Shown here: positions 1 to 64,000 of the stretch, one piece after another
How the letters are laid out: each line of letters starts with the position of its first letter
How positions within the stretch are numbered: the stretch's first letter is position 1
Assembly: GCA_961205875.1 (NCBI GenBank)
Contig: OY540816.1
Coordinates: 5,218,701-5,282,700, forward strand
DNA: 64,000 nucleotides
Source of the DNA: Sialis fuliginosa
Lineage: Eukaryota; Arthropoda; Insecta; Megaloptera; Sialidae
Direction of reading: 5' to 3'
Translations under genes and position numbers: made by a program
The notes under the pieces: model-generated
Databases searched by the model: none
What the model was told of the DNA's origin: nothing
The model's input: only the letters and a program-made list of their open reading frames with translations

Positions 1-335
1 AAACATCAATTATTCTACATTGGATGGATGGTTTCATTGACTTATTATAAATTAAATAATTATACTTCGGTATAAATTATCAAGTATTAGTATATTTTAT
101 AATACATTCAGTTAATGTTCCAAGATCGTCAAACCAATATAAGGAGCTTCTTGTTTTAATACTGTTGCTTAATGGAATGTACATATTCTGAAAAAGAGAA
201 ATATATTATTACCAGTTTTAATTATTTCGTTGATCTTAAATAAAATATTTGTTAGATATGTTATTTGTAGTTATCATACATAAATCAGAAATGTTTATAA
301 TTTATTAATTAATATTTTATTCCATATATGTACAA
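1..335. other. AT-rich sequence, nothing recognised
   Basis: This is low-GC sequence downstream of the gene's stop codon. I see no open frame, repeat terminus or RNA gene that I can support. Confidence 0.5.
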
Positions 336-885
336 TAGGGTGTTTTTTGTTTTATTTTTTCGGTCCCGCAGGCCTATGTTTTAGCTTTGGATCAAAAGTT
401 AATTGTCCCAAAATTTGATTAACATGCGAATAATTACTTTTTTACTTACGCGTGAATATCTCGTTGAAAACAATTTTTTTTGAAAATTTAAGTGCTCAAT
501 TCATAAATCCAATAAATTTTAAGAAATGTTTGTTTAAAAATTATCATAAAAATTGGATTTTACTTTTAATGATAATGTTTACACGAGCATATTTTAAAAA
601 ATATTCGATCTATGAATTGAACACTTGGGATCTTTGTTGTAAGAAATTTAATTCTCTATGATACGCTGCTGTAAGAAATTAAAATAAATAAATTTTTCAA
701 TGAGTTATTCGCGCATAAGTAAAAAAGTAATTTTTCCCATATTAATCAAATGGGAAAAAGACTCGGTTTGCGCCGTTCACAAGTTTGATCTACGAGTCTG
801 TAATTTTGGGATAATTAACTTTTGATCCAAAGCTAAAACATAGGCCAATGGGACTGAAAAAAAAATTTAAAAAAAAAACACCCTA
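336..885. mobile_element. TA-flanked inverted-repeat element, copy 1
   Basis: The ends are TAGGGTGTTTTTT and AAACACCCTA. Inside them the sequence runs gcctatgttttagctttgga and returns in reverse complement at the right end, so the element is largely a fold-back. A second copy lies at 9170-9798. The TA at each end suggests a Tc1/mariner-type MITE, but no transposase is present. Confidence 0.65.
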
Positions 886-919
886 ATAAATATAATAGTG
901 GTGGTTTATTAATTTTATA

Positions 920-1702
920 TACAGGATGATTCAGCACTGTCGTGCCAAACTTGAACAGTAAATTTAAAAAAATATTTTAAGCAAAAAACATAAGTAAGGG
1001 GGCTACAGCCCTCCAAAGATTTTGTTCAAAATTAGTTTTTATTTAATATCTGGAGATCCCAGTATGCTAAAGCTATGACATTTGATTCAGGCTTTAGTAT
1101 TAATAAGTGTTATCGATTTCCAGTATTAAGCAATTATAATTTAGATCAGGGCTGTATTGGGCCAGTGGGCCCATCGATTTTTATCTAGTATTTTTTTTGT
1201 CTTTAATTTTTTCCTGAATTACACATTTGAATAAGATTGTTTGGCACAAAATATACTTTGCTCATTTATCATAGGATAAACCGTTTACGAGAAATATGGA
1301 TGCAAATAAAGCATGCAGAATTTTACTTAATACGGATGCTTCAAATTACAAAAAATAAATTTATATTCTTGTTCTATAATAAAAAATAAGACAAAAAAAT
1401 AATAAAAATACACCTCCAAAAATTCATCCTTACCAAAAAATAGCCATCCTGGGCCCATGCAACCCTGGTCAAAATTACTATTGGTTGATACTGGATATCG
1501 ATAACGTTTATTAATACTAAATCCTGTATCAAATTTCATAACTGTACCACAATAGGTTCTGAAGATATTAAATAAAAACTAATTTTGAATAAAATCTTTG
1601 GAGGGCTGTAGCCCCCTCATGACAAATTTCCGGACACATGTTTAAAATATTTTTCTTAATGTACCGTTCAAGTTTGGCACGACAGTGCTGAATCATCCTT
1701 AA
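920..1702. mobile_element. fold-back element with ACAGGATGATTCAGCACTG ends
   Basis: The left end reads acaggatgattcagcactgt and the right end returns its reverse complement at 1677-1699. The arms include a shared ggggctacagccctccaaag stretch. Related fold-backs at 32832-33772 and 58480-59475 share the block cggac-tt-cgtgagggagctaca and the Ser/Tyr-free AT-rich middle. No coding capacity is seen. Confidence 0.75.
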
Positions 1703-1710
1703 ATTATTAT

Positions 1711-1998
1711 TAGAGATGGAAAAATAATTGTTATTTTCAATAAAATAGTTACTAGTTGAATTTTTTTTCGGAAAATAGTTGATAAATAGTTTTTTTACGA
1801 TTTAATAATAATTGGTGCAAACGAAGCAGTAAAAAGTGTCGCAAATAGTTTAAAAATAGTTGGAAAGATAGTTGCAAATAGTTGATTTCAAATTGTGTTC
1901 AATCAAACCAGTTTTATGAAAACGGTGGAGATATGTAATAAAAATTACAATAAATGCATTTTTACGCAATAGTTGAAAAACTATTTTTCCAATCTCTA
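1711..1998. mobile_element. hAT-type MITE, 288 bp, with 8-bp target duplication
   Basis: TAGAGATGGAAAAATA at the left and TATTTTTCCAATCTCTA at the right form imperfect terminal inverted repeats. The flanks are ATTATTAT at 1703-1710 and again at 1999-2006, an exact 8-bp duplication as expected for hAT. The interior has many copies of AAATAGTTG. A 5'-truncated inverted relative is at 54155-54414. Confidence 0.8.
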
Positions 1999-2141
1999 AT
2001 TATTATATATTTCTGTATATTTTTGTCGAATATTTTAAAATTGAAGGTTTTAGTTAATAAACCCATTTTGATTATTCACCACAAATAATCATATACCTAA
2101 CGACAAAGATGAGCTGATGACAGCGGTGGATGGGTGCGTGT

Positions 2142-2293
2142 TCAGGTAGTTAGGGCGGCGCAGATGTGCGAGACACTGTCTAGGTCCTCCGGTGTCGCCT
2201 GTCGGAGTGCGACCGTCACAGAGTTGTCGAACAGGCCGCTAGATGTCAACCGAACCGTCACAGCCTCGCAGAACAGAGTGTGGCTTCTATTCT
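2142..2293 (-). CDS. CRHBP: CRF-BP terminal exon f (fifth disulfide loop, stop)
   Basis: The acceptor ctgttacag ends at 2294. With the G from exon e the frame gives ENRSHTLFCEAVTVRLTSSG, then LFDNSVTVALRQATPEDLDS, then a short tail HICAALTT and TGA at 2142-2144. The motif C-x-x-x-T-V-R-L-x-S-S-G with a following N-S-V-T-V strand matches the vertebrate C-terminus (V-R-M-V-S-S-G-K-x-x-N-R-V-T-F). Residues 9 and 45 are family cysteines 9 and 10. An Asn-Arg-Ser sequon is at residues 2-4. A second possible AG acceptor two bases downstream would break the phase. No canonical AATAAA was seen on the minus strand in the 400 bp after the stop. Confidence 0.94.
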
Positions 2294-2339
2294 CTGTAAC
2301 AGAATATCATTCGTCAGTTCCAATTTGATTTATTACGTA

Positions 2340-3351
2340 CAGTGGCGTAGTAAGAAACATTTGGGGGGGGGGGGTTAAGCTTGGGGCGTTCATTAGTGTT
2401 CTCCAGCGATTAGTACCAAAAAATATATTTTTTCCTTTTTTCTCGTTTTCAAAGTTATCGTGATTTGCATAATTTTTTCATCGAATTTAATCTAGTAAAT
2501 AGCCTTTAATTTAGTTTTCGACGTAACCTTCAAAAATTCGAAGAGATTTTAGCATATTGTCGCGTGGTGTTCTCGCCACGTGCTTTCGCGTAAAATTATG
2601 CTTGAGGACAGAAGTGGGCCACTGCATTGACGTTCTGTTTTGACATTTATTGTTTTTTTATGAACCAATCAAGTGGTTTTATTAATTAATTTGAATGTTT
2701 TAGCGATCATGCCACCAAAAAAAGATAAACCGACTGGCGTTAAACCCATCGACTACGATAAATTGCTTGGTGCTATAAAGCAACTTCACTTTATTTTGTA
2801 TATTTTTGAAGCAATATAATAAACAATATCACACATGAAAATTGGTTTTTACAATTTAATTTCTTAAAAAAATTATTAATTTAACATAAAAAAACACAGT
2901 GCCTGATCCTTTTGCTTGTTTTAGATGAAAAACTTGGGTGGCCCACTTGTCTGCAAAATCGTGAAATCGCAAATTTCTATTTTTTTAAATAACGATGTAA
3001 AACGATATGTTAAAATAAAAATTTTCAAAATCTGTGTTTGCAGACAGTTAGGTTAATCCTTACTCTGCAAATAGACGCAATAAGTGTGGAAATATATTAA
3101 TTTTTGAACATTTTATAGCATGAAAACCAAAGTGTGGCCCACTTATATCTGTACTACTCTAGTTATTGAAGACCTTTTTTTTTTAGTCCTATAATTAATG
3201 TAAGTGCAGTTGTGCAGTTAACTATATGATAAAAAAAAAAAAAAATCATTCAATTCAAAATTATTATAATTATTTCGCATATTTTAAGAACACTGAATAT
3301 TTCGGGGGGGGGGGGGGGGGGTCGACCCCCCACCCCGTTCCTACGCCACTG
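2340..3351. mobile_element. nonautonomous hAT element, 1012 bp, in CRF-BP intron e-f
   Basis: CAGTGGCGTAG at the left and CTACGCCACTG at the right are perfect 11-bp inverted repeats of the hAT type. The target site ATTACGTA is duplicated exactly (2332-2339 and 3352-3359). Long G runs sit just inside both ends. The interior has three spaced copies of an AAGTGGGCCAC motif (near 2611, 2940 inverted and 3135 inverted). A 36-codon ATG frame is at 2709-2819. No transposase domain is seen. A heavily deleted relative is at 57452-57593. Confidence 0.9.
2709..2819 (+). CDS. small hypothetical frame inside the hAT element
   Basis: ATG to TAA encodes 36 residues beginning MPPKKDKPTGVKPIDYDKLL. The start resembles the basic N-termini of some transposases, but no domain is recognisable. 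The frame is preceded by an otherwise unexplained, less AT-rich stretch (2560-2640). It may be a leftover 5' piece of a transposase or of a captured gene. I do not claim that it is expressed. Confidence 0.25.
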   Translation: MPPKKDKPTGVKPIDYDKLLGAIKQLHFILYIFEAI

Positions 3352-3480
3352 ATTACGTATACCTAATATTATCAGTGCAGTGTTCTAGAATATTACATGA
3401 ACGTTATAACAGGGTCTTGCTTCTGTTCTCTGAACAAAATAATATCATTCGTCAGTTCCAATTTGATTTATTACGTATAA
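3352..3480 (-). pseudogene. partial tandem duplicate of the exon f acceptor region (decoy acceptor)
   Basis: On the minus strand the intron stretch from tacgtaataa to acgaatgatatt (about 37 bp, 3440-3477) is repeated identically next to exon f (2303-2339). In both copies it leads into a 3' splice site (gttcag here, gttacag at exon f) followed by AGAA, an AGAAGC and a CTGTT. The duplicate therefore carries an acceptor and about 23 nt resembling the exon start. Read in the exon f phase it gives E-N-R-S-K-T-L-L and then TAA. Similarity also extends about 15 bp further upstream (TGATAATATTA). Without the hAT insertion between them, the copies would be about 116 bp apart. Confidence 0.8.
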
Positions 3481-3605
3481 TATTATCAATACTGTATTGC
3501 AGAAAATATGAAGGATTGGAAATTGTGTGCTATATAACACACGAGAAAAAGAATTGTCGATGACACGAAATATTTCAAGAATATTATTATTATTTTTAAA
3601 TGCTC

Positions 3606-4157
3606 AGCTACACAAAAAAGTGCGGAACCAAAAAAAGACATATAGCATTGTAGTATTGGTCGAGCATAATCGAAATACAAATTTTTGGAATTTTCTGCTT
3701 ACCAGTTTTTTTTAAATTTAAGCTTGAACTCAGGTTGAATAATTCCAAAAAAGAGGGGGATACCAAAAAGCGACCTATATAGCAGTGTAGTATTGGTCGA
3801 GCATTGTCGAAATCCAAATTTTTGGAATTTTTTGCTTACCAGTTTTTTTTTAATTTAAGCTTGAATTTTGGGTTTAGCCAACATGGAAAAATTCAACCTA
3901 AACCCAAAATTCAAGCTCGAGTAAAAAAAAACTGGTAAGCAAAAAATTCCATAAATTTTGTTTTCAACTATGCTTGACCAATACTACAATGCTATATAGG
4001 TAGCTTTTTTGGCATCCCCCCACTTTTTTGGAAAAATTCAACTTAAACCCAAAATTCAAGCTCAAAAAAAACTGGTAAATAGAAAATTCCAAAAATTTGG
4101 ATTTCGACTATGCTCGCTTATTTTACTCCGCACTTTTTTATTTTTTTCGTGTAGTTG
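3606..4157. mobile_element. complex fold-back: tandem plus inverted units
   Basis: The outer ends are agctacacaaaaaagtgcgg and the reverse complement at 4120-4155. Inside, a unit of about 130 bp running from tagtattggtcgagca to cagtttttttt occurs twice in direct order (3650-3725 and 3788-3860). It then occurs twice in inverted order (3921-3995 and 4060-4115). The result is a four-unit palindrome. Confidence 0.7.
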
Positions 4158-4306
4158 TGTAATTAATTAATCGATTAGGTATTCATTATGTAGGATTATT
4201 TATTAGTCTTATTTTTTAGTGTGCAGTTCTAGTTAGTATGTGCAGCTTTAAAATACAAATATGCAGTTCGAAATATTATTTCGTAGTATTATTTTTACTT
4301 TCTTAT

Positions 4307-5041
4307 ACCATGTATATGAAATATACAATAGTATAAGTAAGTATAGTGAAGCCGATTTTTTTCGAACTCCGGATTTTGACAGAATTATCTATCTTGACCT
4401 TCCCTGATTTCATTTTGACTATTTTCGCCATGATGTCTGTGTGTCCGTCTGTCTGTCTGTCGACAAATCGTAGAAGGGTGATATTTTATATTTAAGAATA
4501 ATTTTTGGCTGGGAAGAAAACGTCCTATTTTTGAAAACGATCTTTCAACCGGATACGGATGTTTACCTACGTCGATTTTTTAATTTTTCGAATTACTCTG
4601 AAACAGTGCGAAATAGAGAAAAATGGTCAAGTTAAAAAATGTAGGTAATATCTATATCTATAATTTATGTTCTATTCATTTTTTTGTAAAAACGAATTTT
4701 TGAAAAAAAAATTTATTATAATTCAAATGGTTCTTAACAGAGAAAAAAATGTATGGGGAATAAATTATAGATAATAATATACTCGACATTTTTTATCTAA
4801 ACCATTTTTTTCTTATTTCAAAAATAATACAAAAATCCAAAAATTTACAAGTGTAAACATCCGATTTCAGTTATTACGTTAAAAAAATCACTTGTTATAT
4901 AAATATAAAATTATTCATTTTGTTCTTTCTTGTTAGTTTGTTAGAAATGTTTTATAAACAAAGAATCACGTATACAATTCACTGTTAGGTTAGGTTTGGT
5001 TAGGTATAAGAAAGTCCCGTGGTTCCCAAGGCAGATATTTT
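4307..5041 (+). repeat. interspersed family with ACTTTCTTATACC ends, copy 1 (internal deletion)
   Basis: It starts ACTTTCTTATACCATG and ends with GGTATAAGAAAGTCCCG followed by ggcagatattt, so the ends carry a 13-bp inverted repeat. There is a (GTCT)n tract near 4436. It lacks about 190 bp present in the copies at 13825 and 41443, including the internal catgggactttcttatacg repeats. No protein is seen. Confidence 0.75.
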
Positions 5042-5468
5042 CACTAGGTACTGCACAAAATAACATTTCGAACAACATATTTGAATTTTAGAGCTACACA
5101 AACAAAATAGAACTGCACAATTAAATAGCTCATGTTGTTTTCTATAAATAAAATTACTTTATTTGAAAATATTCTGAAATTGAAATCCTCTTATATACTT
5201 AAGATAATGTCCGGATATCTACACTGACAATGCCTATATTTGGAACTCCCAGAGAATTTAGCTTACGTTGGATGAAAGCAAGATTATCATTTGTGTTATT
5301 TTTATTACATACAGTACCAATAATATTATGTTCATGACACATTAGTAAGATAAGTACACTTTGTATACTTATTAATATACATAACTGTTTATAAATTGCT
5401 TAAACATTTATTTTTATAATATTAAATTATCATTTTTACTTTCGTATACCTATATACAGAGTATATAT

Positions 5469-6393
5469 TAAGAGCTGATTCCTTGGCTCTTTGTGAGTAA
5501 AAAATTGTACGGGAAGGTGGAGTCTATCTTCAACACTCTCTGAGCTACAGGATGTTTAAAAACTTCCTTCAGAGTAGTACTTACAAATAAAAATTATCTC
5601 ATAACTTCCAAAGTAACGTAACTAGAGCAACCACAATGAGTCAGTTTCATAAGTACTTAACTAACGTATTTTTCAGTATGAGCGTTATTGCTAGCCGTGT
5701 TTCCCGTTCAGAGTTATTGCTCATCAAAGTCAAAAAATATGTTTATTTTTTTGAAAATTTTTATGAAAATGACATTTTTCCCCAAAATTACCTATAATAT
5801 GTGGTATTTTTTATCATTGTTTTTGTGTGTCATAATGTTACCTACACATTCACTATACCAAGTTTGGACCTGGGTCTTACAATTTTCCAGTTATAAATTT
5901 ATCTAAATAATTCCTAAAGTGACCATTTTGTTACCTACCCAGGTCCAAACTTGGTAAAATGAATTTGTAGGTAACATTATGACACACAAAAACAATGATA
6001 AAAAATACCACATATTATATGAACTTTTGGAGAAAAATGTCATTTTCATAAAAATTAAAAAAAAAAATAAACATATTTTTTACTTTGATGAGCAATAACT
6101 CTGAACGGGAAACACGGCTAGCAATAACGCTCATACTGAAAAATACGTTAGTTAATTACCTATAAAACTGGCTCATTGTGGTTGCTCTAGTTACGTTACT
6201 TTGGAAGTTATGAGACAATCTTTGTTTGGAAGTACTACGCTGAAGGAAGTTTTTAAACATCCTGTAGCTCAGAGGGTGTTGAAGATAGACCCAACCTAGA
6301 CACCCCCCCCTTTACGTACAATTTTTTACTCACAATGAGCCAAAGAATCAGCTCTTAAAATATCTGTATCCCAAACCTGACCATCCTGTATAT
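5469..6393. mobile_element. long fold-back element with AGAGCTGATTC ends, copy 1
   Basis: The two arms of about 430 bp (5469-5890 and 5940-6355) are near-exact inverted copies around a spacer of about 50 bp. The arm ends are AAGAGCTGATTC and its complement. Beyond the right arm a tail (tatctgtatcccaaacctga to 6393) is shared with the second copy at 51969-52998. The tail preserves TTAA at the point where copy 2 has taken a piggyBac-type insertion. Confidence 0.85.
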
Positions 6394-7097
6394 ATGAAAA
6401 GTATTTATAAGTAAGTATTGTAAAGCCGATTTTTTTCGAATTCCGGATTTTGATGGAATTATCATTTTGACCTTCCCTGAATCCATTCCTGTGTGTCTGT
6501 CTGTCTATAGATGCTGTATCTCGAATACGACAAATAGTGGAAGGATGAAATTTTATATGTAAGATTAATTTTTGTCTGGGAAGAAAACCTCCTATTTTTG
6601 AAAACGATCTTTCAACCAGAAACATGTCAATTTTTGAATTTTTCGGATTATTTTTTAAACAGTGGGAATTAAAAAAATGATATGATTAAAAATTGTAAAT
6701 AATTAAAATATTTTCAAAAAAACACACTTTTGAAAAAAATAATTTCATTATACGTATTACAGTAGAGATTGCACAGTGTACGTATTTGCAATAGAATGAA
6801 CAGTATAGGTGATTCTAATTAATTATGTAAAAAAAATATTTCTGGCTAAATCATAAATGATGAAAAAATAGGACATAAAGTATAGACAATAATATACTCG
6901 ATTTTTTACCTAAAACATTTTTCTATTATTTGCATCGTTTCAAAAATAATTTGAAAATTCAAAAATTGATAAGAGTAAACATCCGTTTCCGATTTAGTTA
7001 TAGAAAATATTATTATTTAGTTTGTCAGAAATATGTTTTAATAAAATTAGAAACACGTATATGTAAGTCCCGCGGTTCTCATGGAAGATATTTTTAA
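6390..7097 (+). repeat. diverged copy of the ACTTTCTTATACC family
   Basis: From gtatttataagtaagtattg through agccgatttttttcgaa, the (GTCT)n tract and the closing aagtcccgcggttctcatgg, this follows the family in order but with many substitutions. It is the oldest-looking of six copies. Confidence 0.65.
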
Positions 7098-7117
7098 TAT
7101 AATAATGTTTTGTTTTT

Positions 7118-7878
7118 ACTTCCATGTTCTGAAAGAAATGGAAGTATTGTAATACCATCGAAAAATCGTGTCCGAGAAAATGACAAATTCTGATTGTACT
7201 AACATCAAAACGTAAAGAAAAGTTAATTTCCGCATGGCGGCTGTGCGTATGTCTGTGTGTCTGTGTGTCCGTGTGTCTGTGTGTCAGGATGTAGATTTTT
7301 TTTTCGTTCACGATAACTACCGTAAAAATGCACCGATCTGAATTATTTTTGGGGATAATGTTTGTCTCAGTAAGTACTCCAGACCTATTGATTTTGGTGC
7401 TAATCGGATTAGGGGTTTTGGAAATATTCGAAATTTTGTATCTTTTTTCGTCTAAATCTAAAAAGTGAACATTGCGAGTATTATCTCACTAATTTTGATA
7501 AGATTTGGTACATTTGCAGTTCAATTGAATCTAAGGGACATTTATTATTTGTACGTGCCTAAACAGCCATTAAAGGGGTGAAAAACACATTTAAAATTTG
7601 AATTTTAAATACTAATTAATGTCATTAATTTATGTTGCCTTGGAAACAAATGCAACTAAATTCAAATTGTCAAATTAGTTGTACTACGAATATTAGGACA
7701 TTAGAAAACTAATATTTATATATAAATGGCAATAACTGCTGTAACCGACGTAAGTATATATGTTTTTTATGTATTACGAAATTTATATTCATAATAGTAA
7801 GTTATATAAATAAAATATTCAAAAAAAATTATATTTAAAAATTAGGTATTTAAAAAGATAAAAAGAACATGGAAGTCA
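7118..7878. repeat. TTCC...GGAAGT family repeat, copy 1
   Basis: The edges are acttccatg and catggaagt. A GTGT-rich tract at 7245-7284 and the block cgtgcctaaacagccattaa are shared with 15868-16583. The following stretch up to tgccttggaaacaaatgcaa and caaattgtcaaattagtt is also shared. No coding sequence is seen. Confidence 0.6.
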
Positions 7879-8050
7879 TGTATGGTTCTACATACCGATA
7901 TTTTTATTTACTTTGCTAATTCTTGTAACTAACAATAAGATAAATATGTAGTTGTTACAGAATATGTTTTATTTTCAAGTATATGTTTTACTTGGTATTT
8001 TTTAAGTATAATATAATATAATGTATATATGTATAATAACATCTAATTAC

Positions 8051-8159
8051 CGGGCTGAGATTCCATTCCACAAATTGTGTCAATTGCTTCGAAATTACGA
8101 TTGTCAAGTCCACTTGATCCGCCTATTTGAACATAATCTTCTAGTCCTCTTTTGTTGCA
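8051..8159 (-). CDS. CRHBP: CRF-BP exon e (fourth disulfide loop)
   Basis: This short exon was found by looking for the expected continuation of exon d. The acceptor is atcttgttacag and the donor is gtaatt. It encodes CNKRGLEDYVQIGGSSGLDN then RNFEAIDTICGMESQP, plus one base. The block G-x-x-D-Y/F-V-x-x-G-G-x-x-G-L-D is diagnostic for this family. Residues 1 and 30 are family cysteines 7 and 8. The entry phase 0 and exit phase 1 fit exons d and f. Confidence 0.95.
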
Positions 8160-8479
8160 CTGTAACAAGATTATACACGTTACAATATTTTATTATAATG
8201 TATTTAAATTTTTAAATGTTGAAATATATAATATAAACTCTTTTACAACTACCAAAATTTATTTTAAAAATGAAATGAGATATTAGTATGAATCATATTT
8301 AGCTGATTATAATTATATGAATAAGCATATATGTATATAAAGGAGGAGTGGGCCTAAATAGGCCCCCGATGACATTTAATTTTGAATTATATTTATTTTT
8401 TAGTAAATACGTATATATGTATGTAGTATTTGGAGAACACAAAATATTCCTTAATTTATTTTACATAAAATATATACAG

Positions 8480-8570
8480 GGGCGCCGACTACATAAGACT
8501 TGAGGGGCTCAAGCCCACCCAATATTACCGTCGGGGAGGGGGGGAGGAGGCTGAGCCTGACATTGCTCCA
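8480..8570. mobile_element. probable transposon terminus (CAGGGGCGCCGAC)
   Basis: The sequence caggggcgccgactacataa followed by a G-rich stretch resembles hAT-type ends found elsewhere in the window (CAGTGGCG then G runs). I could not find a matching right end, so this is a remnant or a misread. Confidence 0.35.
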
Positions 8571-8747
8571 TTTCGAACGATATTATGCTGTATCATTGCG
8601 CAAGGAAGATCTTATTAAATTTTGTGGGGTTTGGGTAACCCCTGTGTAGGGTCCTAGGGTTAAAAGGAATAAAAAACCTTTAAAAATGTATTATTTTGTT
8701 AAAATTAATTTCACACTTAAAATATTAATTTTCCTATATGGGAATTC

Positions 8748-8905
8748 TATTTTCATTTGTGTAAAATCAGTTTTCTTTAATGTGAAATTCAAATTATATT
8801 TCATTTGTGCAAAATCAGCTTTCGTTAGTGTGAAATCATATTTCATTTGTGTGAAATCTGTTTTCATTAATGTGAAATTATATTTCATAAGTGTGAATTT
8901 ATACC
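8748..8905. repeat. 42-bp minisatellite, open on both strands
   Basis: At least three units of about 42 bp each combine TTTCATTTGTGTGAAATC with a half-related TTTTCATTAATGTGAAAT, so the basic module is about 21 bp. The period is a multiple of three, and the array keeps an open frame on the plus strand (8686-8958) and the minus strand (8691-8888). This is a property of the repeat and is not evidence of a gene. Confidence 0.75.
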
Positions 8906-9169
8906 TGCAAAAAAGGTATAGTTGTATATCTTACGGTCAGTATAATAAATGCAGTTAATATTAATAATTGCCGGTAGTTACTAACCGCAACGTAACCTAA
9001 CCTTACTTGTTGATTTGTATTAATAATAACCGGTAATTATTAATAGTTCTCAATTTATTACACTTGCTGTAACATGTATGTAATACATATATGTATGATT
9101 TGGTAAGGTTAGATTAGATATCATTCCGACATTCACTCAAGCAATTCCGGATAACCCATCTATTAATAT

Positions 9170-9798
9170 TAGGGTGTTTTTTTTTCGGTCCCATTGGCCT
9201 ATGTTTTAGCTTTGGACCAAAAGTTATTTGTCCCAAAATTTCAGACTCATAGATCAAACCTGTGGACGGCGCAAACAGAGTCTTTTTCCCATTTGATTAA
9301 CATGGGAAAATTACTTTTTTACTTATGCGTGAATATCTCGTTAAAAAATTTATTTATTTTAATTTATTACAGCAGCATATCATAGAGAATTAAATTTCTT
9401 ACAAAAACGATCCCAATTGAATTTTTTTTTTTTTTTTAATTTTTCCAAGCAATATTTTGTTCTTGTTTATGAAATGTTTGTTAAAAAATTATAATAAAAA
9501 TTGGATTTCACTTTTTATGATAATGTTTAAACGAACATACGAGTAGCTTGAGCAATTGGGATCTTTTTTGTAAGAAATTTAATTCTCTATGATATGCTGC
9601 TGTAATAAATTAAAATAAATAAATTTTTTAACGAGATATTCACGCGTAAGTAAACAAGTAATTTTTCCCATGTTAATCAAATGGGAAAAAGACTCGGTTT
9701 GCGCCGTCCATAGGTTTGATCTATGAGTCTGAAATTTTGGGACAATTCACTTTTAATCTTAAGCTAAAACATAGGCCTATGGGACCGAAAAAATTAAA
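9170..9798. mobile_element. TA-flanked inverted-repeat element, copy 2
   Basis: It begins TAGGGTGTTTTTTTT and carries the same gcctatgttttagctttgga arm as 336-885. The inverted arm ends in cctatgggaccgaaaaaa near 9790, but the CACCCTA terminus is missing. The open frame at 9194-9385 lies inside the arm and is not a gene. Confidence 0.65.
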
Positions 9799-9962
9799 AT
9801 TAAAATTATTTTTTTTAAATATGTAGGTATTTAAAAAATATGTAGGTATAACACTAAACATACAGAATATTAAAGCCATAGATAATATTCTCAACTTTTT
9901 GTTAGATCTGAATTAATTAATAAATTTAATTAAGGTAAATATGATTGAATCAAATAGCTTAC

Positions 9963-10141
9963 TTTGTGAATGATTCCTGTTTCTATTTCAACATTTGGGT
10001 TAGCGGCTCCTGATAGTCCAACACTCATGGCTTCGATGCGGACCGCTGCCGGGAACAGAGCCGTCATACTGCAGTTACTAGCGCGTCCATAGTTACGCAA
10101 CGTGTACACTTCCTCGATGTTCTGGATTAGCACGTGACAAG
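9963..10141 (-). CDS. CRHBP: CRF-BP exon d (third disulfide loop, glycosylation site)
   Basis: The acceptor is tatttttgtag and the donor is gtaagc. With the C carried from exon c it encodes 60 residues starting PCHVLIQNIEEVYTLRNYGR and ending ETGIIHK. Family cysteines 5 and 6 are residues 2 and 24, 22 residues apart as in vertebrates. The Asn-Cys-Ser sequon at residues 23-25 sits where the vertebrate protein carries its N-glycan. The exon ends in phase 0, and exon e starts in phase 0. The inverted terminus of an outer repeat (10190-11652) lies 48 bp upstream of the acceptor. Confidence 0.95.
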
Positions 10142-10259
10142 CTACAAAAATATATTTTATTATTGATGTTTCCACAGACTGGTATATATGTTAAATCAAC
10201 TTTCCGGTATGTTCACAGAATTATTATTTTTTATATTAACATTATATATTTTTTGGTAC

Positions 10260-10296
10260 CTGATGATGGACCGTAATAACGGTCCGAAACGTTGTC
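10260..10296 (+). ncRNA. hammerhead-ribozyme-like motif
   Basis: CTGATGA is followed by T and a 6-bp hairpin (GGACCG, loop TAATAA, CGGTCC), then GAAAC, GTT and GTC. This order (CUGAUGA, stem II, GAAA, very short stem III, GUC) is that of the minimal hammerheads known from Penelope-like retroelements and retrozymes. Stem I is not visible: ggtac before the core does not pair with cagaaa after it. An extra T precedes stem II. It is either a decayed ribozyme or a conserved look-alike. Confidence 0.4.
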
Positions 10297-10308
10297 CAGA
10301 AATAAAAA

Positions 10309-11607
10309 TTAACCCATTAACGCCGAGGTGATCAGAATTTTTACTAACTTTTCAACGTGTTTATTTATTATGTTATCGGACCAAAAAAATAATGCAATAC
10401 CTCTATTCCTACGTGAAATTTGATGCTCTTTCAGAATCTGAGCTCAAAATTTCGATTAGACACCGAGAAAAAAAAATATGGTCGTTTGAAACGTGAAAAA
10501 CGTGAAAATTTTCAAAAAAAATTTTTGTTCGCATTTTTTTTCACAATGATACCGCAAAGGTATCAACTTTTTACTATGATCAGAGATGATCATGGCACTC
10601 GAACATTAAGAGGAATTTTTTTCAGAAAATTTCATCGACGCGTTTTTTCAAAATGGCGGCGAGAATTAAAAATTTTTATAAAAATCTTAATCTATCGTTT
10701 TCTTAAAAACTATAAACTTTAGAAAAAAATTTCTAAGAACAAAAATGTCTTAAAATTAGTCAAAGAACACTTTCAAATTTTTTCAAAATATTTGGATACA
10801 ATTTTTGATTTTTGAAAATTTCAAAAAATCCAATTTTTCAAAAATACCTAAAAATTTTTTGAAAATTTCACCCTGAATCCACCCCGGTCAAGAAATACAT
10901 CACAACCGATAGCTCTTAGGAGTAGACTGTGATGTACGGCTATAGATCTCTCGAGATCTGAACGCCACACATTTATTTTATTCATTTAAACCTATAGACT
11001 TTACGAAAAAATTTTTAAGAATAAAAAAGTCTTAAAATTAGTCAAGGAACACTCTCAAATTTTTTCAAAAATTTTTCAGGTATTTTTGAAAAATTAGATT
11101 TTTTGAAATTTTCAAAAATCAAAAATTGTATCCAAAAATTCTGAAAAAATTTGAGAGTGTTCTTTGACTAATTTTAAGACATTTTTGTTCTCAGAAATTT
11201 TTTTCTAAAGTTTATAGTTTTTAAGAAAACGATAGATTAAGATTTTTATAAAAAATTTTAATTCTCGCCGCCATTTTGAAAAAACGCGTCGATGAAATTT
11301 TCTGAAAAAAATTCCTCTTAATGTTCGAGTGCCATGATCACCTCTGACCATAGTAAAAAGTTGATACCTTTGCGGTATCATTGTGAAAAAAATGCGAACA
11401 AAAATTTTTTTTCGAAAATTTTCACGTTTTTCACGTTTCAATCGACCATATTTTTTTTCTCGGTGTCTAATCGAATGAGCTCAGATTCTGAAAGAGCATC
11501 AAATTTCGCGTAGGAATAGAGGTATTGCATTATTTTTTTGGTCCGATAACATAATAAATAAACACGTTGAAAAGTTAGTAAAAATTCTGATCACCTCGGC
11601 ATTAATG
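10309..11607. mobile_element. fold-back element with TTAACCCATTAACGCC end (piggyBac-like)
   Basis: Arms of about 540 bp (10315-10860 and 11040-11607) are near-exact inverted copies, from CATTAACGCCGAGGTGATC to the complement ending GGCATTAATG. The TTAA at 10309-10312 and the CATTAACGCC terminus resemble piggyBac-type MITEs. The right end has lost GGGTTAA. The same basic, Lys/Arg-rich frame appears in both arms (10420-10722 plus, 11205-11441 minus) because they mirror each other, so it is not a gene. Confidence 0.7.
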
Positions 11608-11676
11608 AATAATGAATAAGCACAGTACTTACATACCGGAAAGTTGATTTAACAAAAATATATTTATTTATATAAA

Positions 11677-13136
11677 CAGGGTGTACCGTAAATATACTGA
11701 CAAACTTTCAGGAGCTGTGCAGAACATCAAAACAATCGATTTTTGTTAATAAAACTATGTCTTCAAATAAGCCGTTTCAGCAGTAGAACGAAAAAAAGGA
11801 CCCTGTCCAACAACAATGAATTTTGTCTTTTGATTTAATTTTTGTGTGGAAATGATAGTTCAAAGTATGCTGATCAAAAGTTGTAAAGGGTGCAAACTAC
11901 GAAAATCTATAATTTTTTCTCCGTGGGGTGGGGGGGGGGGGGAATTGAAATATTTTATGTTTAATGCATATATTTATAAATTTTTTTATCTCCTAAAGGG
12001 TCAACTTTTAGTAAAATTTATATAAAAAGTGCTTTGGATTGGTAAATGAATACAAATCATTTTTTTTAGAACATTTGGTGAACATTTTAGTTCATGACAT
12101 AGAGCGCTCCCTATAGTTCAGTGGTCTTTAATGAACTAGTTCGTTCTTCTAGTTCTTTTAGTTCATAGGATTTTTTTCCGGACTATACGATGACAATTTA
12201 TTGGTTTAGCTATATTGGATTGTTGGATTTTTAATGTACAATTAAATTGTTTAATTAGTAATTTTGTACTACTATTTTTTTCATCAAACTATAGATATGC
12301 AAAGTTATAGACAAGATAGATATTTTTAAATGTATAAATTTGCAATAATCTTTTTTTTTAAATCAAACCCTCAATATATATGAAAATTTTAAAACATTTT
12401 CAATGATACATTATTTATTGTATAGTAATTTTAGCAATACATTTAATTATTGTCATAAAATAATATAAAAATATCGTGCTTTTGACAGACATATCGCATT
12501 CAACTAAAAAAAATTCAATATAATATATCTTTAGTAAAATAAATTAAAAATTGGTATTAAAGTATTGAAAACGTAAATTATTAAACATAAAAATCGTACA
12601 ATCTCATTTTTAGAACAGTGTATTTGAAGTGTATCGGGAAGTATTGAACTAAAAGAGCGGAGCGCATACGAACTAGTTCCCCTATGTGGTTCTCGTGTGG
12701 GAGCGCTCTTTTGAACTATAGTTCGTTCGTGAACTATACAAGTCTAATTTGGTGACATTTTTAATTTTATGATTGGGCATTTTTTATTAAAATTAATAAT
12801 TGTTATAAAAAATTCTAAAAATAATTACATTGTATTGTCTAGCTAATTCTATGAATTTTTTCAAAAGTTGATCCTTTAGGAGATAAACATTAACTTAAAA
12901 TGTTAGGTTGCTCCCTATGGAGTGAAATTATGGTTTTTCGTAGGTTGCACTCATTACAACTTTTGATCAGCATACTTTGAACTATTATTTCCTCAAGTTG
13001 CAAAAATTTTTAACCAAAAGGCAAAATCAATATATTTTTTTTGCAGGGTCCCTTCTTTTGCTCTACAACTGAAACTAATCAACAAAAAGTGATTGTTTTA
13101 ATGTCCTCGTTTGTCGATATGTTTACGGGACACTCA
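11677..13136. mobile_element. fold-back element split by a nested insertion
   Basis: The left arm begins cagggtgtaccgtaaatata and the right arm ends with gtttacgggacactc. The inner parts pair as well (catactttgaactat and ttttgatcagcatactttga). The centre was interrupted by the element at 12089-12746. Confidence 0.7.
12089..12746. mobile_element. nested element with GAACTATAGTTC palindromes, copy 1
   Basis: It is flanked by ATTTGGTGAACATTTT (12073-12088) and ATTTGGTGACATTTT (12747-12761), a target duplication of about 15 bp with one indel. Both ends are rich in GAACTAGTTC and GAACTATAGTTC palindromes and carry GAGCGCTC. An inverted relative lies at 23428-24000. The class is uncertain because the terminal motifs look hAT-like but the duplication is long. 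Confidence 0.6.
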
Positions 13137-13824
13137 GAAACATTTTGTTACTTAAGCCGTCTATAAATATATATATCTAGACTAAATACATACATAAGAC
13201 ATTAAATATTAAAATAAATATTGAGTTTATTTTTTAATGTTTTTATAAAAACCAAAATATTGATAAATGCATTTTTGGCACTATTTATCATCTTTAAACG
13301 AAAACCTTCAATAAATTTTAGATACATCAAAATATCTGACAGACCTAAATTTGGGCAGTAGGAAGGATGTTCAAAGGTTTCACAAATAAAAAAAATACAT
13401 AATATATTATTTACTCAAAATGCAAACACCAGGACCTACGTTATTAGGTAAATGAATGGAAACCGGCTTTATTTATAAATATTTAATTAGTTTTTTGCAG
13501 CCAGTTTTTCATGTAATTTTCCAACTTTCTTTAATAACAGAATAAATAAAATGTTTAATTTTATATATTTTTATAATTTATATTCTTTAAATCGCCAAAT
13601 AGCAATTATTTTCATTTGAGCGAAAAAACATTAGTAACATATGTATTCATATGAATGTAATACTTTTGTAGAAGATCAAAGTGCAAAAAGAAATTAAACC
13701 ATTCTCTGATAAATTCTAACTCATATAAATATACAAAAAAAAGAAATAGTAAGATTTTATCAAATTTAATATTTCCATGCAATTTTAAAATACCGGTAAA
13801 AAAATTATTACCGAGTGATTTTTT
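13137..13824. other. AT-rich intron sequence
   Basis: I see no repeat partner, open frame or motif in this part of intron c-d. Confidence 0.45.
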
Positions 13825-14757
13825 ACTTTCTTATACCATGTATATGAAATATACATTAGTATAAGTAAGTATAGTGAAGCCGATTTTTTTCGAACCTCGG
13901 ATTTTGACGGAATTATCTACTTTGACCTTCCCTTAATCCATTCTGACTATTTTCGCCATGATGTCTGTGTGTCCGTCTGTCTGTCTGTCTGTCTTTAAGC
14001 GCTGTAACTCAAATACGACAAATCGTAGAAGGGTGATATTTTATATTTAAGATTAATTTTTGGCTGGGAAGAAAACGTCCTATTTTTGAAAACGATCTTT
14101 CAATCGGATACGGATGTTTACCTACGTCGATTTTTTAATTTTTCGAATTACTCTGAAACAGTGCGAAATAGAGAAAAATGGTCAAGTTAAAAAATGTAGG
14201 CAATATCTATATCTATAATTTATGTTCTATTCATTTTTTTGTAAAAACGAATTTTTGAAAAAAAAAATTATAATTCAAATGGTTCATAACAGAGAGGAGA
14301 AATATCTGCCATGAGTGTCATGGGACTTTCTTATACGTATTACAGAAATTGAACAGTGTGTGTATTTGCAGTAGGTAACATGGGACTTTCTTATACGTAA
14401 TACTGAGAGTGAACTCTGTAGGTGAATCTAAATAATTATATATAAAAAAATTCTTTCTGGCTAAATCATAAATGTTGGAAAAAAATGTATGGGGAATAAA
14501 TTATAGATAATAACATACTCGACATTTTTTATCTAAAACATTTTTTTCTTAATTCAAAAATCCAAAAATTTACAAGAGTAAACATCCGTTTTCAGTTATT
14601 ACGTTAAAAAAATCACTTGTTATATAATGGAGAGAATAATATTACCTATATTATTAATTTTGTTTTATTTTGTTAGAAATGTTATAATCACGTATACAAT
14701 TTACTGTTAGGTTAGGTTAGGTATAAGAAAGTCCCGTGGTTCCCAAGGCAGATATTT
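13825..14757 (+). repeat. ACTTTCTTATACC family, full-length copy
   Basis: It has 13-bp inverted ends (ACTTTCTTATACC and GGTATAAGAAAGT), a (GTCT)n tract at 13974-13994, and two internal copies of catgggactttcttatacgt near 14328 and 14378. It ends cccaaggcagatattt. It is nearly identical to 41443-42393, so these two are recent. Confidence 0.8.
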
Positions 14758-15867
14758 TTATATTTAAGGCAATAATTTTTAATTTTATTTTGTTATTTGG
14801 AATATTAATATTTTTGATTTGAATATATTGAAATTATAAATCACCGTTTTTAATTATGCTGTATTTTTTTACAAAAATTTCAAAATTAAATGTAATCAAA
14901 CAAAAGAAAGAAAATGCCTCAACATACCCTAATAATAATAATATACTTTCATGATAAAGTTATCAAGATAAATGACAAAGAGAATTATTAACAAAATATT
15001 TGCATACTAAAACTTCATTAACGTATAGATGGAACGTACTTCAAAAACTAGTGCAGAATATAAATTATGTTTTAACTATAATATTAACCACTTTATTTTC
15101 ACAAAAAAGATAAAGCTATTACATTAAAGTGCCCCTTTTCACTCTTAATATAATAAATTTCTTAAAGAAATTTTGGTTTATTGGCAGATCAAAGGAGCCA
15201 TGATTCACTTTATTAAGTTATTATTATATGTCGGAAAATCGAGAGCAAGTTTCTTTCGTCTGGGAATTATTTTCATCTCATTTTTTATAAATATTACAAT
15301 TATTTAATGAATAAATATACGTTTTAAAATCAAATCAGTTCCAATGGTGGTAATAGGCAAGATGCCAGTAATAAAGTTTAAATAATGAAATAAGTTAAAA
15401 AGATTCTAAAAAATATATTTATTTTTATATTAAAAGCGAGATTAACATGTTTTTTGTTAAAATAAAAACGCAAAATACAGCAATCCGCCTTGTTTGATAA
15501 AACACCAGTCAGAGTGGATGACGTCAAGGCTACGTAAACGTCATTTTTGTTTCATTAACATCTGCACTGTTTATAAATTATTTTGTGGTTTAAAATTATC
15601 AATTTGCTCAGTAAAACCGAGAAACATTAGCGATGGAACAAGGATTTATTATAGTTGATAAGGAGTGTTTACATAGGCGTGACGTCAAAAATGCGCCATG
15701 ACACCTGCGAGCGTTTTGGCGTCAAATTCAAAATTAATTTTAAAAGGGTCAATTTTTGCGATTAAACCTTTATTTTCTACAGAAATAAGCATTTTTTTGG
15801 AAATAAGAGACACGTAAGATCATCATAAAATAGTTTTTAAAAATTAGGCACTATGCCTATTGTTTTT
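14758..15867. other. intron sequence with two TGACGTCA palindromes
   Basis: This is mostly featureless AT-rich sequence. The stretch 15480-15730 is less AT-rich and has TGACGTCA, the consensus CRE half-site palindrome, at 15519-15526 and again at 15680-15687. I have no evidence that these sites are functional. They could equally be part of an unrecognised repeat. Confidence 0.4.
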
Positions 15868-16583
15868 TAACTTCCCATTAGGAAGTTATTGTAATCGGTC
15901 CGAAAATCAAAATAAAAAATTTCAACATATTTGTGTGTTTGAAGGTCACTATAGTATATTTACACTCATTTCAGAAAGATGTATGTGTGTGTGTGTATGT
16001 ACGAACGTTGTTCGTGTCATTTTTTACGTGCACGAAATCTCGAAAATAAAAAATGTATTGACTTCGTTGAGGTGCCAATCGAAGCGTATTAACGTTAATA
16101 TGATCTAAGAGAAAGGATTTTTCGAAATTCAACCTCTATAGGGATAATAATGGGGTATAAAAGTTTTTTTTTGGTCGGATTTACTTGAAACTTAGCATAA
16201 ATATTCTACAATATAAATAATGAAACATGTATTTCAGTATTTTTTTGTTATACGTGCCTAAACAGCCATTGAAGGGGTGAAAAGTGAAAACCACCCTCAA
16301 AATTTGAATTTTAAATACTAATAAATAAGTCTACAATTCATGTTGCCTTGGAAACAAATGCAATTAAATTTAAATTGTCAAATTAGTTATTCTAAAAATG
16401 TGTGTTATATTATTGACATTAGGATATTAGAAAACTAATATTCATAACACAAAGGTGAGTTTTATTTCTGACCAATTCCATTAAAATTTTTCATATACAT
16501 ATTAAAAAAATATTCACATAAATTATATAAAAACAATAAATAATCAGTATTCAAGTATTTATAATCATACCATGTTGGGAAGT
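15868..16583. repeat. TTCC...GGAAGT family repeat, copy 2
   Basis: Edges are aacttccc and gggaagtt. It shares cgtgcctaaacagccattga and ttgccttggaaacaaatgca with 7118-7878, in the same order. A (GT)n tract is at 15981-15996. Confidence 0.6.
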
Positions 16584-16676
16584 TGGTTGTGTGGACCTAA
16601 AGGGTCTCACCCCAACCCAAGGCTTGTTTTAAGAAAAACTAGTATTCATATAAGACAAAAACCTTTTTTGAATTTA

Positions 16677-17356
16677 TACAGGGTGGGGCATTTAAAGTGT
16701 TACAGTTGATTATCTCAGAACCATAGCATATTTGAAAAAAATGTTTCAACCAAAAAATGTTTTGTTGTAAGGGGGTAATCGAATAGTAATATTTATTTGC
16801 TATTTTAAACGTGGCCTTCAAGGATATTTGAAGGTCAAAAGTACAGAATACACAAATTATTTATTTTGGTCTAATAAAGCTTGGAGAATTATTTTAAAAA
16901 TTTAAAAAACTTTTTCTTTTAGTAAAAACAAAAAAAAGTACGAAATGTTAAAAAAATTCTAAAATAATTCTCCAAGTTAGACCAAAATAAACATTTTTTG
17001 TATCTTGACTTTTTTTCTAAAGTTTATGATTTCTGAGTAAAAAATTCTTGAATGTTCAAAATCTCGAATTATTTTGTTAGATATTTAGGAAAGCTTGGAT
17101 TGTTCAAAAAAAACTTTTTAATGAAAGATTCGTGTTTTTTGACGTAGAATATGATTACTAAATAAAAATTATAGGTTCCTATTTAAAAAAATGATGTTGA
17201 CCTTCAAATATCCTTGAAGGCTACGTTAAAATAGCAAATAAATATTACTATTCGATTACCCCTTACAACCAAAGATTTTTTGGTTGAAACATTTTTTTCA
17301 AATATGCGATGGTTCTGAGATAATCAACTGTAACACTTTAAATGCCTCACCCTGTA
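16677..17356. mobile_element. fold-back element with TACAGGGTG ends
   Basis: TATACAGGGTGGGGCATTTA at the left and TAAATGCCTCACCCTGTATA at the right open two arms of about 290 bp (to about 16965 and from about 16960). The TA at each end is compatible with Tc1/mariner-type insertion. The frame at 16639-16821 runs through the left arm and is not a gene. Confidence 0.8.
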
Positions 17357-17797
17357 TATACACGACTACAATTATTAAAAAAAAAACTTTATAAAAAGTA
17401 ATTTAACTATAATTAAAAATATCTTAACGCAGCATATTCATTTAATAACAAAATTTTAAATGAATTTCTTTACTAAATTACAAAATGAATTTATAATCCT
17501 TATGTAAGCATCTATACAGCTTACGGGAGTTTTTAATTCCATTATCAATAAAGAAACTTTCTAGTATTAACACAATAACTTATCCTCGTTACAAAATAAT
17601 CTCGACGGTGTTAAATAGAAGAATTTCTTGTTTAGTTAGATAATGCAAGATGATAATGAATAGATATTTTTATTTGAAAACAAAACAAGAATTTCTATTC
17701 AGTGCTTTTAAACAGATTTAAACGAAAATCTTATACAAAAGACAAACAAAACAATAACTTTATTATTTTCGATTATTAGAAACGAAATGTTGCGATA

Positions 17798-19806
17798 GAG
17801 TCATTCCATGTCAAATCAACACAATTTTAATGAAAAATTTACCTCACCATCTCAGATTTTCATGAAATTTGGCACAATTGTACTATTCATTTAGACTTGG
17901 AAAAATATCAAATTTTATTGTGATATGTCTACTGGTTTGGAAATTACAGCTATGTAAAGTTTTCAAAAATTGGTCAAAAAACCGTGATGGAAAGTTTTTG
18001 AAATGCTCTGGAAGCTGATCTAATTGACTTAGAGAATTGGGCGGGGTGTCATTTTACAGCATATTTCACACCGATTCCAATGATATAAAACACAATATGG
18101 GTTAAGAAAAAAAATGTTCTCAAAATCAAAGTCAAAATTTTGATTTTTAATTTCACAACAAGTACGGTTTCAAAAATTTTCAAATTAATACCAAACATAG
18201 TCATTATAGTTGTGAATCATCTGGTAAAATATAAATGTGGGATGACAATGGGTTCTATGTTAAAATAATTTAAGACTGAAGCTCGAATTTAAAAATCGCT
18301 CTGTATTTAGACTGTGAAAAATTCAACAATGCTAAAATGTATACTTGCATGAACATGAACACTAATATGAAGTAACAATACATTACTAAATTCAAAATGG
18401 GCTATTACTTGCCACAGAAGCATGGCCCTCGCATTACCACGGGCTCCAAAACTGGAATTGTTGCGAGCTCCTTAAGAAATTTTTTTTCGACCTTGCAGGT
18501 TTCTTTGAACGACCTTTTTTAAGGTATTTAAATAGAAAATAAATAAATAATAACAAAGTTTATTTTTTAGGCCTTTCAATTCAAAATTTTAATTCAAAAA
18601 TTCATAATTCATTTTCAAGAAAAACATTAATTCTTCCAGTCGGGGTCACAGGATTTAATTTTGTATATATTTTGAATTATAACTGAAGATTTTTTGTAGT
18701 ATTGTTGATTTATTTGCAAGAAGCTTACTTACTTCAAAAATGATGAAAGCTAATAGTTTTATTTATTTATTTTTAATTCATACTAAAGTCGATCCAATAA
18801 GGTTACCAAATGCAGCTTACATGTCATTGTATGCGTGAATAGTTTGACATTAACAAATTGGAATTTTGAAACTTGGATTACTGGTACTTAAAATATAACA
18901 ATACAGCTTTTTATCACATTGAACTAGCTACTATGCCATGTGTATTTACCAATTTAGGCCTAACATTTTTTTAATAGCATAAATATTTCCTGTATACACA
19001 GTGATTTTTAAATTCGAGCTTCAGTCTTCAATTATTTTAACATTGATCCCATTATTATCCCACATTTATATTTTGCCAGGTAATTCACAAATATAATTAC
19101 TATTCTTGGTATTAATTTGAAAAGTTTTGAAACCGTAAAAAAAATGTTTCGTAACAATTCCAGTTGGAGGGCCCATGATAATGCGAGCGCTATGCTTCTG
19201 TGGCAAGTAATAGCCCATTTTGAATTTAGTAATGTATTGTTACTTCATATTAGTGTTCATGTTCATGCAAGTATACATTTTAGCATTGTTGAATTTTTCA
19301 GTCTAAATACAGAGCGATTTTTAAATTCGAGCTTCAGTCTTAAATTATTTTAACATAGAACCCATTGTCATCCCACATTTATATTTTACCAGATGATTCA
19401 CAACGATAATGACTATGTTTGGTATTAATTTGAAAATTTTTGAAACCGTACTTGTTGTGAAATTAAAAATCAAAATTTTGACTTTGATTTTGAAAACATT
19501 TTTTTTCTTAACCCATATTGTGTTTTATATCATTGGAATCGGTGTGAAATATGCTGTAAAATGACACCCCGCCCAATTCTTTAAGTCAATTAGATCAGCT
19601 TCCAGAGCATTTCAAAAATTTTCCATCACGGTTTTTTTACCAATTTTTGAAAACTTTACATAGCTGTAATTTCCAAACCAGTAGACATATCTCAATAAAA
19701 TTTGACATTTTTCCAAGTCTAAGTGAATAGTACAATTGTGCCAAATTTCATGAAAATCTGAGATGGTGAGGTTTATACCCTGTGTTGATTTGACATGGAA
19801 TGACTC
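17798..19806. mobile_element. 2.0-kb palindromic element
   Basis: GAGTCATTCCATGTCAAATC opens the left arm and GATTTGACATGGAATGACTC closes the right. GATA flanks both ends. The arms are nearly identical for about 650 bp (17798-18475 and 19145-19806). In the centre a piece of the right arm (aaattcgagcttcagtctt) is also present as an extra direct copy at 19010-19100. No transposase is seen. Confidence 0.85.
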
Positions 19807-19854
19807 GATACAAATAATTACACAGTGTAGTGTTGGCCAGTATTTAAAAATTGA

Positions 19855-20404
19855 AGGGTTTGCAGCAAAAAGGAGTTAACTTTAGTTTTTATAATTTGTG
19901 GGAAAATAGAAAAAACTGTTTAAAAAATGGAGAATGTATTTAAATCGCCTTTTGTCTTCGTCCAATTATTATTTGTCACCTACCACTTCATGTTTTGGCC
20001 AAATTCCATTGAGAAATTCGTCAAATTCGCAATTCTAGAGTCAATTTTATTCTGGAATTAACTCCTTTTTGGCCCGAATAGTTGAAAATTATTTTCTTTT
20101 TAAAGTAAGGAAGCATTGAATAAGAACAATTTTCAAGAAAATTGGTTTATTTCAATAAAGAACACAGTAACGAGTGTACTAATTAAATTCTAAGCCCAAA
20201 AAAAGAGTCAGCTTCTGGAGTTAACTCCATTTTGACCCAAGCGAATGAAGCAGCTAACTCATTCTAGCGGATACCTTGAGAACTATCAACGGTAGGTAAC
20301 TCTTTGTTGAACCAAACGAAAGAATAATTTTTTTCCTCCAAGAAACGGTTGTTAACTCTGTTTGGCCTAAAAATGGAGTTAACTCGTTGTTGCTGCAAAC
20401 CCCT
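19855..20404. mobile_element. inverted-repeat element with repeated TTAACTC motifs
   Basis: The ends are AGGGTTTGCAGCAA and TTGCTGCAAACCCCT. The interior has at least six GTTAACTC-like motifs, most followed by a T-run and GGCC or GACC (near 19876, 20055, 20217, 20297, 20350 and 20377). They look like degenerate subrepeats. Confidence 0.6.
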
Positions 20405-20808
20405 GAATTGGGTATTATTCTATAAATGTATAAATTGTAGCATACCATTCACTCACAAGGGAACCTTTTCAAGTGGCATATTCGGATCAAGTTTAAATTT
20501 TGTATATTGTTAGAGGGGGAGAGGGTCAGCTAAAATTATTTCATGATTGTACTTTTATTTGCCATTAAGATATAAAAAAATATCGATTTTTACTTATACA
20601 ACTCTCTTCTTCTTCTTCTGTAGGCGTTATTTTATACAATTCTTTAAACTTTTCAAAAACAAATTTCCTAATTATTTCGAGTTTCTTAAACAATATTTTT
20701 TCATATCGAAGTCATCCAACCTCTTTAAAATTATAATTTTTGTGTATACAAAATTATTTCTGCAAATAAAGAAAGTGACCAAAGAAATAACGCAAAAAAT
20801 ACTTATGT

Positions 20809-21082
20809 ATGGTATTATATAGTAAATTCAAATGGGGTATTAATTCTGTGATAATATATGGATTAGCTATAGAACTTAGAGCAGTAATACTTATTGTAAC
20901 ACAGTTGGCGACTCTGACCGTACAATTTTCATAATATTGCCACTGTTTTAATACCGTTGATATTTACATACCACGCGTGTGCGAAAACTGTCAACACTTC
21001 ATGAAACTTAAAGAGAACTGTCAGATAGGTTTGAAACCTCATTTGGAAGTGCTTGCTAGCTCGTTTCTAATATCAGACATTA
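20809..21082. repeat. repeat with ends like CCGGTATTATAAA, diverged copy
   Basis: It matches the inverse of 44908-45209, including cagttggcgactctgacc, aactgtcagata and cctcatttggaagtgcttgctagctcg. Its ends have drifted. Confidence 0.6.
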
Positions 21083-21223
21083 AGATTCTTTACTTCTAGG
21101 TTATATTGTATAGCAGCGGTGAGAGGGTCAACTCCGACTCGCGGCGCTTGTATTTGGCCCACATTAAAACTAAATAAATGCTTACAATCCGGGCCGCTTT
21201 GTATTTGATGTAGACGTCCCGTA

Positions 21224-22020
21224 TAGGGTGACCAGATTTTAGTTTTTGTAAGCCCTGACATGTAAATGAAGACCACTTCTTAGGTTTCCGTAGAAAACTA
21301 GGAAACCTTATAGTTTCGCCATGTCCGTCCTCAAAAAATTTAAGCCGATTAAGATGAAATTTAATACACGGACGAAGACTGATAACACAAAAACAGAAAT
21401 GATAAGATTTTTGAAAAAAAAATTTTTTTTGGACCCCCTTTTCATAGACTGAAAAGTGAACTCACATTTTTTTTTACTTACCCCATTAAGTGGGGTGTCA
21501 TTAGATAGGTCTCCTAAAATTTATATATTTGCATTTAAATGTCGTTATCAAAGTTCCTCCCCACTAATTTCTAAACTATCTATTTAAAAAATCTAAAAAA
21601 AATTCAGAATGTAGCTTTTAATTAGTACTTTCACTGAAAATTATAACGAACACTGTCAAAATTATTTTGGACCCCCACCCATAGACTGAAAATTTTACTC
21701 ACATTTTTTTTACTTATCCCATTGAGTGGGGTATCTTTAGATAGGTCTCCTAAAATGCAACAAAAAATGTTATATGACCTTTTGATTTTGACCCTTTAGT
21801 CGCATTATATTTGCATTTAAATGTCGTTATCAGAGCGTCCCCTCATCTCTTCTACTTTTTAAACTACCAATGCAAAAAAAAATTTAAATCCAGAATGTAG
21901 TTTTTAGTTAGTACTTTCAATGAAAATTATAACGAACACTGTAGCTAGAATAGTTTATAAAAAAAATTTAAATAACTCTTGTTTATAAATCGTAATGAAA
22001 CCTGAGACCTGGTCACCCTA
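21224..22020. mobile_element. hAT-type element, 797 bp, carrying the interior of another repeat
   Basis: TAGGGTGACCAGA and TCTGG-like ...GGTCACCCTA form the ends. GTCCCGTA is duplicated exactly at 21216-21223 and 22021-22028. The interior from ggtttccgtagaaaactagg (21279) to ataaatcgtaatgaaacctg (22005) is the same sequence as the repeats at 35366-36168 and 49901-50560, including two successive degenerate units. Confidence 0.85.
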
Positions 22021-22028
22021 GTCCCGTA

Positions 22029-22637
22029 CTGTTAATCGTTTGGGGAACGGTACTTTCCTAAAAATCGTAAAATTTAAAATTTCTCGGCACCCTTTTAATT
22101 CATTTGCGGTTCTGTTGAATTTGATTTAGAGAGAAAGAGATGAAAATCACAGCGGTAATTATTTGTATTAATACAGTTAATCGTCACGTATTCTCTTTAC
22201 CCAAATTATGTAAACTTTCTAACAATAAGTACTTTTTTAAGTTTTAAAAGTTTGTTATACGTAATAATAATATAATGTCTATGCAGTTTTTATTAAATAT
22301 ATGCAGAATATAGATACTTGTTTTAGATTGTATATATTGATCAAAAAGTAATAAAAGTTTAAACATTATAACTTTATCTTGAAAACTTTCAAAGTTATTT
22401 AACATAAAATAAATAACATTAAATATTAATACTTTCTTTCTTTCTCTACGTCAAAAAATATATTTGATAAAATAAAATTCTTGGATATTTACTTTTTATA
22501 TAAATTCCTACCTTGACGTTTTGTTGAGTTATCTGACTTTTTTTTAATTATAAACTTATAGTGATTTATATAACAAAATTCTCAACTAATTCTATATATG
22601 AAGACTTATTTTTGTATAAACTAATTGTAAATAGGTA
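22029..22637. other. AT-rich intron sequence
   Basis: No supported feature. The first 60 bp (ctcggcacccttttaattca) are less AT-rich and may belong to an older element interrupted by 21224-22020. Confidence 0.4.
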
Positions 22638-25036
22638 CATGGGCGTAGCCAGGGTAGGGCAGGGGGGGGGGGGGTGCTTGCCCCCCCCCTAGCTTATGGA
22701 CAAAAATTAATAAGTAAATCAGTCCAAACAGGGATATTTCTAAACTTCTATGATGTTTATTGGATTTTTGAATGTTGAATGTAAATTTATATTTTGGATC
22801 CAGAAAATCAAATATCAAAGTTTTTTTTAATCACAATCTTTTATTTTTACATGTAAACTAAAATATCAGGGAAAATTAAAAATAAAATAAAAACGCCTAA
22901 AGGCAAAGGTCGCAGTGTTGGCAACAGTGAAAACTGTGTTTTGTGTTAAAATAACTACCCACAAAAGCATGGTCGTAGCCAGGCATGGGCATAGGGGGAC
23001 GCTTGTCCTTCCCCCCTAGCTCGTGAACTAAGAGTAACAAATGAATCAGTTCATTGGCTAAATATTGACATTTTTAGATTCGAAAATTTAAATATCATTG
23101 TTTTTTTTATTGCAATCTCTTGTTATAGCGGGTAAACTATACATGTCATTGCCTTTTTATCCTTTTTATACAAAAAATTTTTTTTTTGATATTTCAATTA
23201 TACATGTATATTATCAATTCAAATTAGATCGATTTTTTACATTAAATAAAAAAATTATAAATAAAAAAAAACACCAAAATAGCAACGTAGAGTACATTTT
23301 TGTATAGGATTTTGTCTTCAAAAAGATATATACATATAAATTTAATTGATTGAAAAACATATGGCGAAAATAAAAGAAGAAATGAAAAAAAAGAATGACT
23401 TTTCATTGTTACTTTTTGCGCAGAACTAAAGCAACTAGTTCGTATGCGCTCCGCTCTTTTAGTTCAATAGTTCCCGATACACTTCAAATACACTGTTCTA
23501 AAAATTTTTATGTTTAATAATTTACGTTTTCAATACTTTATTACCAATTTTGAATTTATTTTACTAAAGATATATTATATTGAATTTTTTGTTCAAAAGA
23601 ATGCAATAATGTCAAAAGGAATATCACAGATTTTAGTGAAATTGAAATATATTGCTTAAACTACAATACAATAAATAATGTATCATTGAAAATATTTCAA
23701 AATTTTCATATATATCGAGGGTTCGATTTAAAAAAAAAAACATTAAAAAATATCGATCTTGTCTATAACGTAATAACGAATTAAAAATTGCAGCAGTTTA
23801 CATTTCTATTGTTTGATAAAAAAAATAGTAATACAAAATTACTAATTAAAAAATTTAATCATACATTAAAAATCCAATATATCTAAATCAATAAATTGTC
23901 ATCGTATAGTCCGGAAAAAAATTCTATGAACTAAAAGAACTAGAAAAACGAACTAGTTCAGTAAAGACCACTGAACTATAGTCATGAACTAATTGATATT
24001 CTATTGTGTGACGTAAATTCCCGCGGTGATTGGTCAAGGAGCTAACAAATACATGGGCGTAGCCAGGATTTTGTTCAGGGGGGGGGGGGGGGAATTTTTT
24101 TTGAAACCAATTGGTCGGCGTGTTTTGCCTAGGACCCCGAGGTAATGAGAAAGGGGTGAGCAAAAAAAGCTCTCACATTATTATGGTAACCTTACCTAAA
24201 AAGTTTAAAAAAAAATTTTTTTAATAAAAATATTTTCAATGGGCCTAAAATTTTTGGCGTTTGGGATCTCGAAATGTGTAACTTGGAACTTTGACTCGTG
24301 AAAATCCGTGATTTTCATTAACTTTTCAATTTTGTTTTATAATTTTTTGGTGTCGCGATATTCGAGTTTGAAGAATGAAAAAAGTACCAAAAAGTTTTAA
24401 ACGACCATAAAATTCCTTCAATTTTCATATCCTTTTTCGAAAAATAAAAGTGGTCCTTTAATTTTTTCCGTGAGTGTACATGTGTAGTTGAAATATCAAA
24501 AAAAACTTATTTTTTTGTATAAAAAAGATAAAAAGGCAATGACATGAATAGTTTACCCGTTATAACAAGAGATTGCAATAAAAAAACAATGATATTTAAA
24601 TTTTCGAATCTAAAAATGTCAATATTTAGCCAATGAACTGATTCATTTGTTACTCTAAGTTCACGAGCTAGGGGGAGGGGCAAGCGTCCCCCCTTGCCCA
24701 TGCTTTTGTGGGTAGTTATTTTAACACAAAACACAGTTTTCACAGTTGCCAACACTGCGACCTTTGCCTTTAGGCGTTTTTATTTTATTTTTAATTTTCC
24801 CTGATATTTTAGTTTACATGTAAAAATAAAAGATTGTGATTAAAAAAAACTTTGATATTTGATTTTCTGGATCCAAAATATAAATTTACATTCAACATTC
24901 AAAAATCCAATGAACATCATAGAAGTCTAGAAATATCCCTGTTTGGACAATAATACTGATTTAGTTATTACTTTTTGTCGACAAGCTAGGGGGGGGGGCA
25001 AGCGCCCCCCTCTGCCCCACCCTGGCTACGCCCATG
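22638..25036. mobile_element. 2.4-kb fold-back element ending 22 bp from exon c
   Basis: CATGGGCGTAGCCAGGG at the left is matched by CCTGGCTACGCCCATG at the right. The arms (about 22638-23290 and 24485-25036) mirror each other, including a second internal GGCGTAGCC-type/G-run junction near 22975 and 24680. The loop holds an inverted relative of the 12089 element (23428-24000) and a further piece with CATGGGCGTAGCCAGG at 24053 and a G run. No target duplication is evident. Confidence 0.8.
23428..24000. mobile_element. nested relative of the 12089-12746 element (inverted)
   Basis: From cgtatgcgctccgctctttt to gaccactgaactatagtcat it is the reverse complement of most of 12089-12660. It lacks the GAGCGCTC terminus on its left, so it is truncated. 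Confidence 0.65.
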
Positions 25037-25058
25037 AACAAATATGCATTATACTTAC

Positions 25059-25269
25059 GGGTCGGGTTCTTGATGAATCTAACGGTGAGTCTGAATCCGG
25101 CCCCGCGTCCTGGCGGCCGGTACTGAACAAGCGCCGCATTCTGAGCTGTAACGAACGCGTGCTGCATCTTGCGACGACCACAGAACTCAACAAACCGCTG
25201 CTCGGCCGGTCTCGGGTGCTCATCTACCGACGGGAACAACTGCCCGTTCAGCTCCCATCCGTCAACGAA
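25059..25269 (-). CDS. CRHBP: CRF-BP exon c (CUB-like core, VDGWELNG motif)
   Basis: The acceptor is ctgtgtgcag and the donor gtaagtat is a near-ideal insect donor. It encodes 70 residues plus one base, beginning FVDGWELNGQLFPSVDEHPR. This matches the family motif F-D-G-W-x-L-x-G-x-x-F-P-S-x-x-D-H-P. Cys 30 of the exon is family cysteine 4, 37 residues after cysteine 3 in exon b. The end, GFRLTVRFIKNPT, matches the G-F-T-L-T-I-K strand. The exon is clearly GC-richer than its flanks. Several open frames on the opposite strand here are shadows of this exon. The inverted-repeat element 22638-25036 ends 22 bp inside the intron next to this donor. Confidence 0.97.
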
Positions 25270-25499
25270 CTGCACACAGAAAGTTAACGATGCGTTATAC
25301 TGCGCACCGGATAACAGCGGTGCTCGTTTGTTTAACATATGCAAAACAATGGTATTTCCAACAGTTTCGCTCCAGTAATTTTAATCAAAACACTTATATG
25401 TATATTTGAAAATATATAGGACGATATATTGCATATGACATATCTAATATACTTGTTTTAAATTAAACTTACTTTTATGTTATCAAAACGTCATATTTT

Positions 25500-26829
25500 A
25501 TAATAAGGGTGTATGTCGAGACGAGTTTTAAATTTTGACCAGATGATATCAACGTTGATAATTTTACCGAGAGTTTCTGATGTTAAAAAAGTTATCCCCC
25601 CCCCCCCAAATTTATATTTTTTGTTTATTTTATGCGCAATCGTTTGATATTCGTTTGATAGTCTAATTTTGTCGTTTGATAGTTAGGGTCGAGCGGGGTA
25701 AATATGAAACACCAAAAAAACGGGGTAAAAGTGAAACAAGCTTGCAACTAATATTTTTTGTAAACAATGAAAATTACACCAGTAAATCAATTTTTTTGAA
25801 AAAACAAACAATAATTTCTCATATCGAGCTGCATAAAACTCGATTTATAGTGCAGTCATATCAGTGAAATTTTTTGTACCTTGTTGAAAAGACGACCATT
25901 TTTACGGATTTTCGTGTACGATTTTTTTTAAATATCTCCAATTCTAGTGGCCGGATTGCAAAAATAAAAAAAAATCATTTTAAAATTCATGTTATGAATT
26001 TCCCTATAAAACTAAATTTTTAAAAATCTTATAATTTTATTACAGAACCTATTTACAACGACCAATAAAATCGATTAAATAAAAATTTAGGGGGAAATAT
26101 ATTCCTTATGATTATAAATATGTAAGTGTGACAAGTTTCAAATCAAAACGGTTAAAAAACACATTTAAAAATAAAAATTGATTCGTTGATATCTTGTGAG
26201 TAACAAATGGTAGAGGGACATTCTATTTTTGTAAATTTTTTATGTACTATGCGATGGCGCTAAAGATAATTCTATAAATGTATTAAACAATTTTCTTTTT
26301 TGAGTTTTTGTTTTTGAAAAATTTTCTCCGTGTTAAATCAAAATGAGTTTAATGTTTAACTCAAAACTTTTCTAATCCGATTTCGTTAAAAATACCTTCC
26401 TTTTTCGCCAACCCCCCTCTGCTTGGGGGCCCCGGGGCGCAGCCCCGGCTGCCTCGGTGGTAGTTACGGCCCTGATCAACATGTATTTGAAAAGAAGATA
26501 AATATTAAAGTCTTTAAAAGTAAATTTCAAATAAAAGTCTATTTAAACATAAAAAGAACTCTTAAAAGTCAATATGCTGTTAGTAAATTACTTGAGTTGA
26601 GTTATTTTTGTACAAATATTTTATTCCCACAGTCAGAAAAACTCCCTCGTAAAATTAAATAAAAGACGGCAAAAAGTGTTCACAAAATTAAAATATTTAC
26701 AACATACATAAATAAGGAATATTAACATTTAATTTTATTTATTTATTTTTTTTAATTAAAATGTAACCATTAGTGGAATAAGCTGCAGTTTATTTTATGT
26801 TTACAACTTTCTCAACAATTTTATTTTGC
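25500..26829. other. intron sequence with a GC-rich transposon terminus
   Basis: Mostly AT-rich. A C-run lies at 25604. At 26405-26476 a GC-rich stretch ends ggtagttacggccctg, which has the form of a hAT-type right terminus; no left partner was found. cgagacgagttttaaatttt at 25515 recurs in related form near 27700 and 30200. Confidence 0.4.
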
Positions 26830-27560
26830 TTCCTCGCAATATCGAAGATACGAGAAGCTATGTGATCGTTTCAGATTGAGACAAAAAAAATGTTCTCCGA
26901 TTTCAAAATTTTAAATTGATTTATCCGTTTCACGTCAGGGCAAACACTTTTCGTTCCGTGTCTGTCTGTCTGTCTGTCCGTGTGTCCGTCCGTCCGTCTG
27001 TCCCCTGAATCCTCGTCACACGCATAACTCATGAACCACTGAACCGATATAATTTAAACTTGGTGGGATGGTTGGGTCTGGCTTGAGGACGGTCCCATTT
27101 CAAAATCATCAAAATCGTGTGTAAGGGGGAGGGGTGACATCGCAAAATATTTATTTTTTCAAGATATCTCAAGAACGACACATGTTACGTGAAAATTTTA
27201 TAGAATATTTTTTGTAGAGCATTAAATTTCCTATAATATGGGTCTACAATGTTTGTTGTAAAATATTCCCTTACAAAGATTTTAAAAATTCGTGTTTTGT
27301 TTTTCTAAATTGATATTTGCTTGGATATATTAAATGTCATTTTGACATTTGTCAGAAAATTAAAAATATACGAAAAAATAATCAGGTGTGTCTTGAGAAA
27401 AATTTCGAACTAATATTTTGTAGTAAAATTGTATAAAAATTAAATGGTTAACCAATTCCAGGCAATTTATCTCAACATTATCGGTTTTTATTTAAATTGT
27501 TCAATAATTAACTACATTTGGTGAATTTAGCACGAGGAAGCACTGTGCATTTACTTGGCA
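26830..27560 (+). repeat. GCTTCCTCGC family repeat, copy 1
   Basis: It starts gcttcctcgcaatatcgaag, has a (GTCT)n(GTCC)n tract at 26960-27002, and ends gcacgaggaagcactgtgca then ttacttggcagatg. CTTCCTCG and CGAGGAAG form short inverted ends. Other copies are at 31115-31926 (minus), 34490-34955 (minus, partial), 46861-47375 (partial), 61393-62218 and 62300-63002 (minus). A minus-orientation terminal fragment is at 28048-28135. Confidence 0.8.
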
Positions 27561-28521
27561 GATGTTTTTTGTATAACATAACATCATGAACCTGAAGTAC
27601 AATGTTAAATATATTAAAATATTTCTGGAATAGGGCTGCAAGCCGATACTATACTTTTCTTGAAACGAGAATAAGATGAAATTGGTGTAAATCGAGATCA
27701 TCTTAAATTTTGACGAGACGCAGTGGCGTAGTTAGTGGTTATAGAAATAAAAAATATTTTCGCTAAATCCAGGAAGCGAGTGGGCAAAATCAGTTTTAAG
27801 GGACGTCAAAATCAATATGTTTTAGTTTTCGACCCTTTTGTTTATTTGTTTTGGTTTTAGAAGACTTTCATTAATTAGTTAAAAATTACTATTTAATATA
27901 ATAAATAATTAAAGTAAAATACATATATAATTCGTTATATTTCTATTCGCTATGGTCAGTGACTACTCTCCCATCTATCAGATAAAACTTAAACCTTTCT
28001 GGAGTTTCTAAACTACGATTTGAAATTTTTAAATATAATGTAAAAAACATCTGCCAAGTAAATGCACAGTGCTTTCTCGTACTAAATTCACCAAAGGTAG
28101 TTAATTATTCAACAATTTAAATAAAAACCGATAGTGCAAGCAAGAATAAAAGAAAAACTAAAACGTTGTGCTGTACCAAAACGTGACAATAATTCATCCA
28201 ATAAAACATTCAGTTTTCATCTGTTACCAAAAATGCAGCTGTAAATGAAATATGGGTGAAAAATTTAAACTTAACCTTCATTAATTATAAAAATATTTAT
28301 GTTTGCTGTGCACACTTTATTCCCAATGACTTTTTTAATAGTACATTTGCATTGAACAGTAAATAATATTAATAATAGAAATTTTAATTTTAATTCAAAT
28401 CGCTGTTTGGGAACTATAGAAGGGTTCAAGTTTTATCCAATAGGTGGCAGAATGGTCACTCGCCATAACAAATAAAAAAATGTTTATTTAGGAATAAATG
28501 AAAAATAGTTATTTGTGTATC

Positions 28522-28622
28522 TAGGGTGTAAAACAGCAGTTTTTCACACGAGTGGGAATGTTAGTCGAGGCGTCAGCCAAGACTAACAATCACACGAGTG
28601 CGAAAAACGCATTTTACACCCG
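28522..28622. repeat. short imperfect hairpin (about 100 bp)
   Basis: gggtgtaaaacagcagtttt is answered by aacgcattttacaccc. The inner parts (cacacgagtg, gttagtc-gaggcg) also pair. It may be a MITE remnant. A related gcctcgactaac string occurs at 33367. Confidence 0.5.
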
Positions 28623-29842
28623 AGGTGAACACAATATTTTTTCTACACTCTATTTATTATATAATATTAACAATAATATAATAGTCCAGGCTGGCTAGCC
28701 TAAAAAGTACCTAATATAGGAATTTTTGCGTACAGTTTTAACACTTACAGGATATGTTAGAAAAGTGGTGTAGAATAATACCCTAATTTTGCTCCGATTT
28801 TGGTTGTCCGTGACAGATATTCTGATTTTTGGTAAATAGCGGTCTAAATAAGTATTTAACAAAAAAAGTTTCAAATAAAAGTTAAACGCTACAAAATTCC
28901 CTACAACCTACATTTTGAAAAAAATAAAAAAAATCATTTGTTTATCCGCTACGCTGATTAAAATGGCTGAAAACACACTTTTTTTAAGCTGTAATAACTA
29001 ATAAAGTTTAAAGTTTTTTAATTTGATACCCCTGGAAAATAAACATTCTGTAGTACAGAACATTCACTGAAAATTAGGACCTGATATCTTCAACTGTTTT
29101 TGTTTTATTAAATTGTTAATAATGGAATCATGCTTGTCTTTGATTAACAATAAAAGTTTTTGTAAAACCCTTATTTTTGTACAACTGTTTGTATGTGTTC
29201 TCAAAGACTTATATAATAGATTCCCATCATAAAAAGTAAAATTTGTCAATTCTTTGGCAAATGATAACACTAAAATCTAATTGTTTCATAGAACCAGAAA
29301 TAATAAACAAATAATAGCCAAGAACCTGCTCTGAATAATTATTTATTTATTGGTGAAAACCGCATTAAAATCGGTTTAGTAGTTTTTGAGTTATTTAATG
29401 TAAATTACACTATACAATTTTTATAAAAATTGATTGTTTATACAATTAATTAACTCTGCCTACATAAAAAGAAGCTTATTTTTGTATCTTTTACCGCTTA
29501 TCTCGAAAACTACTATATACTATAAGATGAATAAGTGGTGGTACTGAAAAAGAACATAAGTGTGCACCACCAGAGATATCAGAAGCTGTAAATTCTGTAA
29601 TTTTAAATTTACTATCTAAATTGACATATGAAAATTACACATAATACAATGAATTGTGCCAAGAAAAAAACCTTAAGGCATTGTTTATAATTTATTTAAT
29701 TTTATTAATAATTTTGTTAATTACAATAATTAATATAGTGCTTAAATTTTGGTAATTTGTTTAATACTATAATACAATAGTATTTATAAAATTCATTAAT
29801 CGTAAAAAAATGTAAAAATGTAAGTGTTACTATGAAAACAGT
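28623..29842. other. AT-rich intron sequence
   Basis: No supported feature. ggtgaaaaccgcattaaaat at 29353 is shared with the Helitron-like repeats at 44206 and 55640, so a fragment of that family may be present. Confidence 0.4.
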
Positions 29843-29905
29843 AAACACTTTTGCGCACGCCGTGCGTAAAAATAACTTTGTCGCACGGCGAGCGCAAAAG
29901 TACTT
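29843..29905. repeat. GC-rich hairpin
   Basis: aacacttttgcgcacgccgt pairs with gcacggcgagcgcaaaagta around a loop of about 18 nt. It stands out in an AT-rich background and has no visible partner. Confidence 0.5.
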
Positions 29906-30014
29906 CTTTACACACTAAAATGTCAATGAAAAAGCCTACTTTTTTAAACGGTTGTAGAAAAAATATTTTTTATAACCAAATACACGAGACTGATAATTTT
30001 CTCGGACTTGGTCG

Positions 30015-30190
30015 CAGTGACTTAGCGAGGGGGGGGCAAGGGGGTATATCATGCCCCGGGCGCTACTCGCAAAGAGGCGCCAAATGGCCCTCATAACGAC
30101 GATATTCTATATATTATATTACTTTATGTTTTTCAGGAGCGCCAAAAAGGTATCGTGCCCCGGGCGCCAATTATGCTCGCTACGGCACTG
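30015..30190. mobile_element. 176-bp hAT-type MITE
   Basis: CAGTGACTTAGCGAGG and CTCGCTACGGCACTG are the ends. CTTGGTCG is duplicated exactly on both sides (30007-30014 and 30191-30198). The interior has two related tgccccgggcgc blocks near 30050 and 30160. Confidence 0.85.
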
Positions 30191-30992
30191 CTTGGTCGAG
30201 ACGAGACCGAGATTTAAAATTTTACGAGGCGATACTTCAGTTCCAAAAACTGAGACAAGATAAGATTTAATTGACACTCGTATCATCTTGTATGCAACCC
30301 TATTCAAAAATATCAATTAAAATCAAAAGATATTTTCAATGTTTATTCACCGAAAAGAAAACATTTGTAACTATATTCTCCTGAATGAATAATAAAATCA
30401 AACACAAAAGATGGAAAGCATTTAATGTTTAATAACAAAAATACACATTTTCCAATAAAAATGCTTCTATCTTTGTAATGGGATATTGAAAGAAATATAA
30501 TGTATCAAAAACAATATATTCTACCCCAGACACGCACCCTCACATACACGTGAGTAAATATGTAAAGACAATTTAACTGACGTAGGTAGGTATATCTGAT
30601 TTCACTGACTCAAATGAAAGAAAATTAAATTTACTTTTTTTAATATAATGTAGTTTTAAATTTCCACGAATGTAAAAATAAGAATTGTTTTAATAAAATA
30701 CTCATAAAATAAAAATAGTATAAGGTAGTGGCACCAGTTATGGCCGCTAAAAGAGCAAGGTTTGCTGTTTTTGTAATTGACGGGCTTCTTTTATGTAATT
30801 TTTATGAACTCATGTTACTAATAAAACAAGTAACTCTTTATTTAATCAATTTAATTACCAAAGTCCGTAAATATAGTTTGTTTTTTAAATTATAGCCTTT
30901 TATTTTGTATTTTTGGACGCTTGCTAATGATTACAAAATGATAAGTACTATGACACAAAAGTTATAAAAGAAAGAATCGTCAAATTTGAAAC

Positions 30993-32190
30993 AATGGGTG
31001 CGCTTAGCGAGCTCAGCGGTTGAAAGTCAGCAGTTAATTATGCTAAGTATGCTGACAGTCAACTGCTTCAAATTATCTAAACCGTGAGCTTATAGTCATA
31101 ATATCACAAAAAAAAACATCTGCCAAGTAAATGCACAGTGCTTCCTCGTGCTAAATTCACTAAAACCGATAGTGTTCAGATAAATTGCCTGGCATTGGTT
31201 AACCATTTAATTTTTATACAAATTTTACTAAAAAATCTTAGTTCGAATTTTTTCTTAAAACGCACCTGAATATTTTTTCATATATTTTTAATTTTTTGAC
31301 AATTTCAATCTAAATCTAAATTTATGCAAATGTCAAAATGACATTTAAAACGTCAAAGTGACATTTAAAACGCCAAAGTGACATTTAAAACGTCAAAATG
31401 ACACTTAATATATCCAATCAAATATCAATTTAGAAAAACAAAACACGAATTTTTAAAATTAATTTAGATAAATCTTTGTAAGGGAGTATTTTACAACAAA
31501 CGTAGTAGACCCATAATATAGGAAATTTAATTCTCTACAAAAAATATTCTATAAAATTTTCTCGTAACATGTGTCGTTCTTGAGATATCTTGAAAAAATA
31601 AATATTTTGGGGTGTCACCCCTCCCCCTTACACACGATTTTAATGATTTTGAAATGGGACCGTCCTCAAACCAAACCCACCCATCCGACCAAGTTTCAAT
31701 AATATCGGTTCAGTGGTTCATGAGTTATGCGTGTGACAAGGATTCAGGGGACAGACGGACGGACACACGGACACACGGACAGACAGACAGACACGGAACG
31801 AAAAGTGTTTGTCTTGACGTGAAACGGATAAATAAATTTAAAATTTTGAAATTGGAGAACTTTTTTTTTGTCTCAATCTGAAACGATCACATAGCTTCTC
31901 GTATTTTCGATATTGCGAGGAAGCAACAGAAATATTACCATTAACATTTCTACAAACGAGCCTGTTGTTTATAATAACGAAATCCTTTACAAAAATTGGT
32001 TTGTTCATTTTTTTCGACAAGAACGACTCAGAAAACGCAAAAATAATTTACTGAACCAAAAAGCCAGAGCCAGCTAATAGCTGATCGACGCAGCATTAAT
32101 TTTTTGCGCTCAGCGTTTGCGCAGCGGCCCGTTTAGCGAAACCGATTTGGTCAGCATCTCAGCCGCTGACGTTCGCTAAACGCACTCAAT
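30993..32190. mobile_element. inverted-repeat element with ATGGGTGCGCTTAGCGA ends, host of a nested repeat
   Basis: aatgggtgcgcttagcga at the left and tcgctaaacgcactcaat at the right are imperfect terminal inverted repeats, each with nearby cagc motifs. Most of the interior is a minus-orientation copy of the GCTTCCTCGC family (31115-31926), inserted later. Confidence 0.6.
31115..31926 (-). repeat. GCTTCCTCGC family repeat, nested copy with 20-bp minisatellite
   Basis: Full-length minus copy. At 31334-31405 it holds four units of a 20-bp repeat (GTCAAAATGACATTTAAAAC with single-base variants). The copy at 61393-62218 has the same four-unit array, while those at 27335 and 62487 have one unit. 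Confidence 0.8.
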
Positions 32191-32228
32191 GTAAAGCAGT
32201 TACTATGATAATATTATATAATAATGAA

Positions 32229-32330
32229 TAGGGGTGTAACGGAACTGGAATTTTCCATTCCGGCCGGAACCGGAATCACCGAAATTCACAAAAAAAATCC
32301 GGCCGGAACCGGATTTTTTTTAAAAACGTT
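32229..32330. mobile_element. hAT-like terminus, GGCCGGAACCGG-rich
   Basis: taggggtgtaacggaactgg followed by repeated ccggccggaaccgg resembles hAT-family left ends. No right end was found. Confidence 0.4.
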
Positions 32331-32831
32331 CTATTTTAATTAATAATAATAATTAAAACAATATAATATGTATGGTTTTTTACATAGATTATCTTAAATT
32401 AATATTTTATATGGTATTTCTTAAATAGCCTCTACTATTTAGAGTCCTACATTAGGTAGGTAGGTATGTATATTATAAAAAATATTAATTTTTACAAATC
32501 TTATAATTTTTACAGCTTCACAAGATCGATGGTTTTTAATTGTTTGCATATAATACGTTCTTCTTGATCGAATCAAATCGCAAACAGCATTTAGACATAT
32601 TTACAATAGAGAAGATTATATACATTTTTACAGATAAAAGAATGCCTACTACCTGAAATTAAAGCACCAATACATTACTATTATAGTGCATGTATCATAA
32701 ACAATACTGCATTATCTTAATACTATAATTCAGATATTTTTTGAAGAAAACTATAGTATTATTAAAAAAATTAGAACAAGTCTTATTTTTACACCATAAC
32801 AATTGGGAATTTTATCAAAATCTTTGATATA

Positions 32832-33772
32832 AAGGCAGAGTCATATCAAATGGAATAAACTTGAACGCTTATTAAGAAAAAAAATTCATATAAACATGTG
32901 TCCGGAAACTCTTCGTGAGGGAGCTACAGATTTTGTCTCAAATTAGTTTTTATTTAATATTTTGAGAACCCATTGTGATACAGTACTTAAATTTGACATC
33001 CAGTTTAATATTATACGTGTTATCGATTTCCAGTATCAACCAATGATTATTTAGACCAGGGATATATGGGGCCAGTCCGACCAGTGGGCCCATTGAGTTA
33101 TATCTAGTTTTTTTTGTTAATAAATTTTTTCCTAAAAAAAAAAACAGTTTTTCTCCATGTGGCCGTCCGCCGCCCCTTCTGAACTGGAACCCAGAGCAGT
33201 CGCCCAGCCTCCCTCCCTAAACTCAACATTGTTGTTATACATTAACAAACTAAGCAACGAATTTTAATAAATATAAAAATTTTAAACATCAAGTATTCTT
33301 TTTTCCAAAGCTTACTTGACTTTTTAATATTGCACTCGAGTGATTGTTGTAGTTTTGGCTTATGACGCCTCGACTAACAAAAATATTTTAGTTTTCCATG
33401 GCAATTGTGATTTTAATTCAATAATGAATAAAATGCGTTGTATCTTTGTTATGAGTTGTATTATTATCGAAAATACGAAAACTTTTGTGATCATTTAAAA
33501 GAAAAAAAATTGTTCTACGATTTCAAAATTTTCACTTGATCTTTCTTTTTATAATCGGTTTAATATTAATACGTGTTTAACACTAAACCGATTATAAAAT
33601 TTCATAACTATTTCACAATGGGTTCTCAAAATATTATATAAAAATTAATTTTAGACAAAATATTTGAGAGTCTGTAGCTCTCTCGCGAAGAATTTTCGGA
33701 CACATGTTTATGAACTTTTTTTTTTGAAATATTTTCCTCGATCACCTGATATGACCCTGTATAATTAAACAG
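32832..33772. mobile_element. fold-back element related to 920-1702
   Basis: catgtgtccggaaactcttc at 32895 is mirrored by gaagaattttcggacacatg at 33688. The outer ends (gagtcatatcaaatgg and cacctgatatgacc) pair. The middle is interrupted by unrelated sequence (33140-33540). Confidence 0.65.
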
Positions 33773-34489
33773 TTCCGTAATATAATGACATTTTTGTTAA
33801 TATATCATTATAATTTTATTTTTTAAGGTCAATTAATTATATAATTACAATCATACTTTTGCTGCCCAAAATATTAAAAACGGCATTTGTGTTATGAAAT
33901 GATTGTTTCCATTAACATTTTTGCTTATAAAATATTGTTATATCATAATTATTCTATTTATGTTTGATTTTTTAAACAAATACAACATATATTATTTATG
34001 AATTTTCTTTTAATATCAGCATCACTTGAATTTAAATTTTTGGTTAATTACATATTGTAACTAGAACAAGGAAATCTTCAACAGCGTACCTAATTGATTG
34101 AATTATTTCTTCTGTATTTGCCATACATTAATTTATCATCGTTTTTCTAGAAAAAAATATTTATGAAAAAATATTTCAGGTTAAAATTATTATTTTTACT
34201 TACATCTTTTATAATTTTTTTTATTTTCAAACTTCTGCAAATTAATGAATATATAAAGCCGAGTGATTTTCACTTACTGACAGTACTAAAATGTCCAAGT
34301 GCTATAAACTTGTGTACACGTATTAGTTTAATCATTATTTTGACAGTGTTTTGCATTGCTATTTATCAGATCACTGCTCTTTTGTTTTGAATTACAAAAC
34401 GAGCGTTTTCAAGTCCGAACACGAGCCCGTCCAATTTACGTTTTGCCAACTTCAAATAAGTAAAAACGATAGTTCCTGAATACACTCAA
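33773..34489. other. AT-rich intron sequence
   Basis: Nothing supported. The open frame at 34163-34390 is a hydrophobic AT-rich run with no homology that I recognise. Confidence 0.4.
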
Positions 34490-34955
34490 TATCAATATCA
34501 ATTTAGAAAAACAAAACACGAATTTTAAAAATAAATTGAGATAAATCATTGTAAGGGAATATTTTACAACAAACGTTGTAGACCCATATTATAGGAAATT
34601 TAATGCGCTACAAAAAAGATTCTATAAAATTTTCACGTAACATGTATCATTCACCCCTCCCCCTTATACACGATTTTGATGATTTTGAAATGGGACCGTC
34701 CTCAAGCCAGACCCAATCATCCGACCAAGTTAATTATATATTAATAATATCGGTTCAGTGGTTCATGAGTTATGCGTGTGACAAGGATTCAGGAGACAGA
34801 CGGATGGACGGACACACAGACACGGAACGAAAAGTGTTTGCCTTGACGTGAAACGGATAAATCAATTTAAAATTCTGAAATCGGAGAACATTTTTTTGTC
34901 TCAATCTGAAACGATCACAAAGTTTCTCGTATCTTCGATATTGCGAGGAAGCAAT
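34490..34955 (-). repeat. GCTTCCTCGC family repeat, truncated copy
   Basis: It runs from caatttagaaaaacaaaaca to attgcgaggaagcaa in minus orientation. The distal end of the family is missing and about 40 bp in the middle are deleted. Confidence 0.75.
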
Positions 34956-35365
34956 AAAAACTAATTGAAAGGCACGTTAATTTACATCGAATAATACAAA
35001 GATAAAATATATACAATCAACAATTAAATTATAAGTGGTAAAATCTATAGATAAACGTAATGTTTCCGGGATTCGTAACAGTGGTATTTATGTCAGAGCA
35101 GGATAATGTTTAGTAAACCCACAAATTACATAATAATCCATGTATTACATCTCAGGAGAAATTGGATATAGCTATGAACCCAATACTTGATTTTCTGCTT
35201 TACTAATAAGGGCATGTTAGAAATATGAAACGTTTAGAAACAAACAATGAAAATTGAAACGTATACTACACTAACAACTACCATGGTATGATATTATTTA
35301 TTTTAAAATAATATCTTTCATAAGGTTCTAAAACTGTTCGGAAATGGTTTTTAAAATCCTATTTT

Positions 35366-36168
35366 TAGGTTTCCGTAGAAAACTAGGAAACCTTATAGTT
35401 TCGCCATGTCCGTCCGTCCGTCCGTCCGTCCTCAAAAATTTTAAGCCGATTAACATGAAATTTGGTATACGGACGAAGACTGATAACCTTAGAGTTTTGC
35501 CATGTTGTCCGTCCGTCCGTCCGTCCTCAAAATTTTTAAGCCGATTAAGATGAAATTTGGTATACGGACGAAGACCGATAACCCAAAAACATAAATGATA
35601 ATATTTTTGAAAAAAAAATTTTTTTTGGACCTTTCCATAGACTGAAAAGTATTTTCAAAAAAAAAATTTTACTTAATACATTAAGTGGGGTGTCTTTAGA
35701 TAGGTCTCCTAAAATGCAATAAAAAATGTAATTTGACATTTTGATTTTAACCCAGTCAGTCACGCTATATTTGCGTTCAAAGTCGTGATCAAAGCGTCCC
35801 CCCACCCTAATTTCTAAACTATCAATTTTAAAAATCTGAAAAAATTCAAGAATATAGCTTTTAAATAGTACTTCCACTGAAATATATAACGAACACTGTC
35901 AAAATTATTTTGGACGGGAGGGGGTCCCATAGACAGAAAAGTGAACTCACTTTTTTTTTCACTTAACCCATTGAGTGGGATGTCATTAGATAGGTCTCCC
36001 AAAATACAACAAAAAAAGTTATATGACCTTTTGATTTTAACCCTTCAGTCACGATATATTTGCATTTAAATGTTATCAGAGCGTCCGTTGAAATAACTCT
36101 TGTTTATAAATCGTAATGACTACGGAAACCTATAATGTGCGTGCCCAACACGCACTTGGCCGTTTTAT
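35366..36168 (+). repeat. AGGTTTCCGTAG family repeat, copy 2
   Basis: It begins aggtttccgtagaaaactag and ends gactacggaaacctataatg then gtgcccaacacgcacttggc. A (GTCC)n tract plus its downstream 60 bp is tandemly duplicated (35408-35475 and 35508-35580). The inverse copy at 49901-50560 and the interior of the hAT at 21224 belong to the same family. Confidence 0.75.
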
Positions 36169-37893
36169 TATACATACAAATGCATGCATAAGAAACATTT
36201 GGTAGTTTTTTAAAACAATCGTAAGACAGAGATTACACGATCAGTCCAGACTGACATCAGTCTTCTCGAGAACGCTGTTAAAACAAGACATATTCTTAAG
36301 AAAACGATGGACTATATCAAGGAAAAGCTTGTATTGCAATAATACTAACGTTGGCTACAGAAAAACGTATTAAAAGAAAAAAATGGACTAAAGTATGGCT
36401 ACAGAAAAAATTGTTTAGAAAAATAATTATTTATCTGATATTGAGTAAATGTATTAATTGAGTTATTATATTTCAAAATTTCACTTGAGGTAATTACATC
36501 CTATACAAAATTCAATTATAATCTTATTGTCGTAAATTAAAAACAGCAGTTTTTTTCATTTTAATTGAACGTATTGACTGGACATTTTTTTCTGTTTCTA
36601 TAAATAAAAGTATTTTATTATCTTTTCATTTGTTTACTTTAACATTATTGAAAAAAAACCGAAATTTTATAGATTTTTTCTAAAACCTAAAACGGAATTA
36701 CGTTCACTATTTTTTATAAAATCTTTAATTCCGTGCTTTAGGTCGCATATATGGAAAATTATTGAAAATTACAGTCTGTTCAATAAGAAAGTGACCACCG
36801 TATTCTAAAAAATATTAAAATTAGATGATTTTTTTTCTTTTATTAAAGTATACATTAGTAGCTATTACGCAATTACCTAATATTTGGTCCAATCACCTCC
36901 ATTCTTTGGTTAGCCTGGTCATTAGTTTCTATCTCTTTCTAGTTACTTCTTTCTCACTTCCTTACACGCTTAAAAAATGACATTCTTTAAATTTCTGGTA
37001 CATTCCACCAGAAATTCCATGAATCAACCAATCAAAGCTCGTTGTTCCGTTTTTTGATCAGACGTGAACGCTCTCAATGTTTTTCTCTTGGTTTAAGTAA
37101 ACTTTTTTTTGTAGATAAAAAAGTGTATACAATATACAAATATTTAAGAGAACTAATAAATGAATGTATTGAAAATTATGTACATATTCTACATAAAGTA
37201 CCTATATATAATGCAAAATCAACATATTGAAATATATTTTGATTTCAATAAATAAAAGTTCTCATGTTCTCATAGAATGCATATAAACATGTAAGGAAAT
37301 TAAATTTCCATATATACATATTTATATTGATACACAAATTGAATACAACTCGAATTTATGAACTGGAATTATATGTATGTAATATATTTTAAAATCACGG
37401 TTCTTTGCTCTTGTTTGATTCTTGTTTATGAAACGCTATTGCAAATCAGATCAAAAGTTTCTTACACATATACCAACAGTGAATATAATTTAATATTACA
37501 TAATATGTGATGAAATGATACATTGTATGAATAATTTGTTTTTGAAACTTTACTAAATTTCTTGAGTGCGCCGGTTTCGGTTTTCTTTATATTAAAATAT
37601 AGTGTGGAGATGGATCCTCTGATAGGGGAAAGTAGTCATAATCGTACTACAGCCTAAATCGTACCATTGCTATTTTTAAGAAAACCGTTATACATATTAA
37701 CCATTTATATTTACCATTAATATTTTTTTTTTTTTTTTAACCATAAAAAATGCCTGAAATTTATTCTCTTTGACTAGAATACCCCCTTAGAAATAGCGAT
37801 TTATTGAAAGTCTTAAAATATAATTGACTAATATTTTTATGCAGGTGATTAACTTGACAATACACAAGCTCACTTTAGTATTATTATACTAAT
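36169..37893. other. AT-rich intron sequence
   Basis: No repeat partner or reading frame that I can support over about 1.7 kb. Confidence 0.45.
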
Positions 37894-38097
37894 TAGGACT
37901 TGTAAACCGGTTTTTTGTTAAAAATTTTTAAAACCGTAAAACCGGTTTTTTCCCGGATAACCGAAGATCAATTATATTTTTTTTTTTTTTAAGTGATAAA
38001 TAATTTTATTTTTCTACCCGACTAACAACCGGTTTTTCACTTTATGAAAAACCGAAATTTCAAAAACTGATTTTCGGTTTTCCACTTTATGAAAAAC
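37894..38097. mobile_element. hAT-like remnant with AACCGG hairpins
   Basis: taggacttgtaaaccggttt has hAT-like form. Two successive hairpins of type CGGTTTTTCACTTTATGAAAAACCG lie at 38030-38098, directly before the next fold-back. Confidence 0.5.
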
Positions 38098-38977
38098 CGG
38101 GTGTTTTTTTTTAAAGACTTTCCAGCGAATTATTTCCAAAATAACGAATTTTCAGAGAAAATGTTTCATACAAAAGTTTCATGGTTTCGAGGGGGCTCAA
38201 TACTGACAATATGGGTTGAACTTGAAAATATCACCTTAATGGGTTTTCAGGTTCAACTTTTCTTTTTCAAATCTAAACCTATATTTGATTCGTAATTTAC
38301 GAGAAAACATGATCAATTTGACCTGAAACATTTTTTTTGAAAATGTTTATTTTTTGTGATATGGAGCAAAACAAAAAGAAATTTATGGATATTCAATAAT
38401 TTTTTACTCGAAAACTATAAATTTTTAAGAAAAATCACAAAAGGAAAAAAGCACTTAGATTTAAGCAAGGATTCTCAGAGAATTTTTTTTTATTCAAATT
38501 TAATATTAACTTTTTATGCAACTTTTTAATAAAGTAATTTTTTTTAATTTTTAAAGAAAAAAATTAAAAACAAATAAAATAAAATTCTCTGAGAATCATT
38601 ACCTAAATCTAAGCACTTTTTACCTCTAATGATTATTGTTAAAAATTAATAGTTTTCGAGTAAAAAATTATTGAATATCCAGAAACTTCTTTTTGCTTTG
38701 CTCCAAATCATAAAAAATGCACATTTTCAGAAAAAATGTTTCAGGTAAAAATTGCTTATTTTTCCTCGTAAATTACGAATCTGCAACAAAAAATACAGGT
38801 TTAGATTTGAAAAAGAAAAGTTGAACCTGAAAACCCATTAAGGTGACCTTTTCAAGGTCAACCCATATTGTCAGTATTGCGCCCCCTCAAAACCATGAAA
38901 CTTTTGTATGAAACATTTTCTCTGAAAATTCGTTATTTTGGAAATAATCCGCTGGAAAATCTTTAAAAAAGCACCCG
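38098..38977. mobile_element. fold-back element with GGGTG...CACCC ends
   Basis: GGGTGTTTTTTTTTAAAGA and TCTTTAAAAAAGCACCC flank two arms of about 430 bp that meet at about 38550. The right half of a second copy lies at 44385-44700. Confidence 0.8.
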
Positions 38978-38998
38978 GTAGCAGCATTTTTTTCGATA

Positions 38999-39836
38999 TT
39001 CATGATGAAAGGAACAAATTCGTTTAAAATTTAGGTAATTATTTTGTGCAAAAACGCTCGGACACGTCGATTAGTATTTTTAGTTGCGGATTTTTTGACA
39101 TAAGAAAATTGTATATAGGGTGTCTCAAGGAGAACATATACAGTCATCATTGATTTTTTAAATAGAACACCCTATATATTATGACATTTTTGAATTGTAC
39201 GGTGTATTTTGAATACTTTTTGTACAACATACCATATCTCTAAAATCAGCGGTTTTCGGAATAATGACGTTTGAAGATTGACATTTTGAAATATATACAC
39301 TTAAGTCAAATAAAATGTTTAAATTGAAAAAATACACCATGAACATTTTTTTTAAAGCCAACAAAAACATCCTGGTATGGCAAAAAAAAAACATTGAACT
39401 TTTTTCTTTCTTTTATTTTTCCTTTTTTTTTCTTTTTTTTTTGCAATAGGTACCAGGTTGTTTTTATTGGCTTTTAAAAAAAAATTCAAGGTGTTTTTGT
39501 TCAATTTAAACATTTTATTTGACTTGTGTGTATGTCAAAATGTCAATTTTCAAACGTCATTATTCCGAAAACCACTAATTTTAGAGATATGGTATGTTGT
39601 ACAAAAAGTGTTCAGAATATACCGCATAATTCAAAAATGGCATAATATATAAGGTGTTCTATTTAAAAAAATCAATGATGACTGTATATGTTCTTCTTGA
39701 GACACCCTGTATACAATTTTCTTATGTCAAAAAATCCGCAATTAAAAATACTAATCGACGTACCCGAGCGTTTTTGCACAAAATAATTACCTGAATTTTA
39801 AACGAATTTGTTCCTTTCATCATAAACGCACTGTAT
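38999..39836. mobile_element. fold-back element ending 26 bp from exon b, copy 1
   Basis: The arms run from catgatgaaaggaacaaatt inward and return as aatttgttcctttcatcat. The loop is an A-rich then T-rich stretch (39383-39440). The right end reads cactgtata next to the CRF-BP exon b donor. Copy 2 is 47837-48685. Confidence 0.8.
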
Positions 39837-39862
39837 ATGTAAAGATAATATATAAAACTTAC

Positions 39863-40029
39863 CGAAACTAGTCCTCCTTTTTGGCACGGTACATCTACAT
39901 ATACAAAATGTACTTCTATACGTTTATCAGGATCCGCGAATAAATACAGCCCACACACTTTTCCCTCTTCCCAGTCCGGTCCTGCTTTGTAATAGTAAAC
40001 CCCTTCGTCAGATCTCACGTCCATACATT
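39863..40029 (-). CDS. CRHBP: CRF-BP exon b (first disulfide loop, start of second)
   Basis: The acceptor is ttttttgcag and the donor is gtaagt, directly below 39863. With the G from exon a it encodes 56 residues, starting ECMDVRSDEGVYYYKAG and ending VDVPCQKGGLVS. This aligns with the vertebrate stretch that begins C-L-x-M, passes through a second Cys in an aromatic context, and reaches a D-C-Q-G-G motif. Cys 2, 26 and 49 are cysteines 1, 2 and 3 of the family. The exon ends in phase 0. A fold-back repeat ends 26 bp below the donor. An ATG-initiated frame that continues past the donor into the intron is an artefact. Confidence 0.95.
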
Positions 40030-41442
40030 CTGCAAAAAAATTAAACACAATTTAACAATGAATAATTAACAAAGAAAGTGTTCATTAAATGTTCTTTATA
40101 CTTTTAGTGTGTAATTTATGTAAACAACGGCTTTATATTTAAATAAAATAGATATACCTAAAAGGATTTGTTTTTATTTACATGGATAATTTTTAAAACA
40201 CAAGTTTTATATAAAAAAAATGTGGGTATATAAAAAAAGGGTAAATTATGTTATTTGTGTTATGAGTCACTTTTTGAAATATAAAACAATCAAATTAAGG
40301 TTATTAAATAAACTTTGCTTTATTTATTTATATATGAACATAATACACATATACAGGATGGCCCAACGATAACGAAACGGCCGAACTTTTAGTCAGTTAA
40401 AATAAGATTTTGAAAAAACGCTGGAACACGTCGATTTTGCTTTCATCTTTTGCAATAAAATGTTTGCAAGAATTTTTTCAACAGTCTGCGCTATGATCAC
40501 AACCCTTAAAATTTTAAATAGCATGATAGGGCAAGTGATACCTCATTTGAAAAGTTTTTCATTCTAAATAAGGTGTTTTTTGTTGTTTTTTTTCAAATCT
40601 GTTTAATTTTAGTCAAGTTATTTACATTTTTAATTCAATGAATGCATTTATTTTCTGATCAACAAAACAAACAATTTACAACTAAAACTCAAAACAAAGT
40701 AGGTTTATTTTTGATAAATCAATTAAATTATCGAGGAATGTCGCCAACTTACTTCCCAAATGTTTTAACAAGTGAGAAATAATTTGAAGCATAACTTGTA
40801 TTTTTGTATGGAAGCTAGCGGAGTTCAATTTGAACATTTATTGAATTAATTAAAGTTTCGGATGTTAATAAATTTTTGTTAATTATTTAATTTTTTTCTA
40901 CGAAGTTTCAAAAAGATCGGGAGAATACCTGAAAGGCTAGAGTCCGCAAGAAAAAGGTCTTATAATAAAATTGAAAATAGTTAATATATCGAGTACTAAT
41001 TATTGGATCGATAATATCAAATATGTTTTAGAATCCTCTCAATAAAACAAAAATTATTGTATCTCTTGTGATTTTTCGATATAAAGTACCATTTGGTTGA
41101 TATTTTAAAATTTACAAAAAATTAGAACAAATCTTATAAACTAAGAGTCCCGAGTTCGAATCCCAATATATAATTATTTTTTATTTTTATTTTTCTTTGA
41201 AAACTAAGGGTCTCAAGTTCGAATCCCAATATTTTTTATTTTTTTATTTGTTTCTTTATTATGTAGAGTAAAAAGTTAATAAACAATAAATGCTAAATAA
41301 AATTCGCGTTATAACTTTGCATATTATATTTTTTGAATTATTAAAAAAGTGCCAAAACGATTTTTTTTCTTTTTGATCTTAAAATGTTTCTTAAATACTA
41401 AATAATTGAATTGTATAAAAAATCAGAGGTAATCAACGTTTA
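40030..41442. other. intron sequence with two B-box-like motifs
   Basis: Mostly AT-rich. At 41145-41170 and 41210-41235 a sequence of the form GTCnnnAGTTCGAATCCCAAT recurs about 66 bp apart. The core GTTCGAATCC is the tRNA B-box (T-loop). No A-box, cloverleaf or pairing T-stem is present, so these are tRNA-derived fragments at most. A terminus-like acaggatggcccaacg lies at 40354. Confidence 0.45.
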
Positions 41443-41582
41443 CTTTCTTATACCATGTATATGAAATATACATTAGTATAAGTATAGTGAAGCCGATTTT
41501 TTTCGAACCTCGGATTTTGACGGAATTATCTATTTTGACCTTCCCTTAATCCATTCTGACTATTTTCGCCATGATGTCTGTG

Positions 41583-41613
<31 letters not shown>

Positions 41614-42393
41614 AAGCGCTGTAACTCAAATACGACAAATCGTAGAACGGTGATATTTTATATTTAAGATTAATTTTTGGCTGGGAAGAAAACGTCCTAT
41701 TTTTGAAAACGATCTTTCAACCGGATACGGATGTTTACCTACGTCGATTTTTTAATTTTTCAAATTACTCTGAAACAGTGCAAAATAGAGAAAAATGGTC
41801 AAGTTAAAAAATATAGGTAATATCTATATCTATAATTTATGTTCTATTCATTTTTTTGTAAAAACGAATTTTTGAAGAAAAAAAATATTATAATTCAAAT
41901 GGTTCATAACAGAGGAGAAATATCTGCCATGAGTGTCATGGGACTTTCTTATACGTATTACAGAGATTGAACAGTGTGTGTATTTGCCGTAGGTAACATG
42001 GGACTTTCTTATACGTAATACTGAGAGTGAACTGTGTAGGTGAATCTAAATAATTACATAAAATATTCTTTCTGGCTAAATCATAAATGTTGGAAAAAAA
42101 TGTATGGGGAATAAATTAAAGATAATAACATACTCGACATTTTTTATCTAAAACATTTTTATCTTATTTCAAAAATAATTCAAAAATCCAAAAATTTACA
42201 AGAGTAAACATCCGTTTTCAGTTATTACGTTAAAAAAATCACTTGTTATATAAATATAAAATTATTCATTTTGTTCTTTCTTGTTAGTTTGTTAGAAATG
42301 TTTTAATAAACAAAGAATCACGTATACAATTCACTGTTAGGTTAGGTTAGGTTAGCTATAAGAAAGTCCCGTGGTTCCCAAGGCAGATATTTT
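41443..42393 (+). repeat. ACTTTCTTATACC family, full-length copy
   Basis: Near-identical to 13825-14757, with a longer (GTCT)n tract (41577-41612) and three gttag units before the right end. Confidence 0.8.
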
Positions 42394-43113
42394 AAATTAA
42401 AGTTGGCTTCCAGAGCACCGTGTGCTATGATATTAATTTCATAAACGCTCACTCATCTTCAGTACCATTCATAGATAGTTAAATTATTATTATACGTGAG
42501 AAAAATATAAAGTAAATAAGATTAATCATTTCACGTATATTACAATTTCAAGAGCAATTCTATTTAAAAATTAATGATATAATATTTCATTCAAGAGCGT
42601 TACATCGTCACAATTATATAAAAAAGTAATATTGTAAAATTTTTGTCTAATGTTATTAATCAAATTGAAAAATAGCATATTATCATAATATATTGTGATA
42701 CCTATATACATATGTATGTATTTTTAGACATGAAATACGAAATTAAAATTCATCTTTTGAATGTCCTAAGGCAAAAAATGTAGATTTAGAATATGTAAAT
42801 TTTGTATTTATTTGATGTTTGTAATATATTTTTTAGCTGTTATTTTTTTTCATTTTTATGAAATTTCTCATTTTAAATGTCATTAAAAGAGGCATCTGTT
42901 TATACGAAAAAAACAGACTTCATTAAAAATACTAACCACTTAGCAAATGCAACCACTATCTCGTACACTCTACATAATTTTACTTTTGTAAGGTTCTTAC
43001 ATTGTAGCGGTGTAGAGAGTATATCTTGAATAATTAATTCAATTTAATGTCAGAGTAAATAAAAGTAATCCTACAAACTGCATATAAAACATGTACAAAA
43101 TATACATACAATA
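42394..43113. other. AT-rich intron sequence
   Basis: No supported feature. Confidence 0.4.
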
Positions 43114-44265
43114 CTAGCGCATTGGACCCGGTGTTACCCGGGGATATTAATTTAATTAAACATAAAGTAAACATGCCCACCCAACATGCTCACAACACAC
43201 GGTTCACCGCGAATTGTTTTTTTCCGGCATCATGAAATTTACACAAAATATACACCTAAACTTAACCTATCCATTAGTGAAAACCGGAATAAAATCCATT
43301 CAGTAGTTATTGAAAAAAATCGCGTAAAATTATATTTTCAAACTCTCAGGTAACACCAGGTCTTGTCTTAGAATTTGTATGAAAATCAAAAATAAATAAA
43401 TAAATACTAAACCTTTCTAGGAAGTGAAATTTAATATATTTCAAAATATTTAATTATTAGCATGTGTCAAAAATCATTTATTTATTCGACAAAATATTTG
43501 AAAAAGACGTAACCATAGTAACCTAAATTAATAAAATCATTGACATGGCTGGACTGATGATAAGTCAGACATGATGGCTGAAATTGAATATTTCCTAACA
43601 ACCGAAACTGATTATGCGCATGCGTCAACGGATGTTCGAAATTCAAATTTATCAAATTGATTTGTTAAATATATAAATAAATACATACAAGTTCGATTGT
43701 ATATCAACTACAATACACTTATTTAACACGCGAATACCTGTAATTTATTTTAATTATCAAATAATAACTAAAAAAACAACCATAGATGCATACTAACTGT
43801 CAAATCTGAATAACAATTGAATAAAGAAACTATAGATGGACGTCACATACCTCTATATTATATCAAAATTGAGTTCAGTGTTGCGTCTCGCGCATGCGCA
43901 AATGGAAACGATACTGTTAGAAAATGTATGAAATTTAGCCATCCGGTTTAATAGTAATTCCATAGGTATCCACTATCCAGTTAAATAATACCAGATCAGT
44001 GAATAAAATACTGAAATCGAAAATTATAGAATTCTTTATTCCATGGCTACTGTGTTTTTATATAAATGACAGTTGTATGCTCTGACATCATGGAAACAAA
44101 AGACGACTTGAAGAAGATTCTTTTTAGTCTTTTGATGTTAAATCTTAGGTTTTCATAAAATATTATTAGCCACGATAATGCTCAGAAAAATTATTACTAT
44201 TGGTGAAAACCGCATTGAAATCACATTACATTACATAACATTCATTTTTATAATATACAATATAC
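43114..44265 (-). mobile_element. Helitron-like element, longer copy
   Basis: Read on the minus strand its 3' end is CCCGGGTAACACCGGG-like hairpin, then ccaatgcgCTAG. The CTAG end with a hairpin about 9 nt before it is the Helitron signature. The shorter copy at 55558-55844 matches both sides of this one but lacks about 870 bp (about 43172-44035). The 5' terminus is missing here. Confidence 0.55.
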
Positions 44266-44384
44266 ATATGTATGTGTACAATATACATACATAAGATGAA
44301 TCGGAATTATTATTCTGTTATAGCGTTCCTTACAGGTATACCTACAAAGAAAATTGTAATGTAGGTATCTGCTTATCTAACAAC

Positions 44385-44700
44385 TTTTTGCCTGTAACGA
44401 TTATTTTTAAAAATTAATAGTTTTCGAGTAAAAAATTATAGAAAATCTAAAAATTTCTGTTCGTTTTGCTCCGTATCATAAAAAAATTTTCAGAAAAAGT
44501 TGCTTATTTTTCGAGTCTGTAATAAAAAATATAGACTTTGATTTGAAAAAGAAACGTTGAACCTAAAAACCCATTAAGGTGACCTTTTCAAGGTCAACGC
44601 ATATTGTCAAACCATGAAACTTTTGTCTGAAACATTTTCTTTTAAAATTGGTTATTTTATAAAAGATCCGCTGAAAAGTCTTTAAAGAAACATCCGGTAT
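44385..44700. repeat. half copy of the 38098-38977 fold-back
   Basis: It contains ttaatagttttcgagtaaaa, aacccattaaggtgaccttt and gaaacttttgt in the order of the right arm of 38098-38977. Confidence 0.7.
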
Positions 44701-44907
44701 ATTATTGTAATTTATGATAATATTTTTCTAATCAAAGAAGTAAAAACTGATCCAGATGTATATTAATAATAACAGGACGGGGTTATTTTAGTGTGTAGGT
44801 GTACCTTATTTCTGCAGTTAAAATAAGAAAATTGCAGTTGTAAAAGCGAATTTGTATAGATGAAAAATTGCAAGTAGAAAGAAAAATATAAAATACATGT
44901 GTAATAT

Positions 44908-45209
44908 CCGGTATTATAAACGAGCTAGCAAAATTTGCTAGCTCGCAAGCACTTTCAAATGAGGTTTCAAATCTATCTGACAGTTCTCTTGTAATTTTAT
45001 GAAGTGTTTGACAATTTTAGCGCACGCGTAGTATGTAAACGATATTAAAACAGCGATATTATGAAAATTATTTTGTGCGGTCAGAGTCGCCAACTGTGTT
45101 ATAATATGTTGAAATATCACTGCTCTAAATTCCATAGCTTATCCATAGATACTATCACAGAACTAATTCCCCATTTGAAAGTTCTTGCTAGCTCCTTTAT
45201 AATACCGGG
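44908..45209. mobile_element. TIR element with CCGGTATTATAAA ends
   Basis: CCGGTATTATAAACGAGCTA and TAGCTCCTTTATAATACCGG are the ends. A second internal inverted pair (gctagctcgcaagcactttc) follows. It is an inverted relative of 20809-21082. Confidence 0.75.
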
Positions 45210-45399
45210 CATAAGTGTATAGCAAAAAAAAGATCACTATAATTTGTAAGAGAGAAATATGCAAATTGTAAAGCAAAAAAGCAAAAATAAAAAATAAGGT
45301 ATTTGCTGTCGAAAAATTTTCTTAAAATAACCCCTGAATAATAATAATAACACCTGTAGAAATGTTAAAGGAAACAAATCATTATTTTAAATAAAATAC

Positions 45400-46337
45400 T
45401 AAGGTACCTGCGGCAAATAAAGCCCAGCTTGTAATAAGGTCCATGTGAAAAAAAAAACATTTGAAATAGTTGGATCGGTCTGGATTTTTATATACACATA
45501 GAAGGTACTTATACAAAGCTAACTACACACCGACTAGTGTCTCGCCGCGCTAACTTTTCGGTACCTCTGAGTTTGTTGCGAGAGATGGTGACGAATTTTA
45601 TAAAAACAATCAACAAATAATCTTAATTTTTGTTGAAATTTTTTATGTATTATTTGTTTCTTATTGGTTCAGGTAAAAGTTTGATCCTTAAAGTTTATGG
45701 TAAAAAGTTGATTTCTATTGTTTTTAAGTTTTTACTTTATAAAATAAAATAAAATATACCGTAGTACCTTACGGATAATAAGGCCCCTCAAATTTAAGAT
45801 TGGATTTTTTCTTATTTGTTACAATTTATGATCACATATTTTGTTCTAGATTGGTATGTCATTTTTATTTACTAATAGTTTTATAAAAAATCATTTACAA
45901 AGAAGAAATAACGTGGTCTGGCGAGAGTTTAGCAGCTGCTATAAATGCAGTATCGGCACATTATGGATAAAATATAAATCTTAAAATAAAATTATTAATT
46001 GTTTATTTATTAGCTGTAATAAAGCAAACATTACGCCAAATGTTGATTTAAACATATGTAGTTCCCATACAAAATAGCATTATAATTATCTGAAAATGTT
46101 TAATTTAGTTAAGTGGCCTTATTATACCACCATAAATAAGGCCCAAAGTTACTTTTTTTAAGATGTCTTAAAAATGAAAAAATCATTTAAGAAAAGTTGG
46201 TTTTCATACTTCTTTAGATTAATAATAAACCAAAGTTTACCATTAACATAGCATTTTTAATATAAATAACTTATTACCCGAAATATAGAATTTTTAATTA
46301 AGGTGGGCCTTATTACTTATTTGCCTCCATGACCTTA
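45400..46337. mobile_element. TIR element with TAAGGT...ACCTTA ends
   Basis: taaggtacctgcggcaaata and the complement of tatttgcctccatgacctta pair imperfectly. Internal AATAAGGCCC motifs (near 45776, 46110 and 46135) repeat the terminal motif. Confidence 0.55.
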
Positions 46338-46860
46338 TGCGAATTCCCTAAAGATAAGTAGAAATATGAACGGTAGTCTATAAAGATTTATAAATAAACC
46401 CCAACGAGCATCATCTTTAAAAATCATAACAGGTATTTGTTCGAATTCAATGTATCTATATTTAAATAGAGTTTAACTTTTAACGAAACACTTGAAATGT
46501 TTATTTTTTATTTCGATGTAATAAAAATGTATGTTTGTAAAAAGTCTTTCTTGTTTACATAACATTTTGCATATTCTTGAAATTTGAAATTGGGTAAATA
46601 AAAATAAACGTTGTAATTTATTCAAGATATTACAAAAATTTATTTTCCAGTATAAGCACAGTATATTCAGGTGTATTAACGCATCATTTAACTAATGTTA
46701 TGATAAATAGTTCATTTTATTTAAAGCAATCTAACAATGCCGTGTCTGTTATTCATCTTTTATAATATTAAAAATATAATAATAATTTTACTCGTTCAAA
46801 AAAAAACAGTTTTACTATTTTTAACTTCGTAAAAAAACAATAGATAAGTATAAAAATGAA
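46338..46860. other. AT-rich intron sequence
   Basis: No supported feature. Confidence 0.4.
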
Positions 46861-47375
46861 TTGCTTCCTCGCAATATCGAAGATACGAGAAGCATTGTGA
46901 TCGTTTCAGATTGAGACAAAAAAAATGTTCTCCGATTTCAAAATTTTAAATTTATCTTTCCGTTTCACGTCAAGACAAACACTTTTCGTTCTGTGTCTGT
47001 CTGTCTGTCCGTCCGTCCGTGTGTCCGTCCGTCCATCTGCCCCCTGAATCCTTGTCACACGCATAACTCATGAACCACTGAACCGATATTATTGAAACTT
47101 TGTCGGATGGTTGGGTCTGGCTTGAGGACAGTGCCATTTCAAAATCATCAAAATCGTATGTAAGGGGTAGGGGTGACACCCCAAAATATTAATTTTTTCA
47201 AGATATCTCAAGAATGACACATGTTACGTGAAAATTTTATAGAATATTTTTTGTAGAGCATTAAATTTTCTATAATATGAGTCTACAATGTTTGTTGTAA
47301 AATATTCCCTTACAAAGATTTATCTCAATTTATTTTTAAAATTCGTGTTTTGTTTTTCTAAATTGATATTGCTTG
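46861..47375 (+). repeat. GCTTCCTCGC family repeat, 3'-truncated copy
   Basis: It starts gcttcctcgcaatatcgaag, contains the (GTCT)n(GTCC)n tract at 46996-47040 and stops after ttctaaattgatattgcttg. Confidence 0.75.
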
Positions 47376-47467
47376 GCCTGCATCACTTTTAATATCCTCT
47401 GATCATATAAATTACAATAATAAATAAATAATTCAAATATTATTTTTAATAATGAAAAAAATAGAAA

Positions 47468-48832
47468 AAAAAAATATTATAATTCAAATGGTTCATAATA
47501 AAGAAGAAATATCTGCCTGAGTGTCATGGGACTTTCTTATACGTATTACAGAGATTGAACAGTGTCTGTGTTTGCCATAGGTACCATGGGACTTTCTTAT
47601 ACGTAATACTGAGAGTGAACAGTGTGGGTGAGTCTTAATAATTATATAAAAAAAATCTTTCTGGCTTAATCATAAATGTTGGAAAAAAATGATTGGGGAA
47701 TAAATTATAGAAAGTAACATACTGTACATTTTTTATCTAAAACATTTTTTCTTATTTCAAAAATAATTCGAAAACTCAAAAATTGAAGAGTAAACATCCG
47801 TTTTCAATTATTACGTTCAAAAACATTAATTTTATATACAGTGCTGCGTTCACGATGAAAGGAACAAATTCGTTTAAAATTCAGGTAATTATTTTGTGGA
47901 AAAACGCTCGGACCCGTCGATTAGTATTTTTAGTTGCGGATTTTTTGACATAAGAAAATTGTATACAGGGTGTCTCAGAAAAAACATATGCAGTCATCAT
48001 TGATTTTTTTAAATGGAACACATATTATACCATTTTTGAATTGTGCGATAAATTCTGAACACTTTTTGTACAGCATATGATATCTCTAAAATCAATGGTT
48101 TTCGGAATAATGACGTTTGAAAATTGACATTATGAAATACAAACAAGTCAAATAAAATGTTTAAATTGAAAAAATAAACTTTGAACATTTTTTTAAAACC
48201 CAACAAAAACATCCTGGTATTGCAAAAAAAAAGAAAAAAAGAAGAAAAAAAAGAAAAAAAAGGAAAAAAAAAATTTCAATGTTTTTTCTTTTTTTTCTTC
48301 TTTTTTTCTTTTTTTTGCAATACCAGGATGTTTTTGTTGGCTTTTAAAAAAATGTTTAAAGTTTATTTTTTCAATTTAAACATTTTATTTGACTTGTGTG
48401 TATTTCAAAATGTCAATTTTCAAACGTCATTATTCCAAAAACCACTGATTTTAGAGATATGATATACTGTCAAAAAGTATTCAGAATTTATCGCAAAATT
48501 CAAAAATGGTATAATATATAGGGTGTTCCATTTAAAAAAATCAATGATGACTGCATATGTTCTTCTTCAGACACCCTGTATACAATTTTCTTATGTCAAA
48601 AAATCCGCAACTAAAAATACTAATCGACGGGTCCGAGCGTTTTTCCACAAAATAATTACCTGAATTTGTTCCTTTCATCGTGAAATATAATGTAGAGAAT
48701 AATATTATCTATAGTTTTTTTTATTCTATTTTATTAGTTTGTCAAAAATGTCTTAATAAAATAAGAATCACGTACACTATTCACTGGTAGGATTACGTAT
48801 AAGAAAGTCCCGTGGTTCCCAAGGCAGATATT
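47468..48832 (+). repeat. ACTTTCTTATACC family copy split by a fold-back insertion
   Basis: The parts 47468-47835 and 48690-48832 together equal the 3' half of the family. Between them sits 47837-48685. The intact copy at 14615-14650 (ttatataatggagagaataa) gives the uninterrupted order. Confidence 0.75.
47837..48685. mobile_element. fold-back element, copy 2, nested
   Basis: TACAGTGCTGCGTTCACGAT opens the left arm, and the right arm returns to cctttcatcgtga. The loop at 48221-48320 is about 50 nt of A/G-only sequence, then caatg, then about 50 nt of T/C-only sequence, all part of the palindrome. Confidence 0.8.
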
Positions 48833-49900
48833 TATTAAATGATTTTTTGCTAGAGTTAGTTACATACGCAATTTTTTTTATAATAAACATTAAAGCTTTA
48901 TATTCAGTGTTGAGCTGTAGGGGGCTCACGGGGGTTCTTGCAAGTTTTTTGTTGAATTATTCTATTATTTGCGAGCCCCTTGATCTTCTTGGTAACCATT
49001 TTCATATACGGTATATCTCTTTTTTATAATGTATTAACATATAATTAATTTTTTTAATTTAACTATGACCGATCTCTTTTAGTCCAGTAAAGGAAGCATT
49101 TTGACAGGAAATTAAGAGGGCAAGCAATTTTATGATTGATTCTTATAGATTTTGAACCAGAGAATTCGAAAAAAATAACCCGGATAAGCGAAAAGTGGTA
49201 CAACACCCTTAAAAATGGGGTTTAAGGGTGAAAACCCCATTTCCAACCGTTTTTTCAATTTATCACAAAATCTAAAGCGACGATGCTATATTTTTATGGT
49301 TGATATATGTTCAGGACACTCAGACAAATCGATTGTGATCACATATACTAAATTTGGCCAAAAATTATCTCTTCCAGAGGGCTTAAAAGACTTAAAAATG
49401 CATTTTTTCGGAGAAAATAGTTAAAAAATTAATAACTTTTGTTAAAAATTTCATAGCTCACCACTGTCTATATTTAATATATTTATAACAATATCGTAAG
49501 TGTGTGTATTATAATTAGTGGGAAACTATTAATTACGGTGTATAAATTCGTAATTTATTAACAGAGAATATACTGTATGTAAATTTACGGTAAATAATTC
49601 AAAAATGCCTATCCTCCAATTTGTAAATTTAAATACCACCTACGCTTCTGAAATCTACGTAAATCTTTTTTGCTACCTACAGATATAAATAACGTTTAAA
49701 TTAAAATTTAATTAAATACCACATGTCCATCACATGTAATGAATTCACTCTTAATATGTGCTTATGTAAATATGTATGGCAATGATTTTGTAGGATTAAC
49801 TCTTTATTAGCGTGTTTGCGCTAGTAACATAAGCGCACGTGTCTAGTGCTGAGCACCAGTGCATCTAAATTACAAATAGTAGAGGGAATAGAGACAAATA
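48833..49900. other. AT-rich intron sequence
   Basis: No supported feature. The open frames at 48847-49029 and 49215-49424 have no recognisable domain. Confidence 0.4.
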
Positions 49901-50560
49901 AAACGGCCAAGTGCGTGTTGGGCACGCACATGATAGGTTTCTGTAGTCATTACGATTTATAAACAAGAGTTATTTCAACGGACGCTCTGATAACGGCAAA
50001 TATATCTTGACTGAAGGGTTAAAATCAACAGATCATTTAACAATTTTTGTTGCATTTTGGGAGACCTATCTAATGACATCCCACTCAATGGGTTAAGTGA
50101 AAAAAAATGTGAGTTCATTTTTCAGTCTATGGGAGGGCGGTCCAAAATAATTTTGACAGTGTTTGTTATAATTTTTAGTGGAAGTACTAATTAAAGGCTA
50201 CATTCATGAATTTTTTCAGATTTTTAAAATTGATAGTTTAGAAATTAGGGTGGGGGACGCTTTTATCACGAATTTGAACGCCAATATATCGTGACTGAAG
50301 AGTTAAAATCAAAATGTCATATTGCATTTTTTATTGCATTTTAGGAGACCTATCTAAAGGCACCCTACTTAATGGATTAAGTGAAAATTTTTTTTTGAAA
50401 ATACTTTTCAATCTATGATAGGGGGGTCCAAAAAAATATTTTTTTAAAATATTATCATTTCTGTTTATGGGTTATCAGTCTTTGTCTGTATACCTAATTT
50501 CATCTTAATCGGCTTAAAATTTTTGAGGACGGACGGACGAACATGGCGAAACTATAAAAA
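49901..50560 (-). repeat. AGGTTTCCGTAG family repeat, inverse copy
   Basis: It begins aacggccaagtgcgtgttgg and ends ggacgaacatggcgaaacta, the reverse of 35366-36168 but without the (GTCC)n duplication and without the last 40 bp. Confidence 0.75.
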
Positions 50561-51639
50561 TGTGTTGAATAGTGATGCATTCGGGAAGTTTTTTTTCTCT
50601 TTATATGTTCGAAGATGAGTTAAAAATCAAAAATTTGGAAAAATCGGCCATGTGCGTTCCGAGAAAATTGTAAAATTGTGCATTTTTGATACATTTCAAG
50701 TGTATCGATACACTGTTTTTGAAATATCTCCGGTTCTATAGGTCGTAGGAAAACTAAAAAAATATTAAAATACTCATAAATTAATAGACTATAGAACTGC
50801 ATAGGTAGTGTTACTTTTCAAATACATCATAACCTCAAAAATAAAAACATTGTCGGAAAACTTTTTTATCATTAATAATGCAAATAATTAACGTAAAAAT
50901 GAAGGGATTTTTACGAAAATAAGAGGAAATATATATTTTTATGTTATAAATACATGATAAAATTTTCAAAAATAAAATTGGATTTCTACACCCACAATCG
51001 GCCATTTTTGAAAAAAATGGAAAAGCTCGCCATTTAATGAGAAAATGGCGTAGGGTAAATTTTTTTTTAATTGTAGACATGTTTATGTACTTTCTTGTGA
51101 ACATATGCCAAAATCTATAACATATGCCACAAATTAAAAAGCCAGCTGTAATTATAAATTACTGTTTACTGTGCACATATTATTATACAAATTTCAACTT
51201 TCCTCCCTTAGCTATTTTTCATAATTTCTAATTTTTTTATAAAAACATTCTGTTCGTTATATTATGTAGGTACATATATTTTATACATGCATACTTCTTT
51301 ATTTATAGGCACAAGAATATTTTATAAAATACCTCAGCGTTGAGAAATGTCAACGGGTTTGTCAAAATGTTACAACGCATCGAGCCTGTTTTACAGGAGT
51401 TAGCTAAAACTAATAATAAACACATATACACACAAAACTTTCTCGGTATAATTGAATAAATAACCAGTGTGGGACTCACAAATGTCGGAATTTAACTCTT
51501 AGTTGTGCATTTAATGTTCTGTAGGTAACTCAATATTTACTTTACAGTTAGTTTAACCTAACATACTGATATTTCTATTTTATAGTTAAAAAATTAAATG
51601 ATTTTATTATTTTAAATATTTTTCCATTTAGTGTTTTTC
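50561..51639. other. AT-rich intron sequence
   Basis: No supported feature. Confidence 0.4.
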
Positions 51640-51968
51640 ACTTTCTTATACCATGTATATGAAATAAACATATAGTATAAGTAAGTATAGTGAAGCTGAT
51701 TTTTTTCGAAATCCGGATTTTTATGGAATTATCCATTTTGACCTGCCCTGAATCCATTATGACTATTTTCGCAATGATGCCTGTGTGTCTGTCTGTCTGT
51801 AAGCGCTTTAACTCAAATACGACACATCGTAGAAGGGTGAAATTTTATATCTAAGATTAATTTTTGTCTGGGAAGAAAGCATCCTATTTTTGAAAACGAT
51901 CTTTCAACCGGATACGTATGTTATGTTTACCTACGTCGATTTTTGAATTTTCCGAATTACTCTGAAAT
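51640..51968 (+). repeat. ACTTTCTTATACC family, 5' fragment
   Basis: It follows the family from actttcttataccatgtata through the (GTCT)n tract to aattactctgaaatag. There it meets the fold-back at 51969. The downstream part of the family is absent. Confidence 0.75.
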
Positions 51969-52998
51969 AGATATTTTAAGAGCTGATTCTTTGGCTCATT
52001 GTGAGTAAAAAATTGTACAGGAAGGTGGGGTTTATCTTCAACACTCTACAAGGTGTTTAAAAACTTCCTTCAGAGTAGTACTAAACAAAGATTATCTCAT
52101 AACTTCCAAAGTAACGTAACTAGAGCAACCACAATGAGTCAGTTTCATAGGTAATTAACTAACGTATTTTTCAGAATTAGCATTATTGCTAACCATGTTC
52201 CCAGTTCAGAGTTATTGTTCATCAAAGTCAAAAAATATATTTATTTTTTTGAAAATTTTTATGAAAATGACATTTTTCTCCAAAATCACCTATAATATGT
52301 GGTATTTTTTATCATTATTTTGGTGTGTCATAATGTTACCTACAAATTTACTATACCAAGTTTGAACCTGGGTCTTACAGTTTTCCAGTTATAAATTTAT
52401 CTAAATAATCTAAAAATTACTATTTTGCTACCTATCCTATTAAATGAAATAGTCATAATTTTTTTTATTTATAATTACATAATTTTATTGTTAATGTTAA
52501 TTTACATAATTTTAAAACTAATTATGTAATTATAAAGAAACAAAAAGGAAGGAAGTTTTTAAACACTCTGTAGCTGAGAGGATGTTGAAGTCCCGTACAA
52601 TTTTTTACTCAGAATGAACCAAAGAATCAGCTCTTAACACGTTGACTGCCACGGTACTTTTCAGGACTCCGGTGTAAAAAAACAATTTAATTTAATCATA
52701 AGGTACTGGCACCAGTCCACATGCAGACACACACAAACAATTTGTTGATTTTGAATAAACGTTGTATGGTTATATTTTCTATTCATTTATTAATAAATAT
52801 TGATTTTTTGTTCTCCTCCCTGAGGCTATCTATTCATATTTACACTGATATACTACGAATTTCATCGTAGCTGCACAAATATGGCAAGTAAACAAATTAC
52901 GAGATAACTCGTAGTTGGTGTCTTAGGCAATAACGCAAACTATGAGTTATCTCGTAGTTGGCAGTCAACGTGTTAAAACATCTGTATTCAAAACCGGA
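51969..52998. mobile_element. AGAGCTGATTC fold-back, copy 2, with nested piggyBac-type MITE
   Basis: The left arm (51975-52400) matches 5469-5900. The right arm is mostly deleted, leaving about 90 bp (52540-52637). The tail aacatctgtattcaaaaccg to tgtatatagg continues after the insertion at 52638-52972, as in copy 1. Confidence 0.8.
52638..52972. mobile_element. piggyBac-type MITE, 335 bp, TTAA duplication
   Basis: CACGTTGACTGCCA and TGGCAGTCAACGTG are perfect 14-bp inverted ends. TTAA flanks both sides (52634-52637 and 52973-52976). Removing the element and one TTAA gives ctcTTAAaacatctgtat, which matches the uninterrupted relative at 6350-6370 (ctcTTAAaatatctgtat). The interior has an inverted pair ctcgtagttgg near 52912 and 52952. 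Confidence 0.9.
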
Positions 52999-53560
52999 CC
53001 ACCCTGTATATAGGTATCAATTAAAATAAACACCAACTCATCGTAATATCATTATCATCTAGAGTTGCTGAGATGACAAAAGTCACTTAATTGGCAAAGT
53101 TCAATTTGTATTGATTTGTAACACGAGTATCTACAAGCTCTTACAGTTATTTATAGAATATCCCCTAAAACTACCGATCATTACCTGACAATAAGATAAT
53201 TTCTCAATTAACAGCTACAATGAGAAATATAAAACGAAACCAATAACTACATAAACCGGAAATGAGGTTTTAAATTCAACTCAAGTAAATTGTTAATTAG
53301 AAAGCACATTTGAAATAGAATACCTTTTAAGAAATCAATCACAATGATTATACTTATTTTATTGATAATACAAATTATAGAGAATGAATAATAGTACAGA
53401 GGTATAGATATTTGAATCATGTTTCTCATGTTAGTATCTATTTCTATGTATTGTAAATATTATTAACATTATTGCCAAATCGCCGCTTCAGTCGAAACGA
53501 AATATTAGTTAATCTAACAATTATTTCATGCACCGTTATTTGTTCTGCATAGTAAAGTAA
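52999..53560. other. AT-rich intron sequence
   Basis: No supported feature. Confidence 0.4.
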
Positions 53561-53972
53561 TACAGTGTATTCCAAGTTGATTAAGACATAGGAAATTTAA
53601 CATGGTGACAAATAGAAATGTTGTAGTAACCTTTGGCCAAATTTAACGATGTATGATTGGTGAATTTTGAAATGCCGCCTCGAAACGAACTGATAAATTT
53701 TAAATTAATCAACAGTATTTTGTTTTCAACTTTTATAAAGAATAAAATACATTAATGAAATTAAAGTAAGCATCCTAGATAAAATTATAATAATATTTTT
53801 TGGCAGATATAAATTTGGAAACAAAATACTAATTCCTATTTTATTAAATTTTGTGGCGGCATTTCAAAATGCACGAATCAAACATCGTTAAATTTGACCA
53901 AAGGTTACTACAACATTTCTAATTGCCCCCATGTTAAATTTCCTATGTCTTAATCTACTTGGAATACACTGT
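53561..53972. mobile_element. fold-back MITE with TACAGTGTATTCCAAGT ends
   Basis: The ends pair over at least 30 bp (tacagtgtattccaagttga and its near-complement). The arms of about 150 bp continue with aaatttaacatggtgac / cccatgttaaattt and ccgcct / ggcggc. TA at both ends is compatible with Tc1/mariner-type insertion. Confidence 0.8.
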
Positions 53973-54154
53973 ATATGTATAATTAGCAATACAAAATACT
54001 TTGGAACAGATCTTTAGTTCACAATTATATAACATTAATTTTCTAAATACTCGAATCTATAACAACACGCAAAAATAATGTGACCAAATATATACTATTT
54101 ACACTCAAAATTAAACGGCATTAAAATGTTTTAATCATTTTTCGGCGCTGATAT

Positions 54155-54414
54155 ATAATATGTATGCATTTATTGTAATTTTTATTACATATCTCTACCG
54201 TTTTCATAAAACTGGTCTATTGAACGCAATTTGAAATCAACTATTTGCAACTACCTTTCCAACTATTTTAAAACTATTTGCGGCACTTTTTACTGTTTCG
54301 TTTGCACTAATTATTATTAAATCGTAAAAAAAAAACTATTTACCAACTATTTTCCGAAAAAAAATTAACTAGTAACTATTTAATTGAAAATAACAACTAT
54401 TTTTCCAATCTCTA
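54155..54414. mobile_element. truncated inverted relative of the 1711-1998 MITE
   Basis: It contains atgcatttattgtaattttt through actatttttccaatctcta, the reverse complement of 1711-1960. Its left terminal repeat is missing. Confidence 0.75.
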
Positions 54415-54797
54415 GTAATTACATATATCAGTAAAAGCACCTGCATATAATATGCATTACTTGGAGCAACACGATGTTTCGTAAAGGAACCGCAATAATA
54501 CAAACTGATTATGTGTATAACATGTGGAACAGCCACATAATAGCGGTCAAGGTTACAATAGATTAGATACACTCTGTACACAGCGCCTCCACCACATTGA
54601 CCACCAAAGTTTACCATCGTGCCAATAAATTATATATGTTACATAGTACCGTATGTGATATTAATAGAACTCTTATTGATATAGGATCACAGATTATGTA
54701 TGTAACTAAATCTCAAATCATTTTATTAAAATTAAATGTATACGATTTGTGTTTGTAAATTTTGTACGAAATGGACGTTGATAAAATATGTTGTTAA

Positions 54798-55314
54798 CAG
54801 TGCCGGATTAGCCATATAGCAAAAATAGCAAATGCTACAGGCCCCGCATCGCTGGGGCCCCCGTGGCTTAGCGAAAAAATATCTCTTATTGGATTTACCA
54901 CCAACCGTCCAATGGTTAATACGGGGTGTCCAAATCTACAGTAATTAATAATTTAATTTTAGGGTTTCCGATCTCGATTCGATTTTATCGAAAATCCGAT
55001 CTTAGATTTATTTAAATCGATTTTTCTAAATATGCCCAGATCAAATTGAGAAATGTTTGTCTGTAAAAGTGGTGTTTTAAGTGGTTTTTTAAAAAATTTT
55101 CCTCAAAAAAATTAAGGGATAATTAAAAAAAAGCAAGAAAAATCAAATTTTCAAAAACAAATTATTAGATTTGCATGATCCAAAACTCATTCAAAAGCTT
55201 GCACTTTCTAATTTTTATTTCGAGTTCTCCCCCCCCTCCATCTTAGTGACGCCACTGCCAAGGGCCTCTTTATAACATTTGCTACAGGCTCCGTGCTGGC
55301 TTAATCCGGCCCTG
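54798..55314. mobile_element. hAT-type element with CAGTGCCGGATTAGCC ends
   Basis: CAGTGCCGGATTAGCC and GGCTTAATCCGGCCCTG are the ends. GTTGTTAA and GTTGTGAA are 8-bp flanks with one mismatch. Near both ends the motif gctacaggc(c/t)cc recurs, so the arms pair for about 60 bp. Inside, at 55231-55258, gtgacgccactg looks like the terminus of a further hAT family. Confidence 0.8.
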
Positions 55315-55557
55315 GTTGTGAATATCAAAACTGAATTATAACATTCTGATTTATTCAGTTGGAAAATATCGCATTAAACAACTAGCTATTATTAAATTTT
55401 ACCAATGTTAAAATACAATTTTCAACATCAGTTTTCTCGAATTTTAAATATATTTAATATGATACTTTTACGTGAATATAAAGAGAATAAAAAACATTCG
55501 TTAATGAAACAATAATAAGTATAGAATGTTGTTTACAAAACAGGCCGATTACGTCAA

Positions 55558-55844
55558 TCTATATATATATATAAATGAATGTTCGTTTGTGTGTGACTTA
55601 TAGACTCGGGAATTACTGAACCGATTTCAATGTGGTTTTCACCAATAGTCAGATAATATTTTATGAAAATCTAAGATTTAACATCAAAAGATTAAAAAGG
55701 ATATTTTGCACAGCGTCTTTTGTTTCTATTATGTCAGAACATAGAACTGTTATTTATATAAAAACACAGTAGCCATGGAATATATGATTACTTTATGTTT
55801 AATTAAATTAATATCCCCGGGTAACACCGGGTCCAATGCGCTAG
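55558..55844 (+). mobile_element. Helitron-like element, short copy
   Basis: It starts TCTATATATATATATAAATG after an A, and ends with hairpin CCCGG-GTAACA-CCGGG, then tccaatgcgCTAG before T. The TC start, CTRR-type end with subterminal hairpin, and A/T flanks fit a nonautonomous Helitron. It carries no replicase or helicase. Confidence 0.6.
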
Positions 55845-56948
55845 TTTCTTATAAAAAATTAAATGTATTTTTAAACTATATTTTAAACCGTATATAATGT
55901 AATCAATGCTCTCTACTTATTATTCAATTTGTATATACATTGTTAACGGAAAAGTTACAGCAGAAATTTCTTAATTTATATTACACACCCCAAAATACAT
56001 TTTATTTTAATTTACAGGTCCCTTTTATGGCAAAATTTCAGAAATTTTCAATCGGTATGAAAGTTCTTGCTATTTATTAATTTATTTTTGTAGCATGTTA
56101 CCCAATTTGAAAAAAAATGATTTAACTACGAAACTAAAGTACTATTAATATTTTTATTTTATATACAGAATGTCCAAGATAAGCGTTAAATGCATGGGGA
56201 TTTCCTAAACGGTAAGAGATACAGATTCTGTTAAACGAGATGAATTATTTGCAAGAAACAAGTGAGATAATTTTATGTAGTTTAGGTACTTTTTGTTTTC
56301 GGTTTCTTTAAAAACTTTTTATGTAGAATTGATTGGTGTATTTAGAATTTTTTAGTTTATAACTTTTAGTTTCCGAGTTACAAGCCCTAACTTAAGTTTT
56401 TCTTATGGGTCACAAAGTTGGCTATAGCATATTTGAACGTGTTTTTTATTCTACTTTACAACGATATGTAACAGGTCATATTTATTTTCGAAAAAAAGTA
56501 AGAACATTTTGTTTTTAATAGTTTATTGTTTTCAAATATTCATATTCATATTGTTTTTTTGATTGTTGTTATTGTGAATTTTGTTTAACAATTTTTGTTT
56601 TTCATGGCCTTATTAAAATGTTTGTAATAAAATAATTTATAAATATTACTAATAATTAGTACTTTGACTTATTTTCGAAAATAAATATGACAAATGACAA
56701 AAGTAAAGTAAAAAAACACGTTCAAATATGCTATAGCCAATTTATTGTTAGTGGCCCATACGAAAAACTAAAGTTAGGGCTTGTTTCTCGGAAACTAGTG
56801 ATATAAAAATTCTAAATACATCAATCGATTCTACACAAAAAGTGCATTAAGAAACAGCAAACAAAAAGTACATATCTACTTTGACAAAAAAGTTATAGCC
56901 ATTTAAAGAATTTCCAAATGTTCATATTTTTGAATATATCGCCTTAAC

Positions 56949-57667
56949 CAAGCTTGTCCAACCCGCGGCCCGCGAGTATCTTTGGTGCGGCCCTTATCGG
57001 ATAATTAAAAAAAAATTATAATAATAAAATAATGAATATAACACCATAACACAACGCTAAAATGATTCTACGATTTAAAAAATAAAATACAATGTTTTTA
57101 GAATCAAAATGAAAAACTAGAGGTACCTTATTTGGAAGATCTTAATTTGTTGGCAGATTTAGCTTTCAAAACTTAAAAAATAAATAAAAATAAAACAGAC
57201 TTTAAAAAACTAGAAACACTGAAATGTATACCTAATAATTAAATTTAACAGTTTCTGAAGTCGGTTTTCTTTTCTTTTTATTAAAAAGTTTTTTATTGGC
57301 TTGGTACCGATTTCAAAAACTCTTAAATTTAATTATTAGGTGTATTTCTCTGTGTTTTTAGTTTTTTTAAGTCGAATTTTTTTTTTCTTAAAATTAAGTT
57401 TTTTATTTTTCTCTTTTAAATGGCGTTTCTTCGAAGTCCATGGTCAGATTCCAGTAGCGTAGTAAGAAAAAAATTCGGAGGGGGGAGGGGATAAATACAT
57501 TGAGCAAAATTTTTGTGTGGTATTTTGAACTGATGTTTTCTCAAATCTCGTTTTTTTAGAACACTGAATATTTCGGGGGGGGGGGGGGGGGGGCGATCAT
57601 GTGCGGCCCTTGGTAGATTGGGTTTATGTTATGCGGCCCAAAAGGTTCAAAAGGTTGGACACCTATG
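56949..57667. mobile_element. hAT-type element, 719 bp, nested
   Basis: CAAGCTTGTCCAACC and GGTTGGACACCTATG are the ends. GCCTTAAC and GCCTAAAC are 8-bp flanks with one mismatch. Subterminal GCGGCCC motifs occur on both sides (56966 and 56989; 57603 and 57633), in opposite orientation to the ends as expected for binding sites. Confidence 0.8.
57452..57593. mobile_element. internally deleted relative of the 2340-3351 hAT, third nesting level
   Basis: ccagtagcgtagtaagaaaa followed by a G-rich stretch, and at the right gaacactgaatatttcgggg, match the left and right subterminal parts of 2340-3351. The right CTACGCCACTG end is gone. Confidence 0.7.
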
Positions 57668-58195
57668 GCCTAAACCACATACAATTATTAATATTTTTTG
57701 ATGTAGTAATCCTCACCTCATATTTACAAATAATTCATATTATAACCAAATCTGTATCTCTTACCGATTAGGAAATCCCCATGCATTTCTCGGTCATCTT
57801 GGACACCCTATATTACATAGTTTTATGCTAAGTGGTTTTTATTTTAAGTAAACATCGTCTATATAATTTGAAGATTTTATTCGAACTAAATAATTTATAG
57901 TCAACAATTACATTTTACAAACATATTCCGTTATACTAATTTAACGTATTATATCCCATGATACATGTTAGATATCATAGAAATAAGCTTAAAAACTAAT
58001 GTCCTTCAGAAGCAAAAACGATTTTATTAATAGATTTGTATTTTCTGAATTAAATTAATATGAAATATAGAAAAACAACAAATAGACGTGTTAATTATTG
58101 TGGCAACTGTATACTTAAATTTATAATAATAGTATGTGCAAAAGCGAGAGTTTACAATGTATATAATATTATTGTAGGAGTATAATATAACAAAC

Positions 58196-58274
58196 CAGTA
58201 ATGACGTGATCGGAGCTTCTCTTCTCCCATTCGGGTTCTGGTAATTCTTGATCTAACGCAGCATGCAACGCCCT
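58196..58274 (-). CDS. CRHBP: CRF-BP exon a (N-terminal region, internal exon)
   Basis: The acceptor is ttatttgcag at 58275 upward and the donor is gtttgt at 58195 downward. The frame AGG GCG TTG gives RALHAALDQELPEPEWEKRS then SDHVIT, with one base (G) carried over. That G joins AA of exon b to make the Glu before the first cysteine, so the phase agrees. The segment is acidic, has no cysteine, and corresponds to the variable stretch between the signal peptide and the first disulfide loop. Phase 0 at the start means an earlier exon ends on a codon boundary. A second open frame here contains two cysteines but does not continue into exon b in phase. Conservation is weak in this part of the family, so the call rests on splice sites, phase and position. 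Confidence 0.82.
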
Positions 58275-58479
58275 CTGCAAATAAATCACACAATTAATGT
58301 CTAAATAAATGGTCACGCCTCAAGGATTCAATATTATAACAGAGTAAACAAAAGTGTACTTTAAATGTCGCCAGAAGAAATATGTTTCATTTCTTATTTT
58401 TTTGTCATATAGAAAAAATATTATTGGTGTTTCAAAGGTAATATAATACATGTTGTCCCATTAAAAAATATGGTCAAAT

Positions 58480-59475
58480 ATACAGGATGATTTTCAATTA
58501 GTGTAAAAAAATTTAACAGTAGATCGAGGATGTGATTTTAAGCAAAAAACCTTATGTAACCTATGTCCGGAATTTCTTCGTGAGGGAGCTACAGTCTTTT
58601 ACCCAAAATTAGTGTTTATTTAATATCTGGAAAACCCATTATGCTACAGTTATGAAATTTGATACAAGGATTGGTATTAATAAGTGTTATCGATTTCCAG
58701 TATCAAATAATAATAATTTAGACCAGGGGTGTATGGGGCCAGTGGGCCCGCCGATTTTAATTAAGTATTTTTTTGTTCTTGAATTTTTTCCTGAGTTTGG
58801 TACATGTAAAAGATTATATGATACAAAATACACGAAATATACTTTGTTTATTTGTTATAAGATCAACCGTTTTCGAAAAATATCGAAAAAGTACTGCAGA
58901 ATTTTACTTAATACAGATGCTTCAAATTACACAAAATAAGTTTATATTCTTGGTTCTATGATTGAAAATAAGTTGAAAAGTTAATATAAATATACTTCCA
59001 AAACTGCACTTTTAACAATAAACAGCAATTTGTAGTTTCGTTTTTTAATCATGTTAGTAAAATATATTTTGTATAATTTGAAGCATTCGTATTAAGTAAA
59101 ATTCTACAGTACTTTCTTTTTTCGATATTTTTCGAAAACGGTTGATCTTATGACAAATAAACAAAGTAAATTTTTGTGTATTTTGTATCATATAACCTTC
59201 TACAAGTACTCAACTCAGGAAAAAATTCATGATAAAAATCGGCGGACCCATTGGCCCCATACACCCCTGGTCTAAATTATTATTATTTGATACAGGAAAT
59301 CGATAACTGTAGCACAATGGATTCTCTAGATATTAAATAAACACTAATTTTAGGTAAAAGACTGTAGCTCCCTCACGAAGAATTTCCAGACATAGGTTCA
59401 CATAAGGTTTTTTGCTTAAAATTACATCCTCGATCTACTTAAATTTTTTTACACTAGTTATAAATCAACCTGTAT
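58480..59475. mobile_element. fold-back element related to 920-1702, full copy
   Basis: The ends are TACAGGATGATTTTCAATTA and TAAATCAACCTGTA, with TA outside. The arms of about 430 bp mirror each other, including ttcttcgtgagggagctaca and cgatttccagtatcaa. The plus-strand frames at 58652-58961 are arm sequence. Confidence 0.8.
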
Positions 59476-60089
59476 AAATATCACTAAATTAAAAAATGTT
59501 CCAAATAATAGTTGTAGGATTCAGGAGGGATCATCGGATGAACGGATTTGTTTTTGGTTAAAGCCAAACTATTTATTTATTGCAGATTTTGATAAAATAA
59601 TAAAAAATAAGTAAGCTTTATTATTGATATTTTTTTGCTTAACACCTTTAATCAGGCCCAAAAGAAATTCAAAGTTTTATCGTAAGAATCATATTTTTTA
59701 TTTAACTGAAAATAAGGTACACAAATAATAATTCTGTTTCATTGCTTCCACAAGTTCAAATAACGTAAAATTAACTGTGGTAGAATTAATTATGATCTCT
59801 TGTATTTCAAATCATACACACTACAAAAAAAACCATTTAATAATATTTTTGAATAAACAGCAATTAAGCAAAACCAAATAAGCCAAATATTTGTGCTATT
59901 TGCAGTTATTAGTACAATACACACATGTGTTCTACATTGTATATGATATTTTTTACTTCCTTTGTCACTAGATATTCTACATATTTCGAATATACTATTT
60001 TGTATGTCAGCCTACACAGATAGGTGCATTATTATTATTAAAACACATTATATAAAATATATATTTCATATTTATTAATGTCAGTACAT
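59476..60089. other. AT-rich sequence upstream of exon a
   Basis: No supported feature. I looked here on the minus strand for a signal-peptide exon and found none. Confidence 0.4.
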
Positions 60090-60676
60090 ATATAGAAAAA
60101 TCCACAGAACGTGGCCGCTTTGGGGAACGGCAATAATGCGCGTGTGGGAATGTATATTACCCACCCATAAGTACACGAACTCAAAGTATACTTTATTGTG
60201 GATGTAAACATGGAGTTACAAGTCGATTGCTTGATTCATATAAAAACTGCAGCACAATTTGCATTGAAAAATCGGTTATTTTCACGTTTTCAGAATGGAA
60301 CTTTAAAAAAAAGAAAAATTCATACCACCGCAATTTTATCAGATTCAAACCAATGAATCTGAAATTTTTACTGGACATGTTTTTTGGTACAATGAACCTT
60401 TTCCAGGAGTTTCAAAGGAGCACACCTCTTACATTTCATATGCGCGATTGTTTTATCCAGCGAACGACAATTTCAGCGTTTTTTATTTGGTTTATTTGCT
60501 GTAACTTTTGGAACATCCGAAGCGCACTCCTGAAATTGAGACCAATTATTCTTCTCTTTGTTACGAAGATTTTGAGACGGCATAGAAGAGTGTGCGTTCA
60601 ATGCTCCATTTTGAAGAAGCATTTGAGTATTTTAAATTAAAGCTAATGCGGCCACGTTCTGTGGATTTGCCCATAT
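60090..60676. mobile_element. TIR element with ATCCACAGAACGTGGCC ends and an open frame
   Basis: atccacagaacgtggccgc at the left and gcggccacgttctgtggat at the right are inverted repeats of about 19 bp, with looser pairing (tatat) beyond. The body is not palindromic and is less AT-rich than the surroundings. A 137-codon plus-strand frame (60227-60640) fills it. The class is unknown. Confidence 0.65.
60227..60640 (+). CDS. unrecognised 137-codon frame inside a TIR element
   Basis: ATG to TAA with no recognised domain. The predicted protein starts MLDSYKNCSTICIEKSVIFT, is rich in Phe, Ile and basic residues, and has a cluster of Arg/His near residue 115 (ILRRHRRVCVQ). It is the longest frame in the window outside the CRF-BP gene. 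It may be open by chance because the element is less AT-rich. Confidence 0.2.
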   Translation: MLDSYKNCSTICIEKSVIFTFSEWNFKKKKNSYHRNFIRFKPMNLKFLLDMFFGTMNLFQEFQRSTPLTFHMRDCFIQRTTISAFFIWFICCNFWNIRSALLKLRPIILLFVTKILRRHRRVCVQCSILKKHLSILN

Positions 60677-61392
60677 ACATACTTATACCTTCCGATATTT
60701 TTGGTAAACCCATTTTACAATGAAGTATTTTAATTTATCTGACTACTTAAAGAAATTTTGATTACAATTTTACAATAGAAAAATATTAAGAAAAATTATG
60801 AAAAAGTTACAGTTAAAATGATTATTGTTTCGTAAAACAGAAAAAAATACTATACCAAAATTTTGTACACCAAAAATAAGTCAGAAAAATGTGTCTTATA
60901 TGCCATTAGAAACGACTACACTATTCATTAGCAGTACCTATTACGTATAAGAATGTATAGTATGATTAACATTTTTATTTTTATTAACTCACGACAAGTT
61001 TTATTAAAACCACTATAACAAATATTTTAATGATATATGTATATGTAAGAAACATTGCATAATCCACAATATGAACATCATACCTGTATACATGCAGATA
61101 TTATGTAGGTATACTTTTATACATGCAAGATGTAGACTTTAATATCCGGCTTTATATATAATATACAACCATTACAACTTGCATAGAGCTATTTTATATT
61201 CCAGTAGAGAAGTGTTGATCGTGTCAAACCTTAATTATGTAACAATATTTCTCAAGAGAATCTCTCCACAATGGCAATGGCATGACAGTGTTTGTTAATG
61301 TATAATATAAGTGTTCTTATTCTTAGAGAGTTTTCGTTTCATTTAAAACCATAACATCTGAAAATTGATTCAATATACTATACATATTATAC
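60677..61392. other. AT-rich sequence
   Basis: No supported feature. Confidence 0.4.
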
Positions 61393-62218
61393 TGCTTCCT
61401 CGCAATATCGAAGATACGAGAAGCTTTGTGATCGTTTCAGATTGAGACAAAAAAAATGTTCTCCGATTTCAAAATTTTAAATTGATTTATCCGTTTCACG
61501 TCAAGGCAAACACTTTTCGTTCCGTGTCTGTCTGTCTGTGTGTCCGTCTGTCCCCTGAATCCTTGTCACACGCATAACTCATGAACCACTAAACCGATAT
61601 TATTGAATCTTGGTCGGATAGTTGAGTCTGGCTTGAGGACGGTCCCAATTCAAAATTATCAAAATCGTATGTAAGCGGAAGGGGTGACACCCCAAAATGT
61701 TTATTTTTTCAAGATATCTCAAGAATGACACATGTTACGTGAAAATTTTGTAGGATCTTTTTTGTAGAGCATTAAATTTCCTATAATATGGGTCTACAAC
61801 GTTTGTTGTAAAATATTCCCTTAGATAGATTTATCCCAATTTATTTTAAAAATTCGTGTTTTGTTTTTCTAAATTGATATTTGCTTGACCATATTAAATG
61901 TTACTTTGGCGTTTTAAATGTCATTTTGACGTTTTAAATGTTACTTTGGCGTTTTAAATGTCATTTTGACGTTTGCATAAATTTAAATTTAGATTGAAAT
62001 TATTAAAAAATTAAAAATATATGAAAAAATATTCAGGTGCGTTTTAAGAAAAATGTCGAACTATTTTTTAGTAAAATTGTATAAAAATTAAATGGTTAAC
62101 CAATTCCAGGCAATTTATATAAACACTATCGGTTTTTATTTCAATTGTTGAATAATTAACTACCTTTGGTGAAATTAGCACGAGGAAGCACTGTACATTT
62201 ACTTGGCAGATGTTTTTT
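61393..62218 (+). repeat. GCTTCCTCGC family, full copy (left half of an inverted pair)
   Basis: From gcttcctcgcaatatcgaag to gcacgaggaagcactgtaca and cttggcagatg. It has the four-unit 20-bp minisatellite at about 61892-61972. It faces the inverted copy at 62300-63002 across a spacer of about 80 bp. Confidence 0.8.
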
Positions 62219-62299
62219 TAAATAAACTTTATTTTATATGGAATTAATAATAATTGGTTATTTGCAATTTTTAATATTTGAACACAAAAATGTTTTTAC

Positions 62300-63002
62300 A
62301 AACACAACTGCCAAGTAAATGCACAGTGCTCCCTCGTGCTAAATTTATCAAAGGTAGTTAATAATTCAACAATTTAAATAAAAACCGACAGTGTGTAGAC
62401 AAATTGCCTGGAATTACTAAAAAATTTTAATTCGAAATTTTTCTTAAAACACACCTGATTATTTTGTCGTATATATTTAATTTTTTGACAAATGTCAAAA
62501 TGACATTTAATATGTCCAAGCAAATATCAATTTAGAAAAACAAAACACGAATTTTTAAAATAAATTGAGATAAATCTTTATAAGGGAATATTTTACAACA
62601 AACGTTGTAGACCCATATTATAGGAAATTTAATGCTCTACAAAAAATATTCTATAAAATTTTCACGTAACATGTATTGTTCTTGAGATATCTTGAAAAAA
62701 TAAATATTTTGGGCTGTCACCCCTCCCCCTTACACACGATTTTGATGACCGTCCTCAAACCAAACCCAACCATCCGACCAAGTTTCAACAATATCGGTTC
62801 AGTGGTGTTATGCGTGTGACAAAGATTCATGGGACAGACGGACACATACACGGACAGACAGACAGACACGGAACGAAAAATGTTTGTCTTGACGTGAAAC
62901 GGATAAATCAATTTAAAATTTTGAAATCGGAGAACATTTTTTTTGTCTCAATCTGAAACGATCACAAAGCTTCTCGTATCTTCGATATTGCGAGGAAGCA
63001 AT
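62300..63002 (-). repeat. GCTTCCTCGC family, inverted copy (right half of an inverted pair)
   Basis: It runs from ctgccaagtaaatgcacagt to attgcgaggaagcaa in minus orientation. It has one minisatellite unit, and about 15 bp are missing before gaccgtcctcaaacc. Confidence 0.8.
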
Positions 63003-64000
63003 AGTACCACTACTGCTCATACACATATGTATGTATATTAAAATCGAATTCCACATATGTACAAATGTATATACTGTATATTGAATACAAAAAGAATATA
63101 TGTGACAAAAATGTAAATTCTCGTCATACAATTATTCACTAAATCCGTCGGATCAAAGTTTTCAGTATGTTCAGGAAATTGATTTGTTCATTATATCAAC
63201 AGCAATTTCCTCAATGTACATAATATAACGACCCTTTTTGTGAAAGAGTAGGTACAGAACATGAAACTGGTTTACGTATGAGTTACTTTCCATAAAATTA
63301 CTGTTATATTTCTTCAATAGTAAAGGAAAATTCGTTTGTATATTTTTGTATAGAACGATAATATGATATTTCTGCCTGAATTACATATTTTATATTTGTT
63401 ATGTTCATATATTTCGTGAGTATAATACTCGAAATGAAATTATTTGATTTTTCAATTTATTTTCTTCAATATTAAATATCGGACGACTGAATTGGATAAC
63501 TGTCCAGAACCTCCATCAAAAGAAAGAATAGAGTAATCTGGAAATTTTTGACATACCTTTTTTACTTTATTGCAATGATAAGGCTAAAAAAATAATAAAA
63601 GCAATGAAAAAATTGTTTTTTATTGCTCAATTTTAAATTATTCAATATTAAAAGTAATAAAAATCAGCTCGCACAAAATAGTTTCATGAAGGACAAAAAA
63701 ATAAATTAAAAAAAAAATGTATTTGAAAATTAAATTACAAATTTGAAATAATGCTTTGAGAGTACGTAAGCATTAAATCAAATGTATTAAAGAAAAATTG
63801 TAGGAGGTATTGATATTGCTATTTTCAACGTTTAAGAGAAGTGGTCAATTTGATAAATTTCACTAAACCTATACCAATTTGCAATTACCAAAACACTAGT
63901 TGTAAGTTAAAATAAAATTAAGAAAGTTCATACGAATTAAACATTAATTCTCTAAATACATTTAAACATAAATTATACACCTTAACTACAATATCACAAA
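63003..64000. other. AT-rich sequence at the window edge
   Basis: No supported feature. The missing CRF-BP 5' exon could in principle be here, but no ATG with a hydrophobic leader and a phase-0 donor was convincing on the minus strand. Confidence 0.4.

What the first reader, a model, noticed from the sequence alone, without database searches (positions are those of the whole stretch)
2293..3480. Duplicated 3' splice site in front of the terminal CRF-BP exon, later split by a hAT element
The intron end and the first ~23 nt of exon f exist twice, about 116 bp apart if the hAT is removed. A scanning spliceosome meets the upstream copy first. Using it would give eight residues and a stop, deleting the last disulfide loop. 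The hAT then landed in the repeated TTACGTA stretch and pushed the copies about 1.1 kb apart, which may have favoured or disfavoured the decoy.
Basis: partly seen in the sequence, partly recalled or inferred. Interest (0 to 1): 0.75.

Follow-up and report, generated by a model that had tools for sequence, protein, structure and literature searches.

The report
Duplicated splice acceptor in CRF-binding-protein gene
A stretch of about 116 bases spanning the last intron-exon border of a CRF-binding-protein gene was copied in tandem, leaving a second, complete-looking splice acceptor upstream of the real one, and mobile elements later pushed the two about 1.1 kilobases apart; the layout is real, but nothing here shows that the extra site is used.

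Summary
On the minus strand the end of the last CRF-BP intron and the first 22 nt of the terminal exon occur twice: acceptor A (exon start 3429) and acceptor B (2293). With the inserted DNA left out, the copies form a head-to-tail duplication of 116-bp period (103 aligned columns, 14 mismatches). Joined to exon e, B gives the ten-cysteine C-terminus; A gives ENRSKTLL-stop and loses cysteines 9 and 10.

The "hAT" is composite: a hAT MITE (8-bp target duplication; 4 of 4 sisters inspected have one too) with an unrelated, left-truncated inverted-repeat element nested inside (2387-3161). The nested element's seven inspected sisters are 95-98% identical, so the 1.1-kb spacing looks recent.

A and B score alike as acceptors and share an identical 39-nt branch-point block. 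This hints at constraint on both, but is post hoc and without relatives. Near-adjacent tandem duplications occur elsewhere in the window, so the event is ordinary. Most likely B is the main site and A at most a minor decoy. A real switch, or interference between acceptors, is untested; RNA-seq or RT-PCR would settle it.

The parts
2142..2293 (-). CRF-BP terminal exon f, coding part with stop, starting at acceptor B
   Evidence: Pfam CRF-BP_C in the spliced product
2272..2339 (-). Copy B of the duplication, part on the exon side of the insertion (exon 2272-2293, intron end 2294-2339)
3360..3401 (-). Copy B of the duplication, part on the far side of the insertion
3408..3512 (-). Copy A of the duplication, uninterrupted
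3404..3429 (-). Sequence that would follow acceptor A: seven full codons after the split one, then TAA
3451..3455 (-). CTGAC branch-point-like motif of A (motif recalled)
   Evidence: sequence
2313..2317 (-). CTGAC branch-point-like motif of B (motif recalled)
   Evidence: sequence
2332..2339 (.). Target-site duplication ATTACGTA, left
3352..3359 (.). Target-site duplication ATTACGTA, right
2340..2386 (+). hAT MITE, left part
2387..3161 (+). Nested terminal-inverted-repeat element, left end missing
3162..3351 (+). hAT MITE, right part
2646..2795 (-). Three AATAAA motifs in the nested element (minus-strand starts 2795, 2683, 2651)
   Evidence: only AATAAA and ATTAAA were sought
8051..8159 (-). 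CRF-BP exon e, donor CCG|GTAATT
9963..10141 (-). CRF-BP exon d
   Evidence: no Pfam match on its own
25059..25269 (-). CRF-BP exon b
39863..40029 (-). CRF-BP exon a

Best explanation
A tandem duplication of 116-bp period copied the 3' end of the last CRF-BP intron together with the first nucleotides of the terminal exon. The downstream copy (B) stayed joined to the full exon and is the acceptor that makes CRF-BP. The upstream copy (A) keeps a branch-point-like motif, a pyrimidine tract and CAG, but leads to a stop after eight residues. A hAT MITE then inserted into the intronic part of B, upstream of B's branch-point motif and tract; later a second inverted-repeat element entered the MITE, and its left end was lost with some MITE sequence. 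Shown: the duplication, the insertion anatomy, the reading frames and the relative order. Inferred: B is the main acceptor, because exon f keeps an open frame and both last cysteines; A is at most a minor decoy.
For: Alignment and adjacency of the copies. The spliced B form matches Pfam CRF-BP_N (7.2e-22) and CRF-BP_C (1.8e-9, 38.4 bits); the A form keeps CRF-BP_N and drops CRF-BP_C to 21.4 bits, under the cut-off of 25. 8-bp target duplications in 4 of 4 MITE sisters inspected. Nested-element sisters L002-L008 at 95-98%, main MITE pieces of L009-L012 at 79-90%. One exon f in 94 kb around the gene; next-best hit E 0.084. Four other nearly adjacent tandem repeats in the window.
Against: A scores about as well as B (6.34 against 5.64, recalled matrix). 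The 39-nt block around the branch-point motif is identical in both copies, against 7 mismatches in 33 aligned positions upstream of it. More than trivial use of A is therefore not excluded. No RNA evidence was available for either site.
Confidence: 0.72

Rival explanations
1. A is a genuinely used alternative acceptor. Part of the transcripts join exon e to 3429 and give a CRF-BP without its last cysteine pair, perhaps ending at a polyadenylation signal in the nested element.
For: Complete acceptor signals at A, score similar to B; identical 39-nt block (chance of no mismatch near 0.013 if only B were constrained); AATAAA motifs downstream of A and before exon f at 2795, 2683 and 2651; weak-looking exon e donor.
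Against: No RNA evidence. The block was chosen after it was seen, and the stretch next to the AG differs (3 of 9 aligned positions and 2 gap columns). Many AG sites in the intron score higher than A. The product would be truncated within the C-terminal domain.
Confidence: 0.2
2. The two acceptors interfere: both are occupied at once, which slows splicing of the last intron, and the insertion, by spacing them, eases or worsens this.
For: An engineered globin pre-mRNA with its 3' splice site duplicated bound factors at both sites and spliced poorly (PMC5389562, abstract and section 12 read). A and B are nearly alike.
Against: That work used strong mammalian sites in vitro; nothing here measures occupancy or splicing.
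Confidence: 0.06
3. Assembly artefact or haplotypes joined end to end.
For: Near-identical 36-nt blocks beside long runs of G and C.
Against: The copies differ by 14 of 103 aligned positions with 9 gap columns, only 22 nt of exon f are repeated, exon f itself occurs once, and the insertion has a matching target duplication. The contig is 23.9 Mb long.
Confidence: 0.02

Closest known systems
Novel introns by small tandem duplication in Drosophila (PMC2891723, passages read)
   Same: A short tandem duplication inside a gene doubles splice-site sequence.
   Different: There a proto-splice site in coding sequence is doubled and a new intron arises; here an existing acceptor is doubled and no new intron is implied.
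Engineered globin pre-mRNA with a duplicated 3' splice site (PMC5389562, abstract and section 12 read)
   Same: Two near-identical acceptors on one intron.
   Different: Artificial, mammalian, strong sites; here natural, 14% diverged, and spaced by mobile elements.
Drosophila transformer acceptor choice (recalled; one search gave a search listing only, no paper on it was opened)
   Same: An upstream acceptor leading to an early stop and a downstream one giving the full protein.
   Different: No regulator site or RNA evidence here, and the two acceptors are sequence duplicates.
hAT MITEs (features recalled)
   Same: 8-bp target duplications, terminal inverted repeats, short.
   Different: This copy holds a second element and has lost sequence.

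Membership tests
CRF-binding protein | Match to CRF-BP_N and CRF-BP_C profiles above cut-off | tested here: met
   78 and 38.4 bits, cut-offs 25. Exons alone: f 14.1 and a 22.4 bits, under cut-off; b 48.3; d none
CRF-binding protein | Ten cysteines (five consecutive disulfides; PMC9601729, passages read) | tested here: met
   Ten counted in the B product, eight in the A product; bonding not testable
hAT MITE | 8-bp target-site duplication | tested here: met
   ATTACGTA on both sides; 4 of 4 sisters L009-L012
hAT MITE | Terminal inverted repeats | tested here: met
   2340-2353 / 3338-3351, 14 nt, 93% complementary
hAT MITE | Autonomous hAT partner with transposase in the genome | not tested
   No search made
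Alternative 3' splice site pair | Both acceptors used in RNA | not testable with these tools
   No RNA data
Alternative 3' splice site pair | AG, tract and branch-point-like motif at both sites, no AG between motif and acceptor | tested here: met
   Sequences: CTGAC about 20 nt before each CAG
Mutually exclusive duplicated exons | Whole exon duplicated | tested here: not met
   22 nt of exon f duplicated; one exon f in 94 kb
Intron gain by tandem duplication | Doubled AG/GY proto-splice site giving a new intron | tested here: not met
   The unit carries an existing acceptor and intron end

The most novel reading that the evidence does not exclude
A natural duplicate of a 3' splice site sets the balance between full-length CRF-BP and a form without the last disulfide loop, or throttles last-intron splicing by double occupancy, and successive mobile-element insertions have retuned that balance by changing the spacing and adding polyadenylation signals.
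Probability: 0.1. Interest if true: 0.6.

Novelty: new member of a known kind. Interest (0 to 1): 0.3.

Why it matters
It is a clean natural case of two near-identical acceptors on one intron, where one copy also serves as the empty-site control for the insertion in the other. If RNA shows use of A, it is a simple system to ask how acceptor distance sets splice choice; if not, it shows how readily a complete-looking decoy is tolerated.

Tried and rejected
Dispersed repeat: not seen as far as searched. In the one answered genome search (51 matches, 40 of 1354 candidates scored) the host parts of the query matched only their own place; short weak copies could be missed. Separate genome searches for the core and for copy A alone, and for CRF-BP paralogues, did not complete, so paralogues are untested.

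Whole extra terminal exon: not found within 94 kb (next-best hit E 0.084).

RNA structure: the two acceptor regions fold no better than shuffles (z -0.33 and -0.21). In the 1137-nt fold the element ends pair with each other (no shuffles are offered at that length). No Rfam family at gathering score. The frame in the nested element: no Pfam family. No CRF-BP relative in viral contigs (exact peptide patterns only). Solved structures: two matches, best E 0.8, taken as chance. Genome contigs was not scanned. No structure was predicted.

Papers: nine answered searches, seen as listings with the starts of abstracts; no title listed reports a duplicated CRF-BP acceptor. The library is open-licence only and listings were capped, so this does not show that none is in print.

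Full report
What was claimed.

The gene. The minus strand holds exons a (40029-39863), b (25269-25059), d (10141-9963), e (8159-8051) and f (2293-2142); the frame runs through every joint. The spliced product matches Pfam CRF-BP_N (7.2e-22) and CRF-BP_C (1.8e-9) and has ten cysteines. Ten cysteines in five consecutive disulfides is the pattern reported for CRF-BP (PMC9601729, passages read). Taken alone, exons f and a fall below their Pfam cut-offs and d has no match. The exon with the signal peptide was not sought. The organism was not identified; its assembly has 392 Mb in 20 contigs. That it is an insect is an impression, not a test.

The duplication. With the insertion and one target-site copy left out, copies A (3512-3408) and B (3401-2272) align head to tail: 103 aligned columns, 14 mismatches, 9 gap columns. 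The score is 64.5 against a maximum of 26.5 in 2000 random window pieces. The 36-nt core has no third copy in the window at up to three mismatches. A self-comparison listed 15 direct repeat pairs within 1500 bp (30 nt or more, E up to 1e-4); this pair is one, and four others are nearly adjacent, with gaps under 5 bp and lengths of 57-289. Such an event is therefore not unusual here.

Consequences of use. Exon e ends in the first base of a split codon. With B the protein continues ENRSHTLFCEAV...HICAALTT; with A it continues ENRSKTLL and stops. The A form has eight cysteines, and its CRF-BP_C score falls from 38.4 to 21.4 bits, below the cut-off of 25.

The insertion. The inserted 1012 bp (2340-3351) is flanked by ATTACGTA. 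The genome search showed two layers. The outer parts, 2340-2386 and 3162-3351, belong to a MITE; four sister copies (L009-L012), 248-404 bp long as cut, have 8-bp target duplications in 4 of 4, as expected of hAT (recalled). The inner part, 2387-3161, belongs to another family with inverted terminal repeats that begin TAGAGTAG. In the three sisters inspected at the left end (L002, L003, L006) it goes on about 150 bp further left, so the window copy is truncated there, and at least 16 bp of MITE are missing too. I could not settle its target duplication: one sister suggests 5 bp, the other two show none. Besides the window's own copy, 26 near-full-length matches at 93-98% are listed. L002-L008 are at 95-98%, while the main MITE pieces of L009-L012 are at 79-90%, with one short secondary alignment at 74%. 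The likely order is duplication, MITE, nested element, loss of its left end. Copy A has the same ATTACGTA without insertion and serves as the empty site. The opposite order, insertion first and precise loss from A, is less simple but not excluded.

Strength of the two acceptors. With a matrix of recalled insect-like frequencies, A scores 6.34 and B 5.64; the four other acceptors of the gene score 1.76 to 11.36. Of 245 AG sites over 8030-2201 (the last intron plus the start of exon f), A ranks 20th and B 28th, so the matrix singles out neither. Both have CTGAC about 20 nt before the CAG with no AG between. Exon e's donor, GTAATT, looks weaker than the GTAAGT or GTAAGC of the other three.

Uneven divergence. 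The 39 nt around the branch-point motif have no mismatch; of the 33 aligned positions upstream 7 differ, of the 9 between block and exon 3 differ, and of the exon part 4 of 22. If the upstream rate were neutral and only B constrained, no mismatch in 39 has a chance near 0.013. The longest match run, gaps ignored, is 48, with a permutation p of 0.0009. This hints at constraint on both copies or at gene conversion. But the block was chosen after it was seen, there is one pair only, and the tract beside the AG is among the most diverged parts.

How it most likely works. B makes CRF-BP; A is a tolerated decoy with at most minor use. Two rivals deserve a test: real use of A, perhaps with polyadenylation at AATAAA motifs at 2795, 2683 or 2651 in the nested element (after exon f the nearest hexamers found are ATTAAA at 1806 and AATAAA at 1512), and interference by double occupancy, as seen with an engineered globin substrate (PMC5389562, abstract and section 12 read).

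Verdict. A real and well-preserved event of an ordinary kind. Interest would rise if RNA shows junctions to 3429.

Noticed in passing
2387-3161; sisters L002-L008: Apparently young inverted-repeat element family, 26 other near-full-length matches at 93-98%, with a short frame from 2709 starting MPPKKDKPTGVKPIDYDKLLGAIK that has no Pfam match; perhaps a remnant of a larger element.
   Followed up: partly
8051: The exon e donor CCG|GTAATT looks weaker than the gene's other donors, so the last intron may splice variably in any case.
   Followed up: no
3640-4116: Block of tandem and inverted repeats (arms 3747-3852 / 3922-4027, 85% complementary) in the same intron just upstream of acceptor A; a likely foldback element.
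   Followed up: no
5520-6310: Long palindromic stretch: similar peptides are read on opposite strands at 5591-5906 and 5903-6311.
   Followed up: no
35389-35583: Clean 95-bp tandem duplication at 93%.
   Followed up: no
2363-2374 and 3304-3336: Runs of G and C near the two MITE ends. The inverted ends pair in the predicted RNA fold and would bring A and B closer, though the right-hand G-rich run pairs with its own C run there.
   Followed up: partly
27721, 30180, 57452: Further matches to the MITE terminal CAGTGGCGTAG at 0-1 mismatch, possible other copies or ends.
   Followed up: no
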